From a virus, in IMG/VR virus record IMGVR_UViG_3300037502_002592, positions 1 through 40,643 of that record: 40,643 nt of DNA, one strand, 5' to 3'. This document shows positions 1 through 40,643 of this stretch, piece by piece (within the stretch, counting starts at the first letter, position 1; every line of letters starts with the position of its first letter). Made by a program: the position numbers and the translations under genes. The notes beneath the pieces were generated by a model that had not been told where the DNA came from, made no database searches, and saw only the letters and a list, made by a program, of their open reading frames with translations.

Positions 1-231
1 TCGCGACCGGGCCCATCCCTCCAAATCGCTCCAGTCTCCCGGCGCGGCACCGTCCATTGCATCCTCGGGGCACGAGAAAGACACGCCCTCCTGATACTCA
101 CACGTCCACACGGTCGGCTGCGATTTGGCGCGCAGCTTGTCGATCTCATCTGCGGCCATCCGCAGCAGATCATGCACAGCGGAACCGTGCATATCGTTCG
201 CTGTCCTGCGAAGATGATCCGTGTCGAGCAT
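1..231 (-). CDS. Small phage protein, 5' part of a gene cut by the contig ends
   Basis: ATG at 231 is preceded by AAAGG six bases upstream. Reading leftward gives MLDTDHLRRTAND..., a region with DEIDKLRAK typical of small helical phage proteins, then TVWTCEYQEGVSF. The gene leaves the window at base 1. Joined to its 3' part at 40454..40643 through the 126-bp repeat, it gives an intact 94-residue protein ending VAVVTI. No function is recognised. It is the third gene of the leftward operon that starts at 511. The last codons at bases 1..10 differ from the other copy (ARSR against ARVE). Confidence 0.8.
   Translation of the reverse strand, partial: MLDTDHLRRTANDMHGSAVHDLLRMAADEIDKLRAKSQPTVWTCEYQEGVSFSCPEDAMDGAAPGDWSDLEGWARSR
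11..136. repeat. Terminal direct repeat, left copy (126 bp)
   Basis: Positions 11..136 are identical to 40518..40643, the last 126 bases of the window. The ten bases before it (1..10) do not match those before the right copy. A repeat of this length exactly at both contig ends is most simply the overlap left when a circular or circularly permuted genome is assembled. A true short terminal repeat on packaged DNA is also possible. A coding frame runs through the join without interruption, which favours a closed molecule. Confidence 0.95.
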
Positions 232-242
232 GGCGGCCCTTT

Positions 243-359
243 CTATTCTCTGTCCAGTCTGCGCCACGGTGCCCTGGCCGAGCCGAAACCCCACCAGAGC
301 AGACCGACTGCGATCAGACCAAGAGCGGCCACGATCGCCAGCCTGATCTCATCGCTCAC
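243..359 (-). CDS. 38-residue single-pass membrane peptide
   Basis: GTG at 359 overlaps the TGA of the upstream gene (GTGA), a sign of translational coupling. The product reads VSDEIRLAIVAALGLIAVGLL and then WWGFGSARAPWRRLDRE: one hydrophobic helix (about residues 6-25) followed by a short basic tail. It ends with TAG eleven bases before the next start at 231. The function is unknown. Size and topology fit the tiny membrane peptides common in phage accessory operons. Confidence 0.65.
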   Translation of the reverse strand: MSDEIRLAIVAALGLIAVGLLWWGFGSARAPWRRLDRE

Positions 360-511
360 AGCGCCTCCACCAGCTTCACGAAATCGCGCCACGAACCAAC
401 GAAGCGCCGCGCCGCCGATCCGGCCGACTGGTAGTAATAAACGCCAGAGCGCTCGCGGCCGATGCCGTAACCCTTGGCGTTGGCGATCTGGATCAACTTG
501 GCTGCGCTCAT
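356..511 (-). CDS. Small hypothetical protein, first gene of the leftward operon
   Basis: 51 residues, MSAAKLIQIANAKGYGIGRE... ending FVKLVEAL. ATG 511 is chosen over an upstream in-frame start because GGGAGAG lies just before it. A good promoter (TTGCAA at 561..566, TATATA at 538..543, 17-bp spacer) reads into it. The YYYQSAGSAARRFVGSW segment looks like a small beta-rich fold. No family is recognised. Confidence 0.65.
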   Translation of the reverse strand: MSAAKLIQIANAKGYGIGRERSGVYYYQSAGSAARRFVGSWRDFVKLVEAL

Positions 512-537
512 GTCACTCTCCCGTGTCTGATGGTGAG

Positions 538-566
538 TATATAGCACCCTTCCAAATCATTTGCAA
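538..566 (-). promoter_or_regulatory. Leftward promoter of the accessory operon
   Basis: On the minus strand, TTGCAA (561..566) and TATATA (538..543) are separated by 17 bp, close to the sigma-70 consensus. Transcription would enter the gene at 511 and run through 359, 231, the joined ends and the genes at 40457..39743. Confidence 0.6.
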
Positions 567-578
567 TACCCAAAACAG

Positions 579-607
579 TTGTTTCACAAACAATCCCGTG
601 CTAGGTT
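579..607 (+). promoter_or_regulatory. Rightward promoter overlapped by a palindromic operator
   Basis: TTGTTT (579..584) and TAGGTT (602..607) lie 17 bp apart. The -35 box is the left arm of the perfect palindrome TTGTTT-CAC-AAACAA (579..593), so a dimeric repressor bound there would block this promoter and sit close to the divergent leftward one. The predicted start lies about 5 bases before ATG 619. Confidence 0.5.
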
Positions 608-618
608 ATGCAAATCGG

Positions 619-1188
619 ATGCTCAAGGGTTACGTGCTCCCGTCAAGGCGCGCGTCGGCATCCGCTCAACACACTGCGTTGGAGGCGGCCGGGGTGCTGG
701 TCAGGTACGAGGAAGGAAAGGCGGAAGGCTTCGATAACCTCCTGCGCTCGCTGCGCAAGGGGGATGGCGTGGCCGTGCGCCGTCTGTCCGATCTCGGGAA
801 CAACCGGCGCGAGCTGCGCGCCCGGCTCGATGCCATCCACAAGAAAAGCGGCTACCTCGTAGAGACGGCCACGAAGCGCGACAGCCGCAAGCCTGATGAT
901 CTGCGAGATATGATCTTCGATGCGGCCGACGATCTTGGGCAGAAAGGCAGAGACCCGGACGTGTCTCGCGCCAATGGCGCGAAGGGCGGCAGGCCTCGCA
1001 AGGATCGCGGCATCAGTGATGAGGAAGCCGAGCGGCATTGGTTCGACATGCGCCACGCGACCAATGAGGACGCGATCAAGTACATGGGCAAGTGGGACAT
1101 AAATGCCGCGTGGCGCAAGTGGGGCGCAAGCGGCAGGAAGTCCGGCCCGCGCCGCAAGGACTTTGCAAAACCGAAACCTAGAAGTTGA
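619..1188 (+). CDS. Serine-recombinase-like protein with degenerate active site and C-terminal DNA-binding region
   Basis: 189 residues from ATG 619; the open frame extends further upstream but runs across the promoter region. Residues 3-85 follow the resolvase N-terminal pattern: GYVxxS at 4-9, LEAAGV at 21-26, a LLRSLRKGDGVAVRRLSDLG block at 41-60, then LDAIHKKSGYLV. The catalytic arginines expected in GYVRVS and DRLGR are not there (Leu7; SDLGN). Ser9 is in the right place, but recombination seems unlikely. Residues 118-175 contain GAKGGRPRK followed by a helical stretch like the resolvase C-terminal helix-turn-helix. It may bind DNA as a regulator or accessory factor. It is the first gene of the rightward accessory operon and probably has a leaderless mRNA. 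Confidence 0.7.
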   Translation: MLKGYVLPSRRASASAQHTALEAAGVLVRYEEGKAEGFDNLLRSLRKGDGVAVRRLSDLGNNRRELRARLDAIHKKSGYLVETATKRDSRKPDDLRDMIFDAADDLGQKGRDPDVSRANGAKGGRPRKDRGISDEEAERHWFDMRHATNEDAIKYMGKWDINAAWRKWGASGRKSGPRRKDFAKPKPRS

Positions 1189-1201
1189 GGAGGGACTGCG
1201 G

Positions 1202-1561
1202 ATGCGGGTGCTTGTCTGCGGTGGTCGCGACTACTGCGAAACATCCACAGTGTGGGGCGAGCTGGATACCATCAAACGCAGCGTTCCGCACGAGACCATG
1301 TGCGTGATCCAAGGGGGCGCAACCGGCGCCGACCGTATTGCGCGCGAGTGGTGCATCAGCAGAGAGGTGCCTTTCGACAACTACTCAGCCGATTGGACCA
1401 AGCACGGTAAGGCGGCTGGTCCGATCCGCAATCAGAGGATGATTGACCACGGCAAGCCCGACCTCGTGCTAGCGTTCCCCGGCGGGCGTGGCACGGCCGA
1501 CATGGTGCGCCGAGCGAGATCGGCAGGGGTCAAGGTTCTGGAAATTCAACCGGCAATCTAG
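1202..1561 (+). CDS. DUF2493 / YspA-type SLOG-family protein
   Basis: 119 residues, starting at ATG 1202 behind GAGGAGGG. The motif series is diagnostic: VLVCGGRDY (res 3-11), IQGGATGADRIA (36-47), GKAAGPIRNQRMI (69-81) and AFPGGRGTADM (91-101). DUF2493 belongs to the SLOG Rossmann-like superfamily, which binds nucleotides or nucleotide-derived ligands; members are frequent in phages and their substrate is usually unknown. It lies in the rightward accessory operon after the resolvase-like gene. A role in sensing or hydrolysing a nucleotide signal is inference only. Confidence 0.85.
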   Translation: MRVLVCGGRDYCETSTVWGELDTIKRSVPHETMCVIQGGATGADRIAREWCISREVPFDNYSADWTKHGKAAGPIRNQRMIDHGKPDLVLAFPGGRGTADMVRRARSAGVKVLEIQPAI

Positions 1562-1571
1562 GAGCCGCACC

Positions 1572-1808
1572 TTGATCGCTCGGCCCATAGTCGATTTTGA
1601 TTGGCAGGCATTCGGCCGCGACGTGCGGGCGACGATGGCCGAGCGCGACATGACGACTAGGCAGGTTGGCAGGGCCATCAGCGTCGGCGCATCGACCGTA
1701 TGCCGAGCGACGCAAGATCGTCCAGTGACCGTTGAGACGATGTTCTCGCTGTGCGCGTGGATGGACACTACCGCGTCTGCGTATTGCAGAACTAGAGCGG
1801 AATCATAG
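1572..1808 (+). CDS. Small helix-turn-helix protein
   Basis: 78 residues with a TTG start at 1572, chosen because AGGAG lies seven bases upstream and directly after the preceding stop. Residues 28-52 (MTTRQVGRAISVGASTVCRATQD, given in part) read as an XRE-type helix-turn-helix, with helix 2 ending in RAIS and a recognition helix STVCRA. It could be the regulator of the divergent promoter at 538..607, but nothing in the sequence proves this. Confidence 0.7.
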   Translation: MIARPIVDFDWQAFGRDVRATMAERDMTTRQVGRAISVGASTVCRATQDRPVTVETMFSLCAWMDTTASAYCRTRAES

Positions 1809-1817
1809 GAGCCAAGC

Positions 1818-2003
1818 GTGGGCGCGATAGGTCGAGAATTGATTCGACGCTCGCAGGAGCGGATCATCCAGCTAGAGCGTGAGCTGGACTACATGCGGTC
1901 TCGCGGTGGCTACGCAGACCGTATCGCGGAGACGGAGCAAGAGCTGCGGCGCGAGCGCGAGGCGCTGTCCGAAAAGATGAAGCTGGAAGGCAACGAAATC
2001 TAG
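1818..2003 (+). CDS. Small coiled-coil protein
   Basis: 61 residues, GTG start at 1818 with AGGAG seven bases upstream. Nearly all of the chain is charged heptad-like sequence (RIIQLERELDYMRSRGG, then ETEQELRREREALSEKMK), so it should be an extended helical coiled coil. No enzymatic motif is seen. It is one of a row of tiny genes separated by 9-17 bases, each with its own strong ribosome site. Confidence 0.65.
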   Translation: MGAIGRELIRRSQERIIQLERELDYMRSRGGYADRIAETEQELRREREALSEKMKLEGNEI

Positions 2004-2015
2004 GGAGGCTCTGGC

Positions 2016-2309
2016 GTGGACACTGACAAGCTCTCGCGAGCCGCCGCGCTGCGGGCAGAAGCGGACGCGCTAGAGGAATTGGCGTTCAAGACTCGGCCGC
2101 TCCCGGACTTCTGGCGCGTCGGGCAGAAGGTCCGGACGCTTGGCAACCACTTTGCCTGGAGCAAGGGCGCAATAAGGAGGATCGTTGAGTTAAGAGATCC
2201 AGGGACGCCTGCTGATCAATATCAGGTCTTCTGGACGTCTCCCGACAATGGCCAGGGTGTCTTCTGGACTATTCCGAGTGACGTTGAATTGGTCGAGGAC
2301 GTGCAATAG
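2016..2309 (+). CDS. Small protein: N-terminal coiled coil plus beta-rich SH3-like domain
   Basis: 97 residues, GTG start at 2016 behind AGGGAGG. Residues 1-25 (LSRAAALRAEADALEELA) are helical. Residues 30-97 are beta-rich with WRVGQKVRTL, a run of aromatic residues and a closing DVELVED, like small SH3/KOW-type barrels. Function is unknown. Confidence 0.65.
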   Translation: MDTDKLSRAAALRAEADALEELAFKTRPLPDFWRVGQKVRTLGNHFAWSKGAIRRIVELRDPGTPADQYQVFWTSPDNGQGVFWTIPSDVELVEDVQ

Positions 2310-2320
2310 GGGAGCCGCAG

Positions 2321-2524
2321 GTGGGACTATTGGCAATCAAAGAAGCGGCAGAAGCAGTACGAAAACGAGACGAACTAAAAGCACGAATAAAAGCGAAACC
2401 GGCTGACGACACAATGGAAGCCGCGCGACGCGACATAGCAACGTGCCGCAACTCGCGCCCAGGTCGACCATCTTGCGACGGTAGCGCGGGCCAATGCAGG
2501 CACCCGTGGTGCCCTTGGTTGTGA
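2321..2524 (+). CDS. Small hypothetical protein, basic helix and Cys-containing tail
   Basis: 67 residues, GTG start at 2321 behind GGGGAG. The N-terminal half is a charged helix (IKEAAEAVRKRDELKARIKA). The C-terminal half has three cysteines (CRNSRPG, CDGSAGQC, plus CPWL) and could bind a metal. No family is recognised. Confidence 0.5.
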   Translation: MGLLAIKEAAEAVRKRDELKARIKAKPADDTMEAARRDIATCRNSRPGRPSCDGSAGQCRHPWCPWL

Positions 2525-2543
2525 ACAACATAGGAGCAATTGA

Positions 2544-2762
2544 ATGGCCGCTCCAACAATCAACTACACTGGCATGGTGCCGTCTGAATTGTCTGCCGTT
2601 CGCGCCGAGCGCGACAGGGCGCAACAGGACTGCCAGCGTATGGGAGAACAGATTACCGCGCTTCGCGGGGCGCTTCTGAAAATTACAGCCATCATCGAAA
2701 CACAGAGCGAGCCGGACATCGATGCCATGCACGATGTCGCACGCGAAGCCCTGAGCAAATAG
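2544..2762 (+). CDS. Small coiled-coil phage protein
   Basis: 72 residues from ATG 2544, with AGGAG upstream. The core ELSAVRAERDRAQQDCQRMG is a coiled coil of the kind seen in many phage small proteins (repeated ERDRA/ITALRG pattern). The tail DIDAMHDVAREALSK is also helical. Unknown function; same transcription unit as its neighbours. Confidence 0.65.
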   Translation: MAAPTINYTGMVPSELSAVRAERDRAQQDCQRMGEQITALRGALLKITAIIETQSEPDIDAMHDVAREALSK

Positions 2763-2775
2763 GGAGGGTCTGACA

Positions 2776-3009
2776 ATGGTCGGATTGATGGGATACGCAG
2801 AGACGAAAGCCGAGCGCGATGCGCTTGAGCAGCACGACTATGATCAGTGGCGAGCGAAGCAGGATGCAGACGAGTTCTGCCGCATGAAGGCGGCACTGCA
2901 TGCAATCGCAGCGATGCAATCAGCAGACGAGCCAGTCGCCTATAGCTGGGGGCTGGAGTATTTCAATCGCGCGCACAAGATCGCCGTGGATGCGTTGGGC
3001 GACAACTAG
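2776..3009 (+). CDS. Small hypothetical protein
   Basis: 77 residues from ATG 2776 with GGGAGGG upstream. It is acidic and helical, with ERDALEQHDYDQWRAKQDAD in the middle and a HKIAVDALGDN end similar to the REALSK end of the preceding gene. The two may be distant paralogues. No function is recognised. Confidence 0.6.
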   Translation: MVGLMGYAETKAERDALEQHDYDQWRAKQDADEFCRMKAALHAIAAMQSADEPVAYSWGLEYFNRAHKIAVDALGDN

Positions 3010-3019
3010 GGAGGCGATC

Positions 3020-3244
3020 ATGCGGCTCGCGTCGGACTATGCAAGCCAGTTAGTGGGGGAATACGAGCGCGCGATACTGACGGCCGGACACTTGTCGCGA
3101 GCCTACGAAACGGCCCGTCTTGTGCCAGGGACAAACACTGCGTTGACGGAATTATTTAATTTGATGGAGGACGCACAGGCAAAGCGTGAACGTGCCAAGC
3201 GTCGGCTGATCGAAGCGTTGGTAAGTGAAGTCAAGTCCACATAA
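3020..3244 (+). CDS. Small helical protein
   Basis: 74 residues from ATG 3020, preceded by TAGGGAGG that overlaps the upstream stop. It is alpha-helical and basic at the end (DAQAKRERAKRRLIEAL). No family is recognised. It belongs to the tiny-gene array. Confidence 0.6.
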   Translation: MRLASDYASQLVGEYERAILTAGHLSRAYETARLVPGTNTALTELFNLMEDAQAKRERAKRRLIEALVSEVKST

Positions 3245-3255
3245 GGAGCGCCAGA

Positions 3256-3498
3256 ATGGCGGACGAGCCGACGATCATGAACCGCCTCATCCGAGCAATC
3301 GCGGACAGCGATAGCGACCATCTGCACGACGACAGTCACATCGTTGATCTGAGCCGAAAGGATGCGCTTGACGCCGTGAAGCGGATCGTCGACCTGCACA
3401 TGCGGGTGATTGCTCTCGAAGCGATGCTGCGGGCGGCAGGCTTCAACGACATGCAGATCAAGGCCGGTTCGGCCTACATTGAACTGATGGGGACGTAG
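3256..3498 (+). CDS. Small hypothetical protein
   Basis: 80 residues from ATG 3256 behind AAGGAG. It has an Asp/His-rich stretch (DSDSDHLHDDSHIVDLSRKD) and then a helical segment ending AAGFNDMQIKAGSAYIELMG. Unknown function. Confidence 0.6.
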   Translation: MADEPTIMNRLIRAIADSDSDHLHDDSHIVDLSRKDALDAVKRIVDLHMRVIALEAMLRAAGFNDMQIKAGSAYIELMGT

Positions 3499-3506
3499 TC
3501 AGGCGC

Positions 3507-3764
3507 ATGAGCGACATCGTCAAAGGCCTCAAGGAAGCCGTGCGTTATGCGCGGGAAACGAAGGCCGCCTGTTACTTCGACAAGGTGCCGTTCCCCGATG
3601 AAGCCATGGCGAAGCGCGAGGCGGATCGGGTCAATCGATCAAGAACCGCGCGCCGCCGTGTTATGGCGTTCCAGTGCCAGAACTGCGGGGCGTGGCATGT
3701 CGGCGGAGAGGCATCCGCACCGGTGCACTACCTCGTGCGCCTCGCGAGCAATGAACGGGAGTGA
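3507..3764 (+). CDS. Small protein with a zinc-ribbon-like Cys pair
   Basis: 85 residues from ATG 3507. The C-terminal half reads RRRVMAFQCQNCGAWHVGG. One CxxC with a nearby His, plus Cys22, suggests a half zinc ribbon of the type found in small phage DNA-associated proteins. The N-terminal helix is basic. It overlaps a second frame that I take as a shadow. Confidence 0.6.
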   Translation: MSDIVKGLKEAVRYARETKAACYFDKVPFPDEAMAKREADRVNRSRTARRRVMAFQCQNCGAWHVGGEASAPVHYLVRLASNERE

Positions 3765-3770
3765 ACCGTT

Positions 3771-3980
3771 GTGACCGAGCCGGAAGTGACGTGCTCGACG
3801 TGCGGCCGCAAGCGGCGGGCTCGTCTGCATATGCGGGCCGAACATCCGCCGACCGCAGCCAAGGCGTGGATGCGTAAGCATTGCCAGATGGCAGGCGCTG
3901 GCCCGAAGCCGTGCGCGTTTGTCTACCGAGCTGGTCTGGACACTGAGGGCCTAGCGGCTCTGCTGAAACCGAAGGCATAA
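3771..3980 (+). CDS. Small Cys-rich (putative zinc-binding) protein
   Basis: 69 residues, GTG start at 3771, seven bases after the preceding stop. VTCSTCGRKRRARLHMRAEH near the N-terminus provides CxxC and two histidines; two more cysteines follow. This resembles a compact zinc finger, possibly nucleic-acid binding. It is the last confident gene of the array. Confidence 0.6.
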   Translation: MTEPEVTCSTCGRKRRARLHMRAEHPPTAAKAWMRKHCQMAGAGPKPCAFVYRAGLDTEGLAALLKPKA

Positions 3981-3991
3981 GAGGAGCCCCT

Positions 3992-4196
3992 ATGCGCCAT
4001 CGAGCCACCCAATCATCGACCGATCATCGACGGGCGGTTGAACGTCCCTGGTGAGGCTGTCTATACCGGGGCTCTAGGTATCTGGTGCGTCCAGTGCAGG
4101 GATGGGGAGTGGGACAGAGTGTCGGCGGCACCGTTAAGGAGATCGCGATCTCCTTTTGCCCCATCAGCAGCCCTGCCCCGCAAGGCAGCGGTGTAG
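3992..4196 (+). pseudogene. Possible frameshifted small gene
   Basis: AGAGGAG sits six bases before ATG 3992, as for the other genes of the array, but that frame stops after 20 residues at 4054. A second frame continues with protein-like sequence, IIDGRLNVPGEAVYTGALG then IWCVQCRDGEWDRVSAAP, to TAG at 4194. The switch falls at a short direct repeat (ATCATCGAC twice). It could be a real frameshift, an assembly error, or two meaningless frames. Confidence 0.3.
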
Positions 4197-4206
4197 ACAA
4201 CTACAC
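4189..4206. promoter_or_regulatory. Putative integrase arm-type site, left of the att core
   Basis: CGGTGTAGACAA (4189..4200) is repeated in the same orientation at 4415..4426 on the far side of the tRNA-like core. Here it forms the palindrome GTGTAG-ACAA-CTACAC (4191..4206). Paired repeats around an att core, next to int, are typical of tyrosine-integrase arm sites. Confidence 0.5.
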
Positions 4207-4298
4207 CTAATGTTTTCAATGTGTTGCTGAGTCGTGCCGTCAACAGCGCCGCAAGCAATTCCAATGAGTTGACACAAAATAGCGCTAGAATACGCTTC

Positions 4299-4343
4299 TT
4301 TGGGAGCAGGAAGTCGCGAGTTCGAATCCCGCTGCCCCGACCA
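4299..4343 (+). other. attP: attP core: 3' part of a tRNA-Pro gene
   Basis: The stretch starts with an anticodon-loop-like TTTGGGA (anticodon UGG), continues GCAGG, then T-arm GCGAG-TTCGAAT-CCCGC, and ends TGCCCCGACCA. This is the 3' end of a bacterial tRNA-Pro. The 5' half of a tRNA is absent, so it is not a gene but the identity block that rebuilds the host tRNA after integration. One T-stem pair is A-C instead of a Watson-Crick pair, so the true identity block may start inside the T arm. Integrase lies about 100 bp away. Confidence 0.75.
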
Positions 4344-4414
4344 CCTTATATATCAGATACTTATCTCAATCTGCCCCGTGTCACGTATAGGGTAAAATTG
4401 GGCCGTGTTGCCAA

Positions 4415-4432
4415 CGGTGTAGACAAGTCTAC
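4415..4432. promoter_or_regulatory. Putative integrase arm-type site, right of the att core
   Basis: Second copy of CGGTGTAGACAA, here followed by GTCTAC to make the palindrome GTAGAC-AA-GTCTAC (4419..4432). It lies between the core and the end of the integrase gene, 226 bp from the left copy. Confidence 0.5.
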
Positions 4433-4445
4433 GTTTGTTCTTTGT

Positions 4446-5453
4446 TCACCGACCGGCTTCCCAGCGCAGAATTGCAGCCGCCGCCAGCTTCTGCTGGTTG
4501 ACCTGCTTTGCGTAGTGCTGGATCATCTCCCGGCTCTGGCCTGTGATTGCAGCAACCTCGGCATCCGTGCATCCGCACTCGAGCAGCGTCACCACGGCGG
4601 ACTTGCGCAGACCATGGAAGACCAGCCCCTTGATCGCCAGCGGCCGGTGCTTGTTCCAAGTTGCCTTAAATCCGTCCTTGGTCCAAGGGCGCCCCTCGGT
4701 GCTCGTCGCCACCGTCACTGCGCGCTGCGGGATCGTGGCCAGCACGTCGCGCAGATCCTTATGGAGCGGGATGGCTAGCCGCTTCCCGGTTTTCTCCTGC
4801 CGGACCATGATCATGCCGCCCGTGATGGCATCCCAGCGCATTTTGAGCACGTCGCCTTGCCGCTGGCCGGTGTAGAGCGCGAGCGCGACTACCCACCACA
4901 GATCTTGCCGCAGTTCGGCCTTTGCCGCTTGGATCACGTCCCACGACCAGGGCGCATACCCTTCCCCGCCCTTTAGCGGCTTGACCTCTCTGCAGGGGTT
5001 GTCGGCGCGCCAGCCGCGCGGTACGGCCCATCCCAGCATCGAGGATAGGCACCGAAGCAGGTTGTTCGCCGCCGCCGGACGGTCGGCATATCGGTCCTGC
5101 AGCATCAGGACGTGGCGCGGCTCAATCCCACGCACATCGAGCGGCCCCCATGCGGCGTTGATGCGCTCGCAGTAGCGGCTCCACTCGGTCTGTGTCTTGG
5201 TCTTCATGGCCGCCCATTGCGGGCTCGCCTGCCAAGCTCGGATCAACTCGCTGACCGATGTTGCGCTGACCTCCTGCTGCGGCAGCGCCATAAGCCGCGC
5301 GTACTCGGCCCAGAAGTCCGGAGAAGCAGGATCGTCCGGAAGCCGTATGGGCTTCTCAGCGTGCCGCGTGCCCCGGCCTCGCTGCAGATACAGGTACGGA
5401 CGCCCGACCTTGTTGCGGACCATGCGAACGTGCGGCGGGAGCTTCGGCGGCAT
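4446..5453 (-). CDS. int: Tyrosine-family site-specific integrase
   Basis: 335 residues from ATG 5453 with GAGG six bases upstream. Residues 65-160 form the core-binding (SAM-like) domain. The catalytic domain carries Arg198 in LYTGQRQGDVLKMRW, a beta-hairpin Lys near 221-224 (QEKTGKRLAIPL), His280 and Arg283 in HGLRKSAV, Gln306 at the usual second-His position, and the nucleophile Tyr314 in MIQHYAKQ. All parts expected for an active recombinase are there. It ends close to the tRNA-Pro att core, the classic arrangement. Its start overlaps the end of the excisionase-like gene by about 100 bp, so the two are probably co-translated and expressed together. Confidence 0.95.
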   Translation of the reverse strand: MPPKLPPHVRMVRNKVGRPYLYLQRGRGTRHAEKPIRLPDDPASPDFWAEYARLMALPQQEVSATSVSELIRAWQASPQWAAMKTKTQTEWSRYCERINAAWGPLDVRGIEPRHVLMLQDRYADRPAAANNLLRCLSSMLGWAVPRGWRADNPCREVKPLKGGEGYAPWSWDVIQAAKAELRQDLWWVVALALYTGQRQGDVLKMRWDAITGGMIMVRQEKTGKRLAIPLHKDLRDVLATIPQRAVTVATSTEGRPWTKDGFKATWNKHRPLAIKGLVFHGLRKSAVVTLLECGCTDAEVAAITGQSREMIQHYAKQVNQQKLAAAAILRWEAGR

Positions 5454-5661
5454 TTAGGCCTCGCGCGTACGGGTCATCGACCACTTGCCCAGTTTTCCCC
5501 GTTCGGATGAAAGCGTCCACCTCGGCCCAGGACCAGAGTAAAGATCCACCGATGTTGCGCGGCGGTGGAATGAAGCCCTGCTTCACGTACAGGTCCACCG
5601 TCGTCGGCTTTAGATCCATCCGGCGGGCTAGCGTTTCGCGCGAGCAGTAGTCAGGCCACAT
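5356..5661 (-). CDS. xis: Excisionase-like helix-turn-helix protein
   Basis: 101 residues from ATG 5661 (a GTG lies one codon upstream). Residues 5-35 (RETLARRMDLKPTTVDLYVK) are a winged helix-turn-helix of the MerR/AlpA/excisionase kind, followed by GGSLLWSWAEVDAFIR, the usual strand and helix of that family. It sits directly before int, as expected of Xis. The last third overlaps the integrase start in another frame and is Ala/Arg-rich, so the functional protein may be mainly residues 1-65. AlpA-type regulator is the alternative name. Confidence 0.75.
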   Translation of the reverse strand: MWPDYCSRETLARRMDLKPTTVDLYVKQGFIPPPRNIGGSLLWSWAEVDAFIRTGKTGQVVDDPYARGLNAAEAPAARSHGPQQGRASVPVSAARPGHAAR

Positions 5662-5912
5662 CACCCTCCCTCCTGCTTATCTGTCATGGGAGCTGGGAGA
5701 GCTCGGGTCGCGGCGGCTAGACCTTCGTCAAACGCGGCCCTTGCTACTGCCGAATCCGGGTTTTCGTCGTATCGTGTTGCGCCATGAACTACGGCAGCAA
5801 TAGCAGCGCGGAGGCGTTCGATTTCGGCAGCGGCTTCAAGCTGCATGCTGGATTTCTCGTCTGGCTCCCACAAAGATGCGACGTGGCGCAGTCGCTCCAC
5901 GATGTCTGTCAT
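5661..5912 (-). CDS. Small phage protein (IVERLR/AAAEIERLR type)
   Basis: 83 residues from ATG 5912, preferred over ATG 5924 because GGAG sits six bases before it and it overlaps the upstream stop (TGATG). MTDIVERLRHVASLW and QLEAAAEIERLRAAI are hallmarks of a widespread family of small, helical, tail-to-tail phage proteins of unknown role. The stop overlaps the excisionase start. Confidence 0.75.
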   Translation of the reverse strand: MTDIVERLRHVASLWEPDEKSSMQLEAAAEIERLRAAIAAVVHGATRYDENPDSAVARAAFDEGLAAATRALPAPMTDKQEGG

Positions 5913-6253
5913 CACCGTCTCCATCTCTTGGACTGCTTCACGCCAAAATGCTTGTCCGCCGCACGCCGACCGTGCGCTATAGTTCGCCAGTCGTCAGCGT
6001 TCTTTGTCGTGGCGCAGACGATGCAAAGCGGCATGATGTTTTCGGCCACGTCCTCGCCGCCGTTAGCCACCGGAACCGGGTGATGATCTGCCTGCCATGT
6101 CTTTGGCTTCTTCACGCAGTCGATCCGCCCACCGCAGACATGGCAGACCATGTAGAAGCCTTGCCTGTCCTGCTGCATGTGCCGCTCCAGGCAGAGACGC
6201 CGGCACAAATCGGACGATCCAGACGAGCGCTGTGGTCGAGTGAGCGGGTTCAT
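5912..6253 (-). CDS. HNH nuclease-type protein
   Basis: 113 residues from ATG 6253, which overlaps the previous stop (ATGA). CHVCGG and IVCATTK are the two Cys pairs that hold a zinc; between them WQADHHPVPVANGGED gives the H-H core and ENIMPLCIVC the Asn-containing second part of a beta-beta-alpha-metal fold. HNH proteins in phages can be homing nucleases, packaging partners of terminase or nucleases of other kinds. Here it lies in an early operon far from the terminase, so the role is open. Confidence 0.8.
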   Translation of the reverse strand: MNPLTRPQRSSGSSDLCRRLCLERHMQQDRQGFYMVCHVCGGRIDCVKKPKTWQADHHPVPVANGGEDVAENIMPLCIVCATTKNADDWRTIAHGRRAADKHFGVKQSKRWRR

Positions 6254-6798
6254 GTCGCCGACTCCGGCGGCAGCTTCAGAGCGGCATTCAGCTCGGCGAT
6301 GCGCAGCGCGGGCACCAGAACTTTTGGCGTTTGCCCAGGAATAAACGATTTTATTTCTGGCCAGACGTCTAATAGCCTCGCGACGGTGTTTACCGAATTA
6401 AGGATGCCATCCGCTTGAGCTTTGCACTTGATGCGATTTGCCTGCAGATCTTTTCTGGCATTCGCGAGGCTCATGTGTTTAGACGACAAGGGATGTTCTG
6501 CGGCGTAGATCTTTACTGGTGTGCCTCTTGCAGACGAGTATGGAAATGCGCGCTTTGTATTCATTGAGAGAATGTCGCGAAATCCACCAAATGAAATAGG
6601 AAAGCTGTCCTCCATTGGCAGCCAACCATCGGGGAGGCTAGCCATAAGTCGGCGCTGCTTCGCATCATAGATGTCGTTATATACTTCGTTTGAAAATTCT
6701 ATCCACCGCGTGGATAGATCTTCACGAGGCTTGTCGAACCGATATGCGACCACGGAGCTTGCGATGAGGTTTCTCATGTCGTTGGTGAGCCTCGTCAT
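6250..6798 (-). CDS. Nmad5-like protein (putative nucleotide-modification-associated family)
   Basis: 182 residues. The start MTRLTNDMRNLIASSVVAYRF, then a helical part with VYNDIYDAKQRRLMASLPDGWLP and a VARLLDVWPE segment near the end, resembles by eye the phage family called nucleotide modification associated domain 5. That family is named from genomic context, and its activity is unproven. No methyltransferase or glycosyltransferase motifs occur anywhere nearby. The start overlaps the preceding gene by 4 bp. Codon usage is slightly more AT-rich than its neighbours, which may mean separate transfer. Confidence 0.5.
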   Translation of the reverse strand: MTRLTNDMRNLIASSVVAYRFDKPREDLSTRWIEFSNEVYNDIYDAKQRRLMASLPDGWLPMEDSFPISFGGFRDILSMNTKRAFPYSSARGTPVKIYAAEHPLSSKHMSLANARKDLQANRIKCKAQADGILNSVNTVARLLDVWPEIKSFIPGQTPKVLVPALRIAELNAALKLPPESAT

Positions 6799-7304
6799 AT
6801 CGGAACCTCCGCCATCAATTCGCGCTTACCAGATGCCTGCCTTACAGGAGGCATGATCTCGTCGGGGTCTAATCCAGTCTCGGCTTGGATCGTGTCAGCG
6901 ACTGCATCGAACAGGGCGCACGCGGCCAGATGGGGTAGCGTGTCGAAGTTGATGCTCTTGCTCTCAATCACATGGAACCGCGCGCCGACTACGGATGTGA
7001 AGTGCATCGGATCGGCAGCGGCAAGCTGGGCAGCAACGGCTACGATCGCGCTTTGTGTGTCCATCCCGGCGGTGTCCACGGTGCGGATGTTGGCATAGCC
7101 TGCCTTCGCTTGCAGCCACTTGCGCAGGTGTTCCTCTGACATCGGCTGGAACCGATGCGTCTCCGGCCAGTGCGAATGCGCGGCCTTGATCAGCGCGAAG
7201 TAGCGGCGGTGCTGCGGGACAGAGCGCGGCTTGCTTTTTGGTTTGGCCTTGAGCTCCACGCCGCAGTGTGGGCAGGCTTCCTGCGCTCGGGAGGAAAGGG
7301 TCAT
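6795..7304 (-). CDS. Hypothetical early protein, DUF1367-like layout
   Basis: 169 residues. An N-terminal CPHCGVELKAK half zinc knuckle is followed by RSVPQHRRYFALIKAAHSHW, then HLRKWLQAKAGY, and a C-terminal helix FDAVADTIQAETG. The HRRYFALIKAAHSHWPE pattern recalls DUF1367/NinB-like phage recombination-region proteins, where a similar HRKFFALLNxAFxxW block occurs. The assignment is tentative. It lies in the same operon as the ERF protein. Starts and stops of this and its neighbours overlap by 4 bp. Confidence 0.5.
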   Translation of the reverse strand: MTLSSRAQEACPHCGVELKAKPKSKPRSVPQHRRYFALIKAAHSHWPETHRFQPMSEEHLRKWLQAKAGYANIRTVDTAGMDTQSAIVAVAAQLAAADPMHFTSVVGARFHVIESKSINFDTLPHLAACALFDAVADTIQAETGLDPDEIMPPVRQASGKRELMAEVPI

Positions 7305-7567
7305 GTTGGCGACCTTTCTGGAAACGGCGGCAGATTAACTCGCATCCAGTGCGTGACCGTTCCTGATCCTGGGTCCATGTGGTCATAGTTTTCGATTGCA
7401 GCGATGTCGCCTTCATCAAATCCTTTGTTGTGCGTGCGGGCCAATCCCCACCATCGACGAAACCATTTTGTGCCGCTGTGATGCTGGTGCCCCTCTACAA
7501 TGACAAACACCAACCCAGGGCGCTCGCCTGGAGCAGGAAGAGTTTCGATTGGTTGCCACTCACTCAT
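7301..7567 (-). CDS. DUF551-like small phage protein
   Basis: 88 residues. The start is placed at ATG 7567 (MSEWQPIETLPAPGE) because that N-terminus is the family signature; a longer frame upstream is out of register with the neighbouring gene. The end VTHWMRVNLPPFPE matches the usual THWMPLPxPP terminus of DUF551. These proteins are common in phage early regions and have no established role. The stop overlaps the next start by 4 bp. Confidence 0.8.
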   Translation of the reverse strand: MSEWQPIETLPAPGERPGLVFVIVEGHQHHSGTKWFRRWWGLARTHNKGFDEGDIAAIENYDHMDPGSGTVTHWMRVNLPPFPERSPT

Positions 7568-7772
7568 GATCCATCCCCAGCACTGCGCAGCCCAGCCGGT
7601 AAGCTGATCGGGCTTGCTTGAATTTCGCCGCGTCCCTTGCATGGTCCATCGCGGCCCGCGCGTAGGGGAGACACATCCGCAGCGCGTCCCTCAGGTGCTC
7701 TCGCTCTTGCGCGTCGAGGCTCATCTGCTCCGCGAGCTCCAACATCCTGTCCGCTGCCGATGCCACTCCCAT
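7560..7772 (-). CDS. Small helical protein
   Basis: 70 residues from ATG 7772, fully helical (RMLELAEQMSLDAQEREHLR, then DALRMCLPYARAAMDHA). No family is recognised. It overlaps the DUF551-like start by 8 bp. It also lies in another frame inside the C-terminal half of 7564..7905, so one of the two may be shorter than drawn. Confidence 0.55.
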   Translation of the reverse strand: MGVASAADRMLELAEQMSLDAQEREHLRDALRMCLPYARAAMDHARDAAKFKQARSAYRLGCAVLGMDHE

Positions 7773-7905
7773 GTGCCCCTCCGTGTGTGCTGACGATCAG
7801 CCGTGCCTGCGTCTCGCTGATGCCGTACCGGACAACCAGATCCTCGTACCCGTAGCCGTGCCGCGCGGCGTCGATGGCAGCGGCAAGAATGGGGTCAGCA
7901 CTCAC
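7564..7905 (-). CDS. Small helix-turn-helix-like protein with long overlapping tail
   Basis: 113 residues, GTG start at 7905 overlapping the upstream stop (GTGA). Residues 1-42 (AAAIDAARHGYGYEDLVVRY, then GISETQARLIVSTHG) read as a small helix-turn-helix. The rest is Gly/Arg/Ala-rich and overlaps the 7560..7772 gene in a different frame for 209 bases, so it may be an untranslated-looking read-through tail or the mark of a frameshift. Confidence 0.5.
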   Translation of the reverse strand: MSADPILAAAIDAARHGYGYEDLVVRYGISETQARLIVSTHGGAHGSGIGSGQDVGARGADEPRRARARAPEGRAADVSPLRAGRDGPCKGRGEIQASPISLPAGLRSAGDGS

Positions 7906-8141
7906 GGCACGTCTCGAGGCCGGTCGCGCGTTTGGTCGTAGAAGGCTTGCCGCTTGACGATCCGGCGGTCGCGGAGACGGGCCAGGATCTCACGCCCGCG
8001 ATCCGTTGACGCCGCGTGCCGGCGAAGGCTGACGTTTTCCAGCCGCTCTAAGGCAAGCAGCTGTTCGAGTTCCTGTGTGCGTTGTGCGAGCGAAGCCACG
8101 TAGGCCGCGTGGCTGAGTTTGCCGCTTCGTGTACGAGGCAT
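7902..8141 (-). CDS. Small basic coiled-coil protein
   Basis: 79 residues from ATG 8141 (MPRTRSGKLSHAAYVASLA); the longer frame upstream lies inside the ERF gene and is ignored. LAQRTQELEQLLALERLENV is a coiled coil and the C-terminus is very basic (RDRRIVKRQAFYDQTRDRPR), so nucleic-acid binding is plausible. It lies directly downstream of the ERF annealing protein and may assist it; this is inference. Confidence 0.6.
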   Translation of the reverse strand: MPRTRSGKLSHAAYVASLAQRTQELEQLLALERLENVSLRRHAASTDRGREILARLRDRRIVKRQAFYDQTRDRPRDVP

Positions 8142-8145
8142 GACG

Positions 8146-8838
8146 CTACTCCGCTGCCTGACCAACGCCAAACGACGACATGCGCGTTTCGTATTCCTCG
8201 TCCAGGGTTTCGGCCCAAGCGCGCGGCAGAGATGACCACTCGTCGGCGTAAAGAGTTCTGACCTGCTGTAGCAGGTCACCGTTTGCAGCTTGCTGGACCT
8301 GTGCGCGAATTTCATTAAATCGCTTCACCGATCCATCGCGCTTCCCCTCTGCCGATGTCTTGCGCGGCTTCCGATCCATCAATGCAACCTGATCGTCCTC
8401 GTTGTCGGCTTGAGGCATGCTGTCGAGATCAAGATCCCCTGTAGGCATCTTGAACATCGCGCGTAGGAATGCCTTTTCGGCGTAAGACTGAGCTGCTTGG
8501 AATGTCTGCGGCCCCGTCACCTGAATGTAGAGCGAGCGGCGCGCCATTGGGTCCGCCCATGTTGCCCCGTCTCTTGTTGCAAGAACGAACGAAAACACCA
8601 GCTTTGCCCACTGGCTTGTTTTGCCGTCCTTCTCAACTCGGACGATCTCACAGGCGTCTTCAAGCGACAGGCAGACAAGCCCAACATCTCCCATCTTTCG
8701 GGTGAGTGCTGCATAGATGTCATCGGTGGAAGCGTAGTTGTAGCCACCGTGGGCGTTGCGCGTGCTTTTCTTTACGCTGTCAACGCTGGTTTTGATCTTG
8801 CAGATTGCATCAACAATTGACGCAGGAATATCAGTCAT
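8146..8838 (-). CDS. erf: ERF-family single-strand annealing protein
   Basis: 230 residues. The ERF core is clear: GGYNYASTDDIYAALTRKMG (res 31-50), GLVCLSLEDACEI, and the signature GPQTFQAAQSYAEKAFLRAM followed by FKMPTGDLDLD. ERF proteins (P22 Erf type) anneal complementary single strands during phage recombination and help circularise incoming DNA. A charged linker with KRKPRKT-like sequence and a C-terminal helical domain (res 165-230) follow. It is expressed from the repressed leftward operon, so it is an early function. It overlaps the upstream gene by 8 bp. Confidence 0.85.
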   Translation of the reverse strand: MTDIPASIVDAICKIKTSVDSVKKSTRNAHGGYNYASTDDIYAALTRKMGDVGLVCLSLEDACEIVRVEKDGKTSQWAKLVFSFVLATRDGATWADPMARRSLYIQVTGPQTFQAAQSYAEKAFLRAMFKMPTGDLDLDSMPQADNEDDQVALMDRKPRKTSAEGKRDGSVKRFNEIRAQVQQAANGDLLQQVRTLYADEWSSLPRAWAETLDEEYETRMSSFGVGQAAE

Positions 8839-9064
8839 TGCAGCACCTTTTGTTTTCGATCACGTCAATCCAAGCGATGATGCGTCTGACAGCTTCTTCA
8901 CCGTCCCCGCCGTGCAGAGCCTTGAGCTTGAGATAGGCCAGACCCACCGTCTGCAACGCGACGGCGCGGGCTTGCTCCGGCATCGCGATTTCCGTCAGGC
9001 CATCCGAGTGCGTGATCCGGGCGCGGCGTGGCCGGAGGGTCGGAAACGTAAGCGTCTCGCTCAT
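8831..9064 (-). CDS. Small hypothetical protein
   Basis: 77 residues from ATG 9064, with a strong CAGGAGG upstream. MSETLTFPTLRPRRARITH is followed by a helical segment ending AVRRIIAWIDVIENKRCCND. No family is recognised. It overlaps ERF by 8 bp, which suggests the two products are made together. Confidence 0.65.
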   Translation of the reverse strand: MSETLTFPTLRPRRARITHSDGLTEIAMPEQARAVALQTVGLAYLKLKALHGGDGEEAVRRIIAWIDVIENKRCCND

Positions 9065-9179
9065 CGCGCACCTCCTGGCTGGCCGTGTTGCCTTCCACGA
9101 TGATCGCCAACGCCGCCCCCGCTGCTATCGCCAGGATGATCGCTGCCGACCCAAGAAGCAGAGCGGACCACTCGATCAC
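8898..9179 (-). CDS. Small membrane protein
   Basis: 93 residues from GTG 9179, chosen because AGGAGAG lies six bases upstream. VIEWSALLLGSAAIILAIAA and GAALAIIVEG make one long transmembrane helix (res 5-31), followed by a charged, Pro-rich tail. The C-terminal 55 codons overlap the next gene in another frame, so the true end is uncertain, but the hydrophobic helix with its own ribosome site is convincing. Confidence 0.5.
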   Translation of the reverse strand: MIEWSALLLGSAAIILAIAAGAALAIIVEGNTASQEVRDERDAYVSDPPATPRPDHALGWPDGNRDAGASPRRRVADGGSGLSQAQGSARRGR

Positions 9180-9270
9180 GGCTACTCTCCTGAAACTGAC
9201 GAACAAGGAACGACGCGAGCGGCTCGCGGCAACGGCAGTTGAGAAGGTCATGTTCGGTGCAGCGCTCCAT
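9061..9270 (-). CDS. Small hypothetical protein overlapping a membrane peptide
   Basis: 69 residues from ATG 9270 with AAAGGCGG upstream; the start overlaps the previous stop and the stop overlaps the next start (ATGA). The N-terminal half (MERCTEHDLLNCRCREPLAS) has three cysteines and a His. The second half is the out-of-frame read of the membrane gene 8898..9179, so only one of the two may be full length. Confidence 0.5.
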   Translation of the reverse strand: MERCTEHDLLNCRCREPLASFLVRQFQESSRDRVVRSASWVGSDHPGDSSGGGVGDHRGRQHGQPGGAR

Positions 9271-9497
9271 CAGGCACCGCCTTTCTTGCGAGCTTCGATC
9301 ATTGCGTCTGCGTACTCGTAGGCACCTTTTGCCAACTCAGACTGATGAATGGTGGCAAGTGCTTGGTTCGATAGAAAACCCTGCAGCGCAGCCGCTGCGA
9401 AGTAGTCGCGGAGTGACATGCCGTCCTGATTGGTCGAATGGCCGTTGTCGGCTGCAGTCGGAAACGCAGGTCCGCCGTCGTCGATCTTGCCGCTCAT
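9270..9497 (-). CDS. GGPAFP/SLRDYFAA-type small phage protein
   Basis: 75 residues from ATG 9497, which overlaps the previous stop. DGGPAFPTAADNGHSTNQDG then MSLRDYFAAAALQGFLS is a pattern seen in many phage and prophage small proteins, followed by AKGAYEYADAMIEARKK. The family is widespread, but its role is not known. Part of the leftward early operon. Confidence 0.75.
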   Translation of the reverse strand: MSGKIDDGGPAFPTAADNGHSTNQDGMSLRDYFAAAALQGFLSNQALATIHQSELAKGAYEYADAMIEARKKGGA

Positions 9498-9769
9498 TGT
9501 GCCGCCTCCCGCCACTGCTGCTGCACGTGGTTGGCTTCGCGGCTGGCAAGGTATTCGCGCTCATCCTCCAGCGCGGCGAGCCACGCCTTTTCGCCGGAGT
9601 TGATGGCTTCGGCCAGCATGTCGGCGCGGTCGTAGTCCATGTAAATCTGGATCGCTTCCGAAGGCGACTTGCCGATGCGAATGTTGAGCCACGCGGCGCC
9701 GTTGAGTCGGCATGCGGACGCCTTCAGCATCTCGCATCCGTGAACTGATATGCTGGTCTGGATCAACAT
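9494..9769 (-). CDS. Small hypothetical protein
   Basis: 91 residues from ATG 9769 with AGGAGGGG upstream. The centre WLNIRIGKSPSEAIQIYMDY looks alpha/beta, and the tail (WLAALEDEREYLASREANHV) is helical. No family is recognised. The stop overlaps the next start by 4 bp. Confidence 0.65.
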   Translation of the reverse strand: MLIQTSISVHGCEMLKASACRLNGAAWLNIRIGKSPSEAIQIYMDYDRADMLAEAINSGEKAWLAALEDEREYLASREANHVQQQWREAAQ

Positions 9770-9787
9770 GTGCCCCTCCTGAATGAT

Positions 9788-9816
9788 CGCCGGGAGATTT
9801 GTTAGACCTCCCGGCG
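9788..9816. other. GC-rich hairpin upstream of the leftward early genes
   Basis: Perfect 9-bp inverted repeat CGCCGGGAG / CTCCCGGCG with an 11-base loop, between the 35-residue membrane peptide gene and the gene at 9769. No T-run follows on either strand, so it is not a standard terminator. It may attenuate or stabilise the leftward early message. Confidence 0.45.
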
Positions 9817-9871
9817 CCCTTGTTCCGGCCGTGCCCCCACGGTCCCGGATCTCGGCAGTACCCCGCGCCGA

Positions 9872-9979
9872 TTACTTTGCGACCGTCAGCGTCCCGAGCA
9901 CCGCGACCACGATGAGCAACACCAGCACGGCGATCACGCCGGCTGCGATGTCGATCAGGTGCACGTTGTCTTTGGGCAT
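9872..9979 (-). CDS. 35-residue membrane peptide, first gene of the leftward early operon
   Basis: ATG 9979 with GGAG upstream. The peptide begins MPKDNVHLIDIAAG and continues VIAVLVLLIVVAVLG, then TLTVAK: one transmembrane helix with a short polar N-terminus. It lies just downstream of the repressed promoter at 10082..10111, so it would be among the first products on induction. Function unknown. Confidence 0.6.
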   Translation of the reverse strand: MPKDNVHLIDIAAGVIAVLVLLIVVAVLGTLTVAK

Positions 9980-10081
9980 GGTCCGGTCTCCAAATCTGTC
10001 ACCGGAGCGACTTGCGGTAGGGCTCGGGAGCTGGCCGCCGCTGTGTCAGGGGGAAGGGCTCGCCGCCCCGGTGTTGAGACC

Positions 10082-10111
10082 TATTAAGGCTGATCCTTAA
10101 TCTCACGTCAA
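10082..10111 (-). promoter_or_regulatory. Leftward early promoter (PL-type)
   Basis: On the minus strand, TTGACG (10106..10111) is followed after 18 bp by TTAATA (10082..10087). One perfect operator covers the spacer and -10, and a second lies just upstream of the -35, so repressor binding would shut it off. Confidence 0.6.
10084..10100. promoter_or_regulatory. Repressor operator OL1
   Basis: Perfect 17-bp dyad TTAAGG-CTGAT-CCTTAA, with an extra A/T pair at the flanks. It lies between the -10 and -35 of the leftward early promoter. Confidence 0.7.
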
Positions 10112-10118
10112 CAAAAAT

Positions 10119-10135
10119 TTAAGGCCCATCCTTAA
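10119..10135. promoter_or_regulatory. Repressor operator OL2
   Basis: Perfect dyad TTAAGG-CCCAT-CCTTAA, with the same 6-5-6 layout as OL1 and 35 bp away centre to centre. It is placed just upstream of the -35 box. Confidence 0.7.
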
Positions 10136-10188
10136 AAAGATGGGCCCTGCGGCAAAATCAACGGTTTAAAGGTTTCCCAGCCTGTGGA

Positions 10189-10803
10189 TTACCGGCGCTG
10201 CTGGGCGCGTTCGCTCATGGTCCCGAGCAGGTGCGTCGTCTTGTCGAGGCGGATGGTCACAGTCTCCCAGTCGCCATTGAGCGGGATCAACTCGACCGTC
10301 CCAGCTCGCGGGCGGTAGCGCCGGAAAAGCACCGAATTATCAGACACGACAAGCACCATGTCGCCGGGGTTGGGTTTCAGGTCGGGATCAATAATCACGC
10401 TGTCGCCGGGCTCGTAGTCTGGCGCGTTCGAGCGATCAGACACTGTGATTTGGAACGAGTGCGGACCGCACGGGAAATGCGTGTGGACCTTGTCGTAGGT
10501 GGCGCTGATCTTGCCGCGTGGATCAAAATTCGGGAGGTCGTCGAAAGGGATTTTGCTCACGAGCCGCCCCTGTAAAAGGCTTGCCCCCCCCGGGGCGTGG
10601 TCGTTCTGTCCTGTAAGTAACCAGTCCACCTTGACGCTAGTCAACTGGGCGATTCGTGCGAGCTTGTCGGCAGCTGGAAAATACCTTCCCCGTTCCCACT
10701 CAGACACAGTCTGCGCTGACACGCGCAACTCGCGCGCCATCTGCGGCCCTGACATCTGCGCTGCTTCCCGTGCCCGGCGCAAGCGCTCGCCAAAGGTTGC
10801 CAT
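10189..10803 (-). CDS. cI: CI-type phage repressor (XRE HTH plus S24-like domain)
   Basis: 204 residues. Residues 4-62 are an XRE helix-turn-helix (GPQMARELRVSAQTVSEWER as helices 2-3). The C-terminal half has the LexA/CI fold markers VSDRSNAPDYEPGDSVIID (Ser125 at the serine position) and GDMVLVVSDNSVLFRRYR, then VELIPLNGDW. The usual catalytic Lys position appears to be Arg161, and no Ala-Gly or Cys-Gly cleavage site is evident in the linker (res 65-100). Autocleavage is therefore doubtful, and induction may need another route. It should bind the four TTAAGG-N5-CCTTAA sites and maintain lysogeny. It is divergent from the Cro-like gene. Confidence 0.9.
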   Translation of the reverse strand: MATFGERLRRAREAAQMSGPQMARELRVSAQTVSEWERGRYFPAADKLARIAQLTSVKVDWLLTGQNDHAPGGASLLQGRLVSKIPFDDLPNFDPRGKISATYDKVHTHFPCGPHSFQITVSDRSNAPDYEPGDSVIIDPDLKPNPGDMVLVVSDNSVLFRRYRPRAGTVELIPLNGDWETVTIRLDKTTHLLGTMSERAQQRR

Positions 10804-10872
10804 TGGTCCTGCCCCTCATCCGGGTAATTCCGGATATGAGCCAAGCGTAATCCACAGTGGTGGAAACCCAAA

Positions 10873-10889
10873 TTAAGGCAGGGCTTGAA
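10873..10889. promoter_or_regulatory. Repressor operator OR1 (one good half-site)
   Basis: TTAAGG-CAGGG-CTTGAA: the left half is perfect and the right half has two differences from CCTTAA. It overlaps the -35 (TTGAAA, 10885..10890) of the rightward early promoter. Confidence 0.55.
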
Positions 10890-10913
10890 AGTTGCATGGA
10901 TCTGCCTTAAGGT
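10885..10913 (+). promoter_or_regulatory. Rightward early promoter (PR-type), apparently leaderless
   Basis: TTGAAA (10885..10890) and TAAGGT (10908..10913) are 17 bp apart. The expected transcription start falls one to three bases before ATG 10922, and no Shine-Dalgarno sequence precedes that ATG. Confidence 0.5.
10894..10910. promoter_or_regulatory. Repressor operator OR2 (one good half-site)
   Basis: GCATGG-ATCTG-CCTTAA: the right half is perfect and the left half is degenerate. It covers the spacer and part of the -10 of the rightward early promoter. The good halves of OR1 and OR2 face each other as TTAAGGCAG ... CTGCCTTAA. Confidence 0.55.
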
Positions 10914-10921
10914 TGGTCCTC

Positions 10922-11182
10922 ATGAAGCCAAGGCAGACCAGAATCGACGCGGGGCTGGTGGCCGTCCTCAAGACGGTCTCTCGCCTGTCCGACCTCTCGG
11001 AGCCGCTCCGTCTGACGGTGCAGACCGTCAGTCAGTGGCGACGGGTTCCTGCTGAGCGCGTGCTCGATGTGGAGCGGATTACGGGCGTTTCCCGTCACGT
11101 CCAGCGCCCTGACATTTACGGCCCGGAGCCGCGCCGCCGCCCTTTGGCTCGCGCCAGAAGGCCTGAGCACGCGGCTGCCTAG
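10922..11182 (+). CDS. cro: Cro/YdaS-type DNA-binding protein
   Basis: 86 residues from ATG 10922. The core PLRLTVQTVSQWRRVPAERV followed by LDVERITGVSRHVQRPDIYG is the Cro/YdaS-antitoxin pattern: a helix-turn-helix with SQW in the recognition helix and the R-x-RPDIY end. It is divergent from the repressor and the first gene of the rightward operon, the place of Cro in lambdoid phages. The tail after residue 70 is Arg/Pro-rich and probably disordered. It should compete for the OR sites. Confidence 0.85.
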   Translation: MKPRQTRIDAGLVAVLKTVSRLSDLSEPLRLTVQTVSQWRRVPAERVLDVERITGVSRHVQRPDIYGPEPRRRPLARARRPEHAAA

Positions 11183-11528
11183 GTTTCCTCCCCGTCGGCC
11201 CTAGCCAGGACCGGCGACCTACGGCGGATCTGTCAGTACCGCCGCTCTCTATCGAGTTCGCCGCGCGTGCGTGGGGCCCCTCCGGAGCTAGGGGCAGTGC
11301 CGGACGCCTGCGCACCGTAAAGCCAACCGGGGCTGCGGCGTTCGTTCTGTAAGCGTTTGAGTATCCGGCTTCCGGCCGGCGGATGGGCTGTGTCGTGAGG
11401 CGCAACCTCGGGCTGTCCCGCAGACAGTTCGGACGAACATCCGTCGACCCGAGGCCGGAATGACTAAGGCCCCGCCGGTGTCCGCCAGCAGGGCCTCGTG
11501 ATTGCGTACCAGCCATTCCAGGTGGCCG
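11183..11528. other. Non-coding stretch between cro and the HNH gene
   Basis: About 345 bases without a convincing gene; frames on both strands look like GC-rich chance ORFs. It holds a hairpin GCCCCT/AGGGGC (11276..11281 with 11290..11295) and a second imperfect GC-rich one near 11467..11495. A 26-codon frame at 11383 has a helix-like LGLSRRQFG segment but no ribosome site. The region may be a leader for antitermination or the scar of a lost early gene. Confidence 0.4.
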
Positions 11529-12302
11529 ATGACAAAAGAATTAGCAGAACCGTTGCCTTTGCACAAGCGTGTCGCAGGGCTTTTGACGTGTATCGTTGAT
11601 GGGTGCTCAGGGAAAAGAGCGGCCCGCGGCTTTTGTCAAAAACACTATGTTCGGTTCAAACGAACCGGAACCACAGCGCTTGTGCGGAAGCAGCGCACTT
11701 CAAAGCTGCTGCAGTGGGTCTATGACCACGCCAATCATGACTGCGACGAATGCCTGATTTGGCCATTTAACAGGGATAGCCAAGGGTATCCGGGCGGGAC
11801 AACCGTGAATGGTAAGACCGTCAAGGTGCACAGGGTGATGTGCGAGATTGTGAATGGCGTACCATCACCGAGAGATTTGCAATGCTGCCACGTCTGCGGG
11901 AACGGCCATCTTGGGTGCATAAACCCGCGGCATCTGCGTTGGGGAACGGCGCTCGCCAATTCTGCGGACAAGATCAGGCATGGGCGTTCACGCCGTGGGG
12001 AAAGTCACTGGAAATCGCGCCTGACTGTCGAGCAGGTTGTAGAGATAAAAAAGCAGCTTGAAGCTGGCCGAACGCTTGCTGCTATTGCCAAAGAGTTCAA
12101 CGTGCCGAGGGCTACTATCGGCGGCATAAGCGAACGTCGGGTTTGGCATTGGCTGAATGAGCAGGAGGTCTATTGCTCAGTTTGCGATGCTGAGTTCTTT
12201 CCGCGGCCCCCGCATGATCCAGAAGGCAGGTGCAAGGTTTGCGTAGAGGCAAATGCTAAGCCGGTAGAAATCCCGTGTTTGGAGTTGTCCCATGCGAATT
12301 GA
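11529..12302 (+). CDS. HNH homing-type endonuclease with C-terminal HTH
   Basis: 257 residues from ATG 11529 with AGGTGG upstream. The N-terminal zinc knuckle has CIVDGCSGKRAARGFCQKHY (res 22-41). The HNH_3 core has VKVHRVMCEIVNG, CCHVCGNGHLGCINPRHLRW and NSADKIRHGRS. Residues 160-215 are an HTH (VVEIKKQLEAGRTLAAIAKE, FNVPRATI), as in homing endonucleases such as NUMOD-containing HNH proteins. The C-terminus has a CSVC...CKVC pair. Codon usage is less GC-biased than its neighbours, which fits a mobile gene inserted after cro. It overlaps the replication gene by 11 bp. Confidence 0.85.
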   Translation: MTKELAEPLPLHKRVAGLLTCIVDGCSGKRAARGFCQKHYVRFKRTGTTALVRKQRTSKLLQWVYDHANHDCDECLIWPFNRDSQGYPGGTTVNGKTVKVHRVMCEIVNGVPSPRDLQCCHVCGNGHLGCINPRHLRWGTALANSADKIRHGRSRRGESHWKSRLTVEQVVEIKKQLEAGRTLAAIAKEFNVPRATIGGISERRVWHWLNEQEVYCSVCDAEFFPRPPHDPEGRCKVCVEANAKPVEIPCLELSHAN

Positions 12303-13041
12303 GACCCTTGCGTGGGCCGACCTGCAGGACACTGGCGACGCCCAAACGCAACTTGTCCTGATCGCCATTGCGCGTCATGCCAACTACGACACCGGAGAAG
12401 CCTGGCCAAGCCAAGAGCAGATTGCCGATATGGCGAAGTGCTCTGTTCGCACAGTGCGACGCCACCTCGACAAGCTTGAGGCTGATGGCCTGATTGAGCG
12501 CTCGGAGCGTCGCCGCGACAACGGCGGGAAAAGCACCGATCTGATCACCTTGGTTGGCTATGCAGAATGGGTCGGCGCGCTGCGTGAAGGCGGCAACGTA
12601 AAGGCCCCGAAGAAGGTCAAAAGCCCAGAGGACAATTTGGCCGGTAGGGCATCTAACCCATCGGACAACTTGGCCGGGGGTACCGGACAACAGGTGTCCG
12701 GGGGTACCGGACAACAGGTGTCCGCTATTAGTGAACACTTACTTGAACAATTAAATGAATCTAGCGCGCCCGAGCGCGCGAGCGATAAGGGCGCTCGCGC
12801 TCCTGTCGCGCCGAAGCCGGTCGCGGCCGTGAGCATTCGCCAAGGCGAAAGCGCTTTTGCCGCCTGGATCGAACACCTGAAAAAAATCGGACGCGATGAC
12901 CTCGCAACGGACGCTCGCGATGCTGGCGAGATGCTGGTTTCGCGGCGCTGGCCGAACGAGGGCGACATGCCTCTGAGCATCCCGCAGCCTAAGGGGCTCA
13001 GCGATGTGAGCAAGCGGATGATTGGGGAGCCAGCACAATGA
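12292..13041 (+). CDS. Replication-type helix-turn-helix protein (HTH_36), origin-containing gene
   Basis: 249 residues from ATG 12292. Residues 1-90 contain TQLVLIAIARHANYDTGEAW, PSQEQIADMAKCSVRTVRRH and LDKLEADGLIERSERRRDNG: the winged HTH_36 domain of phage replication initiators and primosomal DnaD/O-like proteins. The linker has NLAG and GGTGQQVS repeated; its DNA is the iteron-like repeat at 12676..12723. The C-terminus (res 175-249) is a helical domain with FAAWIEHLKKIGRDDL. The gene lies where lambda O lies, so it is the probable initiator with the origin inside it. No helicase or primase motifs are present, so host enzymes would be recruited. Confidence 0.8.
   Translation: MRIETLAWADLQDTGDAQTQLVLIAIARHANYDTGEAWPSQEQIADMAKCSVRTVRRHLDKLEADGLIERSERRRDNGGKSTDLITLVGYAEWVGALREGGNVKAPKKVKSPEDNLAGRASNPSDNLAGGTGQQVSGGTGQQVSAISEHLLEQLNESSAPERASDKGARAPVAPKPVAAVSIRQGESAFAAWIEHLKKIGRDDLATDARDAGEMLVSRRWPNEGDMPLSIPQPKGLSDVSKRMIGEPAQ
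12676..12765. repeat. ori: Iteron-like tandem repeat and AT-rich stretch; putative replication origin
   Basis: A 24-bp unit occurs twice in perfect tandem (12676..12699 and 12700..12723). Each contains the dyad GGACA-ACAGG-TGTCC. Degenerate relatives with GGACAAC or GGACAAT and TTGGCCGG precede it from about 12630. It is followed by 40 bases of unusually AT-rich DNA (12724..12765) in an otherwise GC-rich genome. Iterons plus an AT-rich segment inside an initiator gene match the lambda O origin design. Confidence 0.55.
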
Positions 13042-13268
13042 GCAACTATACCCCGAAGCCCAACACCGGAAACCTCTTCCGCATCCCTGACGAGAAGCGC
13101 AAGAGCGAGAATTTCCCGACCTACGACGGGGAGTTTCTGGTGACGTGCCCGCATTGCCAGGGTGAGGCTGGCGGCTGGATTTCCGGCTGGGTCCGCGACG
13201 CCAAGAACGGAGCGAAGTTTTTCTCGCTGGCCTTCAAGTTCAAGCAGCGCACAGGGGGCGGACAATGA
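13038..13268 (+). CDS. Small phage protein with CPHCQ motif
   Basis: 76 residues. ATG 13038 overlaps the previous stop by 4 bp. NTGNLFRIPDEKRKSENFPT, then YDGEFLVTCPHCQGEAGGW, and FSLAFKFKQR at the end: a pattern common in Alphaproteobacterial phage and prophage proteins of about this size (a beta-rich fold similar to single-domain DNA-binding proteins). Function unknown. Confidence 0.6.
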   Translation: MSNYTPKPNTGNLFRIPDEKRKSENFPTYDGEFLVTCPHCQGEAGGWISGWVRDAKNGAKFFSLAFKFKQRTGGGQ

Positions 13269-13525
13269 CCACGAACTCTGACCTTCGCCAGCGCGCTCTC
13301 CGCATCATCCAGCTTGAGGAAGCAGCAGAGGAAGCCAAGGCCGATGTTAAGGCAGCCTACGACGCAGCGGCGTCTGTTGGCTTCACCAAGAAAGCGCTCC
13401 GCGCCGCGATCAAGATCCACCGTCTCGACGCCGACAAGCGGGCCAAGTTCGACAGTGCCCAAATGGATCTCGAGCTTTACCTAGCCGAGATCGATGGCCG
13501 CGAGCTGGCAGAGGCGGCAGAATGA
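13265..13525 (+). CDS. gapR: GapR/DUF2312-family DNA-binding protein
   Basis: 86 residues. It matches the GapR pattern: LRQRALRIIQLEEAAEEAKA, DVKAAYDAAASVGFTKKALR and AAIKIHRLDADKRAKFDSAQ, then a LELYLAEIDG end. In Alphaproteobacteria GapR binds overtwisted DNA ahead of replication and transcription and aids topoisomerases. The phage copy lies in the replication operon with ATGA overlaps on both sides, so it probably supports phage DNA synthesis or competes with the host GapR. This gene is the best host clue in the window. Confidence 0.85.
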   Translation: MTTNSDLRQRALRIIQLEEAAEEAKADVKAAYDAAASVGFTKKALRAAIKIHRLDADKRAKFDSAQMDLELYLAEIDGRELAEAAE

Positions 13526-13716
13526 CCCACGCTGGCCACCTCCCAACGGCAATTAAAGAAGCCGTCTCCCGCTGGGACGCAGACCGCCGTGACGACTGGA
13601 ACGAGCGCGCGGCGATGATCGAGTATGGCGACCATCAGACCAGAGAGACGGCGGAGCGGCGGGCCTACTTCGAACTTCGCCGTCCGATCAAGGACAAGCA
13701 GCGGAGGGCCGCATGA
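13522..13716 (+). CDS. Small hypothetical protein
   Basis: 64 residues with ATGA overlaps at both ends. Charged and helical (IKEAVSRWDADRRDDWNERA, then ETAERRAYFELRRPIKDKQR). No family is recognised. Confidence 0.65.
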   Translation: MTHAGHLPTAIKEAVSRWDADRRDDWNERAAMIEYGDHQTRETAERRAYFELRRPIKDKQRRAA

Positions 13717-14072
13717 GCGACGACGTTCTTACGCTAATTGCAGAAGCTCGCCGCCGGCAAGAGATAGCAGAGAGCGAGCGAGACCAGTGGAAACGCCGAC
13801 TACAGACCGAACGCGCGCGCCTAAAGTTGGTGATTGCACTGATGCGCCAGACCCCGATCCCGCCGCCGAATGTCGATGAAAACGGTCGCGCCGACTGGCA
13901 ACAACTTGAGCGCATCGTAGAGGAGGCCTGCGACGTGTTTGCCGATCCCTACGCTTGCTTCCCACCTGACGACTGGGATTTGTCAATCACGCATGAGGAA
14001 GCACGATTGCGCATGGCTTATCGCCTGCAGGACATGATCGAGGCCGCCGTGAAGAAGGCGAGGGCGGAATGA
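13713..14072 (+). CDS. Hypothetical protein, helical
   Basis: 119 residues. The first 45 form a coiled coil (AEARRRQEIAESERDQWKRR). The second part has DWQQLERIVEEACDVFADPY and ARLRMAYRLQDMIEAAVKKA. Its stop overlaps the next start. No function is recognised. Confidence 0.65.
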   Translation: MSDDVLTLIAEARRRQEIAESERDQWKRRLQTERARLKLVIALMRQTPIPPPNVDENGRADWQQLERIVEEACDVFADPYACFPPDDWDLSITHEEARLRMAYRLQDMIEAAVKKARAE

Positions 14073-14404
14073 CCGCCCTTGAGTTAATCCGCGATGCCCT
14101 CAGCAAGGGCATCGACGCACCTGGTCGCGTGTCCGGATTTTTTCTGCGCGGTCTCCCGGCAGACGAAATCGCAGCGCTTGTTGCTGACGGCATCCTGACA
14201 GAAATCATGTCCCTCGACGAATGGACGCCGTGCCCAGCCTGCGAGTGTCCAGTTGCCGCACGCGTCGTGCAGACAATCGGCGACCGCATCTTTGCATGCT
14301 GCCCGCTCGATTACGTATGCGACGTGGAGCTTAGGCCCGTAGATACGAAGATTTTTCTCGTTGACGTTGATCGGCTGCAATCGGGGAGCCTATCGGAAAA
14401 ATGA
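14069..14404 (+). CDS. Hypothetical protein with a two-Cys-pair motif
   Basis: 111 residues. The N-terminal part (LELIRDALSKGIDAPGRV, then LPADEIAALVADGIL) is helical. The centre has CPACECPVAARVVQTIGDRI and FACCPLD, giving two close Cys pairs of zinc-ribbon type. The C-terminal part is beta-rich. ATGA overlaps on both sides. Confidence 0.6.
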   Translation: MTALELIRDALSKGIDAPGRVSGFFLRGLPADEIAALVADGILTEIMSLDEWTPCPACECPVAARVVQTIGDRIFACCPLDYVCDVELRPVDTKIFLVDVDRLQSGSLSEK

Positions 14405-14550
14405 CCACCACCAAGTCGATCGGCTCCGGCTACCGCATCTCCGGCGGCAAGGTCGTCAAGCGCCCGCCTCGCATGGCCGCAGGGCAGAAGAAGAACAAGG
14501 CTCTTAAGGCCGCGCGCCTCGCCAAGAAATGGGCGGAGCGCAGCAAATGA
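14401..14550 (+). CDS. 49-residue basic protein
   Basis: ATG 14401 overlaps the previous stop and the stop overlaps ATG 14547. The sequence MTTTKSIGSGYRISGGKVVK then RPPRMAAGQKKNKALKAARL, ending AKKWAERSK, has more than a dozen Lys/Arg and few acidic residues, so it may bind nucleic acid. It fits perfectly in the overlap chain although very short. Confidence 0.65.
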   Translation: MTTTKSIGSGYRISGGKVVKRPPRMAAGQKKNKALKAARLAKKWAERSK

Positions 14551-14762
14551 CCCTCGCCCAGCTCCGTTCCGACGCCACCCTCTGCGCTGAGGCCGGCGTT
14601 GCCCTCACCGTCAGTCCCCACCTCGTGCTCGCGTTGCTGAACGAAAGGCTCTACCGTGACGAGCACTCTGATCGCCTACCGCACGCCCCCGCAGAGCGAG
14701 CGCAAAGCCGCTCAAGAGGCCAGGGAAGCCGGGCACCGCGCCTACCTGCCACGGGAGCCTAG
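14547..14762 (+). CDS. Small hypothetical protein overlapping the NusG-like gene
   Basis: 71 residues from ATG 14547. Residues 1-35 (LAQLRSDATLCAEAGVALTV, then SPHLVLALLNERLY) look like a genuine helical protein. The Arg/Ser-rich remainder overlaps the next gene in another frame for 107 bases and may be an uninformative tail. Confidence 0.5.
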   Translation: MTLAQLRSDATLCAEAGVALTVSPHLVLALLNERLYRDEHSDRLPHAPAERAQSRSRGQGSRAPRLPATGA

Positions 14763-15102
14763 GCAGACCACGAAGGGCGTCAGGCGCGTTCCTACGGCCA
14801 GGGGCTACGTGTTCTGCGAAGGCAAGCCAACAGACGCCGAGCACATCAAGGGCGCCATCGGTCCTGTTTCAAGGACAGAGCTGCGCCGCCTCTACGTCCG
14901 CACGTCCAAGACCCAGCGAAAGCACAAGTTCGCAGCAGGCGATCAGGTCAGTGTCAAACGGGGCCGGGATGCGGATCTTGCGGCTACCGTGACGGAGGTC
15001 ATTCGATCCGGATGGTATCGCGTGCGGGTCGTCATGTTTGGGAAGGCCCATAACATCAAAATCAAAGAGAGCGATCTCGCCCGCCTGCACCCGGGGACGT
15101 AA
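14656..15102 (+). CDS. NusG-like transcription factor (NGN plus KOW domains)
   Basis: 148 residues, GTG start at 14656 with AAAGG upstream. Residues 3-65 resemble a NusG N-terminal domain: YRTPPQSERKAAQEAREAGH, RAYLPREPRQ, ARGYVFCEG. Residues 90-145 are a KOW module: HKFAAGDQVSVKRGRDADLA, ATVTEVIRSGWYRVRVVM. NusG paralogues such as RfaH bind RNA polymerase and suppress pausing and termination. This is the last early gene, and a terminator and hairpins lie between it and the late operon, so a late-gene antitermination role is a reasonable inference. A NusG-type protein involved in phage exclusion is the alternative. Confidence 0.75.
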   Translation: MTSTLIAYRTPPQSERKAAQEAREAGHRAYLPREPRQTTKGVRRVPTARGYVFCEGKPTDAEHIKGAIGPVSRTELRRLYVRTSKTQRKHKFAAGDQVSVKRGRDADLAATVTEVIRSGWYRVRVVMFGKAHNIKIKESDLARLHPGT

Positions 15103-15103
15103 A

Positions 15104-15133
15104 AGCCCCGCCGGGTGAGTTTCCGGCGGGGCT
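15104..15133. terminator. Terminator between convergent genes
   Basis: Perfect 11-bp stem AGCCCCGCCGG / CCGGCGGGGCT with an 8-base loop. It is preceded by AAAA on the plus strand, i.e. followed by TTTT for minus-strand transcription. It lies directly after the NusG-like gene and downstream of the convergent membrane-regulator gene, so it should end the minus transcript strongly and the plus transcript perhaps partly. Confidence 0.8.
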
Positions 15134-15153
15134 ACCAGAGTTTCCGAGGTTGC

Positions 15154-16029
15154 CTAGTGGAGCGTAACAGCGACCTCTCTGCCTATACGGCGGCGGGACA
15201 CCATGCCCGCCGCTACGGCCTTTGAGACCCGCTTGCTGGCTTCCGATTTCACGACGCCCATTAGCTCAGCAATCTCGTTGTTGGTCAGCGCCCCCTTGGT
15301 GCGCAACAGTTTCCGAAGCTCCTCCAACTCAGCATCAGTGGTTCCGGCCGGAATGGTGAGGTCCGACGCGCGGGAAACAGTTGCGGAAACCGTCGCTTGC
15401 CAGGAAAACAGCGCCGTCGCCATCCAGACCAGCGCCCAAATTGCGACGTCGAGCCCGACCGCGAACGCCAACACCGAGCTTTTGCGGATGGTCTCAGCGG
15501 AAACCGTTCCAGCACTCGCCCATGCCCACGTCTCGCTGCCGAGATCACCAGCCGGGGCAGACCGCAACTCGCCCCGGAGTTTTTCGACGCGGGCCTCGAG
15601 GGCCTGGACGGTCTGAGCCTTGCCCTTACAGCTCGGGCCATTCCCAGACCTGCATTCAGCCAGCCAGTCCCCGCGCGCCCATTCTAGCCGCTGCATCGTG
15701 GCGGTGAGGTCAGACCGGACAAGTGCAGACATGTCCGCACTTGTCGCTTGACTGTGCTTGATCTCTCCTGTCCGGCCGACAACTGCCGGAAGCGAATACG
15801 CCAGTAACGCCACGAATGCGACGCACAACACTAGAGATAGAGACCGCAACCGGTAGGACCACGAGATGTGGATAAACACCGGGAGCAATGCCACGGCGCA
15901 CATGGCCACGATCATCGAGGCGCGCGTGTACGTTGACGCGCCCTCTGTTGCTTCCAGTCCGCCGAGGATTTGCAGGGAGAGAAGTGCGCCGGCACTCGCC
16001 AGCGCTGCTAAAGCTGCTAATGTCCGCAT
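15154..16029 (-). CDS. Four-helix membrane protein with periplasmic coiled coil and cytoplasmic winged helix
   Basis: 291 residues. Predicted transmembrane helices at about 3-25, 38-57, 64-85 and 188-210. The basic loop SYRLRS between helices 2 and 3 and the positive-inside rule put the N-terminus and the last 80 residues in the cytoplasm. Residues 86-187 would be periplasmic: a helical part with two cysteines (AECRSGNGPSCKG) and a coiled coil (QALEARVEKLRGELRS). The cytoplasmic tail has DAELEELRKLLRTKGALTNN and EIAELMGVVKSEASKRVSKA, then AGMVSRRRIGREVAV, a winged helix-turn-helix. This is the layout of a membrane-tethered transcription regulator or receptor. It is a lone minus-strand gene between early and late operons and could be expressed in lysogeny. 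No named family is recognised. Confidence 0.7.
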   Translation of the reverse strand: MRTLAALAALASAGALLSLQILGGLEATEGASTYTRASMIVAMCAVALLPVFIHISWSYRLRSLSLVLCVAFVALLAYSLPAVVGRTGEIKHSQATSADMSALVRSDLTATMQRLEWARGDWLAECRSGNGPSCKGKAQTVQALEARVEKLRGELRSAPAGDLGSETWAWASAGTVSAETIRKSSVLAFAVGLDVAIWALVWMATALFSWQATVSATVSRASDLTIPAGTTDAELEELRKLLRTKGALTNNEIAELMGVVKSEASKRVSKAVAAGMVSRRRIGREVAVTLH

Positions 16030-16417
16030 AGTCTGTCATCCTGTGACCGCAGGTTGATGGATGAGGGCTAGTAGTTCGGCGGCAACCGAATTATTAGCCC
16101 GCTAACGTAACACGTTGAATCTAAGCTGATTTGCCTAATCGGCAATGAATTTTTACACAGGGCTGTGCATTTGCTTGCGCCCGTGTTGCAAATCGGTGTA
16201 TGCAGCGAATCAGGATGAGCGTCGATACGCCCTGTCGCGGTCTGCGTGGAAGCGGCAGTGAGACGCCCCGGCGGAACCAAGCATTCCGCACCAATCCAGA
16301 AATGCGCCTACGCCGCTAACGGCCCCGCTACGCTTACTCTATGCGGGGCCACACTTCGCAGCAGTGTGTTGGGGCATCTGCAGCGTCAGTACTATCCCAC
16401 ATGATCCTGGCAGATTG
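16030..16417. promoter_or_regulatory. 388-bp late-operon leader with inverted repeats and hairpins
   Basis: No gene is visible. It is relatively AT-rich near 16080..16160 and holds two small dyads, TTGCC-TAATC-GGCAA (16131..16145) and CACAG-GG-CTGTG (16156..16167), which could be regulator sites for the divergent genes. At its right end are two adjacent hairpins, GGCCCCGC/GCGGGGCC (16321..16350) and CACACT/AGTGTG (16350..16368), without T-runs. The promoters of both the minus gene at 16029 and the rightward late genes should lie here. I cannot assign -35 and -10 boxes with confidence. Confidence 0.5.
16321..16368 (+). other. Tandem hairpins in the late leader
   Basis: The first is a perfect 8-bp stem with a 14-base loop (16321..16328 with 16343..16350). 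The second is a perfect 6-bp stem with a 7-base loop (16350..16355 with 16363..16368). They abut, 50 bases before the first late gene. They could be a pause or antitermination site for the NusG-like protein, or weak terminators. Confidence 0.45.
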
Positions 16418-16732
16418 ATGGCCGATAACGTCAACGAGCGTAATCTCATCATTCTCGACCGGTTGCGCGGCGCACCAATCAATACCGCGCCTGTGGCTGA
16501 CGACTCCTGCGACCCCAACGTGTCGCAATCTGCGACCGTAACCGAGTTCCAGCCGCGCACCTACGACGGACGGCCTGACCTCCTGCTGAAAGACGCCGCC
16601 AACGCCGATCTCGCCCGCGTCATTGTCATCGGCACCACTAAGGACGGCGAGCCATGGGAAGCCGCCACGACCGGCGACCTGCAAGCGAATTGGGACGTTG
16701 ACCAGTTTAAGCTCCGCCTGATCACGCCATGA
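16418..16732 (+). CDS. Small phage protein, first gene of the late region
   Basis: 104 residues from ATG 16418. MADNVNERNLIILDRLRG and LKDAANADLARVIVIGTTKD followed by GEPWEAATTGDLQANWDVDQ resemble small phage proteins in which a short beta-hairpin reports an ARVIVIGTT-type segment and a DGxxW motif. Function unknown. It overlaps the next micro-gene (ATGA). The ribosome site is weak. Confidence 0.6.
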   Translation: MADNVNERNLIILDRLRGAPINTAPVADDSCDPNVSQSATVTEFQPRTYDGRPDLLLKDAANADLARVIVIGTTKDGEPWEAATTGDLQANWDVDQFKLRLITP

Positions 16733-16812
16733 CCCTCGCCGCGTCTCTCGCTGCTGCCGTTTACCTCATCGCCCTCGCCTGGGCTGCAACCGACAGGATC
16801 TCGCGCCTGTGA
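16729..16812 (+). CDS. 27-residue membrane peptide
   Basis: ATG 16729 overlaps the previous stop (ATGA) and its stop overlaps the next GTG. MTLAASLAAAVYLIALAWAA then TDRISRL is a single transmembrane helix with a basic end. The perfect overlap on both sides supports translation despite its size. Function unknown. Confidence 0.55.
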   Translation: MTLAASLAAAVYLIALAWAATDRISRL

Positions 16813-16892
16813 CTAAAGCCGCCGCCGTTGCTCTTTCGACGTTCGGCGTTTTGGTTGGTCTGCTCATGCTCGCCGGAGCCATGGTGCAGTGA
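16809..16892 (+). CDS. 27-residue membrane peptide
   Basis: GTG 16809 overlaps the preceding stop (GTGA) and the stop overlaps GTG 16889. VTKAAAVALSTFGVLVGLLM then LAGAMVQ is one hydrophobic helix. It forms a pair with the preceding peptide of exactly the same length, so the two may act together in the membrane. Confidence 0.55.
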   Translation: MTKAAAVALSTFGVLVGLLMLAGAMVQ

Positions 16893-17065
16893 ACGACGAC
16901 ATCGACACTGAGGCCCTGCTCAAAGCCGTTGCCCTCGAGCACCGCCGCGCCGGCCATACCGCCGAAGAGATCGCCCATCAGGTCTACGACGTGATTATCG
17001 AGGCGTTTCGAGAGGCCGAGGCCTACGAACAGGCCATTGCCGAAGCCCTATCAACCCGACACTAG
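16889..17065 (+). CDS. 58-residue helical acidic protein
   Basis: GTG 16889 overlaps the previous stop. VNDDIDTEALLKAVALEHRR, AGHTAEEIAHQVYDVIIEAF and REAEAYEQAIAEALSTRH: soluble, acidic and helical. It is followed after 28 bases by the coiled-coil membrane protein. Function unknown. Confidence 0.6.
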   Translation: MNDDIDTEALLKAVALEHRRAGHTAEEIAHQVYDVIIEAFREAEAYEQAIAEALSTRH

Positions 17066-17093
17066 TGCGCGCGTCCCTCAGGGGGACAAACTC

Positions 17094-18071
17094 ATGACCA
17101 CCGACTTTGATAAGCTGATCCCGCGCGCCAAGCAGGCCGGTTTCATCGCGACCATCACCGCAGCTGCCATCACCGCTCAGTTCGGCTGGCACCTTGGCCG
17201 GGGCATCCTTGAGCAAGTCAGCCTCGCAATCCTCCTGGCGCTGTGCACCGTGATCGTCGGTTATGCGCTCGTTTTTGCGTTTGCCGCCTATCGCCGGGGC
17301 CTGACCGTTGTCGGCCATGCCGCCGTTGCGCTGTTCGCAATTGGCGTCACCGTTGAGTTTCTTAGCCATACCGGGTTCACGGCGTCGAACAGAGACGCCA
17401 CCATTGCCCAAGCCAAGCTCCAGCAGACCGTCAGCACGCACAACATCGGTGACGTTGACCGCCTCTCCAAGAACGTGGATCGCCTGCAAGGCCGCCTTAA
17501 GATGGTCCCCGTCCGCAATGCCGACCAGGCACAGGCTGCCATAGACAACGCCATGGCCCATCGCTTCTGGAAACTGACCGCCGGGTGCACCGAGACCAAA
17601 GGGCCGCAGACCCGTGACTTCTGCAGCGCTTACGCCTCGGCTATTGCGGACAAGGCCGGCAGCATCGAAGCGCAGACCACGCGGGAAGAGCTGAAACAGG
17701 CAGAGGCCGAGCTTGCCAAGGCACGCCAAGCTGTCGCCAAGAGCAACGCCACCACCGCCGTTGCTGCTTCTCAGGGTGTGGTGCTCGCCTCGATCATGAC
17801 GGCATCAGAGACGCCGAACAGCTCCGCCGTGTTCTGGGCTGGTATCGGCATCAGCTCAATCCTGGCCCTTTTTGCGATCTCTGCTGGTGGCCTGCTCAAC
17901 TTCATCGCTTACGCCTTCGACAGCGTGGCCGGCGCAGTGGGCAGCACCACCAGCAAGGATGACACCAAGGCCCCGGCATACGCCGCGCAGTCCGTAAGGG
18001 ACCGCTGGCTCTCAACGCACATGATCCGCACCGATCATGGCCTCACGCCTAAGACGCTGCAGGTCGCCTAA
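17094..18071 (+). CDS. Membrane protein with periplasmic coiled coil
   Basis: 325 residues from ATG 17094 behind GGGGGAC. Hydrophobic helices at about 14-31, 38-62 and 70-88, then a long soluble part (90-250) with a coiled coil (DRLSKNVDRLQGRLK), two cysteines (AGCTETKGPQTRDFCSA) and a second coiled coil (EELKQAEAELAKARQAVAKS), then a last helix at about 258-285. The layout of three helices, a Cys-paired coiled coil and a fourth helix equals that of the minus-strand protein 15154..16029, although the sequences differ and this one lacks the winged helix. Candidates include a superinfection-exclusion or envelope-sensing function; no family is recognised. Confidence 0.7.
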   Translation: MTTDFDKLIPRAKQAGFIATITAAAITAQFGWHLGRGILEQVSLAILLALCTVIVGYALVFAFAAYRRGLTVVGHAAVALFAIGVTVEFLSHTGFTASNRDATIAQAKLQQTVSTHNIGDVDRLSKNVDRLQGRLKMVPVRNADQAQAAIDNAMAHRFWKLTAGCTETKGPQTRDFCSAYASAIADKAGSIEAQTTREELKQAEAELAKARQAVAKSNATTAVAASQGVVLASIMTASETPNSSAVFWAGIGISSILALFAISAGGLLNFIAYAFDSVAGAVGSTTSKDDTKAPAYAAQSVRDRWLSTHMIRTDHGLTPKTLQVA

Positions 18072-18107
18072 ACAGCCTTCATCTTCAACAACCCTTGTGG
18101 AGCCAAT

Positions 18108-18488
18108 GTGAGAGGCCGGCCGACAGAGTACCGCCCCGAAATGTGCGACAAAGTTGTCGAGTGGGGAAGATTAGGAAAATCAAGAGCTTGGATGGCGGCA
18201 CAGCTTGACGTGTCGTATCGCACCTTCTGTAATTGGGAAGAGGCACACCCAGATTTTCTTCAGGCCTTGGAACGCGCAGAGATGTTGGCGCAGGCGCACT
18301 GGGAAGACCTAGGCCACGACAACATCAAGGACCGCGAGTTCAATTCCTCCGTATGGTCGCGCTCCATGGCTGCCCGCTTCCCCAATCAATGGCGTGAGAA
18401 GACCGCTATCGTTGGCGACAAAAACGAGCCGCCCGTGCAATTGACCGTCGTGACAGGTGTGGTTCGTGGCAGCACCGAAGATCGTTGA
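18108..18488 (+). CDS. terS: Small terminase subunit
   Basis: 126 residues, GTG start at 18108 with GGAG upstream. The N-terminal HTH has RPTEYRPEMCDKVVEWGRLG, KSRAWMAAQLDVSYRTFCNW; then EEAHPDFLQALERAEMLAQA and HWEDLGHDN and a beta-like end. This is the common phage small-terminase layout (DNA recognition, then oligomerisation). It lies directly before TerL, which overlaps its end. Confidence 0.85.
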   Translation: MRGRPTEYRPEMCDKVVEWGRLGKSRAWMAAQLDVSYRTFCNWEEAHPDFLQALERAEMLAQAHWEDLGHDNIKDREFNSSVWSRSMAARFPNQWREKTAIVGDKNEPPVQLTVVTGVVRGSTEDR

Positions 18489-19737
18489 TCTTGGCTACCG
18501 CGCCCGGCCTCAGTTCGTCCCGCTGCATGCACGTACGCAACGCTGGGCTTGCGTCGTAGCTCATCGCCGCGCCGGCAAGACCGTCGCGTGCTTGATGGAT
18601 CTCATCGACGCAGCACTGCGCGATACGAAGTCAGAACCACGGTATGGGTACGTCGCCCCGTACTACGCCCAAGCCAAAGATGTTGCTTGGTCCTACCTGA
18701 AGCGCTTCACGGCTCCGATCCCAGGCGCAGAGCACAACGAAAGCGAGCTTCGCGTTGATCTGCCAAACGGTGCCCGCATCCGCCTTTACGGCGCCGACAA
18801 CTACGACCGCATGCGCGGGCTCTACTTTGACGGCGTGGTCATCGATGAAGCCGGCGATATGGACCCGAGGGCTTGGCCTGAAGTCATCCGCCCGGCGCTT
18901 TCAGACCGCAAGGGGCACGCCCTGTTCATTGGCACCCCAAAAGGCACGAACCAGTTCTACGAGATCTTCCAGGACGCGCAGACCTCGCCCGATTGGCTCG
19001 CGCTGCAGCTCAAGGCCAGCGAAACCAAGCTGATCGACGCTGACGAGTTGGCTGATGCCCGGCAGGCGATGACCGAAGAGCAGTATGAGCAAGAGTACGA
19101 GTGCTCATTCAGCGCCGCGATCATCGGCAGCTACTACGGCAAGGACATTGCCGAGTTAGAACGGCAGGGCCGCATCACCAGCGTGCCGTGGGAACGGTCG
19201 TCACGCGTAAGCACCGGTTGGGATCTCGGCATCGATGACGCGACTGTGGTGTGGTTCTTCCAGTCCATCGGCCGCGAGATCCGGGTGATTGATTACTACG
19301 AGGTGACGAACCAGGGCCTTGACGAGACCGCCAAGCACGTTCTGTCCAAGCCTTATCTCTACGAGACGCACTATCTCCCGCACGACATCGAAATTCGCGA
19401 GATTATCAGCGCCAAAAGCCGGCGCGACACGCTGGAAAGTTTAGGCCTCAACCCGATCCAGCCCGGCGTGCGCAACGATCCTGTCGAGCGCGTCAACGCT
19501 GTCCGCATGATGCTCCCGCGCTGCGTGTTCGATGCGGACAAGTGCAAGCGCGGCCTTGAGGTGCTGAAGCACTACCGCCGCGAGTTCGACGAGAAGCGCA
19601 AGACGTTTCGCTCGACGCCCCTTCACGACTGGGCTTCGCACGGCGCCGACGCGTTCGGAGAGTTTGCAGTGAACTTCTCGCGGCAGGTAGCGCGCTCGAC
19701 TGCGCCACGCCGCGCCCGCATAGGAACCATCGCCTAG
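18466..19737 (+). CDS. terL: Terminase large subunit (packaging ATPase-nuclease)
   Basis: 423 residues from GTG 18466; GTG 18457 is also possible, but ACAGG is better spaced for 18466. The ATPase has Walker A AHRRAGKTVA and Walker B GVVIDEAGDM, and the coupling motif ALFIGTPKGTNQFYEIF. The C-terminal RNase H-like nuclease has GWDLGIDDATVVWFF (first Asp), IDYYEV and a late DWASHGADAFGEF carrying a final Asp. It packages DNA into the prohead from terS-bound DNA. All expected motor and nuclease parts are present. Confidence 0.95.
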   Translation: MAAPKIVDLGYRARPQFVPLHARTQRWACVVAHRRAGKTVACLMDLIDAALRDTKSEPRYGYVAPYYAQAKDVAWSYLKRFTAPIPGAEHNESELRVDLPNGARIRLYGADNYDRMRGLYFDGVVIDEAGDMDPRAWPEVIRPALSDRKGHALFIGTPKGTNQFYEIFQDAQTSPDWLALQLKASETKLIDADELADARQAMTEEQYEQEYECSFSAAIIGSYYGKDIAELERQGRITSVPWERSSRVSTGWDLGIDDATVVWFFQSIGREIRVIDYYEVTNQGLDETAKHVLSKPYLYETHYLPHDIEIREIISAKSRRDTLESLGLNPIQPGVRNDPVERVNAVRMMLPRCVFDADKCKRGLEVLKHYRREFDEKRKTFRSTPLHDWASHGADAFGEFAVNFSRQVARSTAPRRARIGTIA

Positions 19738-19738
19738 A

Positions 19739-22102
19739 ATGGAAACCTTCACCGACGCAGCCGCCAGCCAAGAGCCGGCAGCAGCGCCCATGGACGATTC
19801 AGAGCTGCTCAAGATCCTGCGCGAGGAAGAGCGGGACGCGACCTCGTATTACGACAGTGAGTTTGCGCAGGCGCAGGCGAGCGCCATGGCCCGCTACAAC
19901 GGCGAGCTTTACGGCGATGAGGTCGAGGGCCGGTCCAAGGTCGTCACGCACGACGTCGAGGACACCATCAACTGGATCATGCCGCACCTGCTGCGGACAT
20001 TCCTATCGTCTGACGAGCTGGTGACGGTCGAGAGCAAGGCGCAGGATCAGGCGCAGCCGGCGCTGATGCAGATGGGTGGCCCTCAGATGGCCGGCCCGAT
20101 GGCGCAGCCGATGCCGCCTCAGATGGGCGCGGGCTACGGGAGCCAGGCAGCCGACACGCAGTGCATCGGCGAATATCTGACGCATTGCTTCTTCGTCGAT
20201 AACCCCGGCGAGCGCATCATCCACGATTTTGCCTTCGACGGCATGCTGCAGCGGGTCGGCTGGCTGAAGGTGTCCTGGCAGGATGCGGAGGCTAAGCCGC
20301 CGCAGATCATCGAGGGGATGCCGGCCGATCAGCTGGGCAAATACATCGAGGACCCAGAATACGAGATCCTGTCCCAGTCCACAGAGGACGGGCAGACCTA
20401 CACGATTGAGATCCGACACACGCCGCGCATGGGCCGCGTCAGCGTCGAGAACGTGCCGCCGGAAGAGATCGCCTGGAGCCGTAACGCCCGCAGCGCCGCA
20501 GAAGCCGATTACATCCGCCGCAAGCGTGAAGTCTACGTTGCCGAGATTGCTCGCCTGTACCCCGACAAGGCCGAAGAGCTGCAGAGCCCGGACAGGTCGT
20601 GGAACAGCGGCGCCGACGACATGGAGACGGACACCGACCCGCGCCGGCACGCCCGATTCCCCGAAGAGAGCCAAGACTACAAGCGCCCCGGTGACCACTT
20701 CCGCCGCCGCAAGACCTATCTGATCGAGGAAGATGTCCGCATCGACTTCGATGGCGACGGCATCGTCGAGCTCCGCCACATCAAGCGCATGGGCGACGTG
20801 ATCCTCGAAAACGAGGCCGTTGAGCGTTCCGAACTGGTCTGCTGGTCCCCGATCCGCATCCCGCACCGTCTGGCGGGCCGCTCGGTCGCTGACACGATGA
20901 TCGACTTCCAGCGCATCCGCACGGTGCTGACCCGGCGTGCGCTCGACAGTCTGGCGCAGTCGCTCACGCAGCAAAAAGTGGTCAACACGCAGGCCGTTGG
21001 TGCCGACGACATTGATGGACTGCTGGATAACGACATTGGACACGTCGTGCGTGCCAAGGGCGATGTCCGCGCGGCGCTGATGCCCATCGAGACGCCGGAC
21101 GTGTCCGGACAAGCCTTGACGTGGCTTGAGTACACCGACCAAAAGCAAGAGCAGGCCAGCGGCGCCACGCGTCACAACCAGGGCATCGACCCTAAGGGCC
21201 TCACCAAGACCGCATCCGGCATGGACATGCTGCAGTCCGCCGGCATGACCCGCATCGAGAGCTATGCCCGCTGGCTCGGCTTGGCCTTGGAAGAGGTGTT
21301 CGAACACATCCTGCGTTTGGTGTCGGCGCACCAAGACCAGCCGCGCCTGATCAAGATCAAGGGCCGTCCGGTCACCATCGACCCGCGCTTGTGGTCCGAC
21401 GATATGCGCGTGTCCGTGCACGTCGGCCTAGGCGGAGAAACACGCGAGCGTAAGCTGTTCAATTTGAACCTGATCAAGCAAACGCAAGAGCAAATCCTGC
21501 TGCAGGCCGGTCCCGGCAATCCGCTGGTGTCGTTGGCAGAGTACCGCACGACGCTGCAGCGCATGGTCGAGACCATGGGGTTCAAGGACGCAAGCGCGTA
21601 CTTCAAAGAGATCCCGCCCGACTATCAGCCGCAGGAGCCCGGCGAAGACCCGAAGATGGCCGAGGCCAAGGCCAAGATGGAGTTGGAGCAGGCCAAGGCG
21701 CAGCAGGACGCGCAATTGCAGGCCGCCAAGCTGCAGGCTGAGCAGCAGATGCGGGCGCAGGAAGCGCAGGCGAAGCAGCAGATTGCCACGGCGGAACTGG
21801 CCGGCAAGCAGGAGATGGCCCGCGTTGATGCGGAGTTGCAGCGCGAGATTGCCGCACAGAAAGCCCGCTCAGAATACGAGATCGCCCAATTGCGCATTGC
21901 GGCCGAGCAGCAGATCGCGGCGCAGCGCATGGCCGCTGAGATGGATCTGGCCCGCTGGAAAGCCACCGAGGAAATGAAGCTCGCCCGCGAGAAGATGCGC
22001 ATGCAGGCCAAAGCCGCCAAGCCCAACGGGGCATCCGATGGCGCAATGACCGGCGGTGACGGCATCGACAGTTATCGGCCAGGAGGCTCGCTCAGTGCCT
22101 GA
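19739..22102 (+). CDS. Portal protein with long C-terminal coiled-coil barrel
   Basis: 787 residues, longer than simple portals. The central domain has RIPHRLAGRSVADTMIDFQR and ASGATRHNQGIDPKGLTKTA, signatures of the podovirus portal family related to P22/epsilon15/BPP-1-type phages. A Met/Gln/Pro-rich insertion lies at about 105-135. Residues 640-760 are a Gln/Ala/Lys heptad region (AEAKAKMELEQAKAQQDAQL and similar), predicted as a coiled-coil barrel reaching into the capsid. It forms the dodecameric ring for packaging and ejection. It starts one base after the terL stop. Confidence 0.9.
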   Translation: METFTDAAASQEPAAAPMDDSELLKILREEERDATSYYDSEFAQAQASAMARYNGELYGDEVEGRSKVVTHDVEDTINWIMPHLLRTFLSSDELVTVESKAQDQAQPALMQMGGPQMAGPMAQPMPPQMGAGYGSQAADTQCIGEYLTHCFFVDNPGERIIHDFAFDGMLQRVGWLKVSWQDAEAKPPQIIEGMPADQLGKYIEDPEYEILSQSTEDGQTYTIEIRHTPRMGRVSVENVPPEEIAWSRNARSAAEADYIRRKREVYVAEIARLYPDKAEELQSPDRSWNSGADDMETDTDPRRHARFPEESQDYKRPGDHFRRRKTYLIEEDVRIDFDGDGIVELRHIKRMGDVILENEAVERSELVCWSPIRIPHRLAGRSVADTMIDFQRIRTVLTRRALDSLAQSLTQQKVVNTQAVGADDIDGLLDNDIGHVVRAKGDVRAALMPIETPDVSGQALTWLEYTDQKQEQASGATRHNQGIDPKGLTKTASGMDMLQSAGMTRIESYARWLGLALEEVFEHILRLVSAHQDQPRLIKIKGRPVTIDPRLWSDDMRVSVHVGLGGETRERKLFNLNLIKQTQEQILLQAGPGNPLVSLAEYRTTLQRMVETMGFKDASAYFKEIPPDYQPQEPGEDPKMAEAKAKMELEQAKAQQDAQLQAAKLQAEQQMRAQEAQAKQQIATAELAGKQEMARVDAELQREIAAQKARSEYEIAQLRIAAEQQIAAQRMAAEMDLARWKATEEMKLAREKMRMQAKAAKPNGASDGAMTGGDGIDSYRPGGSLSA

Positions 22103-22289
22103 CAAGAACGACGACGACCTTGGCCAACCCATGCCGATCCTAAAGCCGCAACCGCTGGTCAAGCGTGAGGCTGAGGACGCCATCGAGCCCGACCCGATGT
22201 CGGATGAGATCGAGAAGCTGGAGCGCGAGGCCGCGCCCCGCCCGAAACTATGCCCGCACTGCGGGAAACCGTTGCCGAAGGACGCATGA
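22095..22289 (+). CDS. Small protein with C-terminal zinc-ribbon half
   Basis: 64 residues, GTG start at 22095 with AGGAGG eight bases upstream; the longer frame belongs to the portal end. It is acidic and Pro-rich, ending PKLCPHCGKPLPKDA, a lone CPHCG motif that could bind zinc as a dimer. It sits between portal and the next small gene (ATGA overlap). Function unknown. Confidence 0.6.
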   Translation: MPDKNDDDLGQPMPILKPQPLVKREAEDAIEPDPMSDEIEKLEREAAPRPKLCPHCGKPLPKDA

Positions 22290-22564
22290 AACATCAACGC
22301 ACCGACAAGCAGTCACGGCTGTCTCTGACGGCCGAGGAAGGCCGCCGCCTCAGTCGCTTTCTACAGGACAGCGCCGTGCAGCGGATCTTCGCTGACCTCG
22401 AAGTGTACGCCATCGAGAACATGATCGCCGCCGCCTCACCGGCCGACCGCGAGCGCGAGGCGCTGCGCATCCAAGTCATCCGCCACCTGAGATCAGACCT
22501 AGAGGACCGTGCCGCTCGTGCGGAGCGCGCGGTTAAGGAAATGGAGGCTGTAGCCCATGCTTGA
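22286..22564 (+). CDS. Small helical protein before the scaffold
   Basis: 92 residues from ATG 22286 (ATGA overlap). RLSLTAEEGRRLSRFLQDSA, VQRIFADLEVYAIENMIAAA and REREALRIQVIRHLRSDLED are helical. It resembles small head-region proteins found between portal and scaffold in related podoviruses; no named function. Confidence 0.6.
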   Translation: MKHQRTDKQSRLSLTAEEGRRLSRFLQDSAVQRIFADLEVYAIENMIAAASPADREREALRIQVIRHLRSDLEDRAARAERAVKEMEAVAHA

Positions 22565-23531
22565 CGGCACATTGGACGCGGCCGCTGCCGCCATCGACCA
22601 GATCCCGCAGAGCGAGATGGATCGGCATCCGTCGCCAACTCCGCCCCGCGCCGACGACGGCAAGTTCCGCGCTCAAGAGCCGGAGAAGGTCGAGCCGGAA
22701 ACAGTTTCAGCGGACGCTGAGACGCCCAAGGCTGAGAAAGAAGAGGTTGAGGCCGAGGCCGACGACGAAGAGACCTATATCGAGCTGCCGCCCGAGGGCG
22801 ACGGCAAAGAGATCAGCCGCCTCAAGCTTACCGAGGTTCTGGAAGGCTACCGCAAGGCGCAGACGCTGGAGCAGGAGCTGGCCAAGCGGGCCGAGAAGCT
22901 GCCGCCGCCCGAGGCCTGGGATCACGAGATCATCCAGACCGTCCAGACCCGCCAGCAGATGCTGCAGCAGATCGAGACCTGGGCGCGCTTGAATGCTCCG
23001 CAGCCGCCGGACATCGCTCTACTTGACCAGAACAACATCAACTACAATCCAGACGCCTATTTCCAGCAGCACCGCCAGTATGAGGCGATGAAGGCCGCGC
23101 ACGAAAAGGCGCAGGCGCTGCACCGAGATCAGGCGCAGAAATTGTCCGCCGAGCAAGAGGCGATCTCCCGCGTGCGACTGCAGCGCGAGATGGCAAAACT
23201 CGACCGGGTATGGCCGGAGCTTAAGGAGAAGGCGGTTGCGGATAAGGTCCGCTCCGACTTGGAAAGCCACTACGGCCTCGATGCGGAGACGATCAACTCG
23301 GTCGCCGACGCGCGGTTCTTTGCTCTTGCAAAGGACGCACTGGCCTACCGCTCAAGTAAGGCGACAGCTCAGGCTGCCGCGAAAGTGGTGAGCGCCAAGC
23401 CGAAGCTCATTCCTGGCAAAGCCAGGGCCACCGTCAACAGCAAGACCGCCAACCTTAACGCCGCGATGGGACGCCTGCAGAAGTCGGGTTCCATCGACGA
23501 CGCGACGGCGGCCATCGCTAGCCTTCTCTAA
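22557..23531 (+). CDS. Capsid scaffolding-type protein
   Basis: 324 residues. The N-terminal third is acidic and disordered (KVEPETVSADAETPKAEKEE, VEAEADDEETYIELPPEGDG). The middle has EVLEGYRKAQTLEQELAKRA and further coiled coils rich in Gln/Glu/Lys. The C-terminus is basic with SAKPKLIPGKARATVNSK. Position (between portal and capsid), length and composition fit a scaffolding protein that templates the prohead and leaves before DNA fills it. Confidence 0.8.
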   Translation: MLDGTLDAAAAAIDQIPQSEMDRHPSPTPPRADDGKFRAQEPEKVEPETVSADAETPKAEKEEVEAEADDEETYIELPPEGDGKEISRLKLTEVLEGYRKAQTLEQELAKRAEKLPPPEAWDHEIIQTVQTRQQMLQQIETWARLNAPQPPDIALLDQNNINYNPDAYFQQHRQYEAMKAAHEKAQALHRDQAQKLSAEQEAISRVRLQREMAKLDRVWPELKEKAVADKVRSDLESHYGLDAETINSVADARFFALAKDALAYRSSKATAQAAAKVVSAKPKLIPGKARATVNSKTANLNAAMGRLQKSGSIDDATAAIASLL

Positions 23532-23543
23532 GGACACATCCAC

Positions 23544-24503
23544 ATGACTGTACCCACCTACACCGTCCAGACCTTCGCGATGAAGGGGATTCGCGAGCAG
23601 CTGTCCGACACGATCTCGAACATCGATCCGATGGACACGCCGCTCTATTCCAAGTTCGGCAAGGGCACCGCGAAGACCCGCACGCCCGAGTGGCAGATCG
23701 ACAGCCACCGCGCCGCCAACCCCAACAACGCAGTGGTTGAGGGCTCGGACGCCACCAACATCCAGACCACGGCGACGACCCGCCTTAAAAATGTGGTCCA
23801 GCTATTCGAGGGCACGGTCCAGGTCTCGACGACTTCGGAAGCTGTTGATGCTGCCGGCCGCTCGTCCGAGATGGCCTATCAGATTGCCAAGGAAGGCAAG
23901 GCGCTGCGCACGGACATCGAGGCGCGCATCTCCGGCAACTACGCCTCCGTATTGGGCGATGACAGCACCGCTGGCGCGATGGCTGGCTATGAGGCCTGGA
24001 TCACGACCAACGACAGCCGCAGCGGCACGCAGGGCGGCTACAACACCGGCACGGGTCTGGTGGCTGCGGCCTCCGATGGCACCCAGCGTGCCCTGACGGA
24101 GACGATCTTCAAGGGTGCGATCAAGACCTGCTGGGAGAACGGAGCCAAGGCCCCGATGGTGGTCACGGGTCCGTTTAATAAGCAGGTGATCTCGGGCTTC
24201 GCGGGCATCGCTCAGGCAACGAACGAGGTCAAGTCGTCCGATATGGTCACGATTGTCGGCGCTGCCGACGTGTACGTGTCCGACTTCGGCCGGCATATGA
24301 TCATGCCTTCGCGCCTGTCGCGCGACCGCTCGGTGCTGCTGGTCGATCCTGCGTATTGGGAGTTGATGTTCCTCCAGCCCTTCAAAACCGAGCCGCTGGC
24401 CAAGACGGGCCACAGCATCCGCCGCATGATCTCGGCCGAGTGCACGCTCAAGTCGCGTAACGAGCAGGCCTCCGGCATCATTGCAGATCTCACCACGAGC
24501 TGA
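23544..24503 (+). CDS. Major capsid protein, SU10/DUF5309 family
   Basis: 319 residues. Residues 14-60 read MKGIREQLSDTISNIDPMDT, PLYSKFGKGTAKTRTPEWQI, then AVVEGSDATN and VQLFEGTVQVSTTSEAVDAA: the N-terminal arm and domain of the SU10-like HK97-fold capsids. FKTEPLAKTGHSIRRMISAE near the end and SVLLVDPAYWELMFLQPF match the C-terminal segment of the same family. It forms the icosahedral shell. It follows the scaffold by 12 bases. Confidence 0.9.
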   Translation: MTVPTYTVQTFAMKGIREQLSDTISNIDPMDTPLYSKFGKGTAKTRTPEWQIDSHRAANPNNAVVEGSDATNIQTTATTRLKNVVQLFEGTVQVSTTSEAVDAAGRSSEMAYQIAKEGKALRTDIEARISGNYASVLGDDSTAGAMAGYEAWITTNDSRSGTQGGYNTGTGLVAAASDGTQRALTETIFKGAIKTCWENGAKAPMVVTGPFNKQVISGFAGIAQATNEVKSSDMVTIVGAADVYVSDFGRHMIMPSRLSRDRSVLLVDPAYWELMFLQPFKTEPLAKTGHSIRRMISAECTLKSRNEQASGIIADLTTS

Positions 24504-24826
24504 TGAGCAAGCGCCTCTTTGACCGTGATCCCTCCCGCCGGATGAACATCTGGTGGGAGGACACGCCAGACGGTTTTCTGCTCCGCTACGAGCAGGACGT
24601 TGAGCCGATCCTCGACAGCAACAAGGCCAAACAGAGCGCCGGTAGGGATTACTACGCCTCGGCCGGTGACTATTGGAAAGTCGCGTCCATTCCGATCACG
24701 GTGCAGTACAAGTGGCTGATTGAGGATGGCATCGACGTCACCAACGAGGACCATTGGCCACGGGTCGCACGTAAACTGAACGATCCGGATTGGCGGTATC
24801 TCAAAACAGCGGAGGTCATCGTCTAA
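24503..24826 (+). CDS. Small head-region protein
   Basis: 107 residues; ATG shares one base with the capsid stop. NIWWEDTPDGFLLRYEQDVE then PILDSNKAKQSAGRD and an IPITVQYKWLIEDGIDVTNE region are typical of a small conserved gene next to SU10-type capsid genes in podoviruses. It is probably structural or an assembly factor; no catalytic motif. Confidence 0.65.
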   Translation: MSKRLFDRDPSRRMNIWWEDTPDGFLLRYEQDVEPILDSNKAKQSAGRDYYASAGDYWKVASIPITVQYKWLIEDGIDVTNEDHWPRVARKLNDPDWRYLKTAEVIV

Positions 24827-24827
24827 A

Positions 24828-25379
24828 ATGGCGAAGGTCCATCTTTTTGCAAAGACGTTCGCTGGGCTCGACGTGCCGATCTTGGCCGATGAGTACGGCA
24901 ATATTGGCAGTGGCGGCGCTGCGGGGGGCAGCGCCGCTGCGGCAACGTCAGAGGCCGGTGGCTGGTCCTATGTCGCGGCTACGGGCGGCATCACCGACAC
25001 GTCGGACGTGACGCTCGCGGCGGCGCCCGGCAACCTCAAAGCCAACTACGTTACGGCGGTGCAAGTTGTGAACAAGGGCGGCACCGCTACAGAGGTTGTC
25101 GTCAAGTCGGGCTCCACCGTCTTGTGGCGCACCTACGCGGCGGCCAACGGCGCCAATCCCATCCATGTCGTGTTTCCGCGTCCTCTCGTGGCTGCCAACA
25201 ACACCGCGTTAACAGCGGCGTGCGTCACCACGGGCACTGCCACGCTCATCTGCGCGCAAGGGTTCATCGCCGCGTTGCCCAACGTCGCCGCTCAGCTTGT
25301 CAGCCCTGGGGATGAGGTGATCGACGATTTCGGCGCCTACGTCACCGCAGACGACAGCTCTATCATCTACAACGCTTAA
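24828..25379 (+). CDS. Beta-rich head/decoration-type protein
   Basis: 183 residues. The first 20 residues are followed by a Gly/Ala/Ser-rich linker (GSGGAAGGSAAAATSEAGG), then a beta-rich domain (NYVTAVQVVNKGGTATEVVV, KSGSTVLWRTYAA, LVAANNTALTAACVTTGTAT). It lies between capsid and a repeat protein. A decoration or minor capsid role is inferred from position and fold. Confidence 0.55.
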   Translation: MAKVHLFAKTFAGLDVPILADEYGNIGSGGAAGGSAAAATSEAGGWSYVAATGGITDTSDVTLAAAPGNLKANYVTAVQVVNKGGTATEVVVKSGSTVLWRTYAAANGANPIHVVFPRPLVAANNTALTAACVTTGTATLICAQGFIAALPNVAAQLVSPGDEVIDDFGAYVTADDSSIIYNA

Positions 25380-25394
25380 CCGGGACGATCCATC

Positions 25395-26303
25395 ATGGCT
25401 GCTATCTCTAACCTCACCTCTACGTCGGCCAACGCGATCGCGATCGGCCCGAATGGTTCCTCAAATCCAACGTTCAAGGTCAATGCCAACACGGCGTCGG
25501 CCGCGACCGGCCTCGAGGTTGTCGGTGCGGCAGCGGCTGGCGGGCTTGCAGTTAAGGCGATCTCGTCTGGCACCAACGAGAATATGACCATTGACGCCAA
25601 AGGCTCCGGCACCGTGACCGTCAACGGCACGGCGACCGGCGCAATCACGCTGGCGCGGGCCACCGGTATCACGGGTGCGGCCACCGTGACGAGCACCAGC
25701 GCTTCCGCCCTTGCGGTGGGTGCCAACGGGGCCACGAATCCGGTGCTTAAGATCAACGCCAATACGGCCAGTGTCGCAACGGGCGTTGAAGTGACGGGCG
25801 CTGCGGCTGCGGCTGGCGTCAACGTGGGCGTGATTTCGTCGGGCACAAACGAAAACCTGACGATCAATGCCAAGGGCAGCGGCACGATCACGCTGGGCAA
25901 CACGTCCACCGGCAACATCGTCGCTACGCGGGCCATTGCGGGTGCGCTTGGCATCACGTCGTCCGGCCCGACGGCCGGCATCGGCTACGCCACGGGCGCA
26001 GGCGGCGCGGTCACGCAGGCATCGAGCCGCACAACGGGCGTGACGGTCAACACGGTTGCCGGCGCGATTACGCTGGTGAGCGCGGCCGGGAGTGCAACGC
26101 CGGCGTCGTTCACGGTGACGAACAGCGCGGTTGCGGCGACGGATGTCGTGATTGTCAATCAGAAAAGCGGCACTGACCTTTACAACATTGCCGTTACAGC
26201 GGTAGCCGCTGGGTCGTTCCGCATCACGTTCTCGACCACAGGCGGCACCACGACAGAGCAGCCTGTGTTCAACTTCGCCGTGATCAAGGCGGTGGCCGGG
26301 TAA
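25395..26303 (+). CDS. Beta-repeat structural protein with an internal duplication
   Basis: 302 residues. Residues about 9-97 and 100-188 are tandem copies: each has STSANAIAIGPNG / STSASALAVGANG, a NTASAATGLEVVGAAAA / NTASVATGVEVTGAAAA block, SSGTNENMTIDAKGSGT / SSGTNENLTINAKGSGT and an ending near TGIT/LGIT. A different Thr/Val/Ala-rich domain follows (190-302). It is probably a fibrous decoration or spike protein on the head. Start at ATG 25395 with a short gap from the previous gene; the next gene overlaps its stop. Confidence 0.65.
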   Translation: MAAISNLTSTSANAIAIGPNGSSNPTFKVNANTASAATGLEVVGAAAAGGLAVKAISSGTNENMTIDAKGSGTVTVNGTATGAITLARATGITGAATVTSTSASALAVGANGATNPVLKINANTASVATGVEVTGAAAAAGVNVGVISSGTNENLTINAKGSGTITLGNTSTGNIVATRAIAGALGITSSGPTAGIGYATGAGGAVTQASSRTTGVTVNTVAGAITLVSAAGSATPASFTVTNSAVAATDVVIVNQKSGTDLYNIAVTAVAAGSFRITFSTTGGTTTEQPVFNFAVIKAVAG

Positions 26304-26959
26304 TGGCCATCACCGACTTCGCCTCGCTGAGGTCTGAGGTCCAGGCGTATTGCGGCCGGTCGGACAGTACGTTTTCCGGCCGCGTCGAGCAGTTCGTGTC
26401 GCTGGCTGAGGATCGTATCTACCTCGGCCAGGGCGCGGACGCTGGCGATCCGCTGTATTCGTCGCCAGTCCGTTCGAAGATCATGGAAACCACGGCAACG
26501 GTTTCCATCACATCGGGCGACGGCACGCTGCCGAGTTCATGTCTCTCTGTGCGGCGCATCACGCGGGGCTCGACGGATACGGACGGGCTGTCCTACCTGA
26601 CCCCGGATGCTTTGCAGTTGCGGCTGGCGCAAGCGTCGGGCGGCTTGCCGCAGTATTACACGGTCGAAGGCCTGACCCTCAAAATCGCTCCTACCTACAC
26701 GGGCGACCTCACCATTCTCTACTATCAGCGCTTCGACCCGATCACGCTGACCAGTCCGACCGGATCAATGCTCACTGAGCACAGTCAGTTGTATTTCTCC
26801 GCGTGCATGTTTGAGGCGTTTTCGTTCATGCAGGAGCCTGACCTAGCGATTGCCTGGCTCGGCCGGTATCGCTCCATGGTTTCCGGCATCAACCAGACCT
26901 CAGCCGATCTGCGCTACGCGGGCCGCCGCCTGCGCATCAACGCCCGCCCCATCGAATAG
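26303..26959 (+). CDS. Head-tail adaptor (podovirus gp4-like)
   Basis: 218 residues. LRSEVQAYCGRSDSTFSGRV then EQFVSLAEDRIYLGQ, a middle with TATVSITSGDGTLPSSCLSV, QYYTVEGLTLKIAPTYTGDL and LYYQRFDPITLT, and the end SGINQTSADLRYAGRRLRIN match the adaptor proteins that sit below the portal in podoviruses. It connects head and tail and seals packaged DNA. Stop is 11 bases before the start proposed for the nozzle-like protein. Confidence 0.75.
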   Translation: MAITDFASLRSEVQAYCGRSDSTFSGRVEQFVSLAEDRIYLGQGADAGDPLYSSPVRSKIMETTATVSITSGDGTLPSSCLSVRRITRGSTDTDGLSYLTPDALQLRLAQASGGLPQYYTVEGLTLKIAPTYTGDLTILYYQRFDPITLTSPTGSMLTEHSQLYFSACMFEAFSFMQEPDLAIAWLGRYRSMVSGINQTSADLRYAGRRLRINARPIE

Positions 26960-26962
26960 GAG
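26958..26962 (+). promoter_or_regulatory. Ribosome binding site for a probable ATC start
   Basis: AGGAG at 26958..26962 lies seven bases before an in-frame ATC at 26970. No ATG, GTG or TTG occurs in that window in the reading frame. Confidence 0.55.
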
Positions 26963-26969
26963 CCCGGCA

Positions 26970-28484
26970 ATCGTTCCGTTCGGCCCATGGCACCCTGACG
27001 CCGCTGGTATGAATACGCCCGTTGTCGTTGAGGCGCGTAATGTGCTTCCGGCTGAAAACGGGTTCGCGCCGTTGCCATCGGCTGCGGCCTCAACGGCGGC
27101 GCTGCCTGACACATGTCGGGGGGCTGTGTCTGTGCTGCTTGACGACGGCACCTCGCAGACGTTCGCTGGCACGCAGACGCGGCTCTATAAGCTCGGCCCT
27201 ACCGGCGGCTGGGACGAAGTGTCGGCGCTGGTCGATGTCGTCGATGATCTGGGCGACCCTATCGAGGATGACGCGGCCGAAGTCATCCAGATCCCCGGCG
27301 GAGAGTATTCGGTCGGCTCCGGCGAGCAATGGAAGTTCGCGCTTTATGGCACGTTGCTGTTGACCACCAACGTCAACGATGGGCCGCAGAAGTTCGACTT
27401 GCTGACCAGCAGCAATTTCGAGCCTTTGGGCGGCTCGCCTCCGGCCGCGCGGTATATCGACATCGTGCGCGAGTTCGTGTTCCTCGGTGCGATCGACGGC
27501 AATGAAAAGCGGGTCCAGTGGTCGGCTATTGGCGATGCTGAGGGCTGGACGGCGGGCACCAACGAAAGCGACTTCCAGGATTTTCCCAACGGCGGCCCGG
27601 TGCGCGGCATCGTCGGCGGCGAGACGGTCTATATCTTCCAAGCCGCCAAGGTTACACGTGGAACCTACGTTCCCGGCTCGTCTTTCATCTTCCAGTTTGA
27701 CGAGGTGGAAGGCGCGGCAGGTCTGGCGGCTCCGCATTCACTGGTTCGCCTGCGTTCGGATGCGTTTTATCTGGCGCCGGACGGGTTCCGCCGCTTCAAC
27801 CTCAGCGGCGCATCATCAACGCCGATTGGCACGCGTAAATGGGCCAAGTGGTTCCTGGCCGATAAGAAGCCCGGCTTCGATCTGCAGGTGTTTGGCGCCG
27901 CCAACCCAACGCGGCCCATCATCGTGTGGGCGTATGTCTCGACCAGCAACATCGGCAGCACGCCCGACCGCCTGCTGATTTACGATTGGGCGCTGGACGA
28001 GGCGACGTTCGCGGACTTGACCGTTGGCGCCCTCCTGCAATGGCTGTCACCCGGCTACACGCTGGACACGATGGACGCCTTTGGCAGCGTGGATGACCTG
28101 CCGTTCTCGTTTGATAGCCCGTTCTGGCGCGGCGGCTCTCAACTCATGGGCCTGTTTTCAACCGACAATCGCCTGTCGCTGCTGTCCGGCGCAAGCATGG
28201 CCGCGACCATCACGACGGCGGACGGCCAGAAGTCCGACCGGATGCTGATCAAAGGGCTAAGCCCTCAGGTGGACAGCGCGGCAGCCACGGTGGCTTTGGC
28301 CATGCGCGAGCGGGACGCGGATGCGGTGACGTTTGGCAGCGCTGAGGCAATGGAAGACACGGGTATCTGCCCCGCGCACAAGTCGGGACGCGTCGCACGG
28401 GCAAAGATCGTCATTCCAGCGGCTGCGACGTGGACAGCGGCCAAGGGGATCGTGACGCACGCAACGCGGCAGGGTCGGCGATGA
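26970..28484 (+). CDS. Tail nozzle-like structural protein, probable ATC start
   Basis: 504 residues if it starts at ATC 26970, giving IVPFGPWHPDAAGMNTPVVV then EARNVLP. That VPFGxWxPD...EAxNVxP opening is the conserved N-terminus of this podovirus tail family. The next ATG (27009) would cut it off and has no ribosome site. A longer frame from 26850 is only a shadow of the upstream gene. Further family blocks: WKFALYGTLLLTTNVNDGPQ, GSPPAARYIDIVREFVFLGA, GGPVRGIVGGETVYIFQAAK, and FIFQFDEVEGAAGLAAPHSL. It would form the tail tube or nozzle below the adaptor. Confidence 0.8.
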   Translation: MVPFGPWHPDAAGMNTPVVVEARNVLPAENGFAPLPSAAASTAALPDTCRGAVSVLLDDGTSQTFAGTQTRLYKLGPTGGWDEVSALVDVVDDLGDPIEDDAAEVIQIPGGEYSVGSGEQWKFALYGTLLLTTNVNDGPQKFDLLTSSNFEPLGGSPPAARYIDIVREFVFLGAIDGNEKRVQWSAIGDAEGWTAGTNESDFQDFPNGGPVRGIVGGETVYIFQAAKVTRGTYVPGSSFIFQFDEVEGAAGLAAPHSLVRLRSDAFYLAPDGFRRFNLSGASSTPIGTRKWAKWFLADKKPGFDLQVFGAANPTRPIIVWAYVSTSNIGSTPDRLLIYDWALDEATFADLTVGALLQWLSPGYTLDTMDAFGSVDDLPFSFDSPFWRGGSQLMGLFSTDNRLSLLSGASMAATITTADGQKSDRMLIKGLSPQVDSAAATVALAMRERDADAVTFGSAEAMEDTGICPAHKSGRVARAKIVIPAAATWTAAKGIVTHATRQGRR

Positions 28485-28789
28485 ATATCCTCCCGCCAAC
28501 CGGCGCAACCGAGCGGCAGGTCCACCAAGCGATTAAAGAACTGATTGAGGGCCGTTCTAACGCCGTGGGCACGGTGACGCTGACCGCCAACGCCACGACC
28601 ACGACCGTCACGGCGGCAACCGTAAACCGCAACGCCATTGTGCTGTTGAGCCCGCAGACGGCCAATGCCGCCGCCGCTCTGGCCACAACCCACGTTGCGG
28701 TGGCCGCTGCTGGCGGCGCGTTCACGCTGACGCACGCGAACAACGCGCAGACCGATAAAACCTTTGGCTATCTGGTGATCGGGGGATGA
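28481..28789 (+). CDS. Small structural-region protein
   Basis: 102 residues from ATG 28481 (ATGA overlap with the nozzle-like gene). The N-terminal part (MNILPPTGATERQVHQAIKE, LIEGRSNAVG) is helical; the rest is Thr/Ala/Asn-rich beta sequence (TVTLTANATTTTVTAATVNR). Found at this place in several related genomes as a minor virion or tail protein; no known activity. Confidence 0.6.
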   Translation: MNILPPTGATERQVHQAIKELIEGRSNAVGTVTLTANATTTTVTAATVNRNAIVLLSPQTANAAAALATTHVAVAAAGGAFTLTHANNAQTDKTFGYLVIGG

Positions 28790-29265
28790 TGCAGCCGCAA
28801 ACCGAGCAGGCCGCCGTCATGGCCTACCTGGGACCGTTGATCACGGGCGAGGCGGTCGAAGCCCCGATTGTCCGGCAAATCCCGCAGCAGTGGTTGCATG
28901 TGTTCTGGGAACGGCTGGTTCCGGATCTGCTTCGCGTCGTGGAACGCACACGGGGGCGCTGGAGCCTCAACACGATTGCAGAGCGTGCCCTCAAGGGCGA
29001 GTGGCAGCTGTGGGTGGTGTGGGATGGCCGGATCGCTGCCGTGCTCGCAACAGAGATGTTTTTCGAGGACAACGGCGAGAAGAACGCCCGCGCCGTTTTT
29101 GTCGGTGGGCGTGAGATGGCCAAGTGGGCGCACCTCGTGACTGATCTCGAGGACTGGGCCCGCGACAACGGCTGCGCCCGCTTTGAGATGGTGATCTCCA
29201 AGGGCATCGCCCGTCATTTTGACGAGTACCGCATGTCGCATGTGCTGCTCGAAAAGGATCTCTAA
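28786..29265 (+). CDS. GNAT-like protein in the tail module
   Basis: 159 residues from ATG 28786, overlapping the previous stop. GEWQLWVVWDGRIAAVLATE and RAVFVGGREMAKWAHLVTDL, then EDWARDNGCARFEMVIS, follow a GNAT acetyltransferase-like fold (strand, turn, helix with DWARDNGC). The acetyl-CoA loop (Q/RxxGxG/A) is not clearly present, so activity is uncertain. Genes of this kind recur in podovirus structural modules. Confidence 0.6.
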   Translation: MMQPQTEQAAVMAYLGPLITGEAVEAPIVRQIPQQWLHVFWERLVPDLLRVVERTRGRWSLNTIAERALKGEWQLWVVWDGRIAAVLATEMFFEDNGEKNARAVFVGGREMAKWAHLVTDLEDWARDNGCARFEMVISKGIARHFDEYRMSHVLLEKDL

Positions 29266-30105
29266 ATGCCCAGCAAAAACAAGCCCGCCACGACGACGAC
29301 GACGCAGGAGCGCAGCCCGTGGGCGCCGGCGCAGGGCAACCTTCAAACGGTGCTGGGCAATGCCAGTGAGTTGTCCGGCGACCTGTCCAACTTCACGCCG
29401 ACGTATTCGGGCACGACGCAAGCCGGCATCCAGGGGCTCGAGAGTGCCGCCTCAAACATGACCGGTGCGCGCGATGCGCTTGGCAACGTCGTGCCGGGAT
29501 CGACGCAGGGTTTCAACGTCGGGCTCGGGCAGCTGTCCAATGTTGCCAGCGGCGGCACGTTGGGGGCAAACCCGTATCTGGATCAAGTCATCGCGCAGTC
29601 CCGCGAAGGGGTGACGAACGCTGTCAACGGGCAGTTTGCAGGTGCGGGGCGCTATGGCTCGGCCGCCCATACCGGCGCACTGACAAAGGGCCTTGGTCAG
29701 ATGGAGATGCAGGCTCGCCTGGGCAACTACACCTCCGAGCGCGGCGCACAGGACGCGGCGGCGCGAGCGATCTACGGCGGCGGGTTCCAGGGCGCGGGCA
29801 TGGCTGGTGCGCTCGACCAATCGCAGCTGCTGCCGGCACAGGTGATGCTGCAAGCCGGAGCCCTCCGCGATGCGCAGTCCGAGGCGGAGCGCACGGCACC
29901 GCTTCGGGCCACGGAATGGCTGAATAGCCAGTCGCTGCCGATTGCCGGGGCTGGCGGTACCGCCACGGGCACACAGACGACAGTGCAGCCGAATAACCCG
30001 CTGGGGCAGATTCTTGGCGGGGCGCAGATGGGGCTGGGTTTGTTGGCGTCTCCGATGCCGGGCGCTGGTTCGTTGCTTGGCGGCCTGTCCGGGCTGTTCC
30101 GCTGA
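29266..30105 (+). CDS. Internal virion or ejection-type protein
   Basis: 279 residues. It is Gly/Ala/Thr/Gln-rich with NPYLDQVIAQSREGVTNAVN, GQFAGAGRYGSAAHTGALTK and a hydrophobic C-terminal end (LGLLASPMPGAGSLLGGLSG). The FAGAGRxGS motif is recurrent in podoviral virion proteins next to the ejection genes. Starts one base after the preceding gene. A role in DNA ejection is inferred. Confidence 0.6.
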   Translation: MPSKNKPATTTTTQERSPWAPAQGNLQTVLGNASELSGDLSNFTPTYSGTTQAGIQGLESAASNMTGARDALGNVVPGSTQGFNVGLGQLSNVASGGTLGANPYLDQVIAQSREGVTNAVNGQFAGAGRYGSAAHTGALTKGLGQMEMQARLGNYTSERGAQDAAARAIYGGGFQGAGMAGALDQSQLLPAQVMLQAGALRDAQSEAERTAPLRATEWLNSQSLPIAGAGGTATGTQTTVQPNNPLGQILGGAQMGLGLLASPMPGAGSLLGGLSGLFR

Positions 30106-31799
30106 TGGACCCGCTGACGCTACGCTACAACAACCCCGGCGCCGTCGAGTTCAAGCCGTGGATGGCGCAATACGGCGCGCGTCTTGGTCCCAACGGACGC
30201 TATGCGCAGTTCGACAGCCCAGACCAAGGTTATCAGGTCATGGGGCGGGTGCTTGACACCTACCGCGACAAGCATGGGCTCAACACCGTCACCGGGATCA
30301 TCAACCGCTGGGCACCGGCTAACGTCGATAACAACTCCACGAGCAGCTACGCGGCCAGCGTTGCGAAGTCGCTCGGCATCGATCCGAATGCCCCACTAAC
30401 GCCAGAGCAGCGTCCATCCCTGATGCGGGCCATGGCCAGCTATGAGGCGGGCCGTCCAGCCGCTGCGTTGCCTGCTCCGATGGCACTCGGCAACCCGCCC
30501 GCTCCGGCTCCGGCCGCCGCACCTTCGACAGGAGCGCCCCCGATGGCAGATCCCTACCGGCCGCAGCAGCGCGGCGGCTTCCTTGGCCTCATCGATGCGC
30601 TTCAGTCCGGCGTGTCGTCGCCGCTGTTTCAGTCCGGCGCTGCGATGTATTCGGCCGCATCGCAGGGCAAGGACATCGGAACCGGGTTTCTGATGGGCGG
30701 CGAAGCGGCAGGACGGGCAGCCAAGTCGCAGGCCGAGCAAGCGCAGATGCAGCGCGAGATGGCGGCGCAGCGCCAGCGTGATCAGATGTGGGCGCAGCTG
30801 ACCAGCGGGAAAACGCCAGCTTGGGCGAGCAATCTGCCTGCGGGGACGATCGAACTGGCGAAGGCATTGGGTCCAGAATCCGGGCTTGCTCTGGTGAGCA
30901 AGATGGCATTGTCCAAACCGGAGAAAACCACCACGCAGAAGGACTACGAGTATGCCAAGAGCCAGGGTTTCAGCGGCTCGCTGATGGACTTCACCAAGGC
31001 GCAGAACGAAAGCAAGCGCCCGGTGACAAACATAGACATGAAGGGCGAGACATCATTCAGCCAGGAAGCGGGCAAGGCTACGGCAAAGCGTTACAGCGAA
31101 CTGGCCGAGCAGGGCCAAGCAGCGCGCGTGGCGCAGGGCGATATTGACCGTCTTGAGGAATTGGGCGCGGCTATCGGCACGCAGGGCGCAGTGGCCAACG
31201 TCAAGGCGGCCCTCGGACCCTACGCGAACGCCCTCGGCGTCAAGATTGACGGCCTCGACGACATTCAAGCTTTCTCATCCATCGTTTCGCGGCTGGCACC
31301 GACCATGCGTCCACCGGGCTCTGGCGCCACGTCCGACTTTGAGTTCAAGCAGTTCTTAAACGCGCTGCCGCAGCTGGCGCAGACGACGGAAGGCCGAAAA
31401 CTGGTGCTCGACCAGATGCGCGCTATGAACGCCTACAAGGCGCAACTTGGTGATTTGAGCGAACGCGTCCTGTCCGGCGACATCGACCGCAAAACTGCGG
31501 ATGCGGAGATCCGCAAGCTCGGCAACCCTCTGACACTTTGGCGGCAAGGGACGCAAGCTATGCCGCCGTCGCAACCCGCTCCGCCTCCCCCACAGGGCGC
31601 AGGCCGTTTTGCTCAGCCGCAGACGTCTCCGGTTGGCACAATGGTCGATAGCGTTCGCCAGCAGATCCAAAGCGGACAGGTGCAGGTGCCCGAGGTCGTC
31701 AACCAAGCTAGGCGCGCCATTCAGGAGGGCAAGGACCCGGCGCGGATTAAAGAGCGGTTGCAGCAGTACGGAATCGACCCGGCATCGGTGGGGCTCTAA
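30105..31799 (+). CDS. Virion protein with N-terminal murein-binding/transglycosylase-like domain
   Basis: 564 residues. Residues 6-95 read LRYNNPGAVEFKPWMAQYGA, RYAQFDSPDQGYQVMGRVLD and NTVTGIINRWAPANVDNNST, the pattern of the PRD1 P5-like/virion-associated murein domain in phage entry proteins. The rest is Ala/Gln/Pro-rich with coiled coils. It may open or grip peptidoglycan during DNA entry. No classical catalytic motif is certain. It overlaps the previous stop by one base. Confidence 0.7.
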   Translation: MDPLTLRYNNPGAVEFKPWMAQYGARLGPNGRYAQFDSPDQGYQVMGRVLDTYRDKHGLNTVTGIINRWAPANVDNNSTSSYAASVAKSLGIDPNAPLTPEQRPSLMRAMASYEAGRPAAALPAPMALGNPPAPAPAAAPSTGAPPMADPYRPQQRGGFLGLIDALQSGVSSPLFQSGAAMYSAASQGKDIGTGFLMGGEAAGRAAKSQAEQAQMQREMAAQRQRDQMWAQLTSGKTPAWASNLPAGTIELAKALGPESGLALVSKMALSKPEKTTTQKDYEYAKSQGFSGSLMDFTKAQNESKRPVTNIDMKGETSFSQEAGKATAKRYSELAEQGQAARVAQGDIDRLEELGAAIGTQGAVANVKAALGPYANALGVKIDGLDDIQAFSSIVSRLAPTMRPPGSGATSDFEFKQFLNALPQLAQTTEGRKLVLDQMRAMNAYKAQLGDLSERVLSGDIDRKTADAEIRKLGNPLTLWRQGTQAMPPSQPAPPPPQGAGRFAQPQTSPVGTMVDSVRQQIQSGQVQVPEVVNQARRAIQEGKDPARIKERLQQYGIDPASVGL

Positions 31800-33632
31800 A
31801 TGGCACAGGACTACTTCGACGACATCCCGCCTGTCCGCCGTCCGGCTCCTGTCGAGCGACCCGGCAGTGCGCCGCGCAACCGTCGCCGCACGCCAGCCGA
31901 GGCCGCACCCAGTTCACCGGAAGCCGAGGGCGATACCGAGCCGAGCCGTCTTGGCCAGTTCGCCGCGCCGATGATGGTGCAGCCTCCCGAGTCTGGTCCC
32001 GGCCTGTTCGACGACATTCCCGCCGCTGGCTCCAACGTCTCGACGCTGGAAGACGTGGTGAAATCTGCCGGCGCAGGCTTGGTCAAGGGCGGCATTGGCC
32101 TTGCGGCGCTGCCCGGCACAGTCGAGCAGCTGGGACGTACCGGCATCAACTACGTCGGTCAGAAGCTCACTGGCCAGCCCGAGACGGTCGGCGCAAAGGC
32201 GGTGCTTCCCGGCTATCAGGAGTTCAAGGGCGCGGTTGAAAACAACATCACCGGGCCGCTCTACAACCCCAAGACAACGGCGGGCGAGTACGCAGGGACC
32301 GTGGCCGAGTTCGCGCCGGGCATGCTGTTCCCGGCTGGTGCGGGCGCAGGCCTCGCCGCTCGAGCCGGGCTCAACGTTGTCGCGCCGGCTGTAGCGAGCG
32401 AGTCGGCTGGGCAGCTGACCAAGGGGACGGCGGCGGAACCCTATGCGCGCGTTGCGGGTGGCCTAGCGGGCGGTATGCTCCCGGCAATGGCAGGGCGAGC
32501 GATTTCGCCTGGAGCCACCGACCCAATGCGCACGCGCATGGCGGGCGTTCTGGATCAAGAGGGCGTTGCCCTGACGGCTGGCGACCGTACCGGCAGCCGC
32601 GCCATTCGTTATGCCGAAAGCGTCTCCCAGACGACACCGTTTGCCGGACGGCGCTTGACCGGCGTCAAAGAGCAGCAGGCCGAGCAGTTCACCCGTGCCG
32701 CTCTACGCCGTGCCGGTATCCAGGCAGACCGGGCTGAGCCTGCCGTGATCGATCAGGCGTTCCAGCGCATCGGCGGCGAGTTCCAGGCTGTTGGCTCTGC
32801 GGCAATGGTCCCGATCACGCCAACCGTTCAATCGCGCCTTGACCAGATCGTGCGCAATTACGAGCGCATTACTGAACCGTCGATGGTCAACCCGCTGCCG
32901 CGCTCGATTATCGACGACGTGCAAGCCGTCGTCGGTCGCTCGTCTCAAGTCGGCACGCCCGCTGCACTGGACGGCGCGCGCTATCTTGGATGGCGTTCCG
33001 ACATTGGCGCTGCCGCGCGTGGGGCTCGCGACCCGAGAACGGAACGGGTTCTGTACGACATCCAGCGCGTTCTCGATGACGGTGCCGAGCAGTACCTTCG
33101 CAGCACGAACCCGCAAATGGCTGACCGCATGCGGACGGCGCGGCAGGAATACCGCAATATTCTGGTGCTCGAGAAGGCCGTGAACGGCGCTGGCGAGAAT
33201 GCAGCGTTGGGTCTGATCTCCCCGGCACAGCTGGCACAGGCCACCAAGCAGCTACAAGGTGGCCGCAACTACGCTCGAGGGCGAGGCGACTACGCAGAGC
33301 TTGCTCGCGCGGGCGATGCTCTCCTGCGCCCCATGCCGCAATCCGGCACCGCAGAACGGATCATGATGCAGTCGATAGGTGCCGGCGCTGGTGGCTTGGC
33401 GGCTGGAGCTCCAGGCGTGGCGGCAGGCATGGCAGGGCAAGCGATCGTCGGTCGCGTGCTCCAGAACCCGGCCACGCAAGCCTATCTCGGCAATCAAGTC
33501 GCCGCCCCCATTGCCAACCTTCCGACGGGCTCCAGGATTGGCGCCATCCCCGGCATTATAGCGAACAGCAATCGGCCGCTAGATGCAGACAGAAAAACCG
33601 TGCGCCGCAAGCGCGGTTTGCTGCCGGAATAG
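31800..33632 (+). CDS. Large internal virion (DNA ejection) protein
   Basis: 610 residues. It starts MAQDYFDDIPPVRRPAPVER and has the FDDIP motif again at about 69-73. Hydrophobic stretches occur at about 90-110, 165-205 and near the C-terminus (GAGGLAAGAPGVAAGMAGQA), as in ejection proteins that line a membrane channel. A long helical middle (TRAALRRAGIQADRAEPAVI and similar) follows. It ends in a basic RKTVRRKRGLLPE. Starts one base after the previous stop. Confidence 0.65.
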   Translation: MAQDYFDDIPPVRRPAPVERPGSAPRNRRRTPAEAAPSSPEAEGDTEPSRLGQFAAPMMVQPPESGPGLFDDIPAAGSNVSTLEDVVKSAGAGLVKGGIGLAALPGTVEQLGRTGINYVGQKLTGQPETVGAKAVLPGYQEFKGAVENNITGPLYNPKTTAGEYAGTVAEFAPGMLFPAGAGAGLAARAGLNVVAPAVASESAGQLTKGTAAEPYARVAGGLAGGMLPAMAGRAISPGATDPMRTRMAGVLDQEGVALTAGDRTGSRAIRYAESVSQTTPFAGRRLTGVKEQQAEQFTRAALRRAGIQADRAEPAVIDQAFQRIGGEFQAVGSAAMVPITPTVQSRLDQIVRNYERITEPSMVNPLPRSIIDDVQAVVGRSSQVGTPAALDGARYLGWRSDIGAAARGARDPRTERVLYDIQRVLDDGAEQYLRSTNPQMADRMRTARQEYRNILVLEKAVNGAGENAALGLISPAQLAQATKQLQGGRNYARGRGDYAELARAGDALLRPMPQSGTAERIMMQSIGAGAGGLAAGAPGVAAGMAGQAIVGRVLQNPATQAYLGNQVAAPIANLPTGSRIGAIPGIIANSNRPLDADRKTVRRKRGLLPE

Positions 33633-33690
33633 CCACTCTAATCACTCCCCATCCTCGTCTCGCGTCATCTGACCCCAAGGGCACAGATCG

Positions 33691-36657
33691 ATGACTGATT
33701 TCTATGGTTGGTCAACCACGGCCAGCAACAACGCGACGGCTGACAGCACCATCTCGTGGGCTGAGTTCCAAGACCCGAGCACAGTCAACGACAGCGCGCG
33801 GGCCATGATGGCGCGAATCGCTGAGTGGCGGAAGGATGTGGCCCCGACCCGATCCTCGACCGGCAGTGGCAACGCCTATGCCGTTACGTCGGAAGCGGCA
33901 GATGCTGCAGGCTATCGAGACGGTGAGATTGTCACGTTCATTGCCGACCGTGCCAACACTTCAAGCTGCACGCTTAACGTCAATGCGCGCGGCGCCAAGC
34001 CGTTCAGGCCGGCCGTGGGCGTCGAGTTCCAGTCGGGCGAGATCCAAGCTAATCAGGCCATCATCGCGTTTTTCCGCGAAGCGACTGAAGAGTTTATCGG
34101 CATTGGATCTGGCTACCACGTCAACGCCATGACGACGGGGCTGCTGAGCCAGTCGATTGCCGCGCGGCTGATCAAAATTGGCACGCCGGTCCTCAGCCTC
34201 GCGCCGACCGCGCCAGCCGGCTACATCCGCCTGACCGAAGCCACTCAGAGCCGCAACAAATCCGACTGGCCAGAGCTTGACGCCTGGCTGTCGTCGATCT
34301 CCTATCCGTGGGGATCGACCTCAACGACGTTCAATTTGCCGCCGGCCGCCGGCTACGTTCTGCGCTTTGCAGCCACATCCTCGACCATCGACACGGCCGG
34401 AGCCAGAGCGGCAGGATCAACGCAGACCGACGCGGTTGCTGCGCACACGCACACGTTCAGCGCCACCACCGGAACCGAAGCGGCGCACACACACACGTTC
34501 AAACAGGCAACGGGCAGAGCCATCGGTGGTATCGGCGGCGGGTCATATGACATTGTTCTAACCCATACGTCGCCAGCCGATATTGGCGGCAACTATACGT
34601 CCCCTGGTGGCAGCAGCCATACGCACAGTGTTTCAGGTACGACCGGTTCTGCGGGCTCGGGCACCGAAACCCGTCCAAAGAATGTGGCGATGCACGTTGA
34701 TATTTTCGCGTCGTCTCAGCTTTCAGCCGGCACACTGGCAATGTTTGGTTTCCCGTTTGCCTGGGACACGGGCACGACGGCGGCGGACCCTGGCACGGCG
34801 CGCGTGCGCGGCGACGATGCAGCGCTTGGTTCCATTACCAACCTCTACATCTCAGAAACTGACGCTTGGGGCGTCAACATCGCAACGGTTATCGGATCGA
34901 TCACGAATGGATCCGTGATCCGGCTGTCGAAGGTCGGCGCGCAAGCGAATACCTTAGTGATGACGGTCTCAGGGTCCATCACAGATAATGGCACATACCG
35001 GACAATTCCGGTTACAGTTAGCGCCGTCAACGGCTCTTTCAGCGCTGACGACAGCTTGGCTTTCGAGCTTGCCGGCGGCGCTGGCGCTACAGGTGACGAC
35101 GGCGCTGCGGCCACCGTCACCGTTGGCACCGTCACGACGGGCTCGGCCGGGTCTTCGGCGAGTGTCACAAACGCAGGAACATCCAGCGCTGCGGTTCTGG
35201 ATTTCAGCATCCCGAGAGGCGATACCGGCGCGGCTGGCGCCAACGGCACAGACCCAGGAATCCGTTGGCTGTATGACAGCAGCACGACGACCAACGCCGA
35301 CCCGGGATCTGGGGATTTACGTCTCAACAACGCCACGCTCGCCAGCGTCACAGAGATAGCCATCTCTTATAACTCGGGCGAGACGGGCAATCCGAGCGTT
35401 GAGAACTTTGTTAAATCCTGGGACGACAGCACCACGACCGGCTCGCGCGGCAAGCTGATCATCAAGAAGGCCAGCGCCCCGCAAAATTTCGCAATCTATA
35501 CGATCACCTCTGCCATTACAGACGGCACCACCTACGGGCGCTTTACGCTATCTCATGTGGATGGGAATGGATCGTTCTCGAGCACCGACACGCTGGCGGT
35601 GCAGTTTTTCCCTACTGGCGACAAGGGTGCAGACGGTGCCGGTACTGGCGATATCGTCGGACCTGCCGCCTCGGTGGACGGTGAAATAGCGCTATACGAC
35701 AGCACCACCGGTAAATTGCTTAAGCGGGCAACGACGACGGGACTACTGAAGGCAGCGTCTGGCGTCATTGCTGCGGCTGTCGCTGGCACTGATTACCAAG
35801 CCGCAGACAGCGAACTGACGGCCATTGCCGGTCTTACGTCGGCGGCTGACACGGCGCCGTATTTTACCGGCTCCGGCACGGCTGCCCTGATGACGGTGAC
35901 GAGCACAGCCAGAAACCTGCTGGACGACACATCCGCCGGGGCGATGCGAACCACGCTCGGGGTTGTGCCTGGGACAGATGTGCAGGCGTACTCAGCCGCT
36001 CTGGATTCATGGTCTGGTGTTTCGCGGGCAGCCGGGTTTGACACGTTCGCGGCGACGCCCTCCAGCGCCAATCTCCGTTCTCTGGTGAGCGATGAGACCG
36101 GCTCCGGTTCACTGGTTTTTGCCACGTCGCCCACGCTCGTCACGCCCGTGATCGGCGTGGCTACGGCGACCAGCATCAATAAGGTCGCGCTTACGGCGCC
36201 GGCGACGGGATCAACGCTCACCATAGCGGACGGCAAGACGCTCACGGCAAGCAACTCGCTGACACTGGCCGGCACAGACAGCACGACGATGACGTTCCCG
36301 TCAACGTCAAGCACGGTGCTTACGACTGGCAACACGGCGACGATTACCAAGGGCTACGCGGTCACGCCCAACAACCTTGGCACGCTGTCCACAGGAACCA
36401 CAACGCTCAACCCCGCCAACGGCAATTATCAGTATGCAACAAATAACGGCGCACATACACTGGCGGCCCCGGCGTCGGATTGTGCCATTGATGTACTTTA
36501 CACGAATGGCGCCAGTGCAGGAGCGATTACCTTCTCAGGTTTCACGGTGGGGTCTTCGACCGGTTCGACGTTGACTACAACCAATGCGCAGCGCTTTCTG
36601 ATCAGCGTACGCCGCATCAATTCCGTGTCCACCTACAGCATTTACGCCCTGCAATGA
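33691..36657 (+). CDS. Tail fibre/collar protein
   Basis: 988 residues. The start (MTDFYGWSTTASNNATADST, ISWAEFQDPSTVNDSARAMM) is a podovirus fibre N-terminal attachment segment. Residues 165-350 contain a tail-collar domain: TPVLSLAPTAPAGYIRLTEA, PWGSTSTTFNLP, HTHTFSATTGTEAAHTHTF and GTETRPKNVAMH, with metal-binding His-x-His motifs. Collagen-like GATGDDG, GDTGAAGANG and GDKGADGAG triplets occur at about 468, 510 and 646. Thr/Ser-rich beta repeats follow. It recognises the host surface. The final part (res 850-988) is a beta-rich receptor end. Confidence 0.85.
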   Translation: MTDFYGWSTTASNNATADSTISWAEFQDPSTVNDSARAMMARIAEWRKDVAPTRSSTGSGNAYAVTSEAADAAGYRDGEIVTFIADRANTSSCTLNVNARGAKPFRPAVGVEFQSGEIQANQAIIAFFREATEEFIGIGSGYHVNAMTTGLLSQSIAARLIKIGTPVLSLAPTAPAGYIRLTEATQSRNKSDWPELDAWLSSISYPWGSTSTTFNLPPAAGYVLRFAATSSTIDTAGARAAGSTQTDAVAAHTHTFSATTGTEAAHTHTFKQATGRAIGGIGGGSYDIVLTHTSPADIGGNYTSPGGSSHTHSVSGTTGSAGSGTETRPKNVAMHVDIFASSQLSAGTLAMFGFPFAWDTGTTAADPGTARVRGDDAALGSITNLYISETDAWGVNIATVIGSITNGSVIRLSKVGAQANTLVMTVSGSITDNGTYRTIPVTVSAVNGSFSADDSLAFELAGGAGATGDDGAAATVTVGTVTTGSAGSSASVTNAGTSSAAVLDFSIPRGDTGAAGANGTDPGIRWLYDSSTTTNADPGSGDLRLNNATLASVTEIAISYNSGETGNPSVENFVKSWDDSTTTGSRGKLIIKKASAPQNFAIYTITSAITDGTTYGRFTLSHVDGNGSFSSTDTLAVQFFPTGDKGADGAGTGDIVGPAASVDGEIALYDSTTGKLLKRATTTGLLKAASGVIAAAVAGTDYQAADSELTAIAGLTSAADTAPYFTGSGTAALMTVTSTARNLLDDTSAGAMRTTLGVVPGTDVQAYSAALDSWSGVSRAAGFDTFAATPSSANLRSLVSDETGSGSLVFATSPTLVTPVIGVATATSINKVALTAPATGSTLTIADGKTLTASNSLTLAGTDSTTMTFPSTSSTVLTTGNTATITKGYAVTPNNLGTLSTGTTTLNPANGNYQYATNNGAHTLAAPASDCAIDVLYTNGASAGAITFSGFTVGSSTGSTLTTTNAQRFLISVRRINSVSTYSIYALQ

Positions 36658-37760
36658 TCATCCTGACCAACTACAAATGGCGCGCGGTCGCGCCCCTCGC
36701 ATGGAAGCTGCCGACGATCTCGACCGGCATTCGGACACGCTATCGCATCAGAGAACGTCTAAGCGACGGCTACGTGCGCCGTCGCTGGTACTTCGAAGAC
36801 CGCGAGGAATGGGATTACGCGCTGTGGATGATCGCGCGTGGGACGTGGCCGGACATGGAACCAGGCCTTGCCTACGATTGCGCGACCGTCACTTTCCTGA
36901 CCTCGCCAACGGGCTCTAACCAAACCTACACATCGCCAGCCGACTGGAATAACTCAAACAATACGATTGAGACGATCGGTGCGGGCGGCGGCGGAGGCCG
37001 GTTGTCTACGGCGTCCGCGCGTGGTTCTGCCGGTGCGGGCGGCGGCTATTCCAAAACGACTAATCTGTCGTTTGCGACCCCCGGAACAACCACGGCGACC
37101 TATCAGATAGGATCGGCGGGCACGGGCGGCGCCAGCAATGGCACGGACGGCACGGCCGGCGGCGATACGTGGTTCAACGCTGCGACGCTCGGCAGCTCAT
37201 CGGTCGGGTCTAAGGGCGGTGGCGGCGGGTCAGGGTCGGCGGCTACCGCATCAACGGGCGGCGCGGCGGGCTCGGGCATTGGCTCGACCAAATACAGCGG
37301 CGGCAACGGCGGCACCTCGCCTCTCGGTGTGTCCAACGGCGGCGGCGGCGGCGGCGCGGCTGGGCCGAGCGGCAACGGCAACGCGGGTGCTGATGGGTCT
37401 GGTGTCAACGCGCCTGCCGCCAACGGCGGGTCTGGAAATGCGGGTTCCGGAGGGTCTGGCGGCAGTGGTGGCGCCACGACGAGCGCAGCGGGATCGGCAG
37501 GCGGCAACGGAACTGAATTTGGCGGCACGCATGGATCGGGCGGCGGCGGCGGCGGCGGCGCGACGACGGCCGGCGCTGGTGCGGGCACGGGCGGAGCCGG
37601 TGGCAATGGCGGCAGCTATGGCGGCGGCGGCGGCCAGGGTGGATTTGGGTCAACCACTACGGGCAACGGCGGTAACGGCGGCGCAGGCCTGATTGTCGTT
37701 ACCTACACGCCAACCGCCAGCCCGTTTCGGTCAACCAATATGCCAATGATGGGGATGTGA
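36654..37760 (+). CDS. Glycine-rich adhesin-type tail protein
   Basis: 368 residues, overlapping the fibre stop (ATGA). Residues 1-80 are a compact domain with WYFEDREEWDYALWMIARGT. From about 82 it has the glycine-rich layout: TVTFLTSPTGSNQTYTSPAD, then dense GGGGG, GGSG and GGAG clusters (res 112-345) and LIVVTYTPT. Long stacked Gly-rich loops resemble the polyglycine-II sandwich of T4-like gp38 adhesins. It probably tips the fibre. The Gly clusters could vary in length between strains. Confidence 0.75.
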   Translation: MIILTNYKWRAVAPLAWKLPTISTGIRTRYRIRERLSDGYVRRRWYFEDREEWDYALWMIARGTWPDMEPGLAYDCATVTFLTSPTGSNQTYTSPADWNNSNNTIETIGAGGGGGRLSTASARGSAGAGGGYSKTTNLSFATPGTTTATYQIGSAGTGGASNGTDGTAGGDTWFNAATLGSSSVGSKGGGGGSGSAATASTGGAAGSGIGSTKYSGGNGGTSPLGVSNGGGGGGAAGPSGNGNAGADGSGVNAPAANGGSGNAGSGGSGGSGGATTSAAGSAGGNGTEFGGTHGSGGGGGGGATTAGAGAGTGGAGGNGGSYGGGGGQGGFGSTTTGNGGNGGAGLIVVTYTPTASPFRSTNMPMMGM

Positions 37761-37761
37761 G

Positions 37762-38307
37762 ATGGAGCTTTGTGGTTACCGCCTCGTTGATACGCAAAAT
37801 AGCGTCATCGCAGAATGGGGCGGTACGCTGGGCCAGTGCCCCGGCATACCAAACCCGCTTTTCCTGCCTAATGGCGACCACGTGCACGCCCCCAGCCTCG
37901 ATACGGATTACGGCGGGTACAGGCTTCTGCCGATTATGCTGGGCAGGTCGCTGGATGATGAGAAAACAATAGCCATTGCAAAAATTGATGCTGACGCGGA
38001 AACGGCACGCCTCAAATACATCACGGCTGGCGCGGGTCAGGCTCTTGAGTATCAAGAGGCGGCGGAGGAAGCCGCTCGCTATATCGCGACAGGCGGCGCG
38101 GGAGCGTATCCGATGCTGCAAGCCTCTGTCGATGCTGGCGAGGCGCCGGACTTGGCCACGGCGGCGGCGCTTATCGGGGCGCGAGAAAACGCTTGGGCCA
38201 CTATCGGTGCGAACATCCGGCGGCTGCGACTGACGGCAAAGCGGGCAGTGGATGCGGCGACCACCGTTGAGCAGGTGCAAGCGGCAGCGCAGGTGACGTG
38301 GCCATGA
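37762..38307 (+). CDS. Tail fibre assembly/chaperone-type protein
   Basis: 181 residues from ATG 37762, one base after the adhesin stop. The N-terminal half (CPGIPNPLFLPNGDHVHAPS, LDTDYGGYRLLPIMLG) and a helical second half (DADAETARLKYITAGAGQAL, EYQEAAEEAARYIATGG) match fibre-assembly and DUF4376-like proteins that follow adhesin genes. Its role in folding or trimerising the fibre is inferred. Confidence 0.6.
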   Translation: MELCGYRLVDTQNSVIAEWGGTLGQCPGIPNPLFLPNGDHVHAPSLDTDYGGYRLLPIMLGRSLDDEKTIAIAKIDADAETARLKYITAGAGQALEYQEAAEEAARYIATGGAGAYPMLQASVDAGEAPDLATAAALIGARENAWATIGANIRRLRLTAKRAVDAATTVEQVQAAAQVTWP

Positions 38308-39035
38308 AGCTGTCCAGCGCTGGCCTTGACCTGATTTGCCAGTTCGAAGGCTACCATAAGGCGTTGCCTGACGGGCGCTGCATTGCCTATCGCTGCCCCG
38401 CCAACGTTCTGACAATTGGCTGGGGATGCACAGAAGGCGTCAAGGAGGGGATGATCTGGACGCGGGAGGAAGCGCAGGTTGCGCTCCGGCGCGAGCTGGC
38501 CAAGTTCGAGGCGGGCGTGATCCGGCTTACTACCGTGCCGCTCAACCAAAACCAATTCGATGCGCTAGTAAGCTTCACCTTCAACGTGGGGCTTGGCGCG
38601 TTCGAACGTTCGACGCTTCGGAAGCGGTTGAACGCGGGCGACTATCGCGGCGCGGCGTCGTCTTTTAAGCTATGGAACAAGGGCGGCGGCCGGGTGCTGC
38701 CGGGGCTCGTTAACCGGCGTGCCCGCGAGGCGACTCTGTTCCTGACGCCCATGGACGAGCCGTCAGAGCCAGACATGCCGCAGGCGGTAGAGCCGAGCGC
38801 GGAGCCAGTGGGCAAACCAACTGTTGCCGTGGCCGCTGCCTCGAGCGGGGCAGTGATCCCAGCTGTTCCGGCGCTGCTCACCGACAACGTGGCTGCCGCA
38901 TCGAGCTGGCAGGCGGCAGGAGACCAGATCGCGGGGCTGATTAAATGGGCTGTCGCATCGCCCTTGGCGCTGTTGATCATCGCAGCCACGGCGGCGCTGC
39001 TGTTCCTGCCGCGACTGATCGGGGGGCGAGCATGA
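38304..39035 (+). CDS. GH24 lysozyme (endolysin) with a C-terminal membrane anchor
   Basis: 243 residues from ATG 38304, overlapping the previous stop, with AGGTG at a good distance; GTG 38298 is too close to it. The GH24 core has Glu15 in FEGYHK, Cys31 in YRCPANVLTIGWG and Thr37, the E-C-T triad variant seen in many prophage lysozymes, then NQNQFDALVSFTFNVGLGAF and NRRAREATLFL. A linker rich in Pro, Glu and Ala (res 150-220) leads to a helix at about 215-238 (ASPLALLIIAATAALLFLP). It cleaves murein glycan. The tail anchor would hold it in the membrane until lysis. No signal peptide. Confidence 0.9.
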   Translation: MKLSSAGLDLICQFEGYHKALPDGRCIAYRCPANVLTIGWGCTEGVKEGMIWTREEAQVALRRELAKFEAGVIRLTTVPLNQNQFDALVSFTFNVGLGAFERSTLRKRLNAGDYRGAASSFKLWNKGGGRVLPGLVNRRAREATLFLTPMDEPSEPDMPQAVEPSAEPVGKPTVAVAAASSGAVIPAVPALLTDNVAAASSWQAAGDQIAGLIKWAVASPLALLIIAATAALLFLPRLIGGRA

Positions 39036-39280
39036 TCCAGATTGCAGCACTGCTGGCCGGCTGGCCGGCGCGGATTGGCGTGATCGCGGCAGCTGTCGCG
39101 GCGTTGGTGTCGTTGCGTGCGTGGGATGTCTCCACTCAACGAGCCAGAGGTGCTGAGCGCGCCGTGGCCAAGATCGAGAAGGCCACCAACAATGCAACCC
39201 AGCTCGGCAAGCGCGCTGCTGATCGCTCTACTACTCCCGGCGTGCGCGGACAGCGTGACCCAACTTCCAGGGACGACTAA
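39032..39280 (+). CDS. i-spanin-like inner-membrane protein
   Basis: 82 residues from ATG 39032 (ATGA overlap with the lysozyme). Residues 4-30 are a membrane helix (AALLAGWPARIGVIAAAVAA), followed by a charged coiled-coil part (RARGAERAVAKIEKATNNAT). This is the Rz-type layout. The reading frame overlaps a lipoprotein gene in another frame, as expected for Rz/Rz1. Confidence 0.75.
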   Translation: MIQIAALLAGWPARIGVIAAAVAALVSLRAWDVSTQRARGAERAVAKIEKATNNATQLGKRAADRSTTPGVRGQRDPTSRDD

Positions 39281-39455
39281 GCTGCTGGATGAGTTACCCC
39301 GCGTGCAGAACAGCACAAGAGCGCCGTGCTGGCTTCAGCAGCAGATTGCGGCCCAGAATTCGTATGTAGACAGTATACGGTTTCAGTCAATTCGAGTATA
39401 TTCTGCGCCATGCAAATTCGATAAATCCCCGCAGCAAGTCGCGTCCGCGAGGTAG
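39192..39455 (+). CDS. o-spanin-like outer-membrane lipoprotein
   Basis: 87 residues from ATG 39192 with GAAGG upstream. MQPSSASALLIALLLPAC is a lipoprotein signal with a lipobox LLPAC; the mature protein would start at Cys18 and contains two further cysteines. It starts inside the i-spanin gene in another frame and extends 175 bases past it, the partly embedded Rz/Rz1 arrangement. Together they would fuse the two membranes at lysis. Confidence 0.75.
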   Translation: MQPSSASALLIALLLPACADSVTQLPGTTKLLDELPRVQNSTRAPCWLQQQIAAQNSYVDSIRFQSIRVYSAPCKFDKSPQQVASAR

Positions 39456-39464
39456 GGGCCATGG

Positions 39465-39701
39465 ATGCGATTAGACTTCGAAATGGGGGTGGCGGTTGGT
39501 CAGGCTCTCGAGCAAATCAAAGAGCACACGAGCCACCTTTCCACGCTGGACGACCGCGTGGAGAAGCTCGAGACCAAGGCCGCGACGGCAGAGAATTGGA
39601 TTGGCAGGATCACAGTAGCCGGCGGACTATGGGCGGCCGGGACCGGCCTCAATCTCAGCGCGGAGAACATCGGTCAGATGATCGCGCGTCTATTCCGCTG
39701 A
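39465..39701 (+). CDS. XhlA-like holin or holin-associated protein
   Basis: 78 residues from ATG 39465 with AGGGG six bases upstream. A coiled coil (SHLSTLDDRVEKLETKAATA) precedes one membrane helix (WIGRITVAGGLWAAGTGLNL) and a short C-terminal end. This is the XhlA/hemolysin pattern of phage lysis cassettes. It is the only small membrane protein in the cassette besides the spanin, so it is the likely holin; this is inference. Confidence 0.65.
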   Translation: MRLDFEMGVAVGQALEQIKEHTSHLSTLDDRVEKLETKAATAENWIGRITVAGGLWAAGTGLNLSAENIGQMIARLFR

Positions 39702-39742
39702 GCCGCGTCTGCTGGGCTGGGATCGCCGTTGTCATGGTTGGC

Positions 39743-39946
39743 CTAGCCCGCGTCGGCTGGCACGCAGTTATGGCTCACTAGCCCGGCCTTTCTTGTTTGA
39801 ACCCATCTAGTGCTGCGGGCAGGGCGTGACTCCTGCATCGCTTTGCCCTCCGGCTTGTAGCCACTGTCGCCGGAGTATTTCTCCCAAGATCGCTGCCGCT
39901 TTCGCGGATGGCTGCCTTGTGTTCCGTTACGGGTTGGCTTCGGCAT
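39743..39946 (-). CDS. Small basic protein, end of the leftward accessory operon
   Basis: 67 residues from ATG 39946, the most sensible start in a longer frame that otherwise shadows its neighbour. MPKPTRNGTQGSHPRKRQRS, WEKYSGDSGYKPEG and MQESRPARSTRW suggest a disordered, very basic protein. It is convergent with the lysis genes. The ribosome site is weak, so confidence is moderate. Confidence 0.45.
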   Translation of the reverse strand: MPKPTRNGTQGSHPRKRQRSWEKYSGDSGYKPEGKAMQESRPARSTRWVQTRKAGLVSHNCVPADAG

Positions 39947-39989
39947 CCCGGCCACTTTACGGGCTACCGCAGCACTAGATGGGCCCTTT

Positions 39990-40196
39990 CTACGCTGCTT
40001 CCTTCCGCACGCGGACGTGCGAGACTTCAGAGATTGAATCCTCACACACGTCGTAGTCCGAACCCTCGTAGTCGATGAGCGACGCGGACATGCAGAGGTG
40101 CTTGTCAAATAGCGCTTTGGCCTCCGCTTCCGAGGCAGCGGTCAGCTCGATCTCGACATCCACGGACACTGTTGCGGTGATGGTGTAGCGCGGCAT
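39990..40196 (-). CDS. Small hypothetical protein
   Basis: 68 residues from ATG 40196. MPRYTITATVSVDVEIELTA is a strand-rich start; ASEAEAKALFDKHLCMSASL is a helix; then IDYEGSDYDVCEDSIS and RVRKEAA. This alpha/beta pattern is seen in small phage proteins. Part of the leftward accessory operon. Confidence 0.7.
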   Translation of the reverse strand: MPRYTITATVSVDVEIELTAASEAEAKALFDKHLCMSASLIDYEGSDYDVCEDSISEVSHVRVRKEAA

Positions 40197-40214
40197 CGGC
40201 CCGGCCCTTGATGG

Positions 40215-40445
40215 TTAGTCGGGGTTCAGTTCAGAAGTGATAATGAAGCGCAGCTCGTTCACCGTCACGCGCAACAAGTCGGGCTGATCGTCAGGCGACG
40301 GCCCGTGCTTGTCGATCTCGCACACTCGCTTGATGATCGCGGTCGCCAAGTCGTCGCGCCACTGAGCGTTGCGCTCGTCCTCTTGGCGCCTGTACTCGTC
40401 ATATTGCCGCTGTTCCTCAAGATAGGCTTCGTGCTCGCGAGACAT
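40215..40445 (-). CDS. Small helical protein
   Basis: 76 residues from ATG 40445 with GAGG seven bases upstream; a TTG four codons earlier is less likely. MSREHEAYLEEQRQYDEYRR then QEDERNAQWRDDLATAIIKR is a charged helix, followed by RVTVNELRFIITSELNPD. Function unknown. Confidence 0.7.
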   Translation of the reverse strand: MSREHEAYLEEQRQYDEYRRQEDERNAQWRDDLATAIIKRVCEIDKHGPSPDDQPDLLRVTVNELRFIITSELNPD

Positions 40446-40453
40446 GGGCGGCC

Positions 40454-40643
40454 TCAAATCGTCACGACGGCAACACTGCCGTCAGATTGCACTGTGGCGC
40501 GAATCATCTCGACACGCGCCCATCCCTCCAAATCGCTCCAGTCTCCCGGCGCGGCACCGTCCATTGCATCCTCGGGGCACGAGAAAGACACGCCCTCCTG
40601 ATACTCACACGTCCACACGGTCGGCTGCGATTTGGCGCGCAGC
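40454..40643 (-). CDS. Small phage protein, 3' part of the gene cut by the contig ends
   Basis: The 3' end of the gene that starts at 231. The frame enters at 40643, passes DMDGAAPGDWSDLEGWARVE and ends VAVVTI with TGA at 40456..40454, seven bases before the next start's GAGG. Reading 231..11 then 40517..40454 gives 95 codons without a break, which supports a circular genome. Confidence 0.8.
   Translation of the reverse strand, partial: LRAKSQPTVWTCEYQEGVSFSCPEDAMDGAAPGDWSDLEGWARVEMIRATVQSDGSVAVVTI
40518..40643. repeat. Terminal direct repeat, right copy (126 bp)
   Basis: Exact copy of 11..136 at the right end. Joining the two copies gives a circle of about 40,517 bp and restores the minus-strand gene that is cut at both ends. 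Confidence 0.95.

Follow-up and report, generated by a model that had tools for sequence, protein, structure and literature searches.

A phage gene for a predicted membrane-anchored winged-helix protein, possibly a transmembrane transcription regulator, beside a conserved divergent control region

Both bacteria and archaea possess one-component regulators that are bound to the membrane, and those of the ToxR type carry an OmpR-like DNA-binding domain at the N-terminus. The helix-turn-helix (HTH) of BcrR is N-terminal as well, and we know of no periplasmic coiled coil in this protein. Among phage proteins, p16.7 of phi29 is a membrane protein with a coiled coil and a C-terminal DNA-binding domain; it has a single transmembrane (TM) helix and a homeodomain-like fold, and it is a replication organiser of a Gram-positive phage. 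A survey of transmembrane transcription regulators (TTRs), covering ToxR, TcpP and CadC, reports that most of them are single-pass proteins, and its main text nowhere uses the word "phage" (PMC10269533). A periplasmic cysteine pair in TcpP is described in PMC7017273. HigX of Caulobacter crescentus, whose four TM helices are N-terminal and whose LytTR domain is at the C-terminus, in the cytoplasm, is membrane-associated and binds promoters according to ChIP-Seq (PMC13384398); the same paper presents BcrR of Enterococcus as a permanently membrane-anchored one-component regulator that has a four-helix membrane domain and senses bacitracin. Our search of the freely accessible literature found no phage TTR.

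The window, that is the whole stretch of DNA analysed here, is the IMG/VR virus record IMGVR_UViG_3300037502_002592 (40,643 bases). The gene under study occupies 15154..16029 on the minus strand, an open frame with an ATG start encoding 291 amino acids, and its full-length relatives in five viral contigs are 64-76% identical. With a whole-gene pairwise dN/dS of 0.13-0.23 (five homologues), it is a real gene; purifying selection acts on all of its regions. The order in the window is early genes (+), a NusG-like gene (+), the gene under study (-), a leader, the gene 17094-18071 (+), and then TerS (18108-18488), TerL (18457-19737) and the portal (19739-22102), in agreement with the initial annotation, which had described a solitary minus-strand gene between early and late operons. 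The convergent neighbour (14656..15102, +; phrog_6386, E 2e-9; NusG/KOW) is a short phage NusG-like protein that ends the early operon, a candidate late antiterminator. Between the two genes, 20 bp past the stop codon of the minus-strand gene, an 11-bp stem-loop was read from the sequence (AGCCCCGCCGG/CCGGCGGGGCT, 15104..15133, -), and it is likely to be the terminator of both.

Close viral relatives have the same gene order as far as their contigs reach, their neighbours having been profiled in part. In prophage L012 the early and terminase genes lie on one strand and the relative on the opposite one; prophage L092 follows the same plan, with TerL downstream, and in L030, which holds a distant member, the gene precedes TerL and portal on the other strand. 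These three prophages thus agree with the close phages in having the gene antiparallel to the terminase operon and ahead of it. L093 retains the convergent NusG-like gene, but no terminase was found on its short contig. The phage is temperate, as a CI-like repressor with an S24/UmuD-like part is encoded at 10189-10803 (-), and the presence of this CI/S24-type repressor led us to reject an immunity-repressor reading of the 291-aa protein. A holin or lysis-protein reading is unlikely too, given the endolysin at 38298-39035 and the winged helix-turn-helix (wHTH) described below. At the left end of the window, the 338-aa ORF 172-1188 (+) gave only a weak resolvase-like match, below cut-off.

Exactly four hydrophobic segments were found in the protein by Kyte-Doolittle hydropathy, as had been claimed before: residues 4-22 (15964..16020, hydropathy 2.01), 37-55 (15865..15921, 2.34), 66-84 (15778..15834, 2.57) and 186-204 (15418..15474, 2.14), all coordinates being on the minus strand. 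They are also conserved in the relatives, where a TTR needs at least one transmembrane segment. Segments 2 and 3 are joined by a short basic loop (2 K/R, 0 D/E), while the one that joins segments 1 and 2 has only 1 K/R, a pattern found likewise in most of 13 family members; by the positive-inside rule this would place both termini inside and residues 86-185 outside, so that the wHTH would be on the cytoplasmic side, as previously reasoned from the same rule. The full-length AlphaFold2 (AF2) model is poor as a whole (pLDDT 56, pTM 0.26); helices 62-126 and 132-157, the part modelled best (pLDDT 72-85 over residues 101-150), form a hairpin in which TM helix 3 is predicted to extend into the outer coiled coil. 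This hairpin falls in the predicted periplasmic part (residues 86-185; 15475..15774, -), matching the coiled-coil portion of about 100 residues with two cysteines that had been proposed. Both Cys126 and Cys134, which are invariant in 8 aligned relatives and are the only two invariant Cys columns in a highly diverged set of 12 members, are located at the hairpin tip of this overall poor model, which fits a disulfide with a structural role no less well than a redox switch.

At the C-terminus, a winged-helix DNA-binding domain is predicted at residues 229-291 (15157..15345, -), on the presumed cytoplasmic side. The full-length model already has the wHTH order of elements at residues 232-290, and this is its only part that was informative in Foldseek. 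When residues 220-291 were modelled alone, with homologues, AF2 returned an H-H-H-wing arrangement with pLDDT 81, and the best Foldseek matches of this model in the PDB were repressors of the ArsR/MarR type (CadC, SmtB, MarR), with TM-scores up to 0.78 on the query and E about 2e-3; ESCRT-II and ribosomal proteins were also among the fold matches. The wHTH claimed in the initial annotation is thus recovered by structure prediction, and it is on AF2 and Foldseek that the recognition of a DNA-binding domain, the other property of a TTR, depends, the sequence matches being below the Pfam cut-offs. The best Pfam profiles, DUF7343 and MarR_2 (E 1e-4 to 3e-4 for residues 237-290), cover the wHTH only, and neither for DUF7343 (PF24034; 22.1 vs 27.6 bits) nor for the MarR family (PF12802/PF01047; 21.2 bits against 27, and 18 bits against 24.6) does the score reach the curated cut-off. 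A search of PDB sequences gave only a weak MarR match. No PHROGs model matched below E 2e-3, and what matched did so in the wHTH region only; NCBIfam matches were far under their cut-offs, and no LytTR domain was found by Pfam, a winged helix standing in its place. That the protein belongs to no named phage family, as had been guessed, is in line with the lack of any Pfam, PHROGs or NCBIfam model at threshold.

Phages whose versions of the protein are 24-36% different nevertheless have conserved DNA in the stretch that separates the gene from the late operon. An alignment of 5 phages, together with a palindrome scan, delimited a conserved divergent control region at 16126..16203, a candidate operator whose pattern occurs once in the window. 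In this region inverted copies of TGATTTG/CAAATC flank an imperfect central palindrome (TACACAGGGCTGTGCA, 16154-16169), and the block TGATTTGCCTAAYCGNMAATGA has one occurrence in the window and no chance match in shuffles; throughout the viral collection the same block was found in only four contigs, each of which carries the wHTH gene. Three phages have TGCACAGNNCTGTGCA as the central palindrome, whereas L008 has another sequence there and L007 a degenerate one. As these last two have almost the same wHTH and yet differ in the palindrome, the latter is a weak operator candidate and was dropped as a proven operator; the TGATTTG repeats appear to be the better candidate. Palindromes of single sequences are in any case weak, being reached by shuffles in 15 to 208 of 300. 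By eye, a promoter-like TTGCGC-N16-TGTATG can be read on the plus strand of the region; a sigma-70 scan found no consensus. Concerning L008, a small gene that looks RHH-like by eye (2116-2316, -) lies between the homologue and the control region, and a terminator-like site, GGCGATTTCGCC-T8, is present at about 2550.

The divergent leader, in which small dyads had been noticed, holds conserved hairpins. Hairpin A (16065..16100, +; 14 bp), between the start codon and the control region, shows strong covariation: in the plus sense five distinct sequences give 61 Watson-Crick, 8 G-T and 0 A-C pairs, wobble pairs being found in this sense only, and L008 keeps the hairpin with an unrelated sequence. 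Both features suggest that the hairpin belongs to an RNA transcribed towards the late genes, even though it is upstream of the guessed late promoter; one possibility is read-through from the NusG-like operon past the terminator-like stem-loop. Farther on, hairpins D (16232-16258), B (16271-16289) and C (16321-16350) make up a late leader (16232..16350, +) with the conserved loops TGCGTGGA, GCAT and TACGCNTA. In a covariation set of five sequences, two of which are near-duplicates, three helices have 95.6% paired cells and 11 double-change pairs, against 5.3 in shuffles, and the pairing collapses after a slide of one column. Folding energy alone is unconvincing for D-B-C (z -1.4 to -2.3), while the covariation is convincing. 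On the leader, Rfam matches were at chance level only; this leader could be an antitermination or protein-binding RNA.

Relatives of the protein were found in viral contigs, five at full length and a sixth with a truncated copy, and more of them in genomes of Hyphomicrobiales; tblastn with the 291-aa protein and related proteins gave no match in the 50,697 records of phages and the 72,556 of plasmids searched. A class-wide search with profile A4 mostly returned matches through the wHTH alone. The L012 locus, a prophage of Hyphomicrobiaceae, matches residues 3-206 only, and in distant relatives from Hyphomicrobiales the membrane half and the Cys pair are kept while the C-terminal HTH is of at least 4 different types. 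The MarR-like wHTH is present in the window, the viral contigs, L015 and L018; a short end terminating in TTAWRRLKA or similar, a putative HTH by eye that no Pfam model matches, in L012, L092 and L093; a homeodomain-like HTH_23 in L014, L017 and L094; and a PoxD5/primase-type wHTH in L019 and in the chromosomal loci, where it was recognised in 30 of the 30 read (by eye, with a Pfam match on L068). Wherever a profile matches the C-terminal end of a relative, the domain is a DNA-binding one. A membrane half kept while the HTH end swaps is what would be expected if the end serves DNA binding, and we consider this swap the best evidence for membrane-anchored DNA binding. Modular exchange is also apparent between L001 and L008, where a nearly identical wHTH (dN 0.02) is joined to membrane halves with dN about 0.2.

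The chromosomal family (L035-L064, L065-L076) consists of three TM helices, a Cys-pair coiled coil, a further TM helix and the PoxD5/primase-type winged helix, and Pfam holds no name for it at full length. The related profile A8 matches in 51 of 397 Hyphomicrobiales genomes, often with several copies per genome, and several of these relatives lie in conserved neighbourhoods (NAD kinase-like, catalase-like), the membrane half being conserved in genes outside recognisable prophages. In L066 (4752-10687), which appears to be part of a conjugative element, one member is flanked by a TraG-type coupling protein on one side and a MobA/VirD2-type relaxase on the other, and relatives in L027 and L028 are beside integrases. 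Since relatives in other alphaproteobacterial phages and chromosomes share the membrane half and vary in the DNA-binding end, the protein seems to represent a family of membrane-bound regulators that has not been described before.

The same contexts raise the question of whether the protein could instead be a membrane tether of phage or element DNA that serves its replication, segregation, packaging or transfer. The anchoring of DNA at the membrane by p16.7 of phi29 would be a parallel, and the relatives' surroundings in L066, L027, L028 and the chromosomes have DNA handling in common and not late genes, to which the chromosomal and conjugative-element members are not adjacent; one of the C-terminal classes resembles the DNA-binding end of phage primases. 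The phage gene, however, is antiparallel to the early and late operons, outside the replication module and beside the conserved divergent control region, and we regard a tether as unlikely.

A second protein with the same membrane layout is encoded by the first long gene of the late operon (17094..18071, +), composed of three TM helices, a Cys-pair coiled coil and a fourth TM helix, without an HTH. Profile-profile comparison with the wHTH protein gave 96% probability and, counted as a single comparison, E about 1e-9, with an alignment that spans TM2 and TM3 and enters the coiled coil. Scores of this kind can be inflated by coiled coils, but the 62-column core is here mostly membrane. The window, L002, L007-L010, L092 and L093 each contain relatives of both genes, the pair recurring in a separate prophage, and no relative of 17094-18071 was found at L012 or L030. 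We infer from this co-occurrence that the two products may form a functional pair. It should be noted that the initial annotation mentioned neither this protein, nor the adjoining NusG-like gene, nor the chromosomal occurrence of the family.

A solitary antiparallel gene with its own terminator-like stem-loop is typical of genes expressed by prophages, and a four-helix membrane protein diverging fast with modular recombination would also suit lysogenic conversion or superinfection exclusion, the wHTH then only autoregulating its own gene. This explanation is distinctly unlikely in our judgement, the membrane half being found in chromosomal genes outside recognisable prophages, with the wider family in the 51 genomes mentioned above, and the HTH-less paralogue belonging to the late operon. 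Very improbable is a role of the wHTH as a protein-protein or RNA-binding module in a membrane assembly or lysis-timing factor, for which the ESCRT-II and ribosomal fold matches and the existence of two related membrane proteins, the late one without HTH, could be cited, because the endolysin gene is far off and the profile-matched ends of the relatives are DNA-binding domains.

We consider it highly probable that the 291-aa product is some kind of DNA-binding protein anchored in the membrane, and for a phage-encoded transmembrane transcription regulator in particular we judge the chances to be evenly balanced. The earlier proposal of a membrane-tethered regulator stands as far as its design is concerned, with the layout, the wHTH, the divergent position and the membrane half kept with swapped ends all agreeing; as to its function, a regulator is the best explanation of these features, while the sensing of superinfection, stress or redox state that was also proposed is conjectural. 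If the protein is such a regulator, helices 1-3 together with helix 4 would anchor it in the inner membrane. Between helices 3 and 4 there would be a helical hairpin in the periplasm, with a disulfide from Cys126 to Cys134 probably closing the tip, and the MarR/ArsR-like winged helix would face the cytoplasm and bind DNA as a dimer. Its most likely target would be 16126-16203, which is common to its own promoter and the late-operon leader, and therefore the protein could set its own level and bias the entry into late gene expression from the membrane. Through the coiled coil, the HTH-less protein, as the first product of the late operon, may associate with the regulator and modify its activity.

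A complete scheme, in which a disulfide-tipped envelope sensor with a wHTH at a divergent promoter runs a late-gene switch from the membrane, the HTH-less paralogue associates with it there and completes a feedback loop, and this membrane module, its DNA-binding ends being exchangeable, is also at work in conjugative elements and on Hyphomicrobiales chromosomes, is tentative and, taken as a whole, rather doubtful. If the regulator reading is right, a temperate phage would sense the state of the envelope directly, and no soluble messenger would be needed to pass this information on to its late genes. The family, named in no library, combines one Cys-pair membrane module with several unrelated DNA-binding ends and occurs in phages and prophages, in a conjugative element and on Hyphomicrobiales chromosomes, and the divergent pair with and without HTH offers a direct genetic test.

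Compared with the systems described at the outset, the protein is not of the phi29 p16.7 type, which combines a homeodomain-like fold with a single N-terminal TM helix, as it has a predicted wHTH and four TM segments. Like the TTRs it would combine, in one polypeptide, membrane helices with a DNA-binding domain, here predicted and probably cytoplasmic, and it differs from them in having four helices and a C-terminal DNA-binding domain. Its Cys126/Cys134 pair resembles the periplasmic one of TcpP (PMC7017273), and its four-helix membrane part that of BcrR (PMC13384398). HigX is likewise alphaproteobacterial and has four TM helices and a C-terminal DNA-binding domain, which in our protein is predicted; unlike it, HigX has LytTR and not a wHTH, has no apparent periplasmic domain and is chromosomal (PMC13384398). 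The outer coiled coil, the Cys pair, the winged helix and the phage setting therefore set the 291-aa protein apart from both the TTRs and HigX.
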